The notes under the pieces were generated by a model. That model did not search any database. It was not told the origin of the DNA and saw only the letters and a list, made by a program, of their open reading frames with translations. A DNA stretch of 64,000 nt. Origin: Fuerstiella marisgermanici. GTDB lineage: Bacteria; Planctomycetota; Planctomycetia; Planctomycetales; Planctomycetaceae. The DNA lies in assembly GCF_001983935.1 (NCBI RefSeq), contig NZ_CP017641.1:7924001-7988000 (forward strand), written 5' to 3'. Positions 1 to 64,000 of this stretch are shown piece by piece. Both the position numbers and the translations under genes were made by a program. The first letter of the stretch is position 1, and every line of letters starts with the position of its first letter.

Positions 1-143
1 TCATCGTCCGATTATCAGCGAGCTGCGGCTTCCGGTCGTAGCGCCATAACATGACTGGCCGATTTACGACCTTCGACTAAAATCGCCTCTGTTAGGTGCA
101 AATCGTGCGCACCATTCCGTCACAAGTCTTGGAAAGGGCTATC

Positions 144-494
144 ATGGCCAAAAAAGCAGACTGGCGCTACCACCGCAAAGGCTGAACATCGTGTACCCGC
201 GCGCAGGAGTTTCTTGCGACCCATGATGTTGATACGAAAACAGAAATCGATGCCAAGAAGGAACGCTTCGGCGAAGAGGGGGCTCTTTCGTTGCTTGAAG
301 GCATGACGAAAATGTTCGTCGCCAAGGGCAAAAAGGTGACCGAGGTAGACCTGAAAAAAGACCGGCCCGACGATGCCGCTCTTGCGAAACTGATGCTCGG
401 GCCGACCGGCAACCTGCGAGCTCCAACCATTAAGGTGGGCAAGACCGTGCTGGTTGGGTTTCATCCGGAAACGTATGAGGCAGTGTTCGGATAG
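144..494 (+). CDS. ArsC/Spx-family thioredoxin-fold selenoprotein (Sec at UGA 183-185)
   Basis: Reading from ATG 144, with GGAAAGG 7 bases upstream, the frame is open to TAG 494 except for one TGA at 183-185. Read through, it gives 116 residues with the motif GUTSC at residues 13-17, where U stands for TGA. The UxxC lies exactly where ArsC/Spx/YffB-like proteins carry their redox CxxC, at the end of the first strand and before a helix (TRAQEFL). The C-terminal part (GNLRAPTIKVGKTVLVGF) matches the cis-proline and final strand of this fold. A hairpin fitting the bacterial SECIS pattern follows the TGA. The likely role is a cytosolic thiol/selenol oxidoreductase; the substrate is unknown, and arsenate reduction is not implied. 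Starting instead at TTG 291 would remove the active site and half the fold. An ArsC-like (seleno)protein family is known in planctomycetes. Confidence in Sec decoding is good but depends on sel genes outside the window. Confidence 0.85.
202..218 (+). promoter_or_regulatory. Bacterial SECIS-like hairpin
   Basis: Bases 202-208 (CGCAGGA) pair with 212-218 (TCTTGCG), giving 7 bp with one G-U pair and a 3-base loop, GTT. The loop begins 24 bases after the TGA, and G is its first base. Published bacterial SECIS models place the apical loop about 16-37 bases after UGA with G in the first two loop positions, so both criteria are met. The hairpin lies inside the coding sequence, as expected for bacteria, where it would recruit SelB with Sec-tRNA. 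Fold inspected by eye only. Confidence 0.65.
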
Positions 495-510
495 TTTCGT
501 CTGTATCTGT

Positions 511-543
511 AGAAGCCCGGCTTTTCGCCAGGGCCGGGCTTCT
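511..543 (+). terminator. Intrinsic-terminator-like hairpin after the selenoprotein gene
   Basis: A perfect 11-bp stem, AGAAGCCCGGC (511-521) with GCCGGGCTTCT (533-543), starts 17 bases after the stop codon. The U tract behind it is poor (TCTCACTTTC). It sits between this gene and the convergent esterase gene, so it may serve both directions. Confidence 0.55.
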
Positions 544-572
544 CACTTTCACCGCAGCAGGCAGCAGGCTGA

Positions 573-1430
573 CTATTCGGCTTCGGCATCGTTCTCTAGA
601 TATGCTGCCAGCCGGTCGATTGCTTCATCTTCATAGAAGCCTCGACCGCCGTGAACGCCGCCGCGAATGATTTCAAACTGAACCGGTCGTCCCAGCTTTT
701 TGTACCGGGCGTGCAGTTCATGAGCCTGTTCGATGGGCATTTGAGGGTCCCGGTCCCCGTGAATGAGCATCAGCGGCGGATCGTCTTTGTCCACATGAGC
801 CACCGGGCTGGCCAGCTTTGCCAATTCGGCTTTTTCATCCGGCTGTCCGCCCAGCAGAAGTTGCAATGCTGGCACGCGAACCCTTAAGCCGTGCGGCGTC
901 GACTGCGACAAAATTGTCTGCAGGTTGGACGCTCCGTAAAACGAAACGATCTTTTGAACGTCTGAAGAAGTGCCAACGTGGTCGCCGAGTTCGCCTTCCA
1001 ATTCCTTCACGCCGTTGCTGACACCCACCAGCGCCGCGAGGTGGCCACCGGCTGAAGCGCCCGCGATGATGAAGCGATCCGGGGCAACGTTGTACTTGCC
1101 CGCGTTCGCTCGCAGAAAGCGAATCGCCGCCTTGATGTCGTGAATCTGAGCCGGAAACTTTGCGACGGGGCTCAAGCGATAGTCCACGCTGGCGATCGCA
1201 TTCTGATGTTGTAGTAAATGAGCAATGGGCACACTGGATTTCGAGCCCGCGCGCCACGCTCCGCCGTGAACCCAAATCACCAGCGGAGCTGCCTTGACGT
1301 TCGCTGGCTGATAGATGTCAAGCAACAGACGGCGACCATCAACGGTGGCGTATTCGATGTCGCGATGAGTCGGTTCGGCGGCGACGGCGATTGATCCGGC
1401 GAGTACTAAGCAAATTGCGATACGGAGCAT
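573..1430 (-). CDS. Exported alpha/beta-hydrolase (BD-FAE-type carboxylesterase)
   Basis: The protein has 285 residues from ATG 1430. This start was chosen because it puts a clear Sec signal peptide at residues 1-18 (MLRIAICLVLAGSIAVAAEP, cleavage near AA-EP); the frame stays open upstream but without a signal. The oxyanion-hole motif HGGAW is at 55-59 and the nucleophile elbow GASAGG at 124-129 (Ser126). The acid is probably in HGDRDP (224-229) and the base is His260. This is the layout of hormone-sensitive-lipase/BD-FAE esterases, common in planctomycetes next to polysaccharide-degrading genes. It probably hydrolyses ester decorations such as acetyl or feruloyl groups on polysaccharides in the periplasm. 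It lies 94 bases downstream of pyrE on the same strand, but co-transcription is unproven. Family is certain; substrate is not. Confidence 0.85.
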   Translation of the reverse strand: MLRIAICLVLAGSIAVAAEPTHRDIEYATVDGRRLLLDIYQPANVKAAPLVIWVHGGAWRAGSKSSVPIAHLLQHQNAIASVDYRLSPVAKFPAQIHDIKAAIRFLRANAGKYNVAPDRFIIAGASAGGHLAALVGVSNGVKELEGELGDHVGTSSDVQKIVSFYGASNLQTILSQSTPHGLRVRVPALQLLLGGQPDEKAELAKLASPVAHVDKDDPPLMLIHGDRDPQMPIEQAHELHARYKKLGRPVQFEIIRGGVHGGRGFYEDEAIDRLAAYLENDAEAE

Positions 1431-1524
1431 CTGATTCTTCCTCCAAACACCAAACCGGTAGGTCGCTGGTGCCGTAATTCTGTGCCAAACCTCGAAGACA
1501 AGGCATCCGTTTGGAACGAACCGC

Positions 1525-2208
1525 CTACGCTTCGCCACCGTACTGTGCACGATACGCCTGAATTTTTTCGAACAGTTCATCCGTCACGACCACTGTTCCA
1601 TCGACTTCGCGGCCGCGCAGGAAGTTTGCGATTTCTGCAATGTCGACGATCGCGAATGTCTGCATCGAAAATTCGTCCCGCAATTCCGTCAAAGCATTCA
1701 GTGTCCCCTGCCCTCGTTCCATACGATTGACTGACACCACCAGCCCGGCCACTGTGACATCGGCCGCCGTCTTCAGCACGGGCACCGTTTCGCGAATGGA
1801 CGTCCCTGCTGTGGTCACGTCTTCCACGATCAGCACTCGTTCGCCAGCGACCGGTTTGTGGCCAACCAGAGTTCCACCTTCGCCGTGATCTTTGGCTTCT
1901 TTGCGGTTGAAGCAAAACGGAACGTCGGTGCCTCGGCGGCTAAGTTCCATACTGACGGCGACGGCCAGCGGGATGCCTTTGTAGGCGGGGCCGAACAGGA
2001 AATCGAACTCCAGCCCGGACGCCTGAATGGCATCCGCATAAAACCCGGCCAGCCGGTTCATTTGTTCGCCGGTGCGGTAACGTCCCGTGTTGATGAAGAA
2101 CGGCGTTTTCCGGCCGCTCTTAGTGGTGAAGTCGCCAAACGTCAGTACGTTCGACCGTACCATGAATTCGATGAAGTCTTGTTTATAGGTTTCCAATGTT
2201 GTCGCCAT
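1525..2208 (-). CDS. pyrE: Orotate phosphoribosyltransferase
   Basis: This 227-residue protein is of normal length for PyrE. It converts orotate and PRPP to orotidine 5'-phosphate and pyrophosphate, the fifth step of de novo pyrimidine synthesis in the cytosol. The 13-residue PRPP motif VLIVEDVTTAGTS is at 125-137. The flexible catalytic loop (RKEAKDHGEGG) is at about 102-112, and the N-terminal FTTKSGRKTPFFINTGR block, diagnostic of PyrE, is at about 27-43. The start is ATG 2208. No other pyrimidine gene is in the window. About 225 bases separate it from the divergent gene at 2434. Confidence 0.96.
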   Translation of the reverse strand: MATTLETYKQDFIEFMVRSNVLTFGDFTTKSGRKTPFFINTGRYRTGEQMNRLAGFYADAIQASGLEFDFLFGPAYKGIPLAVAVSMELSRRGTDVPFCFNRKEAKDHGEGGTLVGHKPVAGERVLIVEDVTTAGTSIRETVPVLKTAADVTVAGLVVSVNRMERGQGTLNALTELRDEFSMQTFAIVDIAEIANFLRGREVDGTVVVTDELFEKIQAYRAQYGGEA

Positions 2209-2433
2209 CCCGTCGTCTGATTTTCTGATTTAAGCCCGTTCGGACAGAATTCTATCAACCTGGCCGCAAGCTGCATCTCTGTAACTGTCCCAACCTGTCC
2301 TTCCCGATCATCGCTAAAGACAGCCTGACCCGCGCGACGATGAGGCTCATCGGAGTTCGGTCTTTCTCGACGACTCCTTCCGGCAGATTCTGCCGCTGTG
2401 TGGTAACCCGAACAGAAGGCGAGAGTACATCGG

Positions 2434-2946
2434 ATGTCGAAGAACGGACATTCAGAGCAACTGCGGCTGGGCTTTCTGGCCGCCGTCGAAGTCGATGGCC
2501 GAGGCTACGTGGGTGGCCTGCTGGTCACGAACCACAATGGCCGTCCGCTGGAGTTTCAGTGTACGACGCCGGTGAAGCCAGATCGCACACAGGAGATTCT
2601 GTACGGCAAGATGCTGCGGCCGTGGCTGCTGGGCGAACTGATCGGCCGCACTCTGCTGGAACGAGTTTCGATCAAGCCCGACATTGTGATCACGGCTGAC
2701 GTCGATATTCTGGAATTGCGAAATCATACCGACACACCAGTCGCCTGTACTTCAGAGGGCAAGATGTCCAGCGGGACGATGGAACTCGGCGGTCGCAAAT
2801 TGCGCTTTCACGAAACTCACCAAAACGACAGTGACTTCGTCAGCCAGCAGACGCACCTGATTCCCGGGCAGGCCGATTTGGAAGAACCACTGGAGCGAGT
2901 CAACGAAGCATTGAGTGAAACGATTAAGACCGTGATGGCGCGGTAG
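2434..2946 (+). CDS. Conserved hypothetical protein, 170 aa
   Basis: ATG 2434 has GGCGAGAG about 11-16 bases upstream. The protein is soluble, with no signal peptide or membrane segment. The first half is strand-rich (LGFLAAVEV, GGLLVTNHNGRPLEFQ) and contains a PVKPDRTQEILYG stretch. The end is helical (LEEPLERVNEALSETIKTVM). I do not recognise a characterised family. It is followed 109 bases later by the SNF2 helicase gene on the same strand, which could mean a shared transcript, but nothing in the protein points to DNA work. Codon use and composition resemble the neighbours, so it is probably a real, lineage-specific gene. Confidence 0.7.
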   Translation: MSKNGHSEQLRLGFLAAVEVDGRGYVGGLLVTNHNGRPLEFQCTTPVKPDRTQEILYGKMLRPWLLGELIGRTLLERVSIKPDIVITADVDILELRNHTDTPVACTSEGKMSSGTMELGGRKLRFHETHQNDSDFVSQQTHLIPGQADLEEPLERVNEALSETIKTVMAR

Positions 2947-3055
2947 TTGCTTGAGTATTCAGCGTCCGGGTGACTTTGGTTCCCTGACCGATTCACGCCG
3001 ACTGCGCTCGTCTTTGTAGAGTCAGGTGTCACCGTACGTTCACGGAAGAACGAAC

Positions 3056-4861
3056 ATGTCTATCCCGATCCCTGAATGCCAGCTCATCAATCTGGATGCC
3101 ACGGCTGGTCTCGCCAGTGCTGGTTTTAATCCGGCACTGAAACGCGTTCCGCAGGTGGGCACGGTTCCCATTCCGTTGCAGCACCGTCCCGACTTTGTGC
3201 CGTCGTGGAAGCCTCGACGTATTCCGGTCAAGTGCATCGGCTTAACTCTGCCCGAAGGCGTTGCTTTCCAACCGCCCGCAGAGAAAAACGAAACGCAATC
3301 CGATGGCGTCACGCTAAAAAAAATTGCTCCACCGAAGAAGAAGAAAAACGAAGACGGTGACGACAAGCCGCAGCGGACGCGTATCAAGCCGCCGAAGAAT
3401 GCGCTGTCGCTGCAGGACCGTCTGTTCTACCTGCTGCAGCCGCCGCTCGAAACATGGCTGGCCGGGCAGGAACTCATCATGCCCTTCGAACCATTTCCGT
3501 ACCAGTACGAAGGTATTGCCTGGATGTTCGCCCGGCATTCAGCATTGCTGGCCGACGAAATGGGACTCGGCAAAACCATGCAGACCATCACCGGCATCCG
3601 GCTGCTGTTGCGCAGCGGGCAGGTGAATCGCATTCTGCTGATTTGCCCGAAGCCGCTGATCCCCAACTGGCAGCGAGAATTCCGCACCTGGGCTGAAGAA
3701 CTTCCTATCGTCACGATTGAAGGCAGTGGAGCTCGCCGCCGCATGCTGTGGACTATGCCTGGCGTTCCGATTCTGATCACGAACTATGAATCCATGACCC
3801 GTGACCTGGCCGAGTTCCCGGAAGACGAACAACCGAAGTTCGACCTTCTGGTGCTGGATGAAGCTCAACGCATCAAAAACCGAGATTCTCGAACGGCCGA
3901 GGTGGCGCGCGGCATCAATCGCAAACGAAGCTGGGCCCTCACAGGAACGCCCATCGAAAACCGGCCAGAAGAACTGGCGTCGCTGTTCGAATTTATGGAG
4001 GTCATTCCAGCTCGCGCTTCACCTGATTTGCGTCAGCTATCCGCGCTGGCCGACGAACACATCCTTCGGCGAACCAAAGACCTCGTCATGAAGGACATGC
4101 CGCCGCGCATCGATCGCGACGCCGAACTGGAACTGACGGATGCGCAGCAGTACGCCTACACGACGGCTGAAAAAGAGGGCATCATTCAGTTGAACGACTT
4201 GGGCGATTCCATCAGCGTTCAGCACGTGTTCGAACTTGTCATGCGGCTCAAGCAGCTTACAAACTTTGATCCATTAACCAACGAGAGTGCCAAGCTGGAA
4301 CGTCTTGTCGCCGACATGGAAGAAATCGCGGCCAGCGGCGGCAAAGCGATTTTGTTCAGCCAGTGGACGAAGACAATTGACTGGCTGGAACCACGCCTTA
4401 AGCAATTTAATCCGTTAGTTTATCACGGCGGCGTGCCCACCAAAAAGCGCGAACCGATTCTGACGAAGTTCAAGGAAGATCCGGACGCTCACATCATTCT
4501 GATGAGCTACGGAACGGGAGCCGTGGGCCTGAATCTGCAGTTTGCTCACTACGTCTTCCTGTACGACCGCTGGTGGAATCCTGCGATCGAAGACCAGGCC
4601 ATCAACCGAGCACACCGAATCGGCGTGACGGCTCCGGTAATTGTCACTCGCTTCATCTGCAAAGACACAATCGAAGAACGCATCGACCGGGTGTTGCGAG
4701 AGAAGCGAGAAATGGCAGAAGCCGTTCTGGGTGAGGGCGACAACGAAAACGTCTCGCTGGGCATGAACGCGTCAGAGATCTTTGGCTTGTTTGACCTGAA
4801 GAAACGCACTCAACCCGGCAAGTCAGAGAGTATCGGCCCTGCAAAGCCGGCAGCGGCTTAG
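3056..4861 (+). CDS. SNF2-family DEAD/H-like helicase
   Basis: The protein has 601 residues from ATG 3056, which has GGAAGAAC upstream; an in-frame GTG at 3026 lacks support. A basic, lysine-rich linker ([13 protein letters not shown]) at about 90-105 precedes the two RecA-like lobes. Motif I is DEMGLGKT (167-174). Motif II is DEAQ (about 268), and motif III is [10 protein letters not shown]. Motif V is [10 protein letters not shown], and motif VI is [10 protein letters not shown] near 518. This is the bacterial Rad54/HepA-like SNF2 core without a long C-terminal extension. It should act as a dsDNA translocase that remodels protein-DNA complexes, perhaps stalled RNA polymerase. No methyltransferase or nuclease neighbours suggest a defence island. 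Confidence 0.92.
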
Positions 4862-4997
4862 CGGCCATTTCCGCAATTTGGTGCGGGATGAGGCCGAAAA
4901 TTAGTTGCCACTTGGAATGACGCACCACGCTTGGCATAATAGATCCTCCCCGCGGCCTCTGTGCCCAATCGTCCAACCTGCAATTTGCCTTCCCGCC

Positions 4998-7619
4998 ATG
5001 CATCGTATGCCTTCAATTGCCGTTGCGCTGATTCTTCTTGCGTCATCGCTTTGCGCTGCAGAACCGGCGCCGAAATTTGAAACTCACGTCCGCTTAATCC
5101 TGAAGACGCACTGCTTCCATTGCCACGGCGAAGAAGACGAAGTCGCCGGTGGGCTGGACGTTCGTTTGGCCCGCTTCATGAAAACAGGCGGTGATTCCGG
5201 CGCGGCGATTGTTGCGGGAAATCCGGAAGACAGCCTGCTGTTTCAGCGAGTTCGTGACGGAGAAATGCCGCCGGACGAAGGCAAGCAACTGTCTGAAGAA
5301 GAACTGAACGTTCTGCGCGAATGGATCGCTCACGGTGCCGAGACTGTGCGGCCGGAACCGGAATCGATCGATCCGAACGCCATGCTGATCACGGAAGAAG
5401 AGCGCTCTCATTGGGCATATCAGCCAGTCAATCGGCCCAGCCCGCCGACCGTCCAGCACAGCGAAATGGTGGCCAATCCAATCGACTCATTCTTGATGTC
5501 ACGGCTTGAATCCGAAGGCTTCACGTTTAGTCCTCGCGCTGCCTCGGAAGATTTGATTCGTCGTCTGTATTTGGATCTACACGGCCTGCCGCCGACGCCC
5601 GAACAGGTGGCGGCATTTGTCGCTGATTCCAGTCCCGAAGCGTGGGCAAAGCAGGTCAATGAGCTACTGGAATCGCCTCGCTATGGCGAACGATGGGCGC
5701 GGCACTGGCTGGATACCGCCGGCTATGCAGACAGCGAAGGCTACAACGACGTCGACTCTGAACGGCCACACGCGTGGCGGTATCGAGACTACGTGATTCG
5801 ATCCTTCAACGCCGACAAACCGTTTGATCAGTTCATCCGCGAACAACTCGCGGGCGACGAAATGGTGACTTCGCCACGCAACAATCTTTCTGAGAAGGAT
5901 GTTGAACTCCTGGTCGCAACTGGCTTCCTGCGAATGGCTCCGGACGGAACTGGCGGAGCGACTCCGGATGCGAAAGTGGCTCGCAACGACACTATTGCAG
6001 ACACGATTGCGATTGTCTCATCATCGCTGATGGGAATGACGGTCGCGTGTGCTCAATGCCACGACCATCGCTACGATCCAATTTCGCACGAAGATTACTA
6101 TCAGTTTCGAGCGATCTTTGAGCCGGCGTTCGATTGGCAGAAATGGCGGAACCCAGCTCAACGACGAATTTCACTGTACACTGACGCTGACCGAGCGGAA
6201 GCCGCGAAGGTCGAAGCGGAAGCGAAGGTGCTGGATGCCGCCCGGTCGAAGAAGCAGGCTGAGTTTATTGATGCGACGTTCGAGAAGCAGTTGGCCAAGC
6301 TGCCCTCCGAAATTCACGCTGCTGCTCGAGCCGCTCATAAGGTTGCAGCCAAGGATCGGACAGCCGAACAGAAGGCACTGTTCAAGAAGAATCCAAGTCT
6401 GAACGTTACGGCCGGTTCGTTGTACCTATACGACAGGAAGGCGGCAGACGAACTCGCGAAAATGGCGGCAGCCGCGAAAAAACTGCGAGCTACCAAACCC
6501 AAACAAGAATTCGTCCGAGCTCTCACCGAGGTCAATGGGCGGGTTCCGGTCTCGCATCTGTTCCATCGCGGTGATCATGAGCAACCTAAACAGGAATTGC
6601 TTCCCGCAGGTTTGACTGTGGTCTCTCAGACGGCTGAGTTGCCGGAAATCCCAGCAAACGTCGAGCAAATGCCTACGACTGGCCGTCGTCTTGCCCTTGC
6701 CGATCGACTAACGAACCCTCAGCATCCGCTTACGTCGCGAGCGCTTGTTAACCGCGTGTGGCTGCACCATTTTGGTCGCGGGTTGGTGACAACGCCGGCT
6801 GATTTCGGAATGCTGGGGCAGAAGCCCGAACACCCGGAATTGCTGGATTGGCTGGCCGCCGAATTTATGGACAGTGGCTGGAGTCTGAAGCATCTTCATC
6901 GACTGATTCTGACGTCCAATGCGTGGCAGCAACAACTGCGTGACAATTCCGAATTGGCAACTGCCGATCCCGATAACCAGTGGTATGGCGGTGCGAGACT
7001 GCTGCGTCTGGACGCCGAAGTCGTTCGTGATTCTATGCTCGCCATGTGCGGCAAACTGAATGACAGGGCTTTTGGTCCACCCGTGCCCGTGATGGCGGAT
7101 CGCGTCGGTAGGTTTGTGATTGGCAAAGAAAACCTAAACGCCGGTCGGCCCGGTCCGGAACTCGACCTGAAGGGGGAAGAGTTCCGACGCAGCATTTACA
7201 TTCAGGTGCGCCGCAGTCGGCCGCTGTCTGTTTTGGAATCGTTCGACCAGCCGGTCATGTCACCGAATTGCGATCTGCGCCGACCGTCCACCACGTCGAC
7301 GCAATCGCTGATGATGATGAACAGCGACCTGCTGCTTGAATACTCTCGCTATCTGGCCGAGCGACTGGAAGGCGAGGCCGGAAGTGACATGGCGGCGCAA
7401 GTGCAGTTGGCCTGGCAGCTGGTCTACACACGAATGCCCGAACCTTCTGAACAGCAATCTGCGCTGCAGTTCCTGAAGGATCAACAGGCTCATTTTGCAG
7501 CGATGCCTGCCTATCAGCCCAACGAAAAGAAGCCGCCTAAGTACACGGCTGCTCAGGAAGCATCGGCGTTGATGTGCCAGATGTTGCTTAGTTCCAACGA
7601 ATTTCTGTATGTCGACTGA
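4998..7619 (+). CDS. PSCyt1/DUF1549/DUF1553 cytochrome-like protein
   Basis: The protein has 873 residues from ATG 4998 (ATG 5007 is also possible), with a signal peptide ending near [10 protein letters not shown]-type haem motif, CFHCH, lies at about 38-42 in a PSCyt1 domain. DUF1549 follows ([24 protein letters not shown]). A second haem-type motif, CAQCH, lies near 352, just before [16 protein letters not shown]. After a helical middle region comes DUF1553 ([31 protein letters not shown]). Such proteins are hugely expanded in planctomycetes and are almost always paired with a DUF1501 gene, as here with a TGATGA overlap. The role is thought to be periplasmic electron transfer or sugar oxidation, but this is not established. 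Confidence 0.93.
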
Positions 7620-9079
7620 TGAACATGAATATCGAAAACCAAACGACCCACGAGTCGGCTCGTCGCCATTTCCTGGCCAGCAGCGCTATGAGCGTAAGTT
7701 CTGTTGCTCTGGCATGGATGTTCAACAACGAACGCGCGAACGCTGATTTTAAGAAGCCGATTGAGCAACCCGTCTTCGATGCCACACCGAAGACACCGAA
7801 GAGCGAACCGTCAGCAAAGGCAATGATTTCGCTATGGATGCAGGGCGGCCCAAGTCATCATGACATGTTCGACCCCAAGCCGGGTATGGCGAAGTACGAC
7901 GGCAAAGAATTCCCCGGCGACATCAAATATGACAACGCAGCTCAGGCCAGTTCCAAAGTCTTCGCATCACCATGGAAGTTTGCACCGCGTGGCGAATGTG
8001 GTATGGAACTGTCGGAACTGATTCCTCACACGGCAACGGTCGCCGACGACATTTGTCTGATCCGATCGACGAAGACCGGCGTCAACAATCATGGCCAGTC
8101 GATCCGAGCTCTACAAACCGGTCGCATTGTAGCTGGCCGGCCTGCTCTGGGCAGTTGGCTGACCTATGGCCTTGGCTGTGAAGCCGATAACCTGCCCGCG
8201 TTTTTGGCGCTAATTGATCCGGGGCAATTGCCGGTGCTTGGCGTGGAAAACTGGTCCAACGGCTGGCTCCCTTCCATCTATCAGGGAACCGTTGTCCGCC
8301 CGACAGAGCCACGCATTTTGGACCTCACACCGCCGCCGCACTTGAAGGGCAAGGCTCAAAAACGAGCTCTCGAATTCCTTGAGCAACTCAACGAACGGCA
8401 CATCGCGGACCGACCGGGACAGCTTGACCTTCAGGCACGAATCGCCAGCTATCAGCTCGCCGCAAAGATGCAGACGGCCGCGACCGAGGCGCTGGACCTG
8501 AGCGGCGAGACCAAGGCGACTCAGCAAATGTACGGCATCCACGAGAAGCCGACCGCGGAATATGGCAGCCGCTGTTTGATCGCTCGCCGTTTAATCGAAC
8601 GCGGCGTCCGCTTTGTGCAGGTCTACACGGCAAACCAGCTGTGGGACAGCCACGGCAGCATTCTGGGCCGCCTACCTGCGGCCTGTCAAAAGGTCGACAA
8701 ACCGTCCGCCGCGCTGGTGAAGGACCTCAAACAACGCGGACTGCTGGATTCTACCGTCGTCCACTGGGGCGGCGAAATGGGGCGTCTGCCCGTTGTGCAG
8801 AACGACGCGGGCCGCGCGAAGATCGGTCGCGACCATAATACTCACGGCTTCAGCATGTGGGTGGCTGGCGGCGGCTTCAAAGCCGGTCACGTCCACGGCA
8901 GCACGGACGAATGGGGCCACAAGGCGGTCGAAGATGTCGTCAATCACTTCGACTACCACGCGACACTGCTTCACCTGTTTGGGCTGGATCATAAAGAACT
9001 GATCTTCCGCCGCAGCAACCGCGATCAGACGCTGACAGATGGTCAGCCGGGCAAAGTTGTTCAGGGATTACTGGCGTAA
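7619..9079 (+). CDS. DUF1501 (sulfatase-fold-like) exported protein
   Basis: The 486-residue protein starts at an ATG that overlaps the previous stop by one base, so the two are translationally coupled. The N-terminus (ARRHFLASSAMSVSSVALAW) looks like a Tat signal peptide, and many DUF1501 proteins carry one. Conserved blocks include MISLWMQGGPSHHDMFDPK, GVNNHGQSIRALQTG, RFVQVYTANQLWDSHG, and WGGEMGR followed by GRDHNTHGF. These are the predicted metal-binding regions that place DUF1501 near the alkaline phosphatase/sulfatase superfamily. It is the usual partner of the PSD1 protein upstream; the joint substrate is unknown. A long palindromic element follows the stop within 10 bases and may end transcription. 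Confidence 0.93.
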   Translation: MNMNIENQTTHESARRHFLASSAMSVSSVALAWMFNNERANADFKKPIEQPVFDATPKTPKSEPSAKAMISLWMQGGPSHHDMFDPKPGMAKYDGKEFPGDIKYDNAAQASSKVFASPWKFAPRGECGMELSELIPHTATVADDICLIRSTKTGVNNHGQSIRALQTGRIVAGRPALGSWLTYGLGCEADNLPAFLALIDPGQLPVLGVENWSNGWLPSIYQGTVVRPTEPRILDLTPPPHLKGKAQKRALEFLEQLNERHIADRPGQLDLQARIASYQLAAKMQTAATEALDLSGETKATQQMYGIHEKPTAEYGSRCLIARRLIERGVRFVQVYTANQLWDSHGSILGRLPAACQKVDKPSAALVKDLKQRGLLDSTVVHWGGEMGRLPVVQNDAGRAKIGRDHNTHGFSMWVAGGGFKAGHVHGSTDEWGHKAVEDVVNHFDYHATLLHLFGLDHKELIFRRSNRDQTLTDGQPGKVVQGLLA

Positions 9080-9086
9080 GCCGGTC

Positions 9087-9227
9087 GTTTAACCCCAATA
9101 CCGTTCAATAATTGTCTCATCTCAATGAGCCGCAGGGCGTTAGCCCCGGTTTTCTCAGCATTTCTTGTCCTCATGGAACCGGGGCTAACGCCGCGCGACT
9201 AATTATTGAACGGTATTGGGGTTAAAC
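9087..9227. repeat. 141-bp nested palindromic element with GTTTAACCC ends
   Basis: The outer arms are a perfect 27-bp inverted repeat, 9087-9113 and 9201-9227, beginning GTTTAACCCC and ending GGGGTTAAAC. Inside is a second perfect 16-bp inverted repeat, 9136-9151 (GGCGTTAGCCCCGGTT) with 9177-9192. It follows the DUF1501 stop codon. The ends resemble those of three palindromes at 59605-60947. It fits a REP/MITE-like non-coding element, perhaps used as a bidirectional terminator. Confidence 0.8.
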
Positions 9228-9254
9228 GAATCACAAACGCTCGCTGTACCAACG

Positions 9255-9286
9255 CAAAAGCCCGGCACCAAACCGGCACCGGGCTT
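9255..9286 (-). terminator. Rho-independent terminator for the 9319-9987 gene
   Basis: On the minus strand AAGCCCGG (9286-9279) pairs with CCGGGCTT (9265-9258) and runs into TTTT. It lies 33-64 bases past the end of the minus-strand gene. Confidence 0.6.
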
Positions 9287-9318
9287 CCCCTCGAATTTGC
9301 TGTCGCCATTCTTCAATC

Positions 9319-9987
9319 CTAAACCGCCGGAATCGTGGCGCTGACGCCGTGGCTCCACGGGCCGGTGTCGCCTTTGGCGTTGGCCCATCGCAGCAGGTAG
9401 TGAGCCGTCTTGCCGCCGTCGTCTTCCTTGAAGGTCACCTTGTGAGGCGTGCGGGTAGCGACTCCGGCGAGGACGTAGTCGCTGGCGTTTGGAGCCGCGT
9501 CGCCGATGGCCACGTAGATCTGGCAAGAAGCCACTCCGTCCGGCTTGGCTCGGCGAGTCGGCGTGAGTGAATCGACATACGACACCATGTGTTCCAGTCG
9601 ATCGGTGGCGATGACCTGACACATCGGAGCCGACTTGGGAGTACTGGCCGGAGTGCGATGAGTTTTATGAACGGGCAGCCCGGCATCTCGGCGAGCTTCG
9701 TCCGTCACGTTTGGATTGGCCTGAACCAGTCGAGCCAGCATGCGAGCTTCCTCGGTCAGGACGCGGCGAGTTTCCTTTCTCTTTTCGACGGCTCCGCGAG
9801 CAATGTCGCGAGCGCGTTCGGCCGCTTCGTAGTCCTCATCCCATTGAGCGACCAGTTCGCTCAGCTTTGTGACCTGGGCTTCGGTCAATCCGTACAATTC
9901 CGGATTGGCCAGCAGGATCTTTGCCAGCGTCCGGATCCACAAACTGAATTTCCCTTCTGACGTGGGAACAAGAGATCGTTTTGCCAT
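9319..9987 (-). CDS. Planctomycete helical/fibronectin-like protein, 222 aa (paralogue of 63473 gene)
   Basis: No characterised family is recognised. Residues 1-100 are helical and charged (WDEDYEAAERARDIARGAVE; RMLARLVQANPNVTDEARRD). A Pro/Thr linker (THRTPASTPKSAP) follows at about 108-121. The last 90 residues are beta-rich and look like a fibronectin III-type module (VSYVDSLTPTRRAKPDGV; YLLRWANAKGDTGPWS). There is no signal peptide. The gene at 63473 encodes the same architecture with shared blocks such as QAN, ATDRLEH, TPTRRA+P and a Cys-containing strand. Both genes have an array of 21-bp repeats 160-200 bases upstream. The start is ATG 9987 with GAGAG upstream. It is flanked downstream by a terminator and a palindrome, so it is probably monocistronic. 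Function unknown. Confidence 0.8.
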   Translation of the reverse strand: MAKRSLVPTSEGKFSLWIRTLAKILLANPELYGLTEAQVTKLSELVAQWDEDYEAAERARDIARGAVEKRKETRRVLTEEARMLARLVQANPNVTDEARRDAGLPVHKTHRTPASTPKSAPMCQVIATDRLEHMVSYVDSLTPTRRAKPDGVASCQIYVAIGDAAPNASDYVLAGVATRTPHKVTFKEDDGGKTAHYLLRWANAKGDTGPWSHGVSATIPAV

Positions 9988-10184
9988 CGTTCAGCTCTCT
10001 ATTTGAAACCGCAATACAATTGCAGCCCACGTGAGCCGCACTGCACGGTTGATCGAGAGTACTTCTGCACACTTGCGGCCTTTCGGTTCTGCGATGGCTT
10101 CCAGTCAGCAAGTTGAGGCAAACAGCTCAGTTTGTCCGGTTTGCAACGGCTGTCCGGCTAGTTTGAGCGGGCAAACGTCGCGTT

Positions 10185-10278
10185 GAACATGTTCTCCGTC
10201 CGATTGAACATGTTCACTGGCGGTCAGAACATGTTCGGTGCTGCAGTGAACATGTCCAATGGTCTGCGGAACAGGTCA
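10185..10278. repeat. 21-bp phased array of GAACATGTTC palindromes
   Basis: AACATG or its variant begins at 10186, 10207, 10228, 10249 and, as AACAGG, at 10270, each exactly 21 bases apart. The first three carry the perfect 10-bp palindrome GAACATGTTC, the fourth has GAACATGTCC, and spacer sequence differs between units. Twenty-one bp is two helical turns, so the palindromes face the same side of the DNA. The array is 198 bases upstream of the minus-strand gene starting at 9987. In one plus frame it reads as heptads beginning NMF. The remaining sequence from 9988 to 10646 has no gene I can support. Confidence 0.85.
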
Positions 10279-10646
10279 AGCGCGGAGTTGCGAGCGGATT
10301 CCCAAACAGCTCACGCTTCAACTCGAACAGATCGTAGGCCGAATCAAGCGAAGCGCCGATCCGGCATTGCAGCTGATCGACCTGAACCCACGAACGTGCC
10401 GGAGCAGCGCAAACGGCTCTTCGTTGAAACCGTATTGACTCGCGCGGCGCATGTGTCACCGAAGTGCAACTGTTGCATCACGGCGTTTGCTCGTTCGGCC
10501 TACGGGGACTTGACAATTGAATTCACTCCGGAGTGGCCCAGCGAGCCATTGCGACATCGCACATGCTGGAATAAAATTCAGCCCTCTGGGAACACTACCG
10601 TTTGTACCCACTTTGTCCGGATTACTTACTCTTAGCTAGACAGTAG

Positions 10647-11408
10647 TTGACCATCGAACTTTTTGATCACAAACATCGTCGCGTCTCAGTCGTTTGCACC
10701 GGACGATCCCGAAAGTACAAACACTACTTTGGCGGATGCGTTTCCGATTACGGATTCAACGTCGCAGATTCACATCCTCTGCACGTCGTGTTTCTTTTGG
10801 ACACATCGGACCCTCTTTGTGCCATCCCCGTAGGACGCAAAGCAGTTCCGCTTTGCTATGGATTCCAGTTCGGTGGATGCTCAACCGCTTACCGCTTGAA
10901 TCGAAATACGATTCACATTATCTCCCCCGAAAAACCGCGTATCGCGCGTGACTTTCCATACCCGAACTACCCGCCCCACTTTCAACCCCAATCCGTCATC
11001 CTTCGTCGGTCGCACTACAACGCACACAGCCCCGATGATGCCCTCATGAATTCCGCTTTTTTCGGCCTCAGCCATGTCCCTGAGAAAACGTTGACGCGCG
11101 TCGCGGAGAAGATCGACGAATACGGTGATTGGGACAACGCGGACCTTGGTGGCCTGTCGCGAGAGGACTATCTCCGAGAGCATCCATCAATTATGCCGCT
11201 GATGCAGGGCATTCCGGATACTGCATGCGTTTTCCCTGAATGCAAACATTTTGGAGTCGACGGGGCAATGAAGACGATTGGATTCCATCCCGGATTTCCT
11301 GAGGAACATGAAATCGTCATGTGGGGAGCGGGAGTGGAAATGGTGAGTTTGATTTTCCAGATGTGTTCCCACTGTGGGACATTTTACGTGTCAAATCAGT
11401 GCATCTGA
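10647..11408 (+). CDS. Hypothetical protein with cysteine pairs, 253 aa
   Basis: The frame starts at TTG 10647 and no better start is visible, so the N-terminus is uncertain. The protein is soluble. It opens with a beta-rich half (HVVFLLDTSDPLCAIPVGRK; LCYGFQFGGCSTAYRL). A proline-rich turn follows (YPNYPPHFQPQS), then a helical segment (EKTLTRVAEKIDEYGDWDN). The C-terminus has CVFPEC and CSHCGTFYVSNQC, which could bind a zinc ion. The overall look (sheet-rich start, late CxxC) recalls cytosolic DUF1963/YwqG-like proteins, but I would not assign that family. It stands alone, between a repeat array and another palindrome cluster. Real gene likely; function unknown. Confidence 0.6.
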   Translation: MTIELFDHKHRRVSVVCTGRSRKYKHYFGGCVSDYGFNVADSHPLHVVFLLDTSDPLCAIPVGRKAVPLCYGFQFGGCSTAYRLNRNTIHIISPEKPRIARDFPYPNYPPHFQPQSVILRRSHYNAHSPDDALMNSAFFGLSHVPEKTLTRVAEKIDEYGDWDNADLGGLSREDYLREHPSIMPLMQGIPDTACVFPECKHFGVDGAMKTIGFHPGFPEEHEIVMWGAGVEMVSLIFQMCSHCGTFYVSNQCI

Positions 11409-11482
11409 CGTAACTCTACTCAGCATGGTGTTTCGATGAAGACGAGGCTTTGCGGTCACGACGTTTCAAGAGTGCAGTTGCT

Positions 11483-11669
11483 GTAGGGCAGGCTCCCGCC
11501 TGCCGCGATGCTTTCGCAAGCTGCGGAGTTCTTCAGCAGGGGGGGCACGTCCGTGTTCGCCTGGCCAGCGCAGACGTCAGGCAGGAGCCTGACCGATAAC
11601 TCCTTCTGGTAGCAACGGCAAGGTTGTAGGTCGCCTTCGGCGAAGTGCCGCTCGGCAAGCGGCACCTAC
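11483..11669. repeat. Cluster of REP-like hairpins
   Basis: Three short palindromes lie together. These are GGCAGG/CCTGCC at 11487-11504, GTCAGGC/GCCTGAC at 11576-11593, and a longer one from GTAGGT (11636) to ACCTAC (11669) that encloses GCCGCTCGGCAAGCGGC. They follow the end of the minus-strand lptE-like gene and fit extragenic palindromic repeats or a terminator for it. No gene is visible in 11409-11665. Confidence 0.55.
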
Positions 11670-12184
11670 CAAGGCATTTCCGTGAGGTCGACGATTTGCA
11701 GGGCGAGGCGGCGGGCGGCTTCCTGTTGGGCTGTTGCGAATGACTGGCCGACTTCCGGAGCGAAGCTGACCTGCGACGAGTGCTGGGCCATTTCCTGTCC
11801 GAGCGGGAAGACTCGCTCTTGTAGAATCCGCCCGCTGCGGCGGTCCACCCACTTCACTTCTGCGCCCAGCATCAACTGGAATTCGCGAACGTCGTCGAAG
11901 CGGTTTTCGCTGAGCACATTCTTGCGCAGATCGACGACGCGGCCGGTCAGGATCGTGTCGGCGTGAGCCTCGTCAGCCAGCCGGTAGGCACCGCGAGCTT
12001 TGATTTCCTGCTGGATGGCTTCCGTCAGAAGGTAGTCGACGTTGCGGCGGAAGGATTCGGACTTGAACACCGGCACATGCACGGTGCGAACGCCCTGCAC
12101 TGTTGATGGCCCAAGCATGTAGCCGCATCCGGGCATAACAGCACTGATGACCAGAGCAGCTGCAATGCAAAATGATGGCTTCAT
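11666..12184 (-). CDS. lptE: LptE-like LPS-assembly lipoprotein
   Basis: The protein has 172 residues from ATG 12184. The signal peptide ends in a lipobox (AVMPGC, Cys about 20), giving an outer-membrane lipoprotein. The short SxxGVRTVHVPVF block and the YLLTEAIQQEIKARGAYRL helix with a following DTILTGRVV strand match the LptE fold (PF04390), which plugs the LptD barrel and delivers LPS to the outer leaflet. The C-terminal helix carries FATAQQEAARRLALQIVD, typical of the family. An in-frame TTG at 12199 would overlap the upstream stop by 4 bases. It sits directly behind a BamD-like gene, so this is a small outer-membrane assembly operon. Confidence 0.85.
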   Translation of the reverse strand: MKPSFCIAAALVISAVMPGCGYMLGPSTVQGVRTVHVPVFKSESFRRNVDYLLTEAIQQEIKARGAYRLADEAHADTILTGRVVDLRKNVLSENRFDDVREFQLMLGAEVKWVDRRSGRILQERVFPLGQEMAQHSSQVSFAPEVGQSFATAQQEAARRLALQIVDLTEMPW

Positions 12185-12195
12185 GGCGGCGGCTT

Positions 12196-13557
12196 TCAAA
12201 TTCCGGGTAGGCCGCGTTGCGAGCCATCCGCACTGCCCGACTTATCCGCGTTCTGCGGCTGAGTGGCTTCGCTGTCAGACGGCCTCGCGGGTTCTGAATC
12301 GGGTAGCGACTTAAGGAACTCCGCCATGCCTGGCAGGTGTTGAATGCGACGAGGATCGATGCGGCGGATTTCCTGCCGAGCCATTTCTGCGTAGCGAGTA
12401 TCCGGGTAGTCAAGGATCAGTTGCATACTCGCGATCGCGACAGAACGTGGATTGTCTTTCTTCTTCCACAGTTGCACCTGACTCCACGCTCGTTGTGCCT
12501 TCAACAGGTAGATGCGTTTGAGTTCCTCTCTCATCTTCGGTCGGTCTTCGGAACTCGGGAACAGCATTAACGCTCGTTCCTTGAGGTTTTCCGCCGATAC
12601 CAGCGAGGTGCCGTCGTAGTATGGCCCCTGATAGGCCATTTGTTTCACGTGAGATCCCATCACAAACGCATCTTCCAGATGCGGGCTGTCCGGGTACTCG
12701 TCGCGGAGAATTTGAAAGTACCGATCCGCTTCCAGATAGTTGCCTTTTTTCATGTAGTACGACGCAGTTAGCATCAAAGCATCGTCAGCTAATGGGCCTG
12801 TAGGATCGTTCAGCCAAATTGCTTTCAAAGCGTTTTTGGCTCGACCACGCGTATCGAAGACGGGGCGACGTTCGTCAAAGAAATTCGGGATCAAACCGTA
12901 GCGGGCCGACGGCGACGATGAAGGCGGCGGAGGCGTGTTTCCAGCTTCAACCGTCTTTTCATCGCTAACCGTCTTGATGACGGACTTCGCGACCGGATCT
13001 GAGACCTCAAGCCAGATTTTTGCGATGTCAAACAATCGCTGGCTGGCGTCGGACACATACTTGGTGGAAGGATAGTCGGCGAACAGTTTGTCGTAGGCGT
13101 CCTGAGCCTTCGGATACTGTCTCATGGCGTAGTGGCATTCGCCCATGCGGAACCAGGCTTCTTCGCCAATGGACGATTCCGGATATTTCTTCGCGATCGA
13201 CTTGTAGTTTTTCAGAGCCTGCGGGTACTGACGTTCGGTGAACTGCTTGCGAGCCAGTTCGACGGTTGCCATCGCTTCCGGTGAGAACTTCTCACCGCGT
13301 GTCAGAGCGTCTTCTTCGTTGTAGAAGGCTCGTTCCAGCGGCCCGCGAATTTTGCTTGTGCTAAGCACGTCTTTCGCCGCGAACAATCCTTCGCCACCAG
13401 ACGGACGCAAAGAACGGCAGCCTGAGCAGACCGCCAGCAGTAGGCAGAGGCTCACACCGGCCAGCTTGTGGCGCGCAACAGGACTGATTGGTCGGGGCAA
13501 GTCCCGGCCGATCATCCCCGAATCCATTCGGGAGTTGTGCGTCCTGCGTTTATTCAT
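12196..13557 (-). CDS. BamD/YfiO-like TPR lipoprotein
   Basis: This is a 453-residue protein. The N-terminus carries a long basic region, a hydrophobic stretch and a lipobox (LLLAVCSGC, Cys about 46-47), so it is a lipid-anchored periplasmic protein. TPR-type helix pairs follow: KQFTERQYPQALKNYKSIAK and RMGECHYAMRQYPKAQDAYD at about 110-170, and another cluster near 260-300 (YYMKKGNYLEADRYFQIL). The pattern matches BamD, the essential lipoprotein of the beta-barrel assembly complex, but this version is about 200 residues longer because of an insert with a PPPPSSSPS linker and a C-terminal disordered tail. The lptE-like gene follows 11 bases later. The start could also be an internal ATG nearer the signal. 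Confidence 0.8.
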   Translation of the reverse strand: MNKRRTHNSRMDSGMIGRDLPRPISPVARHKLAGVSLCLLLAVCSGCRSLRPSGGEGLFAAKDVLSTSKIRGPLERAFYNEEDALTRGEKFSPEAMATVELARKQFTERQYPQALKNYKSIAKKYPESSIGEEAWFRMGECHYAMRQYPKAQDAYDKLFADYPSTKYVSDASQRLFDIAKIWLEVSDPVAKSVIKTVSDEKTVEAGNTPPPPSSSPSARYGLIPNFFDERRPVFDTRGRAKNALKAIWLNDPTGPLADDALMLTASYYMKKGNYLEADRYFQILRDEYPDSPHLEDAFVMGSHVKQMAYQGPYYDGTSLVSAENLKERALMLFPSSEDRPKMREELKRIYLLKAQRAWSQVQLWKKKDNPRSVAIASMQLILDYPDTRYAEMARQEIRRIDPRRIQHLPGMAEFLKSLPDSEPARPSDSEATQPQNADKSGSADGSQRGLPGI

Positions 13558-13560
13558 GAG

Positions 13561-14310
13561 CTAAAACTGTAAGAAGCGTAGCGTGCCCGGCTTCCTGCCC
13601 AGCACATTGGTGATTGCGGACACCGCCAGTTTATGGCACTCCGCAGTTTGTTCTTTGGTAATTTTAATTCGGTCGGTCAAAGGGGAATCCGCATCGGCCA
13701 GTCGCCGCAGCACGGCAATCGATCCACCGGAAATGGATTTGCCGACGTATTCGTCACGACGGCATTCTGAACACAACAAACCGCCCTGACTGACCCAATG
13801 GGCGAACTTAGCGGTCGTTGCAATAGGGTCTCCACAAACACTGCAGCATTCGAGATTGGGAAACAGTCCCAAACGGCACAGAACGCCCACTTCAAACTGG
13901 ACAATGACGCTGTTGTAATCGCTTTTCGGATCTGACAGTCTGGCCAACGTCTTCACAGACAGATCATATAATTCAGGATCAGGATCGAAATCTTCCGTTA
14001 AACAGCACAGCAAATCGGCCACGTAGTAGCCGCCATACAGCGAATTCAGGCTATTCGGAACCGGCGAAAAGCGACGGACCAACTGAGCCTGCGTGAGAAT
14101 TCCCAGCGCACCGGAAGATTTACGGATGAAGACTATTCGACACTCAGAAAGCAGGTCAAGAGCAGCATCGAATGGGCCTTTGAGTCTTTTCGCCCCTTTT
14201 GCCAGAACGGCCAGCTTTCCGAATTCTTTGCTGAACAACGTGACGACTCGGCTGGATTCGCTGAAATCCGCCTGGCGAATCACGATGGAGTCTGCTTTAT
14301 CGGTCGACAC
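13561..14310 (-). CDS. recO: DNA repair protein RecO
   Basis: The protein has 249 residues from GTG 14310. It consists of an N-terminal OB-fold (IVIRQADFSESSRVVTLFSK; GKLAVLAKGAKRLKG), a helical bundle (YVADLLCCLTEDFDPDPELY), and a zinc site formed by CCSVC and LCSEC. RecO loads RecA onto SSB-coated single-stranded DNA in the RecFOR gap-repair path. The frame stays open to an ATG at 14433, but that would begin inside the terminator of the upstream porin gene, so the GTG start, which gives the standard N-terminus, is preferred. The stop lies three bases before the start of the bamD-like gene, so recO and the two lipoproteins probably share a transcript. Confidence 0.9.
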   Translation of the reverse strand: MSTDKADSIVIRQADFSESSRVVTLFSKEFGKLAVLAKGAKRLKGPFDAALDLLSECRIVFIRKSSGALGILTQAQLVRRFSPVPNSLNSLYGGYYVADLLCCLTEDFDPDPELYDLSVKTLARLSDPKSDYNSVIVQFEVGVLCRLGLFPNLECCSVCGDPIATTAKFAHWVSQGGLLCSECRRDEYVGKSISGGSIAVLRRLADADSPLTDRIKITKEQTAECHKLAVSAITNVLGRKPGTLRFLQF

Positions 14311-14431
14311 GGTTTCTCGTTTAGGTGGTTGGATTGAGGCCGAAAAACGCTGAATTTGCGTTCTCGGTGTGTGCGGCAGCGCTCGCTGTGGCAATGGTCC
14401 TGGGCTTTTGGGGTTGTCAGAGTGTAGCAAC

Positions 14432-14466
14432 AAAAAAAACGCAGTCAGGCAGAAAGCCCGACTGCG
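14432..14466 (-). terminator. Rho-independent terminator of the porin gene
   Basis: On the minus strand CGCAGTCGGGC-TTTCT-GCCTGACTGCG folds into an 11-bp stem with one mismatch (14440-14466) and continues as eight Ts (14439-14432). It starts 31 bases after the porin stop. Confidence 0.85.
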
Positions 14467-14496
14467 GTTTCAGCTTTGTAGCTCAAACGGCAACTT

Positions 14497-15792
14497 TTAG
14501 AAGGTCAGAATCGCGTCGATTCCGAACGTCGTAGCCGTACTGTCAGGAGCGGCCAGTTTCCAGTCGTGACGAATCTCAGGCCGAACAATCAGGTTGTCCA
14601 TCGGCTTGACATTCACACCAAACGTGGCGGCGTATTGAGAACGGCCTTCGTTCTTCCACCATTCGACTCGAGTTCCCAGGCCGACCTTTTCGCTGAGCGA
14701 GTAGATCAGATACTGGTTGATGCCGATATCGTCGTCCTTGCCGGGCGTCGTTGGGTCAGCATCGTGATCGTTGGTGCGAACAAGGTCACTCTGAATGACG
14801 TAGTTCAGGTCGTCTGTCAGAGCTGTGTCGATGACAATGCTGTGCGAATAGCCATTGCCACGCCAGCCAAGTTCTCCAGCCGTCGCGATATATGTGAAGG
14901 TGATGTTTTCACCGATACCGGTGCTGAAACCGCCAAGGAAGCTGCTGCCGTTGTTCAATTGATCGAAACCTGTGTCCCAGCCGGCTGTCCATCCACCGTA
15001 CAACGTGACGTCGTCACTGGCGGTGTAGGTTGCCAACGCACCTGTGTGGGTGAAGGGTTCACTGTTGAACATCGTCAACGCATGGCTGTAGAAGAAGTTG
15101 TCCGGGGCGGTAACAACTTCGTAGCCGATCAGAGTATAGAAGTGTCCGATTTTGACACTCAAATCGCCAGTCGCAACTTCGCCGTAAACCTGTGGCAGTG
15201 CAAAGCCGTAGCCGGCTCCGCGAGTGAAGTCGCCACCGAAGTCGAATCGGCCAGGAGCGTTTCCAAACGACTGCGTCTGAGCCGCGTCGACACCGTACAT
15301 TGCGTCAACTCGGAAACCCCAGTCCAGTCCGTCGCTGCCGTCAGCCACTTTTTCAGCGTACAACCAACCTTGATGCAGGTTGAACCGATGTGGGTGATCG
15401 TTGAAGGCGAGTCCTTCGTTCCGAGTGGTCGACAACGGAGTAATTCCGTTATGGTAACCCATCTGAATCCAGCCGCCGAACGTGATTTCGCCGCCGTCGT
15501 CGTCGGCACTGCAGCCTTCGCCACAGTAATTTCCGTCGCCATATTCGCCACACCCGAGGTCGCAGCCAACGGGAGCACTACATGATGAGTCGCAGCAACC
15601 GCCGGCGTCGCTGCAGCTCATCGACGCCAACTGATAAGTCAGTTGGTTGCCGTTGTTAGCAAAAAGCTGCTGGGTTCGAGCGTTGGCGCCACCTGTCGGG
15701 TAGATGTCTGCGGCAGAAGCGGTATTCATTGCCGCCGCTCCACCAAACAGGGCTACTCCCGCAAGGAGGCTTCTCCAAGATCGTCTGATCAT
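14497..15792 (-). CDS. BBP2-like outer-membrane beta-barrel (porin) with Cys-rich N-terminus
   Basis: The 431-residue protein begins with a signal peptide (LLAGVALFGGAAAMNTASAA, cleavage near residue 28). Residues about 57-95 are unusually cysteine-rich: eight Cys in blocks such as GGCCDSSC, GCDLGCG and CGEGC. The rest is a predicted barrel of alternating strands starting at ITFGGWIQMGYHNG and ending with a C-terminal Phe (FGIDAILTF), the usual Bam signal. This matches the planctomycete-type outer membrane beta-barrel family (BBP2, DUF1597), some members of which are abundant porins. The gene has its own strong terminator and about 440 bases of free DNA upstream, suggesting a highly expressed single gene. 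The cysteine stretch may form disulfide cross-links at the cell surface or bind metal. Confidence 0.85.
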   Translation of the reverse strand: MIRRSWRSLLAGVALFGGAAAMNTASAADIYPTGGANARTQQLFANNGNQLTYQLASMSCSDAGGCCDSSCSAPVGCDLGCGEYGDGNYCGEGCSADDDGGEITFGGWIQMGYHNGITPLSTTRNEGLAFNDHPHRFNLHQGWLYAEKVADGSDGLDWGFRVDAMYGVDAAQTQSFGNAPGRFDFGGDFTRGAGYGFALPQVYGEVATGDLSVKIGHFYTLIGYEVVTAPDNFFYSHALTMFNSEPFTHTGALATYTASDDVTLYGGWTAGWDTGFDQLNNGSSFLGGFSTGIGENITFTYIATAGELGWRGNGYSHSIVIDTALTDDLNYVIQSDLVRTNDHDADPTTPGKDDDIGINQYLIYSLSEKVGLGTRVEWWKNEGRSQYAATFGVNVKPMDNLIVRPEIRHDWKLAAPDSTATTFGIDAILTF

Positions 15793-16235
15793 TTTTACAA
15801 TCCTTCGTATTGGTCCCAGAAAACCTGTGTGCCGCTTCCTCCCGAAAAAGCATTTCTCACTGGTCTTTGGTTGTTGTTGGTCGACGCCCGGAAAGAGTCA
15901 CTGCATTCCGCCGGTTGTCGCCGTAACTTAGACACCGCACACAACGGTATCACACACTCAACTGCGTCTGGTATCGGCGGTTGCTGAAGGATTCGGCAAG
16001 AGAAGAAGGTGCATATCATTCACAGTTCGTGTGGAATTTTTTGAAGTCGTGCAATGAACGCGACAACCGGACAAGTCCTCGCTATCTTTCCTTAATCGCC
16101 ATCGGCTGGTGGCAACACCCCGCCAGTCTGCGCGCTTATTGGGCAGTCGGGGGATTTTGCCCCTTCGCTGTCCTTGTAGCGGGCTGAGTTGCGGTCGTTT
16201 TTGCCGGTGGATCGGAACCGTTCAGAGAGAGCCCT
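15793..16235. other. Intergenic region between divergent porin and UDG genes
   Basis: About 440 bases with no supported gene. It must hold the promoters of the porin (minus) and of the glycosylase gene (plus), but I could not fix -35/-10 boxes with confidence. Short open frames here show no family resemblance. Confidence 0.5.
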
Positions 16236-17087
16236 ATGGCCGGAAGTCGAAATATTCGACAATTTCTCCAGCTTCTAAAATCGTCTGGTGTTAGCTACCT
16301 GCCGACCGTCGTGCTGCCCGAAGTCACGGCTCGCCCGCGCATGGGCCAGAAGAAAGCAGCAAACCCACGCAATCCGGTGACGGCACTGGCAGACGCGACC
16401 AAGGCGAAAACAGCGGCGAAATTGCCAACCAGCGCCGATTTGCGGCCAGGTTCTGCGACGGCTCCGCCGCCGCTGGAGGCCACAAAAGCCGTGCTGGCTG
16501 AGGTCATGGAAACTGCTGAGCAGAAGCAGGACGGACTCTTGAAGCTCGCCGACATCGTTGCGAGCTGTCAGAGGTGCGAGAAGCTGGCCGATTCGCGTCG
16601 GCAAACAGTGTTTGGAGTCGGCAACCCGGACGCCGAAATTATGTTCATCGGCGAAGCCCCCGGGGCTGACGAGGACCGACAGGGGGAACCGTTTGTCGGA
16701 GCCGCCGGGCAACTGTTGAACAAGATTATCGAGGCCTGCGGCCTGCGCCGCGACGAAATCTATATCTGCAATATTCTACGGTGTCGTCCGCCCGGCAATC
16801 GCAATCCGCTGCCTCAGGAAGTCGCCAATTGCCGCGAGTTTCTGGACGGGCAGATCAAAATTGTGAACCCGACTCATATCGTCTGTTGGGGCACGGTGGC
16901 TGCTCAGAATCTGCTGCAGGTCACAGAGAGTGTGGGCCGGTTGCGAGGCCAGTTTTTACAGCACGGCGACGCCCGCGTTTTGTGTACCTATCACCCGTCC
17001 TACTTGCTGCGAAATCCGTCGGCGAAAAAGCAGGTTTGGGACGACATGAAGCTGTTCATGAAGGATCGTGGCGTCGATCTGGGCTGA
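16236..17087 (+). CDS. Uracil-DNA glycosylase, family 4 (Fe-S)
   Basis: The protein has 283 residues. It removes uracil from DNA to start base-excision repair. The catalytic and uracil pocket motif is [20 protein letters not shown] at 139-158, and the DNA-intercalation motif is HPSYLLR at 253-259. The 4Fe-4S ligands fit the family pattern: Cys111 and Cys114 (CQRC), Cys183 (LRCRPP) and Cys199 (NCREF). An N-terminal extension of about 100 residues, rich in Ala, Lys and Pro, is not part of the enzyme fold and is probably a flexible tail. The convergent CBS gene ends 5 bases after its stop. Confidence in family is high. Confidence 0.93.
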
Positions 17088-17092
17088 TCTCG

Positions 17093-17614
17093 CTAATCCC
17101 TAGATTCGTCAGCCCGTGAGTTTCCGCTCTTTGGGGCATCCATGCGAACTCGGCTGCGGTCCATGAAATGTGGCTTCGAGCCGCCGGAGGCCAAATCTTC
17201 TGCGGCGTCGATTTTTGCATCGGTCGCCGCGTCGCCAAGCAGCATACGCACGATGTCTCGGCGGTGCAGCAGGCCGACAACCTGATCGTCATGATTCACG
17301 ACCGGTATGACGGAATTGCATGACGATCGGAACAGGTGAAGTACTGAAGTGAGTTCCGCGTCAGACCGGACGGATTCCACGTGTCGCGAAAGAACGCTGC
17401 CCACAAGGACCTCACGGTCAGAATTCGTCATCAGTTCGCGGATGACGGCTGATTCCGGCACAATGCCACACATCCTGCCGGATTCGTCTTCAGCCACGAG
17501 TACCGAGAAATTATGAGTCACCAGCAGCTCAGCGGCGTCCCGAAGGCGGATGGATTCCGAGACAATGGCGAACGAAGATTCGCGCATGAAGTCTGATACA
17601 GATTGCTGCTGCAT
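17093..17614 (-). CDS. CBS-domain pair protein
   Basis: The 173-residue protein consists of a tandem CBS (Bateman) module, residues about 5-60 (VSDFMRESSFAIVSESIRL; FSVLVAEDESGRMCGIV) and about 70-128 (VESVRSDAELTSVLHLF; VIPVVNHDDQVVGLLHRRDI), followed by a polar, probably disordered tail. Such stand-alone modules bind adenine nucleotides and act as sensors for partner enzymes or channels; no partner is obvious here. It is convergent with the glycosylase gene, with 5 bases between the two stops. Confidence 0.85.
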   Translation of the reverse strand: MQQQSVSDFMRESSFAIVSESIRLRDAAELLVTHNFSVLVAEDESGRMCGIVPESAVIRELMTNSDREVLVGSVLSRHVESVRSDAELTSVLHLFRSSCNSVIPVVNHDDQVVGLLHRRDIVRMLLGDAATDAKIDAAEDLASGGSKPHFMDRSRVRMDAPKSGNSRADESRD

Positions 17615-18040
17615 GGGGGCGTGCTTCCAGCAGGACGGCCTTGATGTGATGATTCCTGGCCCGTCAGCGAAGCGACAATGCTTCGCAGGTGCAGGTAAAA
17701 CCTACATTCGATTTCTGGGTCTGCGCGACCGCTTAACCGTTCTGAATCGAAAAGTGGATGGAATCTCGGTCACCATCCCCTTCTCTACTGTTCGTATCGG
17801 ATCTATCGGCTCGGGGCTGGAGCCTGGGCGAGAAGGTTTCCCGCGGTTCCCCGTTTCCTTTCGGCGGAATCCGCGCGACATGCCTGTTTGGACTTTTGCC
17901 GGCATATTCCGCACAATTGCGACATGGCGGCAATGGAAAGTGATTCGAACCTGTCCGGAGGTCGCTGCCGGGCGAACTCGGCCGTGGGGTTCCTTAACTC
18001 AGTCCTGCAATAGTGTCTTTTCATCCTGTGAGTCTTCCAG
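17615..18040. other. Intergenic region upstream of CBS and TPR-peptidase genes
   Basis: About 425 bases separate two divergent genes. A small hairpin, GCGAAGC/GCTTCGC at about 17668-17683, is visible. A plus frame crosses the whole gap, but it overlaps the CBS gene antisense and shows no family features, so I do not call it. Confidence 0.4.
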
Positions 18041-20563
18041 ATGATCCAATCACGTGCTGCTCTGTTGCTATCGATTCTGTGCGGTTCGTCATGCGGCTAC
18101 GCGGCGACGATTACCGAATGCCAGGACATGCTCCGCACCGGGAAATACGTCGAGTGTCTTGACGCTGCTTCTGCCGCCGTCGATCGACGAAGCTACGGCG
18201 AAGAATGGCCCATGCTAAAGGCCACCGCCGAAACGCATCTCGGCCACTACCTGCAGGCGGCACAAACACTCGAAGCAGGAATTGCACGTTATTCCTGGAG
18301 CGTTCGGTTACGCATGCTGGCGTACGAAAATGCAACGACGCTGGGCGACACGGACCGCGCCAAACTGATGATTCAGGAACTGGAGCAAGTCGCTTCGGCC
18401 GCACCGTGGCGCTACACCGACGCTGACGATCTTGTTGCGTTAGGCAAAGCGGCCATCGTGATCGGTGTCGACCCGAAGGATGTGCTCGAAGGGTTCTACG
18501 GCCGAGCTCAGCGCAACTACAAGAGTCGTCCGGACGGTTTTCTGGCGGCCGGCCAGCTGGCGATCGATAAAGGGGACCTGGCACTGGCATCGGAAACTCT
18601 TCGGCCCGCCGCTGAACAGTTTCCAGACAACCCCGAGATCTGTTTCGCTTTGGCGACATCCATTCAGGCTGTGGAACCTGAGAAGGCAGCAGAACTGTGG
18701 GAGCACACGTTAACCGTCAATCCGAACTTTGCCCCCACGCAGTTGCACCTGGCGAAAAAACAGATTGACGCCGAAGACTACGCTGCGGCTAAGGAAACTA
18801 TCAGCGAGGTTCACCGGATCAATCCGTGGCACCCGGAAGGGCACGCATTGCAGGCCGTCATTCATCATTTGAAAAATGATCCAATCGCAGAAGCAGTTAG
18901 CCACAGCCGAGCAATCGCGTTTTCGCCGCAGAGTCCTGCCATCGATTACCTGATCGGCGAACGATTGTCGCGCAAGTACCGTTTCCGTGAAGGCGCAGCA
19001 TTTCAACAAATGGCGTTGCAAACGGACCCCGCTTTTCTGCCCGCGAAGACTCAACTGGCACAGGATCTATTACGACTCGGTGAAGACGAACGCGGCTGGA
19101 AGCTGGCCGATGGAGCTCAGAAACAGGACAAGTACGACACGACGCTGTTTAACCTGATGCAGTTAAAGAACGACCTCGACAAATTCGCGACACGCACCAC
19201 CGATCAATTCGTCATTCGGATGAGGGCGTCTGAATCTGCTGTGTACGGCGACCGCGTGGAAGAACTGTTAACGACAGCGATGGCCGAACTTTCGAAGAAG
19301 TACGGGTACACGCCGAGTGAAAAAGTGGTGGTCGAAATCTTTGATCGTCCGGACGATTTCGCCGTGAGAACGTTTGGCCTACCCGATGTGGCCGGGTTCC
19401 TGGGCGTCTGCTTTGGAAAGTTGGTCACCGCCAATAGTCCGGCTTCGCAGCGCGAGAATCCGAACAACTGGGAATCCGTTCTGTGGCACGAATTTTGTCA
19501 CGTCATCACGCTGCAGATGACCGACAACAAAATTCCTCGCTGGCTAAGCGAAGGCATTTCCGTGTACGAAGAACGTCAAAAAGACGATCGTTGGGGGCAA
19601 CACATGTCGCCCGTTTTTCGGGTTCGAGTTCAACGAGGCAACGTGACTCCTGTTAGTCAGCTAAGCAGTGCGTTCCTGAATGCGAAGTCTGGTGACGACC
19701 TGAACTTCGCGTACTATGAATCGTCCATGGTGGTTGAATTCATTGTTCAGGAGTACGGCTTTGATGCGCTGATAGCGATTTTGAACGACCTGAAAACCGG
19801 CCTGACGATCAACGATGCTCTGGCCCGACATACCGGCGGACTCGCGGAACTGGATGCGGCGTTCGAAGATTACCTGAAGTCTGTGGCTGACAATTTTGCG
19901 ACTGGCGTTCGTTTCAATGCTTCGTCTGAGGACGGAGCCGAACCGATCCCGGATGTCGAAGGGCTGGAAGATCCGAAGAACTATACGGCCGGGCTGAAAC
20001 TGGCAGTGAGGTATGTCCGAGCTGGCGAAACGGATCGAGCGATTGAAAAGCTCCAGCAGTTGATCGAGCTGTTTCCTGATGACCGAAGCCCGAACGGTGC
20101 TCGCCCACTGTTGGCGCAGATTTACGAGCGTCAAAACGAAACAGCTCTTCAGATGGACGTGCTCGCCGAACACCTTCAGTATTCGGGTGATGACCTGGAA
20201 TCTGCCATGAAATTGCTGACATTGCAGGTGAAGGCGGAGCTTTGGCCTGAAGCTGCGTTAACCGGCGAACTTGTCGCTGCCATCGATCCGCTGCAACCAG
20301 CGGCCATCAGAAAATTTTACACGGCCGCCATGAAGCAGCATGACACAGCCACCGCTCTGCAGGCGCTACGCGGGTTGCTGCAACTGGAACCGGCCGACGC
20401 ACCTCGCACACACTTTCAGATGGCAACGCTGCTGACAGAAAAAGACCCGTCACAGGCAAGACGTCACGTGCTGCTCGCGCTTGAACAGGCACCTCGCTAT
20501 CGCGACGCCCACAAGTTGTTGCTGAAGCTGACGGCAGCGGCTGACCCGGCCACACGACAGTAG
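18041..20563 (+). CDS. Exported TPR protein with gluzincin (peptidase MA-like) domain
   Basis: The 840-residue protein opens with a Sec signal (LLLSILCGSSCGYAATI). Residues about 30-370 and 660-830 are TPR-like helical repeats (for example YLQAAQTLEAGI, DLALASETLRPAAEQFP, ERQNETALQMDVLAEHL). In between, residues about 395-640 form a zinc-peptidase domain with HEFCH at 483-487 (HExxH) and the third ligand glutamate in WLSEGISVYEE about 17 residues later, as in peptidase MA-like gluzincins. The catalytic residues look intact. Such TPR-protease hybrids recur in planctomycetes and are likely periplasmic; substrate unknown. The gene stands alone on the plus strand, convergent with the exosortase-linked TPR gene, with 8 bases between stops. 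Confidence 0.85.
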   Translation: MIQSRAALLLSILCGSSCGYAATITECQDMLRTGKYVECLDAASAAVDRRSYGEEWPMLKATAETHLGHYLQAAQTLEAGIARYSWSVRLRMLAYENATTLGDTDRAKLMIQELEQVASAAPWRYTDADDLVALGKAAIVIGVDPKDVLEGFYGRAQRNYKSRPDGFLAAGQLAIDKGDLALASETLRPAAEQFPDNPEICFALATSIQAVEPEKAAELWEHTLTVNPNFAPTQLHLAKKQIDAEDYAAAKETISEVHRINPWHPEGHALQAVIHHLKNDPIAEAVSHSRAIAFSPQSPAIDYLIGERLSRKYRFREGAAFQQMALQTDPAFLPAKTQLAQDLLRLGEDERGWKLADGAQKQDKYDTTLFNLMQLKNDLDKFATRTTDQFVIRMRASESAVYGDRVEELLTTAMAELSKKYGYTPSEKVVVEIFDRPDDFAVRTFGLPDVAGFLGVCFGKLVTANSPASQRENPNNWESVLWHEFCHVITLQMTDNKIPRWLSEGISVYEERQKDDRWGQHMSPVFRVRVQRGNVTPVSQLSSAFLNAKSGDDLNFAYYESSMVVEFIVQEYGFDALIAILNDLKTGLTINDALARHTGGLAELDAAFEDYLKSVADNFATGVRFNASSEDGAEPIPDVEGLEDPKNYTAGLKLAVRYVRAGETDRAIEKLQQLIELFPDDRSPNGARPLLAQIYERQNETALQMDVLAEHLQYSGDDLESAMKLLTLQVKAELWPEAALTGELVAAIDPLQPAAIRKFYTAAMKQHDTATALQALRGLLQLEPADAPRTHFQMATLLTEKDPSQARRHVLLALEQAPRYRDAHKLLLKLTAAADPATRQ

Positions 20564-20571
20564 CCAGTTGG

Positions 20572-22785
20572 TCAATTCGTCTGACTTGCTTCGGCCGCCT
20601 CCAGCTCTGTCAATATCCGACGATGTTCATTTGCCAAAGCGGTTTCGTCCAGTGCGTCGCAAACTTTCGCGAGCAACTTGCGAACGTTCTGACTCTGTTG
20701 CCGCTTGGGTAACGCCACAACCAGGTCGCGGCGAGCTTCTTCCCATCGTTTCATTGCAATCAGCACTTCAGCGCGAGTTGAGAGTGCGTCTGCGTTTTCG
20801 GGGACCAGTTGCAGCGTATCGTTGACGAGCGCTAAAGCTCGGTCGGCGTTTTCGTCACTTTGCCGAATCAGCACGATTGCCAAATTGTTGAGGACAAGCG
20901 GATTGCCCTTGTGCATCGAGTACGCTCGTTCCAGATGAAGCCTCGCCTTTTTGAGGTTACCCTGCTCTAACGCCAGAGTGCCCAATAGACTGTAGATGGG
21001 GGCATTTGCTGTACCTGTCGCCAGTAGCTTTGTCAGATATTCGTCCGCGGGTTTGGCGAATTTGCCGTTAGAAAACGCGAGCTTCGCGAGGCGTTCCAGC
21101 ACTGCATCTCTCGCCAGCTGAGTGCTCAACGCTTCGTGCAGTAGCGCGATCGCGTCTTGAGGGGCGGCGAAACTATCGGCCTGCAACTGTTTGTCGAACA
21201 TCGCGATCGTCGCGAGGGTAAACAGCCGGTAAGCTTGAAACAGATTCTTTCGTTCTGCAGTATCGACGGCTGCATCGGTGCCGGGCTGATCCACGCCAGC
21301 GGTGGCTGCCGCAGTGTCATCTTTGGGCACCGTATACTTTGTTAAAGCGACCTTTAAAACGTCTCGCGCTTCTTCCGCGCGCGATGCCTGGATCAATACA
21401 TCGCCATAGCTGACGACTTCCACCAAACTAAGTTCGCTCTGTCGTGACTGAAAATCGGCCAGCAATTGTTGAGTTAGTGTTTCTGCCTTTTGCGTGTCGC
21501 CATTAGCGGCGTAGAGCCTCACCAGTTGCGGCTGCAGTTGCGGGTGTTCTTCGGCAAGCGGCTCGATTCGGCTAATCGCTTGTTCGAACTGCCCGGTGAC
21601 CGCGAGTGCCTGCGAAAGGAGTTCTTCGTCTGCGACGGTCAGTTCGTCTTGTGCCGAAAACGTTTCGACCATCGGGGCCACGTCGGCTGCTGAGAGCGCG
21701 GCGCCCTGCGACGCCATTGCCAGTAGTGTTTGAGCGATTTGGCGATTGCCCGGTGCCAGCTGAATCGCCTTCACCAGCTGTTGAGTGCTGTAGTCGCGGT
21801 TGACGTGGGATTTCTGATATAGCTGCACCGCTATCTTCAGGTGCAACATTGCCAAAGCCTGCTGCAGTTCGGGGGCGTCGTTGAGTGACGGACACTCTTG
21901 TAATAACTCAATCGCCTTATCTGTCTCCTCAGCCAGCACGTATGCCCGGGTACGATTCAAATTTGCCTCGACGTCGTGCGGATCTTTCAGCAGCTGGTCC
22001 TGAAAATAGTCCGCTGCGTTCTTCAGGTGATAGTCGATCTGGTCATCACTGCGTTTCAACTGTCGCTGAATTTCAACAAGCTGCAGACCGAGAAACGGTG
22101 CGTCTTCGACGGCTTTTAGCAGGTGATCTTCCGCCGCCTTGATTCTGCCCTTTTTGAGATTGATCAGGGCCAGCAACCGATTCGCCTCAGCATTTTTTGG
22201 CTCGCCTTCAATTACGCGAGCCAGCTCCACTTCCGGATCGACTTCTGACAGCGGAAGCCCAGAATCCGCTCGCAGTGCCTGTTGTGCCAACCAGACTCGA
22301 GCCGGGTTGTATCCCAGCGGCCCTTCAACTGTGAGTTCGCGAATATATTCGAATCCCTGAGCTTCTCGGCCGTTTTCCATCAACTCCAGCGCTGACGCAA
22401 ACTTGTAGCGTTTGTCGCTGGGCCGCAGTTCAACCAACGCCTGCAGATACAGGTTAGACTTTTCTACATCTTCTTCTCGTTGAGCCGCGACAACAGCCTG
22501 TTCATAATCGCGAACCAGCTCATTGCGAGGGGCTGATCGTAGCCACCATAGGAACGCAGAACCGCCGATAGCCAACACGAGGAACGGCATTGCAATCAAC
22601 AGGCGATTGTAGTGCCGCGACAGGACCCAGCGTTCCAGAAATCCAACGATGAACCCAATTACGTATTTTGGGCGCAGGCATTCGACAACGCCTGGCAATT
22701 CGCGTTGTTCAGATGTGTCTTCGTAGTCGGGCATGGCTCGCGAAACGGTTTTCGTTCTGCTGGGAGTGTCGAAGGAGTCAGACAT
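20572..22785 (-). CDS. Membrane-anchored TPR protein of the exosortase locus
   Basis: The 737-residue protein has one transmembrane helix at about 62-80 (LIAMPFLVLAIGGSAFLWWL), preceded by a short soluble tail. The rest is a long periplasmic TPR superhelix (for example SLYLQALVELRPSDKRYKF, RLLALINLKKGRIKAAEDHL, GNLKKARLHLERAYSMHKGN). It begins 72 bases after the exosortase gene on the same strand, so the two are probably co-transcribed. TPR proteins such as PrsT are common exosortase companions in exopolysaccharide and protein-sorting loci; here it may be a scaffold for cell-surface assembly. ATG 22785 is used, and an internal ATG 51 bases downstream is an alternative. Confidence 0.82.
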   Translation of the reverse strand: MSDSFDTPSRTKTVSRAMPDYEDTSEQRELPGVVECLRPKYVIGFIVGFLERWVLSRHYNRLLIAMPFLVLAIGGSAFLWWLRSAPRNELVRDYEQAVVAAQREEDVEKSNLYLQALVELRPSDKRYKFASALELMENGREAQGFEYIRELTVEGPLGYNPARVWLAQQALRADSGLPLSEVDPEVELARVIEGEPKNAEANRLLALINLKKGRIKAAEDHLLKAVEDAPFLGLQLVEIQRQLKRSDDQIDYHLKNAADYFQDQLLKDPHDVEANLNRTRAYVLAEETDKAIELLQECPSLNDAPELQQALAMLHLKIAVQLYQKSHVNRDYSTQQLVKAIQLAPGNRQIAQTLLAMASQGAALSAADVAPMVETFSAQDELTVADEELLSQALAVTGQFEQAISRIEPLAEEHPQLQPQLVRLYAANGDTQKAETLTQQLLADFQSRQSELSLVEVVSYGDVLIQASRAEEARDVLKVALTKYTVPKDDTAAATAGVDQPGTDAAVDTAERKNLFQAYRLFTLATIAMFDKQLQADSFAAPQDAIALLHEALSTQLARDAVLERLAKLAFSNGKFAKPADEYLTKLLATGTANAPIYSLLGTLALEQGNLKKARLHLERAYSMHKGNPLVLNNLAIVLIRQSDENADRALALVNDTLQLVPENADALSTRAEVLIAMKRWEEARRDLVVALPKRQQSQNVRKLLAKVCDALDETALANEHRRILTELEAAEASQTN

Positions 22786-22857
22786 GTCGGCTTTGAATCC
22801 GTGAAATTACTTTTTGAAACATTCCCTGATCGGCTGGCTGGCGGAATTCGTTGGCCG

Positions 22858-23904
22858 CTACAACGCCATGACCTGCAGAGCCATCGTGCTGACGCAGACC
22901 AGTGCCGCTCCAGCCATTAGCATTGCACTTAGACCGGGGCGGATGCCGGGTTTGCGCTTGGGGGCTGACTGGCGTGGAGGACGCCAAAAGACTCTGTTCC
23001 ACAGCACGATTAGCGGGTTCCTGTGAATCGAACTCACACCCATGCCTCGCGTATCGGGCACGGCAAAGAAGAAGAAATCCCAGAATGCGTCTGCGCTGAA
23101 GACCAGAAACGCGGCGGCCGCCAAAGCCGCATAGCCGATTGCATCGTGTTGCCACCCGGTCGACAGGTCGACCTGAGACTGTGACCACGCAACGGAAATG
23201 ATGAAGATTCGCAAGACATTCATCAGGCCTGCACATGCGAAGCCGGTGCCGAGGACCAGGACAGCGTGCAACAATTTTCTGCGGTAGCCGCATATGACCA
23301 ATGTCCCCAGAAACAGAACGGTGAACAGGGACTGCACGCCGCTGCATGCTTCTTCGACAAGGAACCGTTTGTCAGGGAATTCAATCACATTGCCTTGGCG
23401 CAGATGCAGAAAACCGAAGAAGTTCAGCAGGCGACTACCCACGCGAGTCGTCACTGTCTGTAGCCATGCGATGACTTCCGCGTCGTAGCCCAGCGGGATA
23501 CGAATGGTGATGACAAGCAAAAGGATCAGGTATCCCAGCGAGCAATCGAATTCGTTATCTGCGTACGATCGGCTAACAGCGAAACACAAGACGACGGCGC
23601 CGACGTAAACCAGGAAGGGGCTGGGATACAGCGCTCCGGCAACCAGCAGTGCGACATCTAACGCCACCAGTGCTGAGTTGATCAGGCCCCATCGAAACGA
23701 TCCGCGCACCGCTCGCTGATGAAACAGATACGCAAACGCCGCAAATGCGAATGGGAAGAATTGGTAGTATTCCAGCCGCCACAGCGTTTGACACTGCACG
23801 GCTACAAACGGCAAATGAGCCAAGCCCAGCAGCCCCAGCGCCACAAGGTGGCCAGGGAAGGGGCTTGATTTTCCGTCGATCGGTTCCGCTGCCATTTGCT
23901 TCAT
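22858..23904 (-). CDS. xrtU: Exosortase (planctomycete type, probably XrtU)
   Basis: The protein has 348 residues from ATG 23904; a TTG at 23952 would add 16 residues. It is a polytopic membrane enzyme with about eight hydrophobic segments. The exosortase/archaeosortase catalytic triad is visible: Cys187 in VEEACSGVQSL, Arg232 in NVLRIFI and His253 in WQHDAIGY. Exosortases cleave C-terminal sorting signals (PEP-CTERM or similar) and hand proteins to the cell envelope. The planctomycete subtype is named exosortase U; the subtype assignment is from memory and less certain than the family. A C-terminal segment (about 265-348) ends in another hydrophobic helix. No obvious sorting-signal protein is in the window, so substrates are elsewhere. 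Confidence 0.88.
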   Translation of the reverse strand: MKQMAAEPIDGKSSPFPGHLVALGLLGLAHLPFVAVQCQTLWRLEYYQFFPFAFAAFAYLFHQRAVRGSFRWGLINSALVALDVALLVAGALYPSPFLVYVGAVVLCFAVSRSYADNEFDCSLGYLILLLVITIRIPLGYDAEVIAWLQTVTTRVGSRLLNFFGFLHLRQGNVIEFPDKRFLVEEACSGVQSLFTVLFLGTLVICGYRRKLLHAVLVLGTGFACAGLMNVLRIFIISVAWSQSQVDLSTGWQHDAIGYAALAAAAFLVFSADAFWDFFFFAVPDTRGMGVSSIHRNPLIVLWNRVFWRPPRQSAPKRKPGIRPGLSAMLMAGAALVCVSTMALQVMAL

Positions 23905-23987
23905 CCAGTTCTCTGCAAACGAATTGGCATGCTGACTACTCTGCGGAGCCAAACATCGCCAACATACTTAACTCAGGTATTGTTTCT

Positions 23988-24024
23988 GAGGGCCGCCGTA
24001 CGAAGGCCCTCTTTCCGTTTTTTT
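23988..24024 (+). terminator. Terminator-like hairpin in the uxaA leader
   Basis: GAGGGCC (23988-23994) pairs with GGCCCTC (24005-24011), followed by TTTCCGTTTTTTT. It points in the plus direction 56 bases upstream of the dehydratase start, with no plus-strand gene before it. It could therefore be an attenuator or end a short leader RNA. Confidence 0.5.
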
Positions 24025-24079
24025 CGCTGTCTCTGCATCCAGAGCAGCCCGTGAATAGGTTCTACCGCTGGATTCCTCA

Positions 24080-25645
24080 ATGACTCAATCGTCGCCGACC
24101 ACCGACTACAAAGCACTGTTGGTGCTTCATCCTGATGACAACGTGGCCGTCACAACTCAGTTTCTTCCTCAGAATGCAACTTGTGTTGCAGGTTCGTTGT
24201 CAGTCCGTACGCGTGCCGATGTGCCACCCGGCCACAAGGTTGCTCTGAACGAAATTGACACGGGTGCTCCGGTGATCAAGTACGGGCAGATCATTGGATA
24301 TGCCACTACTGGTATTCAAGCCGGAGAATGGGTCCATGTCCACAATGTCGTGGCGACAAAGCCAGGATTGGACTATGCATTTTCGACACAAATCAGCCAT
24401 CCCGCGCCATCAGGCACTGAACAAACGTTCCTTGGCTTCCGCCGCCGCAACGGAACCGCGGGAACTCGCAACTATGTCGCCATTATTAGTACCGTCAATT
24501 GTTCGGCGACAACGGCAAAATACGTGGCAAAGGAGCTGTCAGATTCCGACCTGTCGCAGTTTCGCAACATCGATGGAATTATCCCACTTGTCCACAAAAG
24601 CGGATGTGCCCTGGCCTTCGACGGCGACGACCATCGGCAGCTAAACCGCACCCTGGCTGGTTTCGCCAATCATCCCAATATCGGGGCGGTCATTGTGCTG
24701 GGTCTCGGCTGCGAAACGGCTCAGGCAACGCACCTTGAACGCGAACACGGACTGGTGCAACTCGGCGGCGCGTCGGATGCGCCGGCCGACCAGCCGCTGG
24801 TGTTGAACATTCAGGAAGTCGGCGGTGTGCGCAAGACAGTGGCTCGCGCTGTTGAAGTGCTGCGAGAACTACTGCCCATCGCCAATGACGTGCAGCGAGT
24901 CCCCATTCCGGTTAGCGAGCTGAAAGTCGCCATGGAATGCGGCGGCAGCGACGGCAACAGTGGCATTACGGCAAATCCTGCCGTCGGGGTGGCCAGCGAC
25001 ATGCTTGTGGCTCACGGAGCGACATCGATCCTGTCGGAAACTCCGGAAATCTACGGCGCTGAACACATGCTGACTCGCCGCGCCATCAACCGCGAAGTTG
25101 GTGAAGCGTTGCTGGACCGCATTCACTGGTGGGAAGAGTACGCTGCCAAACATGGCGGGTCGATCGACAACAATCCGTCCGTCGGCAACAAGAATGGGGG
25201 CCTCACAACGATTTACGAAAAGTCGCTGGGAGCCATCGCCAAAGGGGGCACGTCACCGCTGATGGCCGTGTATCGCTATGCCGAACCCGTCACTCAGAAA
25301 GGCTTCGTCATCATGGACAGCCCCGGCTTCGACCCGGCGTCGATCACGGGGAAAGTGGCCGGCGGAGCTCAGGTAGTCGTTTTCACCACCGGGCGAGGCA
25401 GTTGCTACGGCTGCAAGCCGTCACCCACAATTAAGGTGGCCACGAACACGCCGATGTTCGAACGCATGCGGGATGATATGGACATCAATGCCGGAGTGAT
25501 TCTGGACGGGACGTCTGTAGAAGAAGTCGGTCAGCAAATCTTCGACCGCATTATCGCCACCGCCAGCGGCCAGCCAACGCTGAGCGAACTACAGGGGATT
25601 GGCGACGAAGAATTCTGTCCCTGGTTCCCTGGGCCAATCTTTTGA
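24080..25645 (+). CDS. UxaA-family altronate/galactarate-type dehydratase
   Basis: The 521-residue protein carries the two UxaA parts in one chain. The N-terminal SAF domain, about 10-95, has LHPDDNVAVTT and IIGYATTGIQAGEWVHVHNV. The C-terminal catalytic region, about 115-521, has RNGTAGTRNYVAIISTVNC, a GCALAF block, CGGSDGNSGITANPAVG and GRGSCYGCKPSPTIKV. Cysteines in these blocks fit the Fe-binding active site. The enzyme should remove water from a sugar acid such as altronate, galactarate or a similar aldonate, feeding uronate breakdown. No uronate isomerase or KDG kinase is nearby, so the exact substrate is open. A hairpin with a U tract precedes the gene. Confidence 0.9.
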   Translation: MTQSSPTTDYKALLVLHPDDNVAVTTQFLPQNATCVAGSLSVRTRADVPPGHKVALNEIDTGAPVIKYGQIIGYATTGIQAGEWVHVHNVVATKPGLDYAFSTQISHPAPSGTEQTFLGFRRRNGTAGTRNYVAIISTVNCSATTAKYVAKELSDSDLSQFRNIDGIIPLVHKSGCALAFDGDDHRQLNRTLAGFANHPNIGAVIVLGLGCETAQATHLEREHGLVQLGGASDAPADQPLVLNIQEVGGVRKTVARAVEVLRELLPIANDVQRVPIPVSELKVAMECGGSDGNSGITANPAVGVASDMLVAHGATSILSETPEIYGAEHMLTRRAINREVGEALLDRIHWWEEYAAKHGGSIDNNPSVGNKNGGLTTIYEKSLGAIAKGGTSPLMAVYRYAEPVTQKGFVIMDSPGFDPASITGKVAGGAQVVVFTTGRGSCYGCKPSPTIKVATNTPMFERMRDDMDINAGVILDGTSVEEVGQQIFDRIIATASGQPTLSELQGIGDEEFCPWFPGPIF

Positions 25646-25864
25646 GGCGTGGGGCTGCCGGTCATCGGGAACCGGCAGATTCGGCAAACGCGGAAAAAAC
25701 GGCACCATCGGAACAATCGTTACAGTTTCACAATTTGCCTGACCGATACTATCCACAAGATTGTCTCAATGCGCTCGGTCTGTCGTTACGTCACGGCATC
25801 GCGACCGAATCCGCAGCGAGGCGGAAAAGCCAGTAAAAAACTGTGGCTTCTGAAGGATAGATCA

Positions 25865-27541
25865 ATGCGGATTTGGCACCGACTGAAAACACTTGTGCCG
25901 TTGCTACTCGCCGTCGCTCTCGGCGCAGAATGCCAGGCGCAATCGATGGGAGGGTATCCTTCCTACGGTGCTCCGGCATTTATGGCCGGTGGTGGCGACC
26001 CGTATCAAGGGGTACCACAATCATTTCAGTCGCACCCGATGATTTCCCCGTACGACCACGCGCTGGAACAGCATTTCAGCTCGGACGGCATCTGGTTTAA
26101 ACGCATGCTTAGCGGCATGGGCCAGATGAACGACTACTATTTGAATGTGGACTACATCCACACCAGAAGCCGCACCATGGGGGGCACCGTCGGTGATGGC
26201 CGCGTTCCCACGTTCGACCAGCTCGATCTGCGGACGACGCCGGGCAATTTTCCAGACGCCCTGTTCTTCCCGACATTCCCGAACCACAACTCCGACAGCA
26301 CGGGCCCTAACAAAAACAGTGGCATTCGTCTTAGCGGTGGTGTCGACAACCGACTGGGTTGGGGCTTTAGTTGGAATGCCACCTACAATGGAGAATCGAC
26401 CGATGTGTTCGATACTCGCAAGAATCTCGAAGCCAACCGTCTGCACTTTATTGACGCATTGACGCTTGAGGCCACCGGAGGTGTGTCCGACGCAACACTG
26501 CCCAGCAATCTTCGCCACCTGGATCAGCGGAAGTTGATCGAAGAGCAGATTCTGAACAATCGTGTGTTCGATGCGGCCGACGCTGAGGTCTTTGGCGTGT
26601 TCGGAAGCACCTTCGAAGTTCTTGACCGATACCTGTATCCGCTTGGCGGCATTGGAATACAGAATGGGAATGGGATCGGCGGCGTCAGTCAATTGTTTGA
26701 CCTCGACTATCGGATCGAGCACGAAATCAAATCTTACGGCGGTGGTTTCCACTTCAGTTCGTCGCCCATCTACGAAACTGATAGCTTCCGGGTTCGCCCA
26801 ATCGTTGGTGGTCGTGTGTTCCGCATTATGGAAGCATTTAAGTTCTTTGGTGCAGACTCCGGCCTCGCCTACACGTTTAGTCAACCGAATAATCAGGACG
26901 ACGATGGTGACGCGATCATCGACAACGTGGAAGAAAACGGAGCGTTGGATTTCACCGACCCCATCACGACAGACACCGAAGAGATTATGGTTCGATCGTT
27001 TGTCAACAACTACATTCGCAGCACGTTGACAGGTCCGGAAATCGGATTGGAATACGAACTGGGTGAAAAAGGTGGCGTCGCGTTCTCCGGCTCGACTCGG
27101 GTCGGTGCCCTGTTCAATGTTGAAAAGGCCAACCTCGAAGGCGACAACATCGGCGACACGTTTGCTGTCACGGTTGATCCAATCACCGGGCTGACAACGC
27201 GATCAGAGATGTTTGATACGTCGACCGACAATGGTCAACTGACTCTAAACGCTTTCCGAGACAGCAACGAGACGACTCACCTGTCGCCAATGTTCGAACA
27301 GTCGCTGAATGCGGAGTTGCCAATCTTCTCACACATTCCTGTGCTTCGAGATGTTTGGCAGCTGGAACACGCTCGCCTTCGACTGGGCTGGACTTACACC
27401 TGGATCGGCGAAGTGGCCAATCCAACGACTTCCATCCGCTGGGAATCGAATCCGCGAGCCGGAGTGTTCCCAAGCCTGAAGACGTCTCGCGGAGAGTTCT
27501 TCCAGAACACGTTCAACGCCGGTCTGAATTGGGAATTTTAG
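25865..27541 (+). CDS. BBP7-family outer-membrane beta-barrel protein
   Basis: The protein has 558 residues from ATG 25865, chosen for its AAGGA ribosome site and the signal peptide that follows (LVPLLLAVALGAECQAQS). A Gly/Pro/Tyr-rich segment (GGYPSYGAP; GGGDPYQG) leads into a barrel that ends NAGLNWEF with a terminal Phe. The YLNVDYIHTRSR strand and the late RLGWTYTWIGEV plus SIRWESNPRAG blocks are typical of the planctomycete-specific BBP7 (DUF1551) family. A Ca-binding-like loop (NNQDDDGDAIIDNVEENG) lies about residues 343-360. An adhesive or structural outer-membrane role is assumed. A GC-rich hairpin at 27571-27595 may end the transcript. Confidence 0.85.
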   Translation: MRIWHRLKTLVPLLLAVALGAECQAQSMGGYPSYGAPAFMAGGGDPYQGVPQSFQSHPMISPYDHALEQHFSSDGIWFKRMLSGMGQMNDYYLNVDYIHTRSRTMGGTVGDGRVPTFDQLDLRTTPGNFPDALFFPTFPNHNSDSTGPNKNSGIRLSGGVDNRLGWGFSWNATYNGESTDVFDTRKNLEANRLHFIDALTLEATGGVSDATLPSNLRHLDQRKLIEEQILNNRVFDAADAEVFGVFGSTFEVLDRYLYPLGGIGIQNGNGIGGVSQLFDLDYRIEHEIKSYGGGFHFSSSPIYETDSFRVRPIVGGRVFRIMEAFKFFGADSGLAYTFSQPNNQDDDGDAIIDNVEENGALDFTDPITTDTEEIMVRSFVNNYIRSTLTGPEIGLEYELGEKGGVAFSGSTRVGALFNVEKANLEGDNIGDTFAVTVDPITGLTTRSEMFDTSTDNGQLTLNAFRDSNETTHLSPMFEQSLNAELPIFSHIPVLRDVWQLEHARLRLGWTYTWIGEVANPTTSIRWESNPRAGVFPSLKTSRGEFFQNTFNAGLNWEF

Positions 27542-27632
27542 TCGCACCTGTGTCTCGGACCACAATAGCGGCCGCCGGGGATTGCTCTCGGCGGCTGCTT
27601 CGGCAAAACGACTACTTGCAAACATGTTTCGT

Positions 27633-28481
27633 TCATAAGCCGGAAGCAGCCAGCGGTCGGCAACGCACCTGCTGAGCGAACAGGTCCTTGAGCCGGTGCT
27701 TCTTCAAACGGAATGCGGTGCCATGATTCCGGGCGCCGCCTGTCGGCTTGAGGTGCATTCGAAGTTCAAGAATCACGTCGCCGGCTTCGATCAGCTTCAG
27801 CAGTGCTTTCACATCCGGCTTCGCACAATAGGTGACGGTTCGGAAGTGAAACTCTTCGTCTGCACCAGTCCCGCGAGTTTGGGCTGCGACGAACACTGCC
27901 TCCGACAGCTTCTCAGTCAATCGCTTCTGCAGAACGTCGAACTTCCAGCGACCGATGGCAGTTGATCCACGTAGAAAAAAAACGTAGCCCGCTTCACGGT
28001 CGACCACCAGACGTAATCCGGTGCTGTTCGGCTTGATTGTCACCGACTGATACCACGCCTGCCGACCGTTGTCGTCGATGTAGCCGTAGTCACGAATACG
28101 TTCGGCTGAGGTTTTGCTGTCGAGCCATTCTGGTTCCTTCAGAAACAGGTTCATTTTGTGCTGGTCGTCAAACCGCGTTTCGCCATCGCGGTACGCTTTG
28201 ATCTCCATTCCCAACAGGTCACCGCGCGGTGAATTGTTTTCCTTGATCTGCAGCAGCGTTTCCAGCGTATAACCGATACCGGTTGAACCGGGCCTGAGTG
28301 TCTTCACGAAGCCGCGTACTGTCAGCCGGTCGAAGCGTTTCAGAAACTCCGCGAGTGCCTTACTATCGCGGATCGGCTGCGCGTGAGCAACCGGCTCGTC
28401 GGCGGCCGTGTTGCCGATCATCGCCAAGCTGATTGTTACGGTCAGCAGGGGGATCGGAAGGCAGGCGAAGTTGTTAGTCAT
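27633..28481 (-). CDS. Exported MvaI/BcnI-type endonuclease homologue
   Basis: The protein has 282 residues from ATG 28481. The first 28 residues form a Sec signal (LLTVTISLAMIGNTAA, then DEP). The remainder matches the MvaI/BcnI restriction-endonuclease fold. STGIGYTLETLLQIKENN at 66-83 supplies Glu74. The catalytic D-x4-E-x-K is Asp88, Glu93 and Lys95 in GDLLGMEIK. The C-terminal DNA-recognition block RNHGTAFRLKK is at 251-261. All key residues look present. MvaI and BcnI are cytosolic monomeric enzymes that cut CCWGG and CCSGG; an exported form without a methyltransferase beside it cannot be an ordinary restriction system. It may cleave DNA in the periplasm, for nutrition or uptake. A longer frame upstream to 28742 lacks support. 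Confidence 0.8.
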   Translation of the reverse strand: MTNNFACLPIPLLTVTISLAMIGNTAADEPVAHAQPIRDSKALAEFLKRFDRLTVRGFVKTLRPGSTGIGYTLETLLQIKENNSPRGDLLGMEIKAYRDGETRFDDQHKMNLFLKEPEWLDSKTSAERIRDYGYIDDNGRQAWYQSVTIKPNSTGLRLVVDREAGYVFFLRGSTAIGRWKFDVLQKRLTEKLSEAVFVAAQTRGTGADEEFHFRTVTYCAKPDVKALLKLIEAGDVILELRMHLKPTGGARNHGTAFRLKKHRLKDLFAQQVRCRPLAASGL

Positions 28482-28717
28482 CGGATTGCCCGTCTTGTGG
28501 AACTTGAGGCAAGCTACTGCTGGCGGAGAGCCCCAATTGCTGTGCCGCCACACCCGAATTCTGCGATTCACCGCCTCGAAATGACAGCGAAGCTGAAAAT
28601 CTGCGAAAACCCCAGACAATTGGTGGCTGTCAGCGGATCTCATTGATCGGTTCCGATTCCGATCGTAGACTGTATTAGTGAATGCTTGAGCCTCGCAAAA
28701 CTCGCCGGAGTCCCGAA

Positions 28718-30397
28718 ATGACTGATGCTCCCAATTCCACATCCCTGCTGGGGCGCGTGCAGGCTAGATTGCAAATTGCGTCGGTCGCGAAAGCGCTGTA
28801 CGGAGCCAGCCTGATTCTGTTAATTGCTGCCGTTGTCGCAGTGCTGGCCAGTCGGCTGCTGGGGCTGATACCTCGGTCCGAAGAACAACCGCTTTGGCTG
28901 CTGGCGATTCCCGCCGTAGCAGCTTTGGCAGCGGCCTTGTTTCATCGCCGAGTCGAACGGCAGGCGGCGGCTCGAGCGGTCGACGAACATGCGAAGACGA
29001 AAGACTTGTTCCTGACGCTGTCGTCGCTGTCGACATCCGCCGGTGAATACCAACCGTTGGTCACGACGTCGGCTGAGCAGAAAGCTGGTGAAATCGTTCC
29101 GGACGTTGTCGTGCCGTTTCAGTTTGGCGCCCGGTTGGCTCGTCTTGCCGGCGCGGCTGCGTTGCTGGCGATCGCCATTTTCTTTACGCCGCAGCTTGAC
29201 CCCTTCGGCAAAGTGGCGGAAGCGTCGCGAGTTGACGAGCAGAAAAAGGAAATCGAAAACATCCGCAAAGAGGCGATGACGCGCAAGGATCAATTGAAGA
29301 AGGAAGCTTCACAGGCGGAAGAAGAAAGCGAAGAGATCGAAGCCCTGTTGGGCAAGATCAAAACGGACTTCCGCAAGATGCAGCCGAAGAAGATCGAATC
29401 GAATGCCAAGGTGCTTGATTCGCATCGCCAGGATCTGGGCGACTTGTGGAAGTCAGCCGCCAGCAATGAACAGCTACGACGCATGGTCAACCAGCCGATT
29501 TCCAAACAGCAACTCGGTGGTGCTCGCAATCAAAAGATGAACGACTGGCTGAAGGAACTGCAGGACGGCAACACGGAGAGTTTAAAAAAAGAACTGAAGC
29601 AGGCTCAGGAAACGATGAAGGCCATGATGGAGGCCAAGGATCCGGAAGAACGCAAAAAGCTGGCCAGCAAGATGCAGAAAGAACTTCAGGACCTGAAAAA
29701 GTTTGCCAACGACAAAGCTGGTTCCAAAGAACTGGCCAACGCCCTTAGTAAAGCAATGAAGTCGTTACAGGCCGTCAAAGATACAGACGGCCAAAAGGGT
29801 GAGAAGATGGAACTCAGCGAAGACGCCATGCAGGCGTTGAAGGAGTCGCTGGAACTATCCGAAAAAGAAATGGAACAGGTCGCTGACGCCGCCAAAGAAC
29901 TTGAAAAACTGGACGAAGCCCTGGCGACGTTGCAGAAGGCACAACAGTTGAATCAAAAGGAACAGCTTGACGGCAGCAAGTGCGAAGGCTGTGAGACCAT
30001 GGAAGATTATGCCGAGCTATATGCTCAGCTAAATGGTGGTCAAGGTGAGGGCGATGGAGAGGGAGACAAAGACCGCAACGAGGGAGGCGGGGGCGGCATT
30101 GGTCGCGGAGGCGAAACTCCGGAAGACAATAGTGATCCGGAAGGCTACAAGACTGAAAAGGAAAAGCCGCAGATTCAGGCCGGAAAGATTTTGCTGTCGA
30201 TCAAGACCAAAGAATACGCCGAAGAAAAAGATTTTGATCCGGACAAGATGAGGGAATATCAAAAGAGCATTAGCTCTCTGAAATCCAGTGTCCAGTCCGC
30301 CATCGATGCGGAAGAAATTCCCCCGGGCTACACCGACAACATCAAGGGCTACTTTGACAACATCGAAAAAGTGGACCCAAAGTTGAAGTCAAATTGA
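28718..30397 (+). CDS. Membrane-anchored coiled-coil protein
   Basis: The protein has 559 residues from ATG 28718. Three hydrophobic helices come first (ASLILLIAAVVAVLASRLLG; PLWLLAIPAVAALAAALF; LAGAAALLAIAIFF), then a very long charged coiled coil at about 170-430 (for example KEASQAEEESEEIEALLGKI). A Gly/Glu-rich low-complexity loop (GEGDGEGDKDRNEGGGGGIG) lies near 460, with a short C-terminal domain after it. A KCEGCETM motif precedes the loop. I know no named family, though similar proteins with this layout accompany MoxR/VWA loci in planctomycetes. It probably forms an elongated rod at the membrane, consistent with the envelope-machine locus that begins 4 kb downstream. The gene is divergent from the MvaI-like gene. 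Confidence 0.75.
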   Translation: MTDAPNSTSLLGRVQARLQIASVAKALYGASLILLIAAVVAVLASRLLGLIPRSEEQPLWLLAIPAVAALAAALFHRRVERQAAARAVDEHAKTKDLFLTLSSLSTSAGEYQPLVTTSAEQKAGEIVPDVVVPFQFGARLARLAGAAALLAIAIFFTPQLDPFGKVAEASRVDEQKKEIENIRKEAMTRKDQLKKEASQAEEESEEIEALLGKIKTDFRKMQPKKIESNAKVLDSHRQDLGDLWKSAASNEQLRRMVNQPISKQQLGGARNQKMNDWLKELQDGNTESLKKELKQAQETMKAMMEAKDPEERKKLASKMQKELQDLKKFANDKAGSKELANALSKAMKSLQAVKDTDGQKGEKMELSEDAMQALKESLELSEKEMEQVADAAKELEKLDEALATLQKAQQLNQKEQLDGSKCEGCETMEDYAELYAQLNGGQGEGDGEGDKDRNEGGGGGIGRGGETPEDNSDPEGYKTEKEKPQIQAGKILLSIKTKEYAEEKDFDPDKMREYQKSISSLKSSVQSAIDAEEIPPGYTDNIKGYFDNIEKVDPKLKSN

Positions 30398-30529
30398 TCG
30401 AGACGCTGGGTACCTCTGCTGATCCGGACGCAGTGGGTTTCCCCGGGAATCCCAACATGTCATGCAACCATAGGAACTCTGGCGAGTCTCACTATGAGAC
30501 CCTGCAACTGAACCACGAAAGACAATACT

Positions 30530-30736
30530 ATGGCATTTAACGCCGTCGTAAGACAGGACGGGGAATGGTGGATCGGCTGGGTCGAAGAAGTTCCCGGCGT
30601 GAATTCACAGGCTGAAACGCGCGAAGAGTTGCTGGAGAACCTTCGCGAAGCTTTGGGTGAAGCATTGGAGCTAAATCGGGAAGAAGCACGCAAGTCCGCT
30701 GGCTCACCCTTCGAGGAAGTATCGATCGTTCCATGA
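30530..30736 (+). CDS. hicB: HicB-family antitoxin
   Basis: This 68-residue protein has the partial RNase-H-like HicB fold: FNAVVRQDGEWWIGWVEEVP followed by GVNSQAETREELLENLREAL. It lacks the C-terminal DNA-binding domain seen in longer HicB proteins, so autoregulation may rely on the pair. The gene overlaps hicA by 4 bases (ATGA at 30733). HicB binds and silences the HicA mRNA interferase. Antitoxin first is the less common but well-known gene order. Confidence 0.88.
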   Translation: MAFNAVVRQDGEWWIGWVEEVPGVNSQAETREELLENLREALGEALELNREEARKSAGSPFEEVSIVP

Positions 30737-30918
30737 AACGAGTGGATCTGCTTCGACATCTCCGTGATTGCGGCTGCGAGTTGATCCGTGAAGGTGGCAA
30801 GCACTCATGGTGGGGCGATGCGGGGCGCGGTACCAGATCAGCGGTCCCGCGACATCGTGAAATCTCCGAGATTCTGGTGAAGAAGATCTGCCGCGATCTT
30901 GGTATCCCCCAGCCCTGA
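30733..30918 (+). CDS. hicA: HicA-family mRNA interferase toxin
   Basis: The 61-residue protein has a small dsRBD-like fold. The catalytic histidine lies in EGGKHSWW at 21-28, and the family VPRHREI motif is at 38-44, followed by a helix (SEILVKKICRDLGI). It cleaves mRNA when HicB is lost. It is translationally coupled to hicB. The following ABC binding-protein gene begins only 21 bases after the stop and in the same frame. Confidence 0.88.
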   Translation: MKRVDLLRHLRDCGCELIREGGKHSWWGDAGRGTRSAVPRHREISEILVKKICRDLGIPQP

Positions 30919-30939
30919 CCCTGCAAAGGAATCCAAACC

Positions 30940-31965
30940 ATTCGACGCTTTCTTGCCATCGCCCTGCCCCTTGCTGTCGGTTTCGCCATCCTGCGGTTGA
31001 CCACGCAACCGGATCACGATGGCGCGCAACTGGTGGTGTATTGCGCTCATGACGCAACGTATGCTGAGCAGATTATTCAGCGTTTCGAACAGGAAACTGG
31101 TTTCAAGGTCGACGTCCGTTTTGATGAAGAAGCCAATAAGTCGCTGGGCCTGACCAATCTACTGATCGCCGAAAAATCAAAACCTCGCTGTGACGTGTTT
31201 TGGAACAACCAGACCCTTGGCACGATTCGTCTAATTTCTGAGGGCGTACTGGAACCCTATGACAGCCCGAATGCCGATCGGATTCCGTCTGCGTTCCGCG
31301 ATGAAGCCGGTTACTGGACCGGCTTTGCAGCGCGGCTGCGAGTGTACCTCGTCAATACAGACAAAATGCCCGCCACGGAAGACGCCATCAACGCAGCGAT
31401 GGCGCGTGAGTCCCTTAATCGAGTGACGATCGCTCAGCCGCTGTTTGGCACCACGCTGTCCCATTATTCCGTGTTGGCCGATCAGTTTGGGATGGAAGGC
31501 CTTATTGAGTGGCACACAGATTTGCATCAACGAGGCATCCGGGAAGCACGAGGGAATTCGATGACCAAGGATCTGGTTGCAGAAGGTGTGTGCGACCTCG
31601 GCTTTACCGACACGGACGATGCGTTCGTCGCGATAGACGCGGGACAACCTGTGGCGATGCAGCCGGTGAGGCTTAGTAATGGTCAGGTCATCTGCCTGCC
31701 TAACTCTGTGGCTTTGATCCGCGGGGCACCTCACCCGGAAGCCGCGAAGCAGTTCATCGACTTTCTGCTTTCGGAAGAGATCGAACTGTTGCTGGCGAAA
31801 TCCAAAGCGCGTCAGATTCCGCTGGGGCCCGTCGACGAATCAAAATTGTCCGAGGAAGTCATTGAGCTAAAAGCGTGGGCGGCTGATGGAGTCGATCTGA
31901 CGAAAGCGGCCGAGGCGAATCAGCAAGTGCTGGACTGGTTAACGGCGGAGCACACGGGCCAATGA
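30940..31965 (+). CDS. Iron-type ABC transporter substrate-binding protein (ATT start)
   Basis: The protein matches Fbp/AfuA-type periplasmic binding proteins: QLVVYCAHDATYAEQIIQRF, KPRCDVFWNNQTLGTIRL, and the hinge block GTTLSHYSVLADQFG. The frame has no ATG, GTG or TTG until TTG 30997, which lies after the hydrophobic leader. From ATT 30940 the product has 341 residues and a proper signal anchor (RRFLAIALPLAVGFAIL), and AAAGGA lies 9 bases upstream, so an ATT start is inferred. The stop overlaps the permease start by 4 bases. The ligand is probably ferric iron or a similar oxyanion complex, but ligand tyrosines were not confirmed. Confidence 0.8.
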   Translation: MRRFLAIALPLAVGFAILRLTTQPDHDGAQLVVYCAHDATYAEQIIQRFEQETGFKVDVRFDEEANKSLGLTNLLIAEKSKPRCDVFWNNQTLGTIRLISEGVLEPYDSPNADRIPSAFRDEAGYWTGFAARLRVYLVNTDKMPATEDAINAAMARESLNRVTIAQPLFGTTLSHYSVLADQFGMEGLIEWHTDLHQRGIREARGNSMTKDLVAEGVCDLGFTDTDDAFVAIDAGQPVAMQPVRLSNGQVICLPNSVALIRGAPHPEAAKQFIDFLLSEEIELLLAKSKARQIPLGPVDESKLSEEVIELKAWAADGVDLTKAAEANQQVLDWLTAEHTGQ

Positions 31966-33485
31966 CGCTGCAGGCCGTTCTGGCATGGTCCATCGGTCGC
32001 GCACTAATTATTACGACATTGTCGTTACCGCTGGCGTTGTTGGTCTGGCGGTGGGTCGCTTCGCAATACCGTTCACCGCGCGTTCGACATTGGTTGTGTT
32101 TCGTGGCGCTGCTGCCGTTGTTCGTACCGGATCTGTTGGTCGGATTTACGTACTGGCTGACGTCGGCGAATCTCGTTCACAGCGTGGCGGCAACCGAAGG
32201 GCTGTATGCGTTGTTGTTGCTGTTTCGGACCATCGCACTGCAGACGGCGGTGGCGTTGATTCTGCCGGCGTCGGTGGTGAGTCCAGAGGCACTGCATTCG
32301 TGGCGGTTGCTAAAGAATACGTCGCTCGGTAACGGGATTGGTCAGGCTTCCGAATCTCAAACCGAAGCGCCGCCGGCTTGGCGAGTTCCACTCAGAAGCA
32401 ATTTTGCATGGTGGCTGCAGTGGGTTCGATTGTTGTTGATCGGGCCGTGGCGAATGCCGTTGGTCGCGTGGATTGGCGGTGCCCTTCTCTGCTTCCAGGA
32501 ATTCGAAACGGCTGCTTTGCTGCAGGTGGATCGCCACCCGATCGTCTTCACCGTGTGGCTGTTTGACGCTCACGCAGCGGGCGAATCACTGACGACATCA
32601 CTCCGGATGGTGAGCCGGTCAATCTTCTTTCAGCTCACCTTGCTGCTGCCGGCGATTCTGTTGTTGCGAAGCGGCGGCCTCGGTCAGTCACGTCAGCGTA
32701 CAACGCCTGGTTCTTCGGAAAATGCCGTTGTGACGTGGTCCGCTTGTGGAATTCTGTTTGTGAGTCTCGCCATCGTTCTGGCGTGGCCGGTGATCCAAAA
32801 CGGACAGCAATTCGTTTCGGGTTTTCGAAGCCTGATCGATCAGGGGGCTGTGTGGGCGAGGAGTGAACAGATTCTGATTTCCGTACTGGTGGCAGCTCTG
32901 TCTTCAGTCGCCGCCCTGCAGATCAGCGTTGGCCTGCGGTCGTTAAAATCTCGATGGCTGACTCTGGCAGCGATACTGCCGGGGCTATGCGGCGCGCTGG
33001 TGTTAAGCCTTGTCCTGCTGGCGGCGTTTCAGCTTCCGGTTTTGCACGACGCCTATGACACGTGGCTGCCGATGTTGTTAGGGCAGACATTGCTGATCCT
33101 TCCGCGAGCCTTCCTGCTGGTCGTGTTGCTGGAAGTGACGTCGTCACCGTTTGCTCTGCATTCGGCCACGTTGATGACTCGTTCTTCCGATAATCGCGTC
33201 GCTGGTCAGGGGCGGCACGTGCTGTGGCGGTTGAAGAATCTTCGCTGGCTATTGGCCACCGCTGTGTTGACACACTGGTGCCTCTGGGACGTGACAACGA
33301 CCGCCACTTTGCGACCTACGCGCTTCGAACCCATCATCAACCGGCTGTATAATGAAATGCACTACCGAAGCACGGAGACCCTGGTGGCGATTACCGCGCT
33401 GACGCTGTTGATCCCTTTTGTTGTTTTCGTGGTCGCGGCCATGGCGTGGAAATTTGTCTCAACAAGAAGCATCGTCGATGGCTGA
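31962..33485 (+). CDS. ABC transporter permease, FbpB-like
   Basis: The 507-residue membrane protein has about 11-12 hydrophobic segments arranged as two halves, as in fused FbpB/AfuB permeases (for example LIITTLSLPLALLVW and ILISVLVAALSSVAALQISV). It starts with ATGA overlap after the binding protein and overlaps the ATPase gene by 8 bases. Sequence conservation with known iron permeases is low apart from the LLIGPWRMPLVAWIGGA region and a GQTLLILPRAFLLVVLLEV stretch. Function follows from gene order. Confidence 0.82.
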   Translation: MTLQAVLAWSIGRALIITTLSLPLALLVWRWVASQYRSPRVRHWLCFVALLPLFVPDLLVGFTYWLTSANLVHSVAATEGLYALLLLFRTIALQTAVALILPASVVSPEALHSWRLLKNTSLGNGIGQASESQTEAPPAWRVPLRSNFAWWLQWVRLLLIGPWRMPLVAWIGGALLCFQEFETAALLQVDRHPIVFTVWLFDAHAAGESLTTSLRMVSRSIFFQLTLLLPAILLLRSGGLGQSRQRTTPGSSENAVVTWSACGILFVSLAIVLAWPVIQNGQQFVSGFRSLIDQGAVWARSEQILISVLVAALSSVAALQISVGLRSLKSRWLTLAAILPGLCGALVLSLVLLAAFQLPVLHDAYDTWLPMLLGQTLLILPRAFLLVVLLEVTSSPFALHSATLMTRSSDNRVAGQGRHVLWRLKNLRWLLATAVLTHWCLWDVTTTATLRPTRFEPIINRLYNEMHYRSTETLVAITALTLLIPFVVFVVAAMAWKFVSTRSIVDG

Positions 33486-34173
33486 TTTACTCTGGAATTT
33501 AAGAGACGTTCGACTGAAAGGCGATAACGCCGATCGGCTGAAAAACGTCTCGATCGACGTGATGGCCGGTGTGACGGCAGTTGTCGGACATTCCGGGGCT
33601 GGCAAGACTTCGCTGCTGAATCTGCTGGCGGGGCTTGAAAAGCCGGATGCGGGGCAGCTGACGTTCGTTGGGCGGGAAGCCGATAGTTCGGCCTTCAGTT
33701 TGCCGCTTTTCTGGGTGCCTCAGGATGGCGGCTTGTGGCCTCACATGACCGCCCGGCAGCAGCTGGCCGCGGTCACTGCTTCTGCAGACCGCGATTTGAA
33801 AGCGGGCGACGACGGAGAATCGGGCAATCCGATAGACAAACTGCTGAATGATTTTGATCTGCTTCACCGCAGGGCTGCGTTTCCCTCAGAATTGTCGAAG
33901 GGCGAGCAGTCGCGGCTGTCGGTGGCTCGGTGTCTGCTGGCCAACCCGGCAGTGATGCTGATGGATGAACCGTTTGCTCACGTGGATCCGGAGCGGCGAC
34001 CAAAGTACTGGGCCATCGTGCGGCAACATCTGGAAACTCAGGCTGCATCGCTGGTGTTTGCGACTCATTCGCCGGATGATGCGATGCGTGAATCACAATA
34101 CGTGATTTGCCCCGATGGCGGGCGAGTGATTTTCGCAGGACAGACGACAGAATTTTACGCTGACAAGTTGTAG
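33478..34173 (+). CDS. ABC transporter ATP-binding protein
   Basis: The protein has 231 residues from ATG 33478. Walker A is GHSGAGKTS at about 38-46, the signature is LSKGEQSRLSVARCLL, and Walker B is VMLMDEPFAHVD. The H-loop is ATHSPDDAM. The nucleotide-binding core is complete and lacks the extra regulatory domain of FbpC-type ATPases. With the two preceding genes it forms a three-gene importer. Confidence 0.9.
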   Translation: MADLLWNLRDVRLKGDNADRLKNVSIDVMAGVTAVVGHSGAGKTSLLNLLAGLEKPDAGQLTFVGREADSSAFSLPLFWVPQDGGLWPHMTARQQLAAVTASADRDLKAGDDGESGNPIDKLLNDFDLLHRRAAFPSELSKGEQSRLSVARCLLANPAVMLMDEPFAHVDPERRPKYWAIVRQHLETQAASLVFATHSPDDAMRESQYVICPDGGRVIFAGQTTEFYADKL

Positions 34174-34362
34174 CTTGATTTCACTAAAGTCGAGCCATGC
34201 TGCTGCCAGAATACGGACAACCATTCATCCGCAACACGGCAATACGAACCGTAAATGTCATTGCAACGTTCCAAATCTTCAACAAAGCAACCAGCGAAGC
34301 CTGGGGATCGCACGTTACTGCGCCAAACGTGCCCGGCCGTGGAGATGGAAGCCATAGCGGAG

Positions 34363-35295
34363 ATGCAAACTACATCTGTGCTCGACAGCAAACGGTCGAT
34401 CTGGCTGTGGATGGCGAGCATGTTGCTGTTGGTCGGGTGTCAGGACGCGGCGACAGACACCTTTCCGATTTCTCAATTCACCACCTGGCCAGTGCCAGCC
34501 GATGGGACGCGAATTCCAGCCCCGCGATCTCTCTACGCCGACAAAGACGACACCGTTTACGCGTTGGATGATGCTGGTCGAGTTTTGATTTATTCGGCGC
34601 AGGGTGAGGTGCTGAATACGTGGCACATGCCGGACTACGAAGCTGGACGTCCGGAAGGCATCATTAAACTGCTGGACGGGCGCATTGCCGTCGCGGATAC
34701 GCATTATGATCGAGTCGTCTTTTTTCATGCAGACGGCACGTTGGAATCGATGATTGGTGAGAAGGGAACGGAGCCCGGGCAGTTCGTATACCCCGTCGCG
34801 ATTACTCAGGATCCCGACGGGTTTTTGTATGTTGGCGAATACGGCGACAAACAGCGAATCCAGAAATTTACCTCGACCGGCGAATTTGTCACTCAGTTCG
34901 GCGAACATGGAACAGGACTCGGGCAGTTTCAGCGGCCCAGCGGAATTGTGTGGAGCAACCAGACCGTTTACGCTGTGGACGCATTCAATAATCGAATTCA
35001 GGTGTTCAGCGATTCCGGGCACTTTCAGGGAGTTCTGAAATTGCCAGACGATTTGGCGGCGTTTGAGTTTCCTTATGATGTTCGCGGCACCTCCGATGGG
35101 CGGCTATATGTGATAGAAAACAAGGCCGCTCGGCTGACAGTATTAACCGAAGATGGAAGTTTCGTCGGCCGGTACGGTCGTCCAGGACGCGGGGACGGAG
35201 AATTCTTCAACCCGTGGAGTTTGACAGTTCTCAGTGACGGCCGCATTCTCGTCGCGGACACGGGGAATCACCGGATTGTGGAGTTAACGCCGTGA
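34363..35295 (+). CDS. NHL-repeat lipoprotein
   Basis: The protein has 310 residues. The start at ATG 34363 is chosen because GGAAG lies 11 bases upstream and it gives a short signal (LWMASMLLLVGC) with Cys26 as lipid anchor; ATG 34345 is an alternative. The mature part is a six-bladed NHL/SMP30-like propeller with repeats such as YPVAITQDPDGFLYVGEYG and RPSGIVWSNQTVYAVDAFNN, ending FNPWSLTVLSDGRILVADTG. NHL propellers bind proteins or carbohydrates. Its stop overlaps the GTG of the next gene (GTGA), so it is the first gene of the long envelope operon. Confidence 0.87.
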   Translation: MQTTSVLDSKRSIWLWMASMLLLVGCQDAATDTFPISQFTTWPVPADGTRIPAPRSLYADKDDTVYALDDAGRVLIYSAQGEVLNTWHMPDYEAGRPEGIIKLLDGRIAVADTHYDRVVFFHADGTLESMIGEKGTEPGQFVYPVAITQDPDGFLYVGEYGDKQRIQKFTSTGEFVTQFGEHGTGLGQFQRPSGIVWSNQTVYAVDAFNNRIQVFSDSGHFQGVLKLPDDLAAFEFPYDVRGTSDGRLYVIENKAARLTVLTEDGSFVGRYGRPGRGDGEFFNPWSLTVLSDGRILVADTGNHRIVELTP

Positions 35296-38200
35296 CGAAT
35301 TGGCTCAACAAGACGGCCCGCCGAATTTTTCCCCCGGCTCGAAGACCGGTTGGATGGAAAGACGCTCGACCACTGATTGCCTTCCTTCTGGTTGCTGCGG
35401 CGATCCTGTTATTCCTCGTCTACGGAAGCAGTGCGTCCCCCGGCAACCGTCGGTGGTGGTGGCTCTATCTCGACTCAATTGGAGGCACCGTCGAATTTAG
35501 TTATCCGTGGGCGTTCGCATTGCTGTTGGTCACGCCGTGGATCTGGTGGATGCAGGTGGCCGGTTATTCGGGGCTGCCTGTCAGCCGCGGCAAGCTGGCG
35601 CTGCTAGTGCGGCTGTCGCTGACAGTGCTGCTGATTTGCGTGCTGGCTCAGCCGCGAGCCGTCAAGACCAGCGATATCGTGTCTGTCGTCTTCAATGTCG
35701 ATGTGTCCGATTCCGTCAGCGACGCGAAGGACGAAGCTCTAGCCATCGTAGCGGGCGCGGCCGCTATGAAGCCGCCGAAAGACGAAGCGGGCATGGTGGT
35801 CTTCGGACGTACTCCCGCCGTCGAATATCCGCCACGCGAATCGTTTCCGTTCGAAAAGTATCTGAACTCGCAGGTCGGCAAAGACGCAACGAACCTGGAA
35901 CAGTCGCTGTCACTAAGTGCCGCGATGCTGCCGGAAGACAATCGTTCGCGAGTCGTCCTGATCAGTGACGGCACAGAAACGCTTGGCGAATTGAAGCAGG
36001 CCGTAACAGAACTACAGGCGCGAGACATTCAGGTTGATGTCATCCCGATTACGCATCTGGATGCTCAGGACAAGGAAGTGCTGCTGGAACGCCTCGACCT
36101 GCCGCGTTTCGTGAGACTCGGCGAAACCTACGAAGCGGCCACAGTGTTGACTTCGCTGCAAGCCGGTTCCGGCACGCTGGTGTTGTCGCAGAACGATGAA
36201 GAGTTGACTCGGCTGCCAGTCGAATTCAAACCGGGCAAAAACCGTTTCGCCGTTCCGATCAAAGTGGATGCCCCCGGCTATTACGAATATGAAGCCAGAA
36301 TAGAGGTCCCCGCCAGCGAAGATGCGCGTGTGGAGAACAACGCGGTTCGAAACTATTTGTATATAGAAGGCCCAGGGCGAGTTCTGATTGTCACCGATCC
36401 GAAAGGCAATCCGAAGGAATGGCGGTACGTGAAGGAAGCTTTGGAACAGGGTGAGCGCGAAGTCGAAACAGTAACCGCCACTGAATTTCCACTCGACCCA
36501 CTTTCGCTGATGCCATACGACGCGATCGTGTTCGCCAACGTCCCGGCCGACACGCTGTTTGCGACGCAAATCCAGGCGGTTCATGACGCCGTCCGGAACC
36601 TGGGCATTGGGTTCGTTATGCTCGGCGGGCCCAACAGTTTTGGGCCCGGAGGCTACCAGAATTCGCCGATTGAAGACTGCCTGCCGATTTCGATGGAGAT
36701 CAGCAAAAAGAAGATTCTGCCAAAAGGTGGGTTGGTCATCATCCTGCACACCTGCGAATTTCCGCAGGGCAATTCGTGGGCCAAGCGGATCACCAAAGAA
36801 GCGATCCGAGTGCTGAACTCTGAAGACGAAGTTGGTGCCATCGGTTACGGCATGGGTGGCAACGAATGGATTTTTGAACTCACACCTGCCGGCAATTATT
36901 CTGAACTGGTGACGAAGATTAATGGAGCTCAAATCGGCGACATGCCGGACTTCACCAGCACGATGAAGATGGGACTGGAAGGTCTCAAGAAGAGCGACGC
37001 GTCCAGTCGGCACATGATTATCATTTCTGATGGCGACCCGCCGATGCCGCCGCCGTCTGCGATTCAGGAATTCATTGATGCTCAAACGACGATTTCCACC
37101 GTCGCCGTGTTTCCTCATGGTGGGCGAGACACGATGGTGCTGAGTGCTATCGCCAGCCAAACGGGCGGTCGCTATTACTTTCCGCCCGATCCTTCTCAGC
37201 TGCCGTCGATCTTTATCAAAGAAGCCAAGACGCTGCGGCGCAATCAGATTCAGAAGCGGACGTTCACACCGATGCTGATGAACAACGATCCGATCTTCCG
37301 AGACATCGGAGGTCTGCCGCCGCTGCACGGTTATGTACTCGCTTCAGAAAAGGAAGATCCTCGAGCCACTATATTGCTGTCTGCGCCACCCAAAGAAGGC
37401 GACCTGGTGGCCGATGATTCAGACGTCGATCCGATTCTGGCCACATGGCGTTACGGCCTGGGAGCCACCGCCGCTTTTACGTCCGACCTGACTGATGACT
37501 GGGGCAAGGATTGGGTGAATTGGGATCAATTCCAGCAAATGTTGACTCAGTTGATGACGCGAGTTAGTCGAGTTCGGCGCGAACAGTTTTTGCGAGTCTA
37601 CACGTATGTTAACGGAAACGAAGGCGTGGTTGTGGTGGAAGACTTTCACCCCGAAGAATCCATGCTGGATATGAACGTTACGGTCACATCGCCCAACGAT
37701 TTTCGTTACGCCGGCCCAGTAAGGCAGATTGCTCCCCGGCGCTATCAGGCAACAATCCCGCTGCAGGGACAAGCTCGGTATCAGGTGCAGATTTCAGCGG
37801 AAGGTGGCGGTCGCGAAGAGATTGCCTACGGCGGCTTCATCGTTTCGTATTCACCCGAGTACCTGCGTTTTGAAGCGAACCCCATCGTGCTGCGGGATAT
37901 CGCCGAGCAAACAGGTGGCGAAGAAATTGACCCCGGTCTATCGCCGGAAGAACTTTCCAAATCCATCTACGGTCGCCGTAAACCGAAGCGTAGTTCGCGT
38001 TCCGTGTTCGACTGGTTTCTGATGGCGCTGGCTTGCATGATTCCGCTGGACGTGGCTATTCGTCGAGTTCAATTGGATCTTTCCTGGGTCCGCAAGATGT
38101 TCGGGGGCCGCAAGTCAGAATCGACGGCGACCATGGGCGCTCTGCTGCAGAAAACGGAGGCCGTTCGTTCGACGATGACCGGACAAAAAGACAAAGCGAC

Positions 38201-38399
38201 GCCTCGACCGAAACCGCCCGAACGCCCAATGCAGCCACGTTCTGTGCCACCCACTTCTGCAAAACGGCCAGCACAAAAAACGGACGAGGCCACTCAACAG
38301 GCACCGCCTGAGCCGGAACCGTCCACGGACGATGGCAACACCACGTCAAGGCTGCTGGCCATGAAGCGGCGGCGTGAACAGGAGGGCGATGATGAGTGA
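35292..38399 (+). CDS. Large membrane protein with VWA-like and GATase1-like domains
   Basis: The 1,035-residue protein starts at GTG 35292. Membrane helices lie near the start (PLIAFLLVAAAILLFLVYG; FALLLVTPWIWWMQ; KLALLVRLSLTVLLICVL). A VWA-like fold follows at about 130-250 (VVFNVDVSDSVSDA; SRVVLISDGTETLGEL). A class-I glutamine-amidotransferase-like domain lies at about 350-480 (GRVLIVTDPKG; FVMLGGPNSFGPGGY). A second VWA-like region is at about 540-660 (HMIIISDGDPPMPPP). One C-terminal helix (SVFDWFLMALACMIPLDVAI) precedes a Pro-rich tail. Such proteins are seen in planctomycete MoxR/VWA loci. It likely spans the membrane with its large domains in the periplasm. Its stop is followed by a repeat element and then moxR. 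Confidence 0.85.
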   Translation: MTNWLNKTARRIFPPARRPVGWKDARPLIAFLLVAAAILLFLVYGSSASPGNRRWWWLYLDSIGGTVEFSYPWAFALLLVTPWIWWMQVAGYSGLPVSRGKLALLVRLSLTVLLICVLAQPRAVKTSDIVSVVFNVDVSDSVSDAKDEALAIVAGAAAMKPPKDEAGMVVFGRTPAVEYPPRESFPFEKYLNSQVGKDATNLEQSLSLSAAMLPEDNRSRVVLISDGTETLGELKQAVTELQARDIQVDVIPITHLDAQDKEVLLERLDLPRFVRLGETYEAATVLTSLQAGSGTLVLSQNDEELTRLPVEFKPGKNRFAVPIKVDAPGYYEYEARIEVPASEDARVENNAVRNYLYIEGPGRVLIVTDPKGNPKEWRYVKEALEQGEREVETVTATEFPLDPLSLMPYDAIVFANVPADTLFATQIQAVHDAVRNLGIGFVMLGGPNSFGPGGYQNSPIEDCLPISMEISKKKILPKGGLVIILHTCEFPQGNSWAKRITKEAIRVLNSEDEVGAIGYGMGGNEWIFELTPAGNYSELVTKINGAQIGDMPDFTSTMKMGLEGLKKSDASSRHMIIISDGDPPMPPPSAIQEFIDAQTTISTVAVFPHGGRDTMVLSAIASQTGGRYYFPPDPSQLPSIFIKEAKTLRRNQIQKRTFTPMLMNNDPIFRDIGGLPPLHGYVLASEKEDPRATILLSAPPKEGDLVADDSDVDPILATWRYGLGATAAFTSDLTDDWGKDWVNWDQFQQMLTQLMTRVSRVRREQFLRVYTYVNGNEGVVVVEDFHPEESMLDMNVTVTSPNDFRYAGPVRQIAPRRYQATIPLQGQARYQVQISAEGGGREEIAYGGFIVSYSPEYLRFEANPIVLRDIAEQTGGEEIDPGLSPEELSKSIYGRRKPKRSSRSVFDWFLMALACMIPLDVAIRRVQLDLSWVRKMFGGRKSESTATMGALLQKTEAVRSTMTGQKDKATPRPKPPERPMQPRSVPPTSAKRPAQKTDEATQQAPPEPEPSTDDGNTTSRLLAMKRRREQEGDDE

Positions 38400-38421
38400 G
38401 CCAGCGACGCCGCACATTCTA

Positions 38422-38589
38422 CCTCTCCCCAGCGAAGCTGAGGGGGAGGTCGGACGAGCGAAGCGAGGTCCGGGAGGGGGCCGTGTGAACGGGAGACGCG
38501 ACCAGCGAAATCACCTGTCACCTACGCTCGGCCCTCCCCCGATCTAGCTACGCTCGATCGACCCCTCCCGCAATAAATTGCGGGAGGGG
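38422..38589. repeat. 168-bp dispersed GC-rich palindromic repeat
   Basis: It begins with CCTCTCCCC/GGGGGAGG arms around AGCGAAGCT, continues with GGTCGGACGAGCGAAG and GTCCGGGAGGGGGCC, and ends with an inverted partner plus a perfect 12-bp hairpin (38562-38573 with 38578-38589). Related copies lie at 42562-42728, 60075-60136 and 60669-60730. It lies between the VWA gene and moxR. Confidence 0.85.
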
Positions 38590-38662
38590 TTGATGATATG
38601 CCCGTTCTTGGCCGCGGGAACAACGTAGATAACAATCACCTTCACCAGAAATTCAAGCCGAC

Positions 38663-39670
38663 ATGAATCACACTGCGACTCCGGAAGAGCTTCAGACCGA
38701 AGCCGATCAGTTTAAGACCGAATTCCAAACACTCCGCGATGCCATCGGCCAGGTGATTGTGGGGCAGGAAGGAGTGGTCGAAGCAACTTTGACCGCGATC
38801 CTGTGTGGCGGCAACGTTCTTCTTGAAGGCGTGCCGGGGCTTGGCAAAACCGAATTGGTGAAGGCGCTGTCGCGCGTGTTGAAACTTCACTTCCGCAGAA
38901 TTCAGTTTACGCCCGACCTGATGCCTGCCGACGTGATCGGCACCAACATGATGACCGCCGACGAAAGCGGGAACTACCGGTTCGAATTCCGTGAAGGACC
39001 GATTTTTACTCAGTTGCTGCTGGCGGACGAAATCAACCGAGCCACTCCGAAGACTCAGTCAGCCCTGCTGGAAACCATGCAGGAAGGCACGGTCACCACC
39101 GGCGGGCAGACGTACCATCTTGATCAGCCTTTCTTTGTTCTGGCGACTCAGAATCCCATCGAACAGGAAGGCACGTTTCCACTGCCCGAAGCCCAACTGG
39201 ACCGTTTCATGTTCAAGGTTGTTGTACCGTTTCTGAATCGAGCGGAGCTTAACGAAGTCGTCAGCCGGACGATCCTGCGGAAGCATGTTGATGTGGAAGC
39301 AATTTTGGATGGTCCACGCATTCTGCACCTGCGGACCGTGTTGGATCGAGTTGTGGTGAGCGACCCGATGAGGGACTACGCCTGCCGACTTGTCCTGTCG
39401 ACTCATCCGGATTCTGAGTACTCGCCGGAAGGTGTAAAGCAGTTTCTAAGATGGGGCGCCAGCCCGCGAGCCGCCCAGGCTCTGATCCGCGCGGCTCGCG
39501 TGCGAGCTTTAGGACAAGGGCGTCCGCACGTGGCGTTTGAAGATATCAAGCACTTCGCCGCCGAAGTTCTGCAGCACAGAGCGTTACTGAACTATGACGG
39601 CCAGGCCGAGAACATCGCGGTGGCCGACCTGATCAAGGAATGCGTCAACACACTCCCGACGGAAGCGTAG
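38663..39670 (+). CDS. moxR: MoxR-family AAA+ ATPase
   Basis: This is a 335-residue protein. Walker A is GVPGLGKTELVKALS at about 56-70, Walker B is LLADEINRATPKTQ at about 117-130, and sensor 1 is VLATQNPIEQEGTFPLPEAQ near 155-174. A C-terminal lid domain follows (ASPRAAQALIRAARVRAL). MoxR ATPases act as chaperones that load or activate VWA-domain partners; here the partners are encoded directly around it (DUF58 and two VWA proteins). The DUF58 gene starts 6 bases after the stop. Confidence 0.94.
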   Translation: MNHTATPEELQTEADQFKTEFQTLRDAIGQVIVGQEGVVEATLTAILCGGNVLLEGVPGLGKTELVKALSRVLKLHFRRIQFTPDLMPADVIGTNMMTADESGNYRFEFREGPIFTQLLLADEINRATPKTQSALLETMQEGTVTTGGQTYHLDQPFFVLATQNPIEQEGTFPLPEAQLDRFMFKVVVPFLNRAELNEVVSRTILRKHVDVEAILDGPRILHLRTVLDRVVVSDPMRDYACRLVLSTHPDSEYSPEGVKQFLRWGASPRAAQALIRAARVRALGQGRPHVAFEDIKHFAAEVLQHRALLNYDGQAENIAVADLIKECVNTLPTEA

Positions 39671-39676
39671 AACGAC

Positions 39677-40579
39677 GTGCCGGATACGCCCAAACAACTC
39701 ACATCGCTGTTCGACAACAAAACGCTGCACCGCATCGAAAGAATGCGGCTGAATCCCATGCGCCGGTTGACCAACCGCAGTCGTGGCGAGCACCTTGCTG
39801 GCAAAGGCGGTCGTAGCACGGACTTCGCCGATTATCGAGACTACGCGTCTGGCGACGACCTCCGGTATGTCGACTGGAATATCTTCGCGCGGTTGCATCG
39901 ACCTTACATCAAACAGTTCCTGCATGAGGAGGAACTTCATGTCGTGATTATGGTGGATGCCTCGTCGTCGATGCTGTTCGACGACAAGCTGCTGAAGGCA
40001 CGCCAACTGGCCGCAGCATTCGGAATCATGGGCCTGCTAAACGTTGAACGAGTCAGCGTGTACGCGGTTCATCAGCAGGAAGGGCAACCGTGGATGTTGC
40101 CGCCAGGAGCCGGGCGGACTCGTATTCGCAAGCTGTTGCAGTTTTTGGACAACATCGAAGGCGGCGGCAATGTTCCGGTCGAACGAGCGATCGAAACGAT
40201 GCTGCGTTTCCATCGTGGACGAGGCATCGCCATTCTGCTGTCGGATTTTCTGACGTTTGCCGATTTGACTCGCAGCATGAATATGCTGTTCAGCAGCGGC
40301 CTGGAAATCTGGGGGCTGCAGATTTTGGGCGATTCGGAAATGAATCCCAATCTGGAAGGCGACCTCAGGTTTGTCGACAGTGAAACCGGTGAGACACTCG
40401 ACATCACCAACGCGGGCGAATTGCTGAGTTTGTATCACGAGCATCGGGCGTGGCATGAGGAGACACTGCATCAGCAGTGTCGTCGTCGCAACGGCAGATT
40501 CGCCACCATCAGTTCGGCAACGCCGCTGAATTCCGTTTTGTTCGACACGCTAAGTCGACAGGGATGGGTGCTGCGATGA
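39677..40579 (+). CDS. DUF58 protein (VWA-like)
   Basis: The 300-residue protein starts at GTG 39677. The DUF58 signature is GKGGRSTDFADYRDYASGDD with LRYVDWNIFARLHRPYIKQF at about 50-85. A degenerate VWA fold follows, with MIDAS-like DASSS at about 95-99. No membrane helix is present, so it is a cytosolic partner of MoxR. The last four bases (ATGA) are the start of the next gene, which means coupled translation. Confidence 0.92.
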   Translation: MPDTPKQLTSLFDNKTLHRIERMRLNPMRRLTNRSRGEHLAGKGGRSTDFADYRDYASGDDLRYVDWNIFARLHRPYIKQFLHEEELHVVIMVDASSSMLFDDKLLKARQLAAAFGIMGLLNVERVSVYAVHQQEGQPWMLPPGAGRTRIRKLLQFLDNIEGGGNVPVERAIETMLRFHRGRGIAILLSDFLTFADLTRSMNMLFSSGLEIWGLQILGDSEMNPNLEGDLRFVDSETGETLDITNAGELLSLYHEHRAWHEETLHQQCRRRNGRFATISSATPLNSVLFDTLSRQGWVLR

Positions 40580-42468
40580 CATGGCCGAGTTTCGGATTCC
40601 CGATTGGAGCGTGGTTCTTCCTGTCGCTCATCCCGTTGGTGATTCTTTACTTCCTGAAGCTGAAGCGGCCTCGGCTGGAAGTTCCGTCGCTGGCGTTGTG
40701 GCAGTCGGTGGTGAATGATCAACGAGTCAATTCACCGTTTCAGAAATTTCGGCGCAACCTTTTGTTGTTGCTGCAACTGCTGTTGCTGATGCTTGTGATT
40801 CTGGCATTGATGCAGCCCTTCATCAGTGCGGGACCGGAAACGGCAGAATACCTGCCGGTACTGATCGACTGTTCGGCCAGCATGTCGTCCAAGGTTGATG
40901 GTTCAGACAAAACTCGCCTGGATCTTGCCAAAGAACAGGTGAAGGCGATGATCGAAAACCTGCGTGGCAGCGGCAAGATCGCTCTGTTTTCATTCGCCAG
41001 CGGCGGGCGACGTCTGACGGAATTCACCGACGACGCTCAGATCCTGATGCGCGCACTCGATCGAGTGCAGCCGACTCACCGCGCCAGCAAGCTCGACGAA
41101 GTTTTGCGCATGGCCGAAGCGTATGCTCGCACGTCGCCAATCGAACGGGTGACGGTGATCACGGACGGCAATCTGAAAGATCGAGTCGACTTCGAACTGC
41201 CGTTCACGCTGGATATTCAGCGAGTGGAAGAGGGTGGCGATAATCTCGGTATTACAGAAATGAACGCTCGCCGCAGCGGACCGGAAAGCTGGGACATCTT
41301 TGTGCGAGTTGGCGGGTCGACAGCAGAACCAGCCTTCGGCGATCTGACACTGAAGATGGACGGCGAAGTGGTGGGCCGCGAAACGGTTTCGGCGTCGAAG
41401 GGGGATTCTGAACGAGTTGTGTTTTCCATCGACGCAACTGACACGACTTTGCTGCAGGCAACTCTGGCTCCGACCAATTATGATTCGCTGGATGTCGACA
41501 ACACAGTCTGGCTGACTCTGCCGAAACCGCGTCCGCTGAAAGCCTGGACATCGCCGGAACTGTATTCCTGGCAGCATGCGTTGAGTGTTCAGGCAGAGGT
41601 GGAGGTCGACAGTCAGAAGGAACCGTCTGCCGCAGAATACGATTTGATCGTCACGGACGCAGAAGATCTGCAGGGATCGGAAGCTCCGATTGTGATCTAC
41701 AACGGCGTGATTCCGGAAGACGTCGCAGACCTGGTTTCGGTAGGCGATGTAGACGTCGATGATACGCGCGTGCAAATCGTCGATTGGGTCAGCACCGCTC
41801 CGCTGCTGCGGCACGTGCGGTTGCGAGACGTGCAGATTGGCCAGAAAGCTCGCTACGCAGAAAACGCGACCGCTTCAAAGCTGGAGGAACGCGGCTACGA
41901 AGTCCTTGTTCACGGAGCCGAAGGCCCGCTGATGCTACAGAAGCGGCAGGGGCTGGAAACCAAATACTACTTCCTGTTTCACACCGACCGTTCCACCCTG
42001 CCCTATCGCATCGCGTTTCCGATTCTGGTTTCCAACGTGATCGAATCAGCACTCCAGCGAGCGTCTTTGTCGGAAGTCAACGCCGCTCCGACGGGTGTGC
42101 TGCCACCGTTGAACCTTGAGCCGGAACGTGAGTTCACTGTTCAGGGGCCCAACGGCGAAGCGGACACGTTTCGATCCACCGCCAGTGGTTTGTTAACCGG
42201 CGTGCAGGCGGAAGTCGTCGGCAAGTATGACATCAAAGATGGAGCCGACGTTGTGGCGTCCATTGGCACAGGCCTGCTAAGTGCTCTGGAAACGTCGCTG
42301 GAATCGGTCACCGAATTGCAGTTTGCCGAATTGACCGTCAAGACCGACGAAACGCAGATGATCGATTCCGACCAGCAACTCTGGTGGGTGTTGGCGGCTC
42401 TGGCGTTCGTGCTGTTGATGGTGGAGTGGTGGTACTTCCAACGTGACAAGACGGGAGTTACCAAATGA
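40576..42468 (+). CDS. BatA-type VWA membrane protein
   Basis: The protein has 630 residues from ATG 40576. Two N-terminal helices with the BatA signature lie between about 5 and 85 (FPIGAWFFLSLIPLVILYFL; LLLLLQLLLLMLVILALMQP). The VWA domain has an intact MIDAS motif, DCSAS, at about 96-100 and a VITDGNLKD strand later. An Ig-like region and a GATase1-like part follow, and a final helix (LWWVLAALAFVLLMVEWWYF) is near the C-terminus. It should present its VWA domain on the periplasmic or cytoplasmic face for MoxR-dependent assembly. Overlaps on both sides (4 bases) show tight coupling in the operon. Confidence 0.88.
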   Translation: MTWPSFGFPIGAWFFLSLIPLVILYFLKLKRPRLEVPSLALWQSVVNDQRVNSPFQKFRRNLLLLLQLLLLMLVILALMQPFISAGPETAEYLPVLIDCSASMSSKVDGSDKTRLDLAKEQVKAMIENLRGSGKIALFSFASGGRRLTEFTDDAQILMRALDRVQPTHRASKLDEVLRMAEAYARTSPIERVTVITDGNLKDRVDFELPFTLDIQRVEEGGDNLGITEMNARRSGPESWDIFVRVGGSTAEPAFGDLTLKMDGEVVGRETVSASKGDSERVVFSIDATDTTLLQATLAPTNYDSLDVDNTVWLTLPKPRPLKAWTSPELYSWQHALSVQAEVEVDSQKEPSAAEYDLIVTDAEDLQGSEAPIVIYNGVIPEDVADLVSVGDVDVDDTRVQIVDWVSTAPLLRHVRLRDVQIGQKARYAENATASKLEERGYEVLVHGAEGPLMLQKRQGLETKYYFLFHTDRSTLPYRIAFPILVSNVIESALQRASLSEVNAAPTGVLPPLNLEPEREFTVQGPNGEADTFRSTASGLLTGVQAEVVGKYDIKDGADVVASIGTGLLSALETSLESVTELQFAELTVKTDETQMIDSDQQLWWVLAALAFVLLMVEWWYFQRDKTGVTK

Positions 42469-45035
42469 GTTGTGGGTGTCTCACAGATCCAGTTGCGATT
42501 CTTCACCCTCCCGCACAGAGACAGCGCGGCTGCGGGATTCAGGATTGGCGGTATCCCAGCACCTCACCCAGCGTAGCGTGGGGGGAGGTCGGACGGAGCG
42601 AAGCAACGTTCGGGAGGGGGCCGGGCATGTCGGCGCGCTGCAGTCAAGCCGCGCGGGTTGCACAGACGCCCCTCCCCCGAACATCGCTGCGCTCGTTCGA
42701 CCCCTCAATTGACTGCGGCAGTGAGGGGACGGATCTGCCTGACCGCGCCTGCAGCACGCACCGGCTGCGCGGATGTGCCACCTGGCTGTTACTTCTACTC
42801 GCTGTGTTCTGTTGCACAACCGCGCCGGCCGTCGCTCAACCCGATCGACTGGTCAGTCTGAAGCTTGAACCGCTTTCGATCCGTGGCCGATCCAGCAGTG
42901 TGATCCCTTTGCAGATTAAGTTGGAATACAACTCCAACCAGATCCTGGAAGGGGATCTGGTTATGGAAGTTTACAACAGCAATCCGACCGACGCCGACCT
43001 GATGGCGACCATCCGTTATGAAGGCATCGTGTTGCAGGGAACGGACTACATCTTCAACACAGTGCTGCCGCCGTTCGAACATTCGCACAATCAGCAATAC
43101 ATGATCACCTGCTGGTTCGATACGCCCGAAGGTCGATTGTCGCTGTCACGCGATCCGGACGATCCAGCGGAACCTCATGAATTGCTTTCGATCGGCGCGT
43201 TCGAACGCGCCACACTGGTGTGTTCGGTGTCGGGACGACGCGACTTTCTGAAACCGTCTAAACAGCGAGCGTTTCTGGACAGATCGCTGTCACTGGAACC
43301 TTACAGCCCAAATCCAGGTCCCGCGCCCGCCGCCGATCAGCAGCTCAATCGTCAGCGAATCCTCGATACGCAACGCGTGCAGAATTACGCCTGCAGTTGG
43401 AACGTCTACGAACTGCCGGGAGATCCGCTGCATCTGTGTGCATTCGACATCGTGCTGCTTGCTGATAATTCGTTGAGTCGCCTGGAAGACGGCCAGATGG
43501 AGGCGCTATTAACCTGGGTGAAGGCAGGAGGCAGTCTGTGTGTGCTGCCGGATGACAACCGCTTACAGAAACCTCACCTGCTATTCCTGCAAACGCTATT
43601 CGAACGTGCTGAGGACCCTGACCTGCATCTAAGCATTACGGACGATGGCAACCTGCTTGTGATCAGCGACGAAGAGGCTCCCGTTGTCAACCGCCGGTTT
43701 GGGTTGGGGCGAGTGACATTGCTGCCGGACGTTGAAGATCTGCCCGAACGACTTTCCGGCGCGGATTTGGGCAGTGTGGTCGGGCACCTGTTTAAGGTGC
43801 GGAGCAACTCTGAAGTCTTCGACGGGGAACAATGGGGCCAAAGTTCACTCGACGCACTTTTGAAGGCGCGAGGCGCCGTAGTGAGGAAAGACCGCAATGG
43901 GTTCTATCTACAGTACAAGAATGGTCGCCGATCTTCCGGCAGCTATTGGCGTGCGACGTCGCGAGAAGACCTCGCCGCCCAGCTGGGACTCAATTACGAA
44001 TTGCAACCAAAGGTCAACCCCATTGCGGTGACAGCGATGACCACGCTGATGCCGAAGGATGTTGAGATGGTGCCCAGCTACATCATTGCTTTATTGCTGT
44101 TTGCGTACGTCATCACGATCGGTCCGGTCGACTGGTTCGTGCTCGGCTTTTTTAAAGCTCGCAAATACACATGGCTGCTGTTTCCCATTGTGACCGCCTT
44201 CTTCACTGTGCTAACGGTTCGCATCGCTCACAATTATATGGCGAGCACAGATACTGGAGGCCGGTTTACGATTGTCGATCTGGTCGACGACGGGCAGCCG
44301 GTGCGGCAAACGGATCTGCAACTGCATTTTTATGCTTCGCAAGTCACACTCGAAAACGAAACCTCCAACAGCTTTTTTGTGCCCGCTCAGACCATCGCGG
44401 TCAACCAGCTTTCGCTCCACCAGCCCGTGCCGCAGTCAACCTACCGCAACGTCAACTACCACGGCCGATTTCCTCAGGCGTACAGTCATCAACAAAGAAT
44501 GCGGCAGTGGGAACCCCAACTAAATCGCACGTTCACGCTGTCACCGAAGGCCGACAAAGTTCCGAAGATACCGTGGGATGATGAAACGTTAGTTACGACA
44601 ACAGAAGGCCGTAGCAGGCTGGCAACGTTGTTGACTGAAATCGCATCCCCCAATCAGAAAGTGGATGCGGTGGTGCTAAACCAGCAGGGGCAACTTCCTG
44701 TTTTTAAAATGGACGGCTTCCTGTTTTCCATGCAAAAACTGGCGTCTGGCCTGGGGCCGATTGAGGCAATGCAGCAGCCGGGCATGTACGGACAGATCTA
44801 TCAGGGGTTTGAAGATCAGGTTGCTATCCAGGGAATTCTGCAGTCTTCGTCTCGCAGCGGCACTCAGGATTTTTTCAGTGTCGTGTCACAGGTGTCGCCT
44901 CAGGGAGCCGGTTCGATGGAAGATCTGCCAATTCACGATTCTACTGATCCCAACCAGTGGCTGCTGATTGTTGCTGTCAAAGAAGGTGACGAAACTACTT
45001 TTTACCGCCGCGTTTTTCACGTCGCGTCAAATTAG
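42465..45035 (+). CDS. Large exported/membrane protein, GldG-like role; N-terminus contains a repeat
   Basis: The frame starts at ATG 42465, overlapping the previous stop by 4 bases, and gives 856 residues. The first roughly 100 residues are translated from a dispersed palindromic repeat (42562-42728) and look unnatural. A hydrophobic signal (WLLLLLAVFCCTTAPAVAQ) then begins near residue 107, so the true start may lie just before it. The mature protein has Ig-like strands, then a GATase1-like segment (FDIVLLADNSLSRLEDGQ; GGSLCVLPDDNRL). Two helices follow at about 540-590 (IIALLLFAYVITIGPVDWFV; WLLFPIVTAFFTVLTV). The layout is shared with the 47830 gene. It precedes an ABC exporter pair, as GldG-like subunits do. 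Confidence 0.75.
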   Translation: MSCGCLTDPVAILHPPAQRQRGCGIQDWRYPSTSPSVAWGEVGRSEATFGRGPGMSARCSQAARVAQTPLPRTSLRSFDPSIDCGSEGTDLPDRACSTHRLRGCATWLLLLLAVFCCTTAPAVAQPDRLVSLKLEPLSIRGRSSSVIPLQIKLEYNSNQILEGDLVMEVYNSNPTDADLMATIRYEGIVLQGTDYIFNTVLPPFEHSHNQQYMITCWFDTPEGRLSLSRDPDDPAEPHELLSIGAFERATLVCSVSGRRDFLKPSKQRAFLDRSLSLEPYSPNPGPAPAADQQLNRQRILDTQRVQNYACSWNVYELPGDPLHLCAFDIVLLADNSLSRLEDGQMEALLTWVKAGGSLCVLPDDNRLQKPHLLFLQTLFERAEDPDLHLSITDDGNLLVISDEEAPVVNRRFGLGRVTLLPDVEDLPERLSGADLGSVVGHLFKVRSNSEVFDGEQWGQSSLDALLKARGAVVRKDRNGFYLQYKNGRRSSGSYWRATSREDLAAQLGLNYELQPKVNPIAVTAMTTLMPKDVEMVPSYIIALLLFAYVITIGPVDWFVLGFFKARKYTWLLFPIVTAFFTVLTVRIAHNYMASTDTGGRFTIVDLVDDGQPVRQTDLQLHFYASQVTLENETSNSFFVPAQTIAVNQLSLHQPVPQSTYRNVNYHGRFPQAYSHQQRMRQWEPQLNRTFTLSPKADKVPKIPWDDETLVTTTEGRSRLATLLTEIASPNQKVDAVVLNQQGQLPVFKMDGFLFSMQKLASGLGPIEAMQQPGMYGQIYQGFEDQVAIQGILQSSSRSGTQDFFSVVSQVSPQGAGSMEDLPIHDSTDPNQWLLIVAVKEGDETTFYRRVFHVASN
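42562..42728. repeat. 167-bp dispersed GC-rich palindromic repeat inside the 42465 frame
   Basis: This is the same element type as 38422-38589, with the blocks GGGGGAGGTCGGAC, GAGCGAAGC, CGGGAGGGGGCCG and an inverted partner ending CCCCTCAATTGACTGCGGCAGTGAGGGG-like (42701-42728). It keeps the reading frame of the surrounding gene open, so it would be translated if ATG 42465 is used. Confidence 0.82.
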
Positions 45036-45050
45036 GGCGGAGGCTTTCAC

Positions 45051-45989
45051 ATGAACCCACTCGCTGTCTGCATTCGAGATCTGCGTGTCAGCTATGGCAA
45101 GTTCGAAGCCGTCAAAGGGATCTCTCTGGATATTCCCAAAGGCGAAGTCTTCGGATTCATCGGGCCCAATGGTGCCGGTAAGTCGTCGACCATCCGAGTC
45201 CTCGCAACGCTGCAACCAAAGTTTCGTGGTCTGGCCCTTGTGTGTGGACTTGATGTTACAAGTCAGCCGCAGCAGGTGCGTGAGAAAATTGGTTATATGC
45301 CAGACTTCTTTGGCGTTTACGAAGACCTGACGGCGCTTGAATATCTTCACTTTTTCGCGGCCGCCTACAAGCTGCCGTCCAATCGACGTAAAGGCGTGAT
45401 CGACGACGTATTGGCACTGACCGACCTCGCCCACAAAGCCGATTCTCCCGTCGACGGCCTGTCACGCGGGATGAAACAGCGGCTGGCGCTGGCTCGAGTT
45501 CTGCTTCACGATCCCGACCTGCTGCTGCTGGATGAACCAGCCAGCGGGCTTGATCCGCGGGCGCGCATTGAAGTCCGCGAACTGCTGAAAGCGCTTAAGG
45601 AGATGGGCAAGACGATTCTGATCAGCAGCCATATTCTGCACGAACTTAGCCAGCTTTGTACGCGGATCGGCATTATTGAAACAGGCGAAATGGTGGCTCA
45701 GGGATCGCTAAACGAAATCTTCCAGCAGTTGCATCTGAAGCGAGTTATTCATCTGCGGCTGGACAATCCCGGCGAAGACCTGGAAGCTCGCGTGCGTAAT
45801 ATTCCCGGCGTGGATTCCGTGGAAAGTCAGGTCGATCGCTGGGCTATTCGGTTGCGGGAGGATGAGCTTTCCGTGGCTGATTTCCATCAGGCACTGGTTG
45901 AAGAGAAGGCTCGTATTACCATGTTCCAACCGGAAGCGATGGACATGGAAACTGCCTTCATGAAGCTAACGGAAGGGAAGACGGCGTGA
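45051..45989 (+). CDS. ABC-2 type transporter ATPase (first pair)
   Basis: This is a 312-residue protein. Walker A is GPNGAGKSST at about 41-50, the signature is LSRGMKQRLALARVLL, and Walker B is LLLLDEPASGLD. The H-loop is ISSHILHELSQL. A C-terminal accessory region follows (residues about 225-312), as in GldA/CcmA-type ATPases. The last 4 bases overlap the permease start. It is closely similar to the ATPase at 49873, which indicates an in-operon duplication. Confidence 0.93.
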   Translation: MNPLAVCIRDLRVSYGKFEAVKGISLDIPKGEVFGFIGPNGAGKSSTIRVLATLQPKFRGLALVCGLDVTSQPQQVREKIGYMPDFFGVYEDLTALEYLHFFAAAYKLPSNRRKGVIDDVLALTDLAHKADSPVDGLSRGMKQRLALARVLLHDPDLLLLDEPASGLDPRARIEVRELLKALKEMGKTILISSHILHELSQLCTRIGIIETGEMVAQGSLNEIFQQLHLKRVIHLRLDNPGEDLEARVRNIPGVDSVESQVDRWAIRLREDELSVADFHQALVEEKARITMFQPEAMDMETAFMKLTEGKTA

Positions 45990-47833
45990 GATTCATTCCG
46001 GAATTACCCCTTCTTCGTCGTGAGCTGACGGAACTGGCGAACCGCCGGCGAACGTACATTGTGCGCGTAGCCGGTGCCGTAGTGATTCTGTTTTATGTCT
46101 TCATCAACTACGAAATTGCACTGAACATGCGTCAGCAGATGTCTCGCCAGCTTGGTGCTGGCGGGCCACTTCAGTTTCTGGGAGTGGGCGGCGACATCTT
46201 TGCAAGTATTACGCCCGTTCTGTTCTATACCGTCCAGCTCTTGATGCCGGCTCTGGCTTGCGCATCTGTGACCAGCGAAAAAGAAAGCAATACTATTGGA
46301 ACGTTGCTGCTGACAAAGCTGTCGCCGGGCACGATTGTGATCGAAAAGTTCGGTAGCCGGCTGATCCCGATGCTCACGATTCTGCTGCTCACATTTCCGG
46401 TCATCGCCTATGTGCATTCGCTGGGCGGTGTCGATACCGACATGCTGATCAGTACGATCTGGCTGCTGCTGTGCGAATGTTTTCTAATCGCCAGTGTTGC
46501 CATTTTGTTCTCGACCTATTTTGCGACAACGGTGACGGCATTTATTTGGTCGTATGCCACGATCATGATGTTAATGGTGCTGACGCTTAGTCTGCGGATC
46601 ACGTCGTTCATGCCGTCGGCCATTTGGCAGGACATGATGTTTGGTAATCGGATGGGCATTCCGGCTGCCCAAATGGCTGCCATGCGAGCCTTTGGGGGCG
46701 TTGGGGCGGTGGGGCAGACCAGTGGCTGGGTGTTGACTGTAGCGCGTACCGTGCCCGCGTTGCTGATCACAGCGATGCTGCTGCTGACGGCCCGCCTGAT
46801 GCTTGTGCGGCGAGCGTTCATTTCGCAGTCGTCGTTTGTGCTGAAGGTGTTTCGATCTGTCGACGCTTTCTTCAAAGCTCTGAACGAACGCACCACCGGC
46901 GGTATCGAAATTATCAGCGACAAAAATCCGTTGCCGGAAAACGATCCTGTGGCATGGCGAGAGCGAAACAAAAAGTCGCTGGGCAAGGCTCGCTATCTGT
47001 TTCGCGTGCTGGTGGTGCTTGAGGTACCAACGTTGTTCGTCTGCGCCGCTGCAGCCACTACCTCTTCTCGTACCGGTTTTCAGGGGCTGTATGCGTTGCA
47101 GCTTCTGGTGTGGGTACTCGCCGCATTGGTGGCCAGCGTGAAAGGCGCGACCCTGTTTTCGACAGAACGAGCCAAGCAAACAATCGAACCGCTGTTGGCA
47201 AGCCCGATGACAGCGGCCGAACTGATCCAGCAAAAAGTGGCTGGCATGAGGCGTCTGCTAATCGTGCTGGCCATCCCGATTCTCAGCGTGAATTTCACGC
47301 ACTTTCTGTTGAACAGCAGTGCTCAAAGTTTGACAAGCATCAATACCGCCTTTACCCCGGTGACCTATTTTCTGCTAAGCATATGGGGCACGTTTGTCCT
47401 GCTGTACGTGGTCGCCTGGCTGACGACGGGACTCGGTCTGACAATCCATTCACCAACGAAGGCCATTCTGGCGGCTGTGTCGGTGATCGTGGTGTGGACA
47501 GTTTCCCCGATCATCGCGGCTCAATTGTTAGGAGCCGCGCCGCCGGTTCGCGAGATCTTTCTGACGTTTTCGCCCTACGGCCTGATCGAAGCCAGCGAAC
47601 GATATCTGGTGGGAAGGTTTCAGGATTATTCGATGTACCGAGTGACCGACGAAGTTGGTGAACGCTGGTGGATGTTCACTCTGCCGTTGTACACCGTTGG
47701 CCTGCTGGTAGTTTGGCGAGTTGTGTTGTGGTGTGGACCGCAGTTGCTGCAGCGAGCCGAAAATGCGGCTCCACTGGCATTGACCGTCCCCACGTCAGAA
47801 ACAGTCGCGCCAGCGCTGGAGGGAACTCGGTGA
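45986..47833 (+). CDS. ABC-2 type permease (first pair)
   Basis: The 615-residue protein starts at GTG 45986. An N-terminal helix (IVRVAGAVVILFYVFINYE) is followed by a six-helix core with the ABC-2 motif CASVTSEKESNTIGTLLLTKLSP at positions 92-114, which couples to the ATPase. A second set of helices follows after residue 340, including a repeat of the motif (LFSTERAKQTIEPLLASPMT). It behaves like two fused permease halves. The stop overlaps the GTG of the next gene (GTGA). Confidence 0.9.
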   Translation: MRFIPELPLLRRELTELANRRRTYIVRVAGAVVILFYVFINYEIALNMRQQMSRQLGAGGPLQFLGVGGDIFASITPVLFYTVQLLMPALACASVTSEKESNTIGTLLLTKLSPGTIVIEKFGSRLIPMLTILLLTFPVIAYVHSLGGVDTDMLISTIWLLLCECFLIASVAILFSTYFATTVTAFIWSYATIMMLMVLTLSLRITSFMPSAIWQDMMFGNRMGIPAAQMAAMRAFGGVGAVGQTSGWVLTVARTVPALLITAMLLLTARLMLVRRAFISQSSFVLKVFRSVDAFFKALNERTTGGIEIISDKNPLPENDPVAWRERNKKSLGKARYLFRVLVVLEVPTLFVCAAAATTSSRTGFQGLYALQLLVWVLAALVASVKGATLFSTERAKQTIEPLLASPMTAAELIQQKVAGMRRLLIVLAIPILSVNFTHFLLNSSAQSLTSINTAFTPVTYFLLSIWGTFVLLYVVAWLTTGLGLTIHSPTKAILAAVSVIVVWTVSPIIAAQLLGAAPPVREIFLTFSPYGLIEASERYLVGRFQDYSMYRVTDEVGERWWMFTLPLYTVGLLVVWRVVLWCGPQLLQRAENAAPLALTVPTSETVAPALEGTR

Positions 47834-49839
47834 ATCACGAAAATCCTTCAAAAGCTCTTCACTATTCTGCGCAGGACGCCGCGCGACTTTGGGTTTCGGC
47901 GGTCGACGGCCTACCCATCTCATACCACCCAAGGAAAACGAGCGGCAACCGAATCCGACACACCTTCCAGCTGTTGGTCTTCGGGTTATTGCTGGCATGC
48001 CTGTTCCCAACGCAATTGGCTGCACAGGGCACTGAGCCGGAGCTGAAGGTCGTCGAAGTGATCTGGGGCTTTGATGGCCGCGTCCAGCCGGGGCAGTTTA
48101 ATCCGCTGTCGATCCTTTTGGATAACCAAACGTCTGAGCCCATCGACGCCACTGCTACATTGCAGCAAATACAAGGGGTGCTGAATCCGACCGGCGGACA
48201 GTATGCTCAGCCGGTATTCATCGCGTCTACCGCCAGGCGGTGGGTTCAGTTCTACCCATACGTCGGCGATACTCGCGATAACGATTGGCGGTTGGAATTT
48301 GACGGCCGAAAAACAGCAGACATCAAGCAGGCCCGAGCGGCGGTAAAGGTGATGTCTGACAAGACCGACCCACCGCCGCAGGTTGTCATTCTGGATAAAG
48401 CCAACCGCTTCACGACGGCACCGTCGGCTGTGAAGCACATGCCGGAGAATATCTTTCCGCCGTACGCCACGGTGACATTTGGGCTGCATACTGTCTTCCT
48501 CGATCACGAACCGGATTGGGAGGTGCCTCGCCAGGAAGCTTTTCTTTCCTGGCTGTATCAAGGCGGACGACTGCATCTGCTGCACGACGGTCGTGGCGAG
48601 TTCCCGCAGTTCTCTGGTTCGCTGGTGGATCTGAATCAGCCGCTGGACCGCTACTCCATCGGTAGCGGTTTGGTGGTTCGACACGCCGTTCAGCGAAACG
48701 AAGTCAGCGAAGCGATGGTCAATCGAATCGTCACAGTTGACGCCTTGAAGGACCCGGATAAGAAGCTGGAAGCAGAACTGAAACGGCGGGCTGAGCAGAT
48801 GGGATACGGTATGACTCCGCAGTCTCAGATCGAACCGTCATCGATTGACGACACGTTCTTTCGTCGTATGCGAGAACTGACGCTGCCGGAACACGCATGG
48901 TGGCTGATCTTCCTGCTGGCGTTGTGCTACATCGGTTTGATCTTTCCGGGCTGTTTTATTCTTTCCAAGCGAAAGGATATTCACTTTTTGACGACCTACG
49001 GAGCGATCGTTGGACTCGCGGTCGTGTTCAGTATGCTGTTTTTGTTTATCGGTCGACGCGGTTACGGCGAAACAACGAATCTTCAAACGCTGGCCGTCGC
49101 GAGGGCCGAAGGAGACACTCATTGGAACGTGTTCCAGTGGAGTGCATTGTTCGTCACTTCAGGAGACGACTACACGGCCAGTACAGACGACCAACAGACA
49201 GTCCTTTCGACAGCCGACACAATGGACCGCTCCGATGTTGCTGCGGTGGCTGGCAACAACGGGCAGATCTTAATGCGGATTCCCCCATTTTCTTCACAGA
49301 CGTTCGTAAGTCGACGACGCATAGCCGGTGCCGACTGGAAGCTGAAGATCACGGATGTCGACGCCACGCCATCAGGGCTGGTCAAATTGACGATTTCATT
49401 CGGCGACGCTTTTCCGGTAGCCGAAGATAACCGATACCTGGTGCTATCCGGTCGACGGTTGTACGAATTGAAATACAACGCGGAAGACAAGTTGTTGAAA
49501 TTATTCGGGCAGAAGCAGGATCTGGCCCAGTTCACTCAGCCGGTGCAGGACTTCAGCTATGCCACTCCATGGAGGACTCAGCAGGCCGTCGACGAACGGT
49601 CCGAGCGGCAGAAATTCTATGAAGACGCCATGAAGTCGCTCATGCAGCGCAGCCTGCTGGATGACCTTGTCGACCAGCCCGGTCGGTTTGAACTTCCTCC
49701 CGACCGTCTTCGCCTGTTTGTTTACGCGGACGCTCCGGACAGCTTTGCGATGGACGTGGACGCCGAAGTCAAAGCAACGGGACGCGTGTTGTTTGTCAAA
49801 GACCTGTTCCTTCAGGACGTTTCGCCCACCGCGCCGTAA
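47830..49839 (+). CDS. Large membrane protein paralogous in layout to 42465 product
   Basis: The protein has 669 residues from GTG 47830, chosen because it overlaps the previous stop by 4 bases; the frame is open further upstream inside the permease gene. A signal or anchor helix (LLVFGLLLACLFPTQLAAQG) lies at about 48-67. The periplasmic part has an Ig-like domain and a segment resembling a GATase1 core (RQEAFLSWLYQGGRLHLLHDGRGEF). Two helices follow at about 355-410 (WWLIFLLALCYIGLIFPGCF; AIVGLAVVFSMLFLFIGRRG). The last 200 residues are beta-rich. Its position between two ABC exporter pairs suggests it is the periplasmic companion of one of them. Confidence 0.82.
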   Translation: MNHENPSKALHYSAQDAARLWVSAVDGLPISYHPRKTSGNRIRHTFQLLVFGLLLACLFPTQLAAQGTEPELKVVEVIWGFDGRVQPGQFNPLSILLDNQTSEPIDATATLQQIQGVLNPTGGQYAQPVFIASTARRWVQFYPYVGDTRDNDWRLEFDGRKTADIKQARAAVKVMSDKTDPPPQVVILDKANRFTTAPSAVKHMPENIFPPYATVTFGLHTVFLDHEPDWEVPRQEAFLSWLYQGGRLHLLHDGRGEFPQFSGSLVDLNQPLDRYSIGSGLVVRHAVQRNEVSEAMVNRIVTVDALKDPDKKLEAELKRRAEQMGYGMTPQSQIEPSSIDDTFFRRMRELTLPEHAWWLIFLLALCYIGLIFPGCFILSKRKDIHFLTTYGAIVGLAVVFSMLFLFIGRRGYGETTNLQTLAVARAEGDTHWNVFQWSALFVTSGDDYTASTDDQQTVLSTADTMDRSDVAAVAGNNGQILMRIPPFSSQTFVSRRRIAGADWKLKITDVDATPSGLVKLTISFGDAFPVAEDNRYLVLSGRRLYELKYNAEDKLLKLFGQKQDLAQFTQPVQDFSYATPWRTQQAVDERSERQKFYEDAMKSLMQRSLLDDLVDQPGRFELPPDRLRLFVYADAPDSFAMDVDAEVKATGRVLFVKDLFLQDVSPTAP

Positions 49840-49872
49840 TTCACGTGAACCAGTATTTCAGATAACTGATCT

Positions 49873-50844
49873 ATGCCTCCAACCTACGACGCCAACACTG
49901 TTCCGGCGATTTCCGTCAGCGAATTGACGCATGCCTTCAAGGGACACCAGGCACTGAATCAGGTTTCGTTTGCCGTGATGCCGCAAACGCTTCACGGATT
50001 TGTTGGGCCGAACGGGGCCGGTAAAACGACGACGCTAAAGGTCATCTGCACATTGCTGAAACCCAATTGGGGGCAGGTGCAGGTGTTTGGGCACAGCGTG
50101 CGAAGTGAACCGATTGCGGTTCGTGAAAAGATTGGGTTCATGCCGGACCACTTCAGCATGTACCGCCAGATGACAGTCTTCGAATACCTTGATTTCTTCG
50201 CCGCCGCCTACGGGTTGAAGATGACTCAGCGGGACCAGGTGATCAACGACGTGTTGACGCTGACTGACATGGACGGACGTCGCAACGATTTGATCTCCGG
50301 CCTGTCGCGAGGCATGCAGCAGCGAGTCAGCCTGGCTCGCGTATTGGTCCACGATCCAGACCTGTTGCTGCTGGACGAACCGGCCAGCGGCCTGGATCCA
50401 CGAGCTCGCATCGAACTGATGGAGATCCTTCGTGAACTGCGTCGGATGGGCAAAACGATTTTCATCAGCTCACACATTCTCAGCGAACTGGCGGAATTGT
50501 GCGACAGTGTGACGATTATCGATCGAGGCCACGTGAAGTTCAGCGGGCCGATGGACGCGCTGCTGGACGCGGATGCGGAAGTCTCGCGGTTCACTCTAAA
50601 GTTTAGTCAGGCCCCCGAAAACGCGACCGAACTTCTCACCGCGATCGACGGAATTGTGTCGGCTGAAATTCCTGAGTACAGCTCGGGCAACGAATTCGAT
50701 TTGGAACTCGACCCGGCCAGCGATTCCAACATCGTGCTCAGTTCCATCATTGGGCTGGGCGTTCCGATCGTTTCGTTTGCTCAGCGGCGAAAACAGTTGA
50801 ATCAGGCATTCATGGACCTGACGACTCGAGGAGTTCGTCCGTGA
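49873..50844 (+). CDS. ABC-2 type transporter ATPase (second pair)
   Basis: This is a 323-residue protein. Walker A is GPNGAGKTTT at about 52-61, the signature is LSRGMQQRVSLARVLV, and Walker B is LLLLDEPASGLDPRARIEL. The H-loop is ISSHILSELAELC. It is nearly the same length and architecture as the 45051 ATPase. The last 4 bases overlap the next permease start. Confidence 0.93.
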   Translation: MPPTYDANTVPAISVSELTHAFKGHQALNQVSFAVMPQTLHGFVGPNGAGKTTTLKVICTLLKPNWGQVQVFGHSVRSEPIAVREKIGFMPDHFSMYRQMTVFEYLDFFAAAYGLKMTQRDQVINDVLTLTDMDGRRNDLISGLSRGMQQRVSLARVLVHDPDLLLLDEPASGLDPRARIELMEILRELRRMGKTIFISSHILSELAELCDSVTIIDRGHVKFSGPMDALLDADAEVSRFTLKFSQAPENATELLTAIDGIVSAEIPEYSSGNEFDLELDPASDSNIVLSSIIGLGVPIVSFAQRRKQLNQAFMDLTTRGVRP

Positions 50845-52400
50845 TCAGTGGAACTCAAACACTGTTCAACTGGTCGCTGCGTTCGGACACCAGATCCATT
50901 TATCCACATATCGTGCGCGCCGCGTTTTGTGGCTTCATGATGCTCGCCATTTTGTCTGCATGGGCAAAGGCGCTCGGGGGTATGGCACCGGGGCTGAATT
51001 TCTTTAGCTGGATTTGCCGCCTGAATGTATTGCTGATTTCAGTGTCCGGCATCAGTTACTTTGTGTCCGCCGTTACCGAAGAAAAGGATTCCGGCACGCT
51101 CGCGCTGCTGCGACTGGCGGGCGTATCTCCACTGGCGATTGTGCTCAGCAAATCCACGTCGCGACTGATTAGCGCCTTGATGTTGCTGCTGATTCAGCTT
51201 CCGTTCACATTTTTGGCGATCACACTTGGCGGCGTTACCTGGCAGCAAATTATCGCCGCCTATCTGGCTTTGGCCGCGTGGATGTGCATGGTGGCCAACG
51301 TGGCGTTGTTCTGTTCGGTGCGGTGCCAGACGTCTGGTCGAGCCGCCTCGCTGGCCACGTCGCTGCTGTTGCTGTTCTTCGCGGCTGGGCCGCTGTTGTC
51401 CAATATTGCCGTGTTGAATAATGTTTCCTGGCTGCCGCCGGAGGTGGTTGAAGTCTGCAACGGACTTCACAAAGAACAGCAGTTGACGTCAATCACGACG
51501 CGTCTGAGTGAAATTTTCACTACCGGCAAGAACCTGACGCTGGCGGCCGAACAATTCTGGCGGAACACCGCCGTCGGCGGGGCCATGTTTCTGTTAAGCG
51601 TACTACTGTTTAATCGATACAGCGAACCGGCAGAAGACAATCCTCACGGCAGTTCGGCAAGAATCAGACGCTTTACCGTCGGACGCTGCTGGAAGCTTCC
51701 GGTGGTGTGGAAGGACTTTCTGTTCTTCACCGGCGGCAAGTCGTTTCTGGTGATCAAGGCAATCGGCTATGCCCTGCTGATTACCGGGTTTGTGTGGTTT
51801 CATCAACTGGATAGTCCCAACAGCACGCGTTGGCTGTCGGGAGATCTGACACAAGTCGCATTCGGAACGGTGGCTCTGTTGCTGACTGTTGAAATGATGC
51901 TTTACGCTTCCAACAGTTTGTTTCTTGAAGTTCGGCAGTCTGCGATTGCCAGCCTGAGAATGCTACCGATTCAAACGCCCGCCATCTTGTTGCAAAAAGT
52001 GGCCGCCTGCGTGGTGGCACTGTTGCCTGCGATAAGCACATTGGTGCTTCTGATGGCGTACGACGCCCGCTCGATCACGAGTGCTCACGACTTTCCGGGC
52101 CAGGTGATCACGTGGGTCTTCGTCTCACTGATGATGACTCACCTGACCGTTCTGCTTTCACTGTACACTCGCTGGGCTGCATTGCCGCTGGCGATTCTGC
52201 TCACCGTGATTAGCTTTCCCTGCATCGGCGGAGCGGCCGTGGGGCTGACGGAAATTACGAAGAAGACCGCTCAACTAAACGGAATCCAGCTGGGCGTGTG
52301 GCTGGGTGTGGTCGTGAATTTTGTCTGGATGTGGATCTTCGTGCTGCTGCCCATTCAGATCGAAATCGTCAATCGCTGGAACCGGCTGAGTCGCGAATAG
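50841..52400 (+). CDS. ABC-2 type permease (second pair)
   Basis: The 519-residue protein starts at GTG 50841. Helices include MMLAILSAWAKALGGM, the ABC-2 coupling block AVTEEKDSGTLALLRLAGVS at about 73-92, ALMLLLIQLPFTFLAITLGG, and a late set ending VWLGVVVNFVWMWIFVLLP. It completes the second exporter. Its last 32 bases overlap the end of the convergent oxygenase gene at 52369, so no terminator separates the two. Confidence 0.9.
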   Translation: MISGTQTLFNWSLRSDTRSIYPHIVRAAFCGFMMLAILSAWAKALGGMAPGLNFFSWICRLNVLLISVSGISYFVSAVTEEKDSGTLALLRLAGVSPLAIVLSKSTSRLISALMLLLIQLPFTFLAITLGGVTWQQIIAAYLALAAWMCMVANVALFCSVRCQTSGRAASLATSLLLLFFAAGPLLSNIAVLNNVSWLPPEVVEVCNGLHKEQQLTSITTRLSEIFTTGKNLTLAAEQFWRNTAVGGAMFLLSVLLFNRYSEPAEDNPHGSSARIRRFTVGRCWKLPVVWKDFLFFTGGKSFLVIKAIGYALLITGFVWFHQLDSPNSTRWLSGDLTQVAFGTVALLLTVEMMLYASNSLFLEVRQSAIASLRMLPIQTPAILLQKVAACVVALLPAISTLVLLMAYDARSITSAHDFPGQVITWVFVSLMMTHLTVLLSLYTRWAALPLAILLTVISFPCIGGAAVGLTEITKKTAQLNGIQLGVWLGVVVNFVWMWIFVLLPIQIEIVNRWNRLSRE

Positions 52401-53121
52401 CGCGGCAGGGAATTCGGTACTTCCAGCGTAACGGTGACGACAGTTCGAAGTTGGCGAATTCGATATGAATCACGCGACGGCTGGAGACCACTTCCATCGG
52501 CGATGATGCGTGCAGCAACAGCGGCCGCATCAGTAGAGCTCCACCAGCGCGGACCTCGCACACCACTCCCTGAACCTGCCGCTGTTGACGCTCCGCTTCG
52601 GCTGTCGACATGCGAGCCAGTCGATGAGTCCCCGGCAGGACCTTCAGTGCTCCGTTGTCTGCCGTGCAATCATCCAGATGAAGTCGCACGGCCAGCACCT
52701 GCTGCATCAGCTCGACCGGTGGTTGCACGCACGCAACACCCGCTTTTCTGGTCCATGCGACAAAGCCTTCGGCGTCGTGCTTTTCTTCCACAGCAATCGA
52801 CAGGTCCTGATGCCAGAAAACTCCCCAGTTGGCGCTTGGCGTTTTGTCAAACAATGTGGCTCGCACCATGAAAGCCCCCTGCCCTGCAACCGATTCCACA
52901 AGGTCAGCAACGGCCGGCAGCCGCACGATGTCAGCAAACTGAGGGACAACATCGGTCAGGTTTCGCAATCCGTAGGTGCCGCTGCTATTGGTGACATTTT
53001 CGGAATTGTCATTATGGCGAGCCGCCTCAAGCAGTTCGCAGCACCACGCTACGGTTGCTGCATCGAGAATGTATTCTCGAATCGCAAAGCCGTGTTCTTC
53101 GATTTGGTCCAGGTTGTCCAT
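52369..53121 (-). CDS. Phytanoyl-CoA dioxygenase (PhyH)-family oxygenase
   Basis: The 250-residue protein has the non-haem Fe(II) facial triad: His104 and Asp106 in VFWHQDLS, with the distal His204 in LLLHASSP and Arg215 (SSRRVIHIEF) to bind 2-oxoglutarate. The family hydroxylates small molecules with O2 and 2-oxoglutarate. Length is normal. No biosynthetic neighbours define the substrate; a sulfatase follows upstream on the same strand. The last 32 coding bases overlap the convergent permease gene. Confidence 0.88.
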   Translation of the reverse strand: MDNLDQIEEHGFAIREYILDAATVAWCCELLEAARHNDNSENVTNSSGTYGLRNLTDVVPQFADIVRLPAVADLVESVAGQGAFMVRATLFDKTPSANWGVFWHQDLSIAVEEKHDAEGFVAWTRKAGVACVQPPVELMQQVLAVRLHLDDCTADNGALKVLPGTHRLARMSTAEAERQQRQVQGVVCEVRAGGALLMRPLLLHASSPMEVVSSRRVIHIEFANFELSSPLRWKYRIPCRAIRDSAGSSD

Positions 53122-53167
53122 GCGTCTCGACAGCTAGCTGATGGTTTCGGATTGGCACAACAGGGCG

Positions 53168-54781
53168 CTACCGTTTCTTCGCGCGAGGATTCTGCCATTC
53201 CGTGGCGAAGGGAGCCTTGTCGAATGTTGTCCTGTCGCCGGTAACACGCGGGTCGCCTGTTTGCTTCAGCACCGTCATCAGTCGATCTGACAACTCTGCC
53301 TTCACGTCCGCAAACCGCAGATCATCGGCGACGTTGTAGATTTGATCGCTGTCCGTTGCCAGTTCGTAAAGCTCCTCTTCCGGCCGCTGTCCAAACGCAA
53401 AGTCGAAGTACTTGCGTTGCTGCGGATCATCTTCGCAGTTTACTGCAATCCATGCTTTGGTAGGGCTGGCGTCCATGTCGCCGAACGCCGCGAACGTGTT
53501 TTCTCGCAGCTGTTCGAAGCCGGGCATCAGACCGGTGCTGCCTCCATAGCCAGGTCCGGTGCCCATCGGCCAGCGGTCGGGCTTGAAGTTGCGAATGTAC
53601 AGAAAATGTTTCGTCCGAATGGCTCGTTGAGGGTACGGCAGCCAATCGGTCCGAGCTTTCGCCACATGGCGTTCTCGGCCAGTGATCACGGAATCTCGTG
53701 AAGGATCAACAATACCGGCTTTGTCCGACTTCAACACGGGCATCAGGCTTCTGCCCGTCATCACGTCCGGCACTGTGACGCCTCCTGCTTCGACAAACGT
53801 GGGGGCCAGATCGGGCAGACACACGAAGTCGTCGACGATTCGGTTGCCCGGTACATTCTTCGGCCATCGGATCGCCAGCGGCACGTGAGTTCCAAAGTCG
53901 TAGAGATTGCACTTGCCGTTGGGAAAGCCGGGCGCGCCGTGGTCACCGCTGACGACGACGATTGTGTTATCGAGTTTGCCGGCTGATTCCAACTCGTTCA
54001 ACAGCACGCCCAGTCCGGCATCGAATGCCATCACTTCGCCAAGGTAATCGGCCATGTCTTCACGCACGACAGGTACGTCGGGCAGAAACTTCGGCAGCTT
54101 GCCTTTCAGTTCGTCCGGATTGAGCCCCCAGAGTTTCTTTCCGGAACCCTGAACCCACTTGCGGTGACAGTTCGTCGGCCCCCACCAATAGCAAAACGGC
54201 TGCCCGTCTTCGCAATCCTCCAGAAAGTCCTGGAAGTTGTCTTTCACTTCGTCCAGCAAAACCTGTTTGCCGGCGCTGATGTCATTCTGCTTGCTGACAA
54301 ACTGACTGAAGCCGTTGAACTTTCCGCCGTGCTTACCATAGGCCGTCGCTTTCGCGCCGTACGGGGCGTTTGCCGGAGTACCGGGACTCCACACTTTGTA
54401 GGAATGCCCAATGTGATAACCGGCCTGCTGCAGGATCAGGGGATAGCTGGGAATGCTCTTATCCCAAATGGCTCCCTGTAAAATCGCTCCGCGTCCGGTT
54501 CGCCAGAAGTATTGCCCAGACAGCAGTGAACTGCGACACGGTGTGCAAGACGGAGCGTTCACGAACGCATTGGTAAACAGCACGCCTTCACGTGCGACGC
54601 GGTCGAAATTGGGAGTGCTGACGATGTCACTGGGCCCGCCCTTTTCAAGCGCCGCATAGGCGCTGGCGTAACGACCCCAGTCGTCAGCGAAAGCAAAGAC
54701 GATGTTCGGGCGATCGTTTTCAGCAACTCCCACAACGCATGACATCAGGATTGCAAATATGACGGTCGTCTTCAGCAGCAT
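53168..54781 (-). CDS. Exported sulfatase
   Basis: The 537-residue protein has a Sec signal ([18 protein letters not shown]). The sulfatase core has the metal site FADDWGR at 31-37 and the formylglycine motif CTPCR at 79-83, which fits CxPxR with Cys79 as the residue converted by FGE. Further family blocks are [20 protein letters not shown] and LAIRWPKN. The variant CTPCR carries Cys at the fourth position instead of the usual Ser. It belongs to the heparan-sulfatase-like group and probably removes sulfate from algal polysaccharides in the periplasm. It lies 46 bases upstream of the PhyH gene on the same strand. Confidence 0.93.
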
Positions 54782-54868
54782 GATGCTCTGTCCTTGTGCG
54801 AAATGTTATCGTCCGCCACCGATGCTAAACATGTGGCAACACGGGCGACTGCCATCTGTCGAGGTTCT

Positions 54869-55576
54869 CTACTGCACTGGCCCCCAAACTTTGACCAGCG
54901 TAGCAAACATCCGCGGGTCATGCTCCTTCAGTTCCGCTCGCACAAACGGATAGAAGTCGTTGACGCCGAAGTACGCCTCGGTCGATTCGGCGAAGTACTC
55001 TTTGTGATTGGTTAGGCCGTAGTGTTTTACTCGGTTGCCGGTATGAGCCAGAACGTCTTCCAGAATTCCAGCCTGCTTCGCATTGTCGTACGCCGCTTTA
55101 ATCTGTGGATGTTCGAAGTTTAACACCTGGTCATGATACGCATGAGCCAACTCATGCAGCACGCAGTAGGGATGCTTGGCCCACATGTGCGGATCGAACA
55201 ATGCTGCAGCACGAGGAATATGCACGCACTTTACCAGCTTGGGATTGTAGCCGTTTTCGGTCAGCCATCGTTCCGACGGGTGGTACTGCATCGACTTCAA
55301 TTCATGCGACAGGTCCACCCAGATTCGCAGCTTCTGCAGTTCCGTGACACGCTCAGCAGGCACGATAAAGGTGACTCGCTGCAGATGGTTCGCCAATGCT
55401 TTTAACGCTCGATCAGCCGTCTTCTGATGGTCTGCCGCAAGCAGGTCCGGATCAATCAGAACCGTCCAACCTTCGATGTTGCGTTGCACCGGAGTTTTGA
55501 AAGATGAAACCTGGGCGATGGCACTGGCCGCAACCGTTGAGGACAGCGTAAGAATCAGCAGGGTGAAACGCAGCAT
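54869..55576 (-). CDS. Exported gluzincin-type metallopeptidase
   Basis: The 235-residue protein has a signal peptide (LLILTLSSTVAASAIAQ). The zinc site is HELAH at 141-145 within CVLHELAHAYHDQ, and the third ligand is a glutamate in HKEYFAESTEAYFG at about 191-204. The small size and the late acidic ligand recall the catalytic domain of anthrax-lethal-factor-like (ATLF) proteases, but without their receptor or N-terminal domains. Substrate unknown. No operon partner is evident: the sulfatase gene is 88 bases downstream. Confidence 0.85.
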   Translation of the reverse strand: MLRFTLLILTLSSTVAASAIAQVSSFKTPVQRNIEGWTVLIDPDLLAADHQKTADRALKALANHLQRVTFIVPAERVTELQKLRIWVDLSHELKSMQYHPSERWLTENGYNPKLVKCVHIPRAAALFDPHMWAKHPYCVLHELAHAYHDQVLNFEHPQIKAAYDNAKQAGILEDVLAHTGNRVKHYGLTNHKEYFAESTEAYFGVNDFYPFVRAELKEHDPRMFATLVKVWGPVQ

Positions 55577-56050
55577 CGACCTGGCCTTGCGATGGAAATG
55601 AGTTCTAAATCATGGCAACCTGATGAAACGACTTCGGCCATTTCATGAGTCACTGGTCGGCATAGCGTACCTGTTCGCCGTCTCAGCAAGAACCATCGCT
55701 CGCCAGCCGACACCACACCGCACCAGATCAATCACTGGGCCGATTTTGCGGGGTAGCAAGGTTCGTGTGATTCCGGTGCTAAAACGGCTTGATCACAAGT
55801 AGAGCGAGAACGCGCACAATTGGCCAGCAACTCCTGCCAGGCTCAGCAAAGGTTGACTACGCACGTTGATGTTTAGGCGCCGGAATTCACAGTCGGAGAT
55901 CAGGTGATGTTAATGCTGGTGCACGCCGAGTCGGCTGGCCACCCCTTATTAACACGTCAGGCCGCAATTGGTAGGAAGTGCCCAAACGACTTCACTGCTG
56001 AAGTCGGTGGGCGATGATGAACGTGGCTTCCCTGGCCAGCTAATTTGCCT
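55577..56050. other. Intergenic region without a supported gene
   Basis: About 475 bases downstream of the DUF1593 gene. I found no open frame with family resemblance, no strong palindrome and no RNA gene. It must hold the promoter of the minus-strand metallopeptidase gene. Confidence 0.45.
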
Positions 56051-57046
56051 TTACTTGAGCACTCGATCCATCCGCTGTTTCCAGTCTTCAAGATACTTGC
56101 GGCGCCAGTCGCTGACGGTTTTGGCACCGGCTCGATGATTGATGGACAAGCTTTGATCAGGGTTATCGGTCCAAAAGTGTTTGCCATGATCAGTCTTCAC
56201 GAACGCTCCGCCCCAATGTGGCGACGTAGGGTCGTCGGCGTTGCCGTGAAGCAGGTACAGCAGTGATGGCGTATCCCCCATCTTAATGTCGCGTTTCTTC
56301 TTGAAAAACAGATCGCCCAGCGATCCATGCCCTTTCACGTTTTGCTGGACAAAACTGTTGTTGCCCCACTCACCGTCTTGCGTTCCGCCCATGTACATGC
56401 CTCGAAACGTGGTGTTGTTCTCAATCCACCACAAATCAGAATGATTGTTGAACAGATAGTCGCGAGCTGCAGTGTCATGTTTGGTATTCCATGAGCCGAT
56501 CGAATACACACGGACCTTGTCCTTTATCGAAGGATCGTTGTGGACTGCCTGAGCCACGTCAGTGATGCTTCCCCAAACAAGAATCCACAGCGGCCGTTTA
56601 TCAACCACTTTCGCTCGCTGGACAATCCAACGCGAACCGTCCGTTGGCTCGCCCCAACCGTTCTGTGGTGCCTTGTCGACAGCGCCCTGCTTCGTGGCAT
56701 TCCGTAACAGTTCCGGCGCGGGGTAATCTTTCGAATGGCGTTTCAGTTGCGCGTAGTCGCTGGCGTAGGCATCGATCACTTCCAGAATATCGCTCGCACG
56801 CCCTGCGTTGGGCGGCGATGAAATCAAGCCTTCCACTTCAACAACGTCGGCGTACAGCAGCAGGTGTACCAGCGATTGAAAGTCGTCCGGATCTGATCCG
56901 CCGATGTCCGTTGACACAATCACGCGTGGTTTGTCGCCATTCCGCACGCTGTCGGGGGCCGCAGAGGTTGCCATTGCACAGACGCTACAGAGCAACGCAA
57001 AGGTCGCCGCGCATTGCAGGAAGCTTCTTCGATTGGGCTGAGTCAT
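56051..57046 (-). CDS. DUF1593 (nucleoside-hydrolase-like) exported protein
   Basis: The 331-residue protein begins with a Tat-like signal (NRRSFLQCAATFALL). DUF1593 proteins resemble ribohydrolases of the nucleoside-hydrolase superfamily; the metal-binding aspartate cluster is STDIGGSDPDDFQSL at about 45-59. Other family blocks are ILVWGSITDVAQAVHND and WWIENNTTFRGMYMGG. The gene starts 9 bases after the stop of a second, longer DUF1593 gene, so the two are a tandem pair in one operon. Substrate unknown, probably an extracellular glycoside or nucleoside. Confidence 0.88.
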   Translation of the reverse strand: MTQPNRRSFLQCAATFALLCSVCAMATSAAPDSVRNGDKPRVIVSTDIGGSDPDDFQSLVHLLLYADVVEVEGLISSPPNAGRASDILEVIDAYASDYAQLKRHSKDYPAPELLRNATKQGAVDKAPQNGWGEPTDGSRWIVQRAKVVDKRPLWILVWGSITDVAQAVHNDPSIKDKVRVYSIGSWNTKHDTAARDYLFNNHSDLWWIENNTTFRGMYMGGTQDGEWGNNSFVQQNVKGHGSLGDLFFKKKRDIKMGDTPSLLYLLHGNADDPTSPHWGGAFVKTDHGKHFWTDNPDQSLSINHRAGAKTVSDWRRKYLEDWKQRMDRVLK

Positions 57047-57055
57047 GGCGCGTCT

Positions 57056-58444
57056 TTATTTGGTGGGTTCGAAAATGATCCGACGGTATGCGGATAAGTT
57101 GTGCGTGCCATTGTCTGTGACTTCGCAAATGACATGGAACGTCTTGCCTGCCGAATCGGATGGAACGTCAATACTGGCGATGGCCGATTTGCTGTTTGAA
57201 ATTTTGACATCCTGCTTCAACGTGCCAGCCGCCGACAACACCCACCAGTGAAACGTGAGCTGATCGCCATCAGGGTCGGACGAATTTGACGCGTCGAGTA
57301 TAACCTGAGAACCCTGCTGGGGTTTCCTGGTCAGGATGTCCAGCGTCCTGTCTTCATCAATGGCAACAACCGGATTTCGGTTTCCGATTCCCTTTTTGGC
57401 CCAATCCATTCGCGCGGCGAAGTTGTTGAATGTGGCCGGGTAAAAGTGATTCTCCAACGCGTTGCACGCCGCCTTGCTCTCGCCCGCATGGTTGGTGAAG
57501 CAACGGGTCTCATTATCTGCGGCGACGCCCCATGCAGCATGGCCGCCCCAGCCACCGTGTGTCGGAATATCTGGGTCGTTTAATCCGTTGGGGATCAGAT
57601 GTAGAAAGGCGGGTGTGTCACCTTCGACGCCGTATTTGTATTTCGGATAGACCGCGCCAAGGTTGCCATGACCTTGAATGTGAGTTTCATATTCAGGCCA
57701 GTTCCTTTTGCCGGTGCCGTTCTGAAATTTCCATGCGCATTCGTCCCAGATGAAGAAGAGATCTTTTTCGAATTCGCGGCGTAACCACTGATGCGAACTG
57801 TCCGTAAACGGAGTTCTTTGATCGCGGTCCTGATCCGTGATCGTGTACACGCGGAGTTTGTTCAGGAACTTCTTCAATTCCGCCGCGCTGCGATTCTGCT
57901 GAATTTTCCAGACCGCTTGAGCCAGCGGATTACCTCCGCCCCAGACCGTGATCCATAACGGGCGATCGTCGTCTTCGGCCGCCAACTTGATGATCAAATC
58001 GCTGCCGGGCGAATCGTTGCCTTTGCCCACATGTTCTGCACCTCGCTTCTTACTGCCAAATACAGTGCGATCGCGCAGGTATTGGGGGCTTGGCCAATAG
58101 CCGATCTGCTGACGAGACTCATCCTGCAAGTGGGCCGTTTGGCCGGAACGCTTCTGCAGATTCGGCAGGTCTTTTTCGTAAGCGTTGACAGCATCGTGTA
58201 TCAGGCCCATGAAGTCATCGCGAGTCTTATCCAGACTCCAGCCTGTTGTGAAAACGAGCCCCTCGATTTCCAGCAGGTCCGCGTGAACCATCAAACGCAC
58301 CAATGACTCACTGTCATCGGTTTCCCATGTTGAAACGTCAGTGAGCACAACCATTCGCGGCTTGGGAGTCCCCGCAACCGACGGCACTGCAAATGCACTC
58401 GCAAGTAGAACCTTGAATGTCAGCAGTAACCATGACCTGTACAT
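57056..58444 (-). CDS. DUF1593 protein with C-terminal beta-sandwich domain
   Basis: The protein has 462 residues from ATG 58444, chosen because it gives a clear Sec signal (LLTFKVLLASAFAVPSVAG); the frame is open to 58504. The DUF1593 domain has VLTDVSTWETDDSESLVRLM near 33-52 and a WITVWGGGNPLAQAVWK block near 180. Here the aspartate cluster reads TWETDDSES instead of GSDPDD. The last 100 residues form an Ig/PKD-like module (VILDASNSSDPDGDQLTFHW), often used for carbohydrate or cell-surface contacts. It is a paralogue of the following gene, and both act outside the cytoplasm. Confidence 0.88.
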   Translation of the reverse strand: MYRSWLLLTFKVLLASAFAVPSVAGTPKPRMVVLTDVSTWETDDSESLVRLMVHADLLEIEGLVFTTGWSLDKTRDDFMGLIHDAVNAYEKDLPNLQKRSGQTAHLQDESRQQIGYWPSPQYLRDRTVFGSKKRGAEHVGKGNDSPGSDLIIKLAAEDDDRPLWITVWGGGNPLAQAVWKIQQNRSAAELKKFLNKLRVYTITDQDRDQRTPFTDSSHQWLRREFEKDLFFIWDECAWKFQNGTGKRNWPEYETHIQGHGNLGAVYPKYKYGVEGDTPAFLHLIPNGLNDPDIPTHGGWGGHAAWGVAADNETRCFTNHAGESKAACNALENHFYPATFNNFAARMDWAKKGIGNRNPVVAIDEDRTLDILTRKPQQGSQVILDASNSSDPDGDQLTFHWWVLSAAGTLKQDVKISNSKSAIASIDVPSDSAGKTFHVICEVTDNGTHNLSAYRRIIFEPTK

Positions 58445-58911
58445 TTCGTTTGCTTCCAGAGGTTTGTCACAGGGGAAGTTTTTGCCGGCTGACGTTGGCG
58501 TCAATTCACGGCACCGTCATCACTATTTGCGCATGAAAGCATAGCAGGGTGCCATCCGCGTTACAGGATACAGTGATTTGCTTTCAGGGCGAACGATTTT
58601 AGGAAGCGGCTCGTTCAGTTGCTTCACTGCGTTCATGTTGCCGGCCAGTCCCGCCCACATTCTATACTGGGAGGTTCGATTGCCAGTTCGTGTGAGGCAG
58701 GCTCCTGCCTTCCTTCCCGTGCGATGCGGCGTTCAATTCTGCAAGGCCGGAGGGCGTCTGCCGTGCAGACACTGCACATCAACACGTCAGATCACAATCG
58801 GTGGGCTTCACTGATGCTCGCCGAACCGGGACTATCGAGCCTGGAACATCTCCGGAACGAACTATCGCCCCCGCACGTTGAGAAGACTGGTCGAAGCGCC
58901 TGATGCGGACC
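58445..58911. other. Gene-free stretch before the transposon remnants
   Basis: No supported gene. A GGCAGGCTCCTGCC palindrome near 58697-58710 resembles the one at 11487. Otherwise nothing was recognised. Confidence 0.45.
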
Positions 58912-59543
58912 CGCTGGGTGGCCCGACCGACTTGTTCGGTCGGGTCGCGTAGCGACAAGATGTGATATCATACGAGTGGAATATTTCGAGGCACTCACCC
59001 CACACCTTCCGGCTGACCAGTACGGTTAAGCGGCGCGTTTACGCTACGCACAAACACATTCATTTCGTGACGTTCTCCTGCTACAAGCGGCGAAAACATT
59101 TGCAGCATGATCAGGCGAAAAGGATTGTCATTGGAACCGTGAGCAGCCGGCCGGCCTTGCAGAAAGGCCTTTGCCTTGGATTCGTCATCTGCACGATCAC
59201 GTCCACGCTCTCATGTGGTTCCCCGAGCCTCTTCAAATCAGTCCGTTCATGAATAAGTGGAAGGAACTGACTTCTAAAACGTTGAAGTCGGTGTTGCGTG
59301 AGCGTTTCCCGTATTATTGGTCGCAGATCGATTCGTCCCTGCGGGTCTGGTGCAACGAGCCAACCGCTGGCCATGGAGCTCGGCCCGCTGGTATCTGGAA
59401 CGTCGATCTGTTCGCTTGCCGATTCGCTGGCCGCCGGGATGGGAACATGATGACCAGTTCGCAACCGATCTGTAGTCGACGCTCACGATGATCCATCTTG
59501 TGCCTGCGGCACCCAACCGCCATGAACGGCGGTCGGGCCACCC
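58912..59543 (+). mobile_element. Decayed REP-associated transposase (RAYT) element, copy 1
   Basis: The 632-bp element is bounded by GGGTGGCCCGACCG (from 58916) and its inverted partner CGGTCGGGCCACCC (to 59543). A hairpin GACCGACTTGTTCGGTC lies just inside the left end. The interior is a disrupted transposase gene. Copy 2 at 61132 is 94 bp longer; the missing 94 bp lie between two CGTCC direct repeats. Confidence 0.85.
59022..59475 (+). pseudogene. RAYT/Y1-type transposase pseudogene, copy 1
   Basis: The frame matches copy 2 over most of its length ([46 protein letters not shown]). It has lost its start (ATG to ACG at 59022) and has a 1-base deletion near 59188. It also lacks 94 bp at about 59337, where the conserved YMHLNPVRAGLV region with the candidate catalytic Tyr should be. 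The HUH motif itself (DHVH) is still readable in the shifted frame. It cannot make active transposase. Confidence 0.85.
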
Positions 59544-59604
59544 TGCGAACGCAGAGCACCAGAACACAGATCGCTTCCCACGCACGATCAGCCCTTGCCC
59601 GATC

Positions 59605-59759
59605 GTTTAACCCGCAGCCGAAGGCGCAGGCGCTGCTCACGCGGTCCCGTGTGTGGCAAGGCTTCTTGAGAACGTCAGAGGTTGCAGTATCGTTGTCGTG
59701 ACCGGAATCCACCAAACAACCGTCAGAGCGCCGCCTGCGCCTTCGGCTGCGGGTTAAAC
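59605..59759. repeat. GTTTAACCC palindromic element (first of three)
   Basis: The arms are a perfect 28-bp inverted repeat, 59605-59632 (GTTTAACCCGCAGCCG onward) with 59732-59759. It is like the 9087-9227 element in its end sequence and overall length (155 versus 141 bp), but the arm cores differ. Confidence 0.8.
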
Positions 59760-60197
59760 GCGTAACCGTTCAAACACTCGCAAAGCCAGTGGCACCCGGC
59801 AATGCATTCGCAGTGGTGCGGTCACGCTCGATTAGAAACGCAGAGGTCGCGGAGACGCAGAGGGTCGCAGAGTTGGCCAGGGGCAGCATTTCCCTCTGCG
59901 GTCCTCTGCGTCTCTGCGCACTCCGCGTTAACCTGTTCTTACCCGCGTTCCGTCGACGTTCCCGCCACGCTGCCTAATCGCTTCAGCTTGCTATCGAAGA
60001 CGAATGGCCCAAACGACACGAGCGCCGGAGCGTCGCTTCGCTTGATCCGGCCTACTCAATCGCCGAAGTTTACACCTCTCCCCAGCGAAGCTGAGGGGGA
60101 GGTCGGACAAGCGAAGCAATGTCCGGGAGGGGGCCGCGCGAACGCAGAGCACCAGAACACAGATCGCTTCCCACGCACGATCAGCCCTTGCCCGATC

Positions 60198-60353
60198 GTT
60201 TAACCCGCAGCCGAAGGCGCAGGCGCTGCTCACGCGGTCCCGTGTGTGGCAAGGCTTCTCGAGAACAGTCAGAGTTAGCAGTATCGTTGTCGTGACCGGA
60301 ATCCACCAAACAACCGTCAGAGCGTCGCCTGCGCCTTCGGCTGCGGGTTAAAC
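60198..60353. repeat. GTTTAACCC palindromic element (second copy)
   Basis: The copy inside tandem unit 2 has the same arm sequence as 59605-59759, spaced to 156 bp. Confidence 0.8.
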
Positions 60354-60791
60354 GCGTAACCGTTCAAACACTGGCAAAGCCAGTGGCACCCGGCAACGCA
60401 TTCGCAGTGGTGCGGTCACGCTCGATTAGAAACGCAGAGGTCGCGGAGACGCAGAGGGTCGCAGAGTTGGCCAGGGGCAGCATTTCCCTCTGCGGTCCTC
60501 TGCGTCTCTGCGCACTCCGCGTTAAACTGTTCTTACCCGCGTTCCGTCGACGTTCCCGCCACGCTGCCTAATCGCTTCAGCTTGCTATCGAAGACGAATG
60601 GCCCAAACGACACGAGCGCCGGAGCGTCGCTTCGCTTGATCCGGCCTACTCAATCGCCGAAGTTTACACCTCTCCCCAGCGAAGCTGAGGGGGAGGTCGG
60701 ACAAGCGAAGCAATGTCCGGGAGGGGGCCGCGCGAACGCAGAGCACCAGAACACAGATCGCTTCCCACGCACGATCAGCCCTTGCCCGATC

Positions 60792-60947
60792 GTTTAACCC
60801 GCAGCCGAAGGCGCAGGCGCTGCTCACGCGGTCCCGTGTGTGGCAAGGCTTCTCGAGAACAGTCAGAGTTAGCAGTATCGTTGTCGTGACCGGAATCCAC
60901 CAAACAACCGTCAGAGCGTCGCCTGCGCCTTCGGCTGCGGGTTAAAC
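60792..60947. repeat. GTTTAACCC palindromic element (third copy)
   Basis: The copy inside the truncated tandem unit 3 is again 156 bp with the same arms. Confidence 0.8.
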
Positions 60948-61131
60948 TCGAAACCGTTCACACACTGGCAAAGCCAGTGGCACCCGCCGACGCATTCGCA
61001 GTGGTGCGGTCACGCTCGAATTGAAACGCAGAGGTCGCGGAGTCGCAGAGGGGCGCAGAGTTGGCCAGGGGCAGCATTTCTCTCTGCGGTCCTCTGCGTC
61101 TCTGCGCACTCCGCGTTAAACCATTCTTAGC

Positions 61132-61857
61132 CGCTGGGTGGTCCGACCGACTTGTTCGGTCGGGTCGCGTAGCGACAAGATGTGAGATCATACGAGTGGA
61201 ATATTTCGAGGCACTCAACCCACACCTTCCGGCTGACCAGTATGGTTAGGCGGCGCGTTTACGATACGCACATACACATTAATTTCGTGACGTTCCCCTG
61301 TGACACGCGGCGGAAATATTTGCAGCATGATCAGGCGAAGAGGATTGTCATTGGAACCATGGGCAGCCGACTGGCCGTGCAGAAAGGTCTGTGCCCTGGA
61401 TTTGTCATCATGCACGCTCTCGTCCACGCTCTCGTGTGGTTTCCCGAGCCTCTTCAAATCAGTCCGTTCAGAATAAGTGGAAGGAACTGACGTCCAAAAC
61501 ATTGAAGTCCGTGCTGCGTGAGCGTTTCCCCAATTATTGGTCGCAGATCGATTCGTCCGAGCCGATCTGGCAGTCACGTTACTACGGCGTCAACATTTGG
61601 TCACGCTCGAAGGTGGAGGAGAAACTGGATTACATGCACCTGAATCCCGTCCGGGCGGGTCTGGTGCAACGAGCCAACCACTGGCCATGGAGCTCGGCCC
61701 GGTGGTATCTGGAACGTCGATCTGTTGGCTTGCCGATTCGCTGGCCGCCGGGATTGGAACATGATGACCAGTTCGCAACCGATCTGTAGTCGACGCTCAC
61801 GATGATCCATCTTGTGCCTGCGGCACCCAACCGCCATGAACGGCGGTCGGGCCACCC
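61132..61857 (+). mobile_element. Decayed RAYT element, copy 2
   Basis: This 726-bp element is in the same orientation as copy 1, with ends GGGTGGTCCGACCG (one change) and CGGTCGGGCCACCC. It interrupts the third unit of the tandem array. Its 94 extra bases over copy 1 equal the deletion in copy 1. Confidence 0.85.
61242..61789 (+). pseudogene. RAYT/Y1-type transposase pseudogene, copy 2
   Basis: ATG 61242 opens a frame with VRRRVYDTHIHINFVTF, but a 1-base deletion near 61470 (TTCATGAAT in copy 1 became TTCAGAAT) shifts the frame. The second part then reads [17 protein letters not shown] and [18 protein letters not shown] to TAG 61789. The HUH region also changed from HDHVHAL to HALVHAL, losing the first His. 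The copy is therefore inactive even apart from the frameshift. Confidence 0.85.
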
Positions 61858-62012
61858 TGCGAAGTACGATTTCCAGGGAACTGAGGCGGAACACTTACTA
61901 CAAACAACTCAACGCGCAATTCTCCGATTCCGGAGTCTACCAATCATGGGCTACCGCAACCGCAGGTCGCTTCGATCCATGTTAAGTGCGCACTGACACG
62001 GTGCTTCTTCCC

Positions 62013-62798
62013 TCATTTCTTTGGAGGGCGATGGGTTACCTGAGCCCTGCCACCTTGATATCGAATCGTGACTCCTGCTTGGGGCGGCGGCTCAAGTTCC
62101 GGCAACCATCTAGCAAATGTTCCATACGGATCGACACCCTCACGCCCGGGATGGGAACGCCGACCGCTCCGGTCGTCCCAAATAAGCCAAGCCTTGCTAG
62201 TGGAGTCCCAAAACTCATCAGCTGAAATATCGAACCCTATTCGATCAAAGTACCGCTGAATTAGATCCTGATTCAACCGGTCTGCTATTCGTCGCTTTCG
62301 ATAGTTGCTCGGCTCCTCAAATGATTGAATCTCGCCACCAACAAAGAAACCCCATTTCCCATTATCCTCCTGACCGATCGCGACATTCCTTTTTGTCTTG
62401 CCAAAGTCGTCATAGTAGTCGAAATAAAATGTTGGAGGGTCAAGGTCGCGGTGAAACGCAGCGAATGCAACACGACCTTCGAAATGCGTGGCAATATACC
62501 CAACATATGGTTGGTCACTGCGCGCAACGTTAGACATCATGACAGTGCAACCGGGACGAGTTGTGGGTTCCCAGAACAAGAATTGTGATGAGCGCCAACT
62601 TGGATGGGGCGGACGTTTAGGATGCATGACATAGGAATAACGAATATCAAACTCTACCTGAGTTCGGTGAACGCTAAGCGACGCCGACAGGAGTAGATCT
62701 ACAGTAATCTGAGAGATCGACGATGGAGGCCCATCGAACACTGCGAAATACAGTTCGTCATATGATAAGAATGGGTTCATAACACTTTCGGTCTTCAT
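62013..62798 (-). CDS. Hypothetical protein, 261 aa
   Basis: The frame extends to 62978, but its first 60 residues would come from the adjacent repeat element, so ATG 62798 (MKTESVMNPFLSYDEL) is taken as start. The protein is soluble and aromatic-rich (TFYFDYYDDFGKTKRNVAIG; GKWGFFVGGEIQSFEEPSNY). It has a basic C-terminal end. No family is recognised and no signal peptide or helix is seen. It lies between transposon remnants, so it may be a horizontally moved cargo or a lineage-specific gene. Confidence 0.6.
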   Translation of the reverse strand: MKTESVMNPFLSYDELYFAVFDGPPSSISQITVDLLLSASLSVHRTQVEFDIRYSYVMHPKRPPHPSWRSSQFLFWEPTTRPGCTVMMSNVARSDQPYVGYIATHFEGRVAFAAFHRDLDPPTFYFDYYDDFGKTKRNVAIGQEDNGKWGFFVGGEIQSFEEPSNYRKRRIADRLNQDLIQRYFDRIGFDISADEFWDSTSKAWLIWDDRSGRRSHPGREGVDPYGTFARWLPELEPPPQAGVTIRYQGGRAQVTHRPPKK

Positions 62799-62843
62799 CT
62801 TTCGGCCACAGACACTGCTCTGATTCTGATCCATTGACGAAAT

Positions 62844-63047
62844 CGCTGGGTGGCCCGACCGACGTGTTCGGTCGGGTCGCGTAGCGACAAGATGTGATAT
62901 CATACGAGTGGAATTCTTCGAGGCACTCACCCCACACCTTCTGGCTGACCAGTCTCGAAATGCAACAGGGGCTGTCACAGCTTGTCAGCCGTTAGAGCCG
63001 CATCCTGTTGCTTCGCAACCCACCGTTTCAAGGCGGGCCACCCAGCG
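62844..63047. mobile_element. 204-bp MITE-like derivative of the RAYT element
   Basis: A perfect 14-bp terminal inverted repeat, CGCTGGGTGGCCCG (62844-62857) and CGGGCCACCCAGCG (63034-63047), encloses 204 bp. About the first 110 bp are the left end of the RAYT elements, including the GACCGAC...GTTCGGTC hairpin. The rest is short and non-coding, with a GCAACAGG/CCTGTTGC inverted pair. It has no transposase and would depend on an active RAYT. Confidence 0.85.
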
Positions 63048-63310
63048 ATGCTCCCTATGTCGAACGTGGTTGAATAAACCGTCGCAGCGATGTCTGAAGC
63101 TTCGAACGTCGTGTTCGTCATGTCAAACGTCATGTTTCCGACTATCGCAGCCATGTTTGAACCTTCGAACGTGGTTGAATAAACCGTCGCAGCGATGTTC
63201 CTCATGTCGAACGTGGTTGAATTAACCTTCGCAGCGATGTTTGAAGCTTCAAACGTCGTGTTCGTCATGTCAAACCTCGCAGAATAGATCGCCGCAGCCG
63301 TGTTTTCGTC
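63046..63310. repeat. 21-bp-period array upstream of the second paralogue
   Basis: Units of 42 or 63 bp (2 or 3 times 21) start with CGATGT or CCATGT and end with TCGCAG. Inner blocks are GTCGAACGTGGTTGAAT and GTTTGAAGCTTCAAACGTC, the latter holding the palindrome TTTGAAGCTTCAAA. On the minus strand one open frame (62975-63379, TTG start) reads twelve heptads such as TTFEASN, IAATVYS and TTFDMRN. I do not call it as a gene. The array abuts the MITE-like element and ends 163 bases before the start of the 63473 gene. Confidence 0.85.
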
Positions 63311-63472
63311 GGGATCTATCTGTGCGACCGGTACAAATGCTGCAAAGTCACCGGTTTCGCCAGCAATGACAACCGACAAAGTGCTTTCTTCAGAAAACCA
63401 CGGCGGGTGCGGAAACGCAAACTACGGTTGGGACAAGTGAAATTTTTCTGGAACCCTCAACAGGAGTTTGTC

Positions 63473-64000
63473 ATGGTCGTTCGAAGCGGTACAAAAGCCC
63501 CAGCCGGTGAAACTGAGTTTCTCGCATGGGCCACGCAGTTTGTGAATCAGGTGGCCGGTCACCCTGATCTGTATCATCTGGAGGCGGATCGCATCCAGAA
63601 ACTGCAGACGGAACTGAGCGAATTCAATGGATCGATCAGTGATGCCATCTCAGCACGCGATGCGGCTCTGGCGGCAACTCGACACAAGAAAACTGTTCGC
63701 ACTCGTTTTGACAACGACATCCGAGTGGCCGTGCGAATGATCCAGGCCAACGATCAGGTCTCAGATGAGTCCTGCGAAGCGGCCGGTGTTCATGTCCACA
63801 AGTCGACTCGAACGCCAGTTGCCGTTCCGTCAACGTCTCCGGTTGGCTTTGTCATGGCGACCGATCGTCTGGAACACACGCTGTCCTACGCGAATTCGGC
63901 CACGCCAACTCGACGAGCTCGACCCGCCGGTGTGACCGGTTGCGAAGTGTATCTGTTCGTCGGCAACGACACGCCTCAGTCACCCAGCCGATACACGTTC
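63473..64000 (+). CDS. Planctomycete helical/fibronectin-like protein, partial (paralogue of 9319 gene)
   Basis: ATG 63473 follows AGGAG by 6 bases, and the frame is open to the window edge (176 codons, C-terminus missing). It shows the same architecture as the 9319-9987 product: a helical first 100 residues (TRFDNDIRVAVRMIQANDQV), a linker (HVHKSTRTPVAVPSTSP), then VMATDRLEHTLSYANS and ATPTRRARPAGVTGCEVYLF, which begin the fibronectin-like part. The paralogues match in the blocks HPDLY/NPELY, QAN, VHKS/THRTP, ATDRLEH and TPTRRA. Function unknown. Confidence 0.8.
   Translation, partial: MVVRSGTKAPAGETEFLAWATQFVNQVAGHPDLYHLEADRIQKLQTELSEFNGSISDAISARDAALAATRHKKTVRTRFDNDIRVAVRMIQANDQVSDESCEAAGVHVHKSTRTPVAVPSTSPVGFVMATDRLEHTLSYANSATPTRRARPAGVTGCEVYLFVGNDTPQSPSRYTF

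Follow-up and report, generated by a model that had tools for sequence, protein, structure and literature searches.

What does a row of short palindromes, spaced at a fixed 21 bp and lying upstream of a gene, do, and does it belong to that gene? The question arises in a 64,000-nucleotide stretch of the Fuerstiella marisgermanici chromosome (contig NZ_CP017641.1, positions 7,924,001 to 7,988,000; hereafter, the window), in which five such units had been noticed upstream of one of two paralogous genes. We find that these genes belong to a previously unnamed bacterial gene family of Planctomycetota, most copies of which have their own tandem array of 21-base units immediately 5' of the gene. The features on which the analysis is built are listed in Table 1.

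Table 1. Positions of family genes, arrays and array units in the window, and of arrays found away from the family in other loci.
Feature	Position	Strand	Remarks
Array 1	10171..10276		five 21-bp units, 184-289 bp upstream of gene 1
GAACATGTTC	10185..10194		exact
GAACATGTTC	10206..10215		exact
GAACATGTTC	10227..10236		exact
GAACATGTCC	10248..10257		1 mismatch
GAACAGGTCA	10269..10278		degenerate, in register, 3 mismatches; by reading
Family gene 1	9319..9987	-	222 aa; modelled as helical N-terminal region (helix 36-90) and C-terminal fibronectin type III domain
Family gene 2	63473..64000	+	paralogue, 43% identical to gene 1; cut at window end, complete in locus L006
Array 2	about 63055..63310		21/42-bp period, unit unlike array 1, upstream of gene 2; Tandem Repeats Finder 63145-63256, period 42
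Orphan 21-bp dyad arrays	L194:12871-13101, L196:1609-1818, L199:779-883, L210:16120-16266, L213:15234-15506		no family gene nearby

The claim of five units held for four of them: three exact copies of the dyad-symmetric core and one with a single mismatch start exactly 21 bp apart and are separated by 11-bp spacers that differ between units, whereas the fifth site is only loosely a unit. No other place in the 8.92-Mb genome has two copies of this core at a distance of 5-33 bp (reversed-pattern controls, 0), the lag-21 identity of array 1 (0.64 over 84 nt) exceeds that of all 1503 background 600-bp segments from the same genome, and its consensus dyad is significant (p<0.002). Tandem Repeats Finder at its default threshold does not report array 1, presumably because the spacers differ.

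The original prediction also held that the paralogue is preceded by an array of the same periodicity and that further family members would be as well, and on both counts the genome bears it out. Array 2 is reported by Tandem Repeats Finder, has a lag-42 identity of 0.68 and is built from a different unit. Besides a degraded copy containing stops (L008) and a small fragment (L009), the 8.9-Mb genome contains seven intact family members at dispersed loci on one contig, and an upstream array with a 21/42-bp period is present at all seven. Five of these arrays score above every one of the 1503 background segments, with p=0.0013 and p=0.023 for the remaining two (L004 and L003, respectively), and each is private in sequence, except in the recent duplicate pair L003/L004.

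Sampling within one phylum, we gathered 142 distinct family genes and fragments from Planctomycetota genomes and scored arrays for the 83 members, from many planctomycete genera, that were nearly complete and had 500 bp or more of upstream sequence, adopting a combined-lag score of at least 0.5 as an arbitrary threshold and taking gene starts as automatically assigned. An array lies directly 5' of 59 of these 83 members (a count to which related paralogues do not contribute independently), the best period being 21 in 54 and 20 in 5; only three members reach the threshold at any other best period, and the downstream flanks of members hold no period-20/21 array above 0.5. Period 20 replaces period 21 in L126, L132, L133 and L135 (genus g214), other members in those genomes having period 21. 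By this score, roughly one member in four lacks a detectable upstream array; the weak-period arrays of L003, L004, L005 and L006 also fall below the threshold, yet these are detected by the lag-21/42 test against their own genome. The link between family and array, complete in the genome of origin, is thus strongly supported, being the rule across the phylum rather than universal. A scan of all phyla, with tight peptide patterns only, recovered the family from Planctomycetota only.

For 74 arrays we examined the anatomy of the units, which number 5-17 per array and end 13-669 bp from the start codon. Compared with column-permuted controls, the consensus dyad was significant at p<0.01 in 32 of the 74 and at p<0.05 in 41 (about 55%), and it lay above p 0.05 in the other 33; the combination typical of operators, i.e., dyad-symmetric sites in helical phase upstream of a gene, was accordingly found in array 1 and in the 32 arrays with p<0.01, and not in the rest. 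The two dyads of a unit are of roughly equal strength in many arrays; there it is the whole unit that is symmetric and not one core, and there is often no single stereotyped site. Array 1, with its one strong core, is an exception. The arrangement seen by eye in array 1, in which the core is conserved and the spacer varies, was rejected as a general rule, being significant in only 6 of 61 arrays.

Dyad units could form hairpins, and several arrays finish 13-60 nt before the start codon, so we considered whether transcription of the array might yield a 5' leader RNA in which every unit folds into a small hairpin. Arrays do fold more stably than their column-shuffled versions, but equally on both strands: an earlier raw comparison of sense with antisense folding had given p=0.015 with the sense null applied to both strands, and with own-strand nulls no significant strand preference was found (p=0.12). 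Compensatory changes were absent from the dyad arrays (within-unit pairing of 2152, as against 2157 +/- 17 when right-hand letters were re-dealt), there was no G-U bias (G-T/A-C ratio of 1.22 at dyads and 1.20 elsewhere), a search for a hairpin register spanning the array was negative (combined p=0.33), and the arrays had no match in Rfam. Because compensatory pairing, G-U bias and strand bias are all lacking, symmetric DNA sites fit the arrays better than RNA hairpins, and the covariation, G-U, strand and anti-diagonal tests led us to reject hairpins, whether per unit or array-wide. We regard a leader RNA, third in order among the main alternatives, as quite improbable.

Nor is the array likely to be translated. 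Twenty-one nucleotides equal seven codons, and one frame is open through some arrays, which would suit an array lying within a gene for a protein of 7-residue repeats, but the period-20 arrays of genus g214 and the 20-bp units inside the L030/L040 arrays break that frame. These arrays exclude a translated 7-codon repeat, and we give it next to no credence. The reading with the best support is that the arrays are symmetric DNA sites lined up in helical phase: it accounts for the sharp peak at period 21, the common dyads and the lack of an RNA signature, although about half of the arrays have no significant dyad and some have period 20.

In a base-rate sample of 864 kb (400 kb of genome G341 and 464 kb of genome G000, the latter with the window), peaks at period 21 had roughly the frequency of those at 15, 18 or 24, and the eight that we inspected, including the strongest, all fell within long open frames and therefore reflect coding periodicity; no comparable intergenic array was recognised in this sample besides the window's own. 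In 793 kb of a related genome, G062, all eight family loci sampled have a 21-bp array, but five intergenic 21-bp arrays, all with dyads at p<=0.05, lie away from the family (the orphan arrays of Table 1), and for four of these a 22-bp array is found at a distance of about 400-600 bp. The same 793 kb contains about 25 intergenic period-22 tandem arrays (e.g., L208:8605-8890, L207:7717-8156 and L198:4464-4859) of 4-20 copies, mostly dyadless and not adjoining the family, which form a separate class. In G062, the link to the family is thus strong yet not exclusive. Members without arrays and arrays unrelated to the family, either of which would speak against the predicted association, therefore both occur, as exceptions and not as the rule.

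Comparison of close paralogues from the same genome delimits what is duplicated. The similar stretch runs from close to the array's outer end to about 40 nt past the stop codon, giving a shared block of array and gene of about 1.1 kb between unrelated flanks. For L003/L004, shared DNA extends from -385 to +725, with nothing in common in the remaining 1.1-1.5 kb on each side; L126/L133, L132/L133 and L056/L044 are much alike in this respect, some pairs having extra scattered repeats, and L122/L129 and L030/L040 have more downstream DNA in common. Because close paralogues resemble each other only in array and gene, the two travel as one cassette. Within this cassette the parts evolve at different rates: the unit is common to five of six pairs with more than 80% protein identity, to 45% of those at 60-80% and to few below 50%, which indicates that arrays turn over faster than proteins. 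In L127/L134 and L134/L137 (the gene of L137 being truncated), the proteins are 75-77% identical and the units unrelated.

Rapid turnover is what would be expected if the arrays were neutral or selfish tandem repeats, i.e., a bacterial satellite whose unit length is set by the mechanism generating it and which is co-duplicated with the cassette block. The persistence of arrays beside the truncated genes L016, L020 and L013 and the presence in G062 of orphan 21-bp arrays and many 22-bp arrays unrelated to the family also favor this alternative. Against it, most members, even those of distant genera, have kept an array on their 5' side, the period peaks sharply at 21 and consensus dyads are in excess, and no similar intergenic arrays were recognised in the 864 kb of G000 and G341 besides those of the window. 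In addition, we know of no mechanism that would fix unit length at 21 amid diverging sequences. A neutral satellite ranks first among the alternatives, and we consider it unlikely but worth serious attention.

The position of the array at the left edge of the paralogues' block of homology, with unrelated flanks beyond, could alternatively mark it as the end of a mobile cassette, a terminal recognition or recombination element with a role in moving or duplicating the cassette. The distribution of the family would agree with this: none of 16 sampled genomes of the same taxonomic family contains a homologue, making its presence patchy, and genomes that do have the family contain up to about 10 copies. 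Against mobility, private arrays that differ between copies are ill-suited to mobilisation by a common enzyme, we saw neither a transposase nor inverted ends or target duplications, and no relatives were found in phages, plasmids or viral contigs, for which reason we dropped an origin of the family in any of these. An element end, second in rank, seems improbable to us.

If the arrays are rows of DNA sites, the adjoining protein becomes of interest as a possible ligand. An AlphaFold2 model built from a 78-sequence alignment (pLDDT 94.9) has a short helix, a 55-residue helix (residues 36-90) and a C-terminal beta domain, and Foldseek matches this last domain only, as a beta-sandwich, to fibronectin type III (FN3) domains of known structure (probability 1.00, E-values down to about 3e-5). 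The top matches belong to animal proteins in the PDB and, within the viral library, to tail proteins of phages. Hydrophobicity along the long helix, averaged over the family, shows a maximum at a 3.5-residue period, which is that of a coiled-coil dimer, and the family protein is, as modelled, a coiled-coil-like long helix followed by an FN3 domain. Arginine or lysine is about 90% conserved at positions 70, 74, 82, 99 and 148 across the family. No known DNA-binding domain was recognised in the protein and no signal peptide was obvious by reading; a hypervariable region that might mark specificity was rejected, as entropy is roughly even along its length. At three loci (L051:1126-1818; L035:760-1464, minus strand; L212:11105-11800), a further gene lies upstream of a 42-bp array and family gene, and the second half of its product resembles the family N-terminal region, the first half being GIY-YIG-like by eye. 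A GIY-YIG nuclease fusion at L051 and L035, suggested by eye and by low-confidence secondary structure, was set aside, as Pfam was unsupportive and the model reached a pLDDT of only 46.

None of the gene-plus-array systems that we compared fits the family. Iterons of plasmid replication origins are direct repeats of about 17-22 bp beside rep that are bound by Rep, and they resemble the family arrays in having tandem, helically phased units of similar length adjoining the gene of a possibly cognate protein. However, the family arrays are chromosomal, occur in several dispersed copies per genome (seven loci on the one 8.9-Mb contig, with no origin features), have a private unit for each paralogue and frequently have dyads, and the adjoining gene encodes a helix and an FN3 domain with no Rep domain (no Pfam, NCBIfam or PHROG assignment). 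Operators of dimeric repressors may likewise comprise several dyad-symmetric sites on one helical face upstream of a gene, as do the family arrays, but the latter consist of 5-17 tandem units re-invented in each paralogue, beside a coiled-coil and FN3 protein in which no DNA-binding domain was recognised. CRISPR and other interspersed guide arrays also adjoin a protein family; the units here, however, are too short, whole units are repeated in most arrays in place of an invariant repeat with spacers derived from outside, an RNA signature is missing, and the proteins have no PADLOC match. RAYT transposases accompany REP/BIME palindromes. Like the palindromes of REP families (PMC3733652), the family arrays are palindromic repeats tied to a gene family, but they are tandem instead of scattered, private in sequence and strictly 21 bp in period, and no family protein matches a RAYT/Y1-type transposase. 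A structured-RNA leader fails on the pairing, G-U, strand and Rfam results given above. Altogether, searches of Rfam, Pfam, NCBIfam, PHROG and PADLOC matched no known RNA, protein or defence family, and literature searches returned no description of the association between this family and its arrays. Because no tested system fits (iteron/Rep, REP-RAYT, CRISPR-like or structured RNA) and the literature searches found none, we suggest that array and gene may represent a new kind of self-contained genetic cassette.

The explanation that we tentatively favor, at somewhat less than an even chance, is that each cassette consists of a private array of 21-bp-phased, often dyad-symmetric units followed by one coiled-coil and FN3 gene, and that the array acts at the level of DNA. 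The units would be candidate binding sites in a row, two helical turns apart (2 x 10.5 bp) and all facing the same side of the DNA, and a dimeric protein occupying them would control the downstream gene. The most economical candidate for this protein is the cassette's own product, which would make the system autoregulatory, with specificity re-tuned following each duplication; that the family protein, as a dimer, would be the binder is plausible. The unrelated units beside proteins that are 75-77% identical would demand fast evolution of specificity, although five of the six pairs above 80% identity share units. This counts against the favored explanation, as do the lack of any recognised DNA-binding domain, the arrays with no significant dyad or no single stereotyped site, the members with no detectable array and the orphan arrays of G062. 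We are doubtful of the stronger version, in which the cassettes are self-addressed, each dimeric product binding its own array and changing specificity along with it, to yield dozens of insulated pairs across the phylum.

Sites recognised by their sequence are usually conserved, and neutral repeats usually change in length over time; the maintenance, phylum-wide, of period 21 and a tendency to dyads while array sequence is replaced is therefore unusual. Were each protein to bind its own array only, the family would offer a natural collection of orthogonal DNA-binding pairs in which changes of specificity could be studied. If plain autoregulation is the mechanism, the cassette would be a fresh form of a known type of system, and if own-array binding does not occur, it would be a cassette of a new kind, calling for an account of how it spreads and how its arrays are homogenised.

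Other repeats occur beside family genes or elsewhere in the window. Between the gene at 7619-9079 and family gene 1, the window contains a near-perfect long inverted repeat (9091-9228; TAACCCCAATACCGTTCAATAATT ... AATTATTGAACGGTATTGGGGTTAA, with an inner GCGTTAGCCCCGGTT arm) that looks like a miniature palindromic element. Repeats with a 67-bp period lie 3' of the family gene in L002 and L006, two loci of the same genome, together with REP-like palindromes (GTCGGTACGCACCGAC in L002), and a 17-bp-period repeat (AGAGACGCAGAGGGTCGC) is found in the window at 59834-59872 and again, 594 bp away, at 60428-60466.
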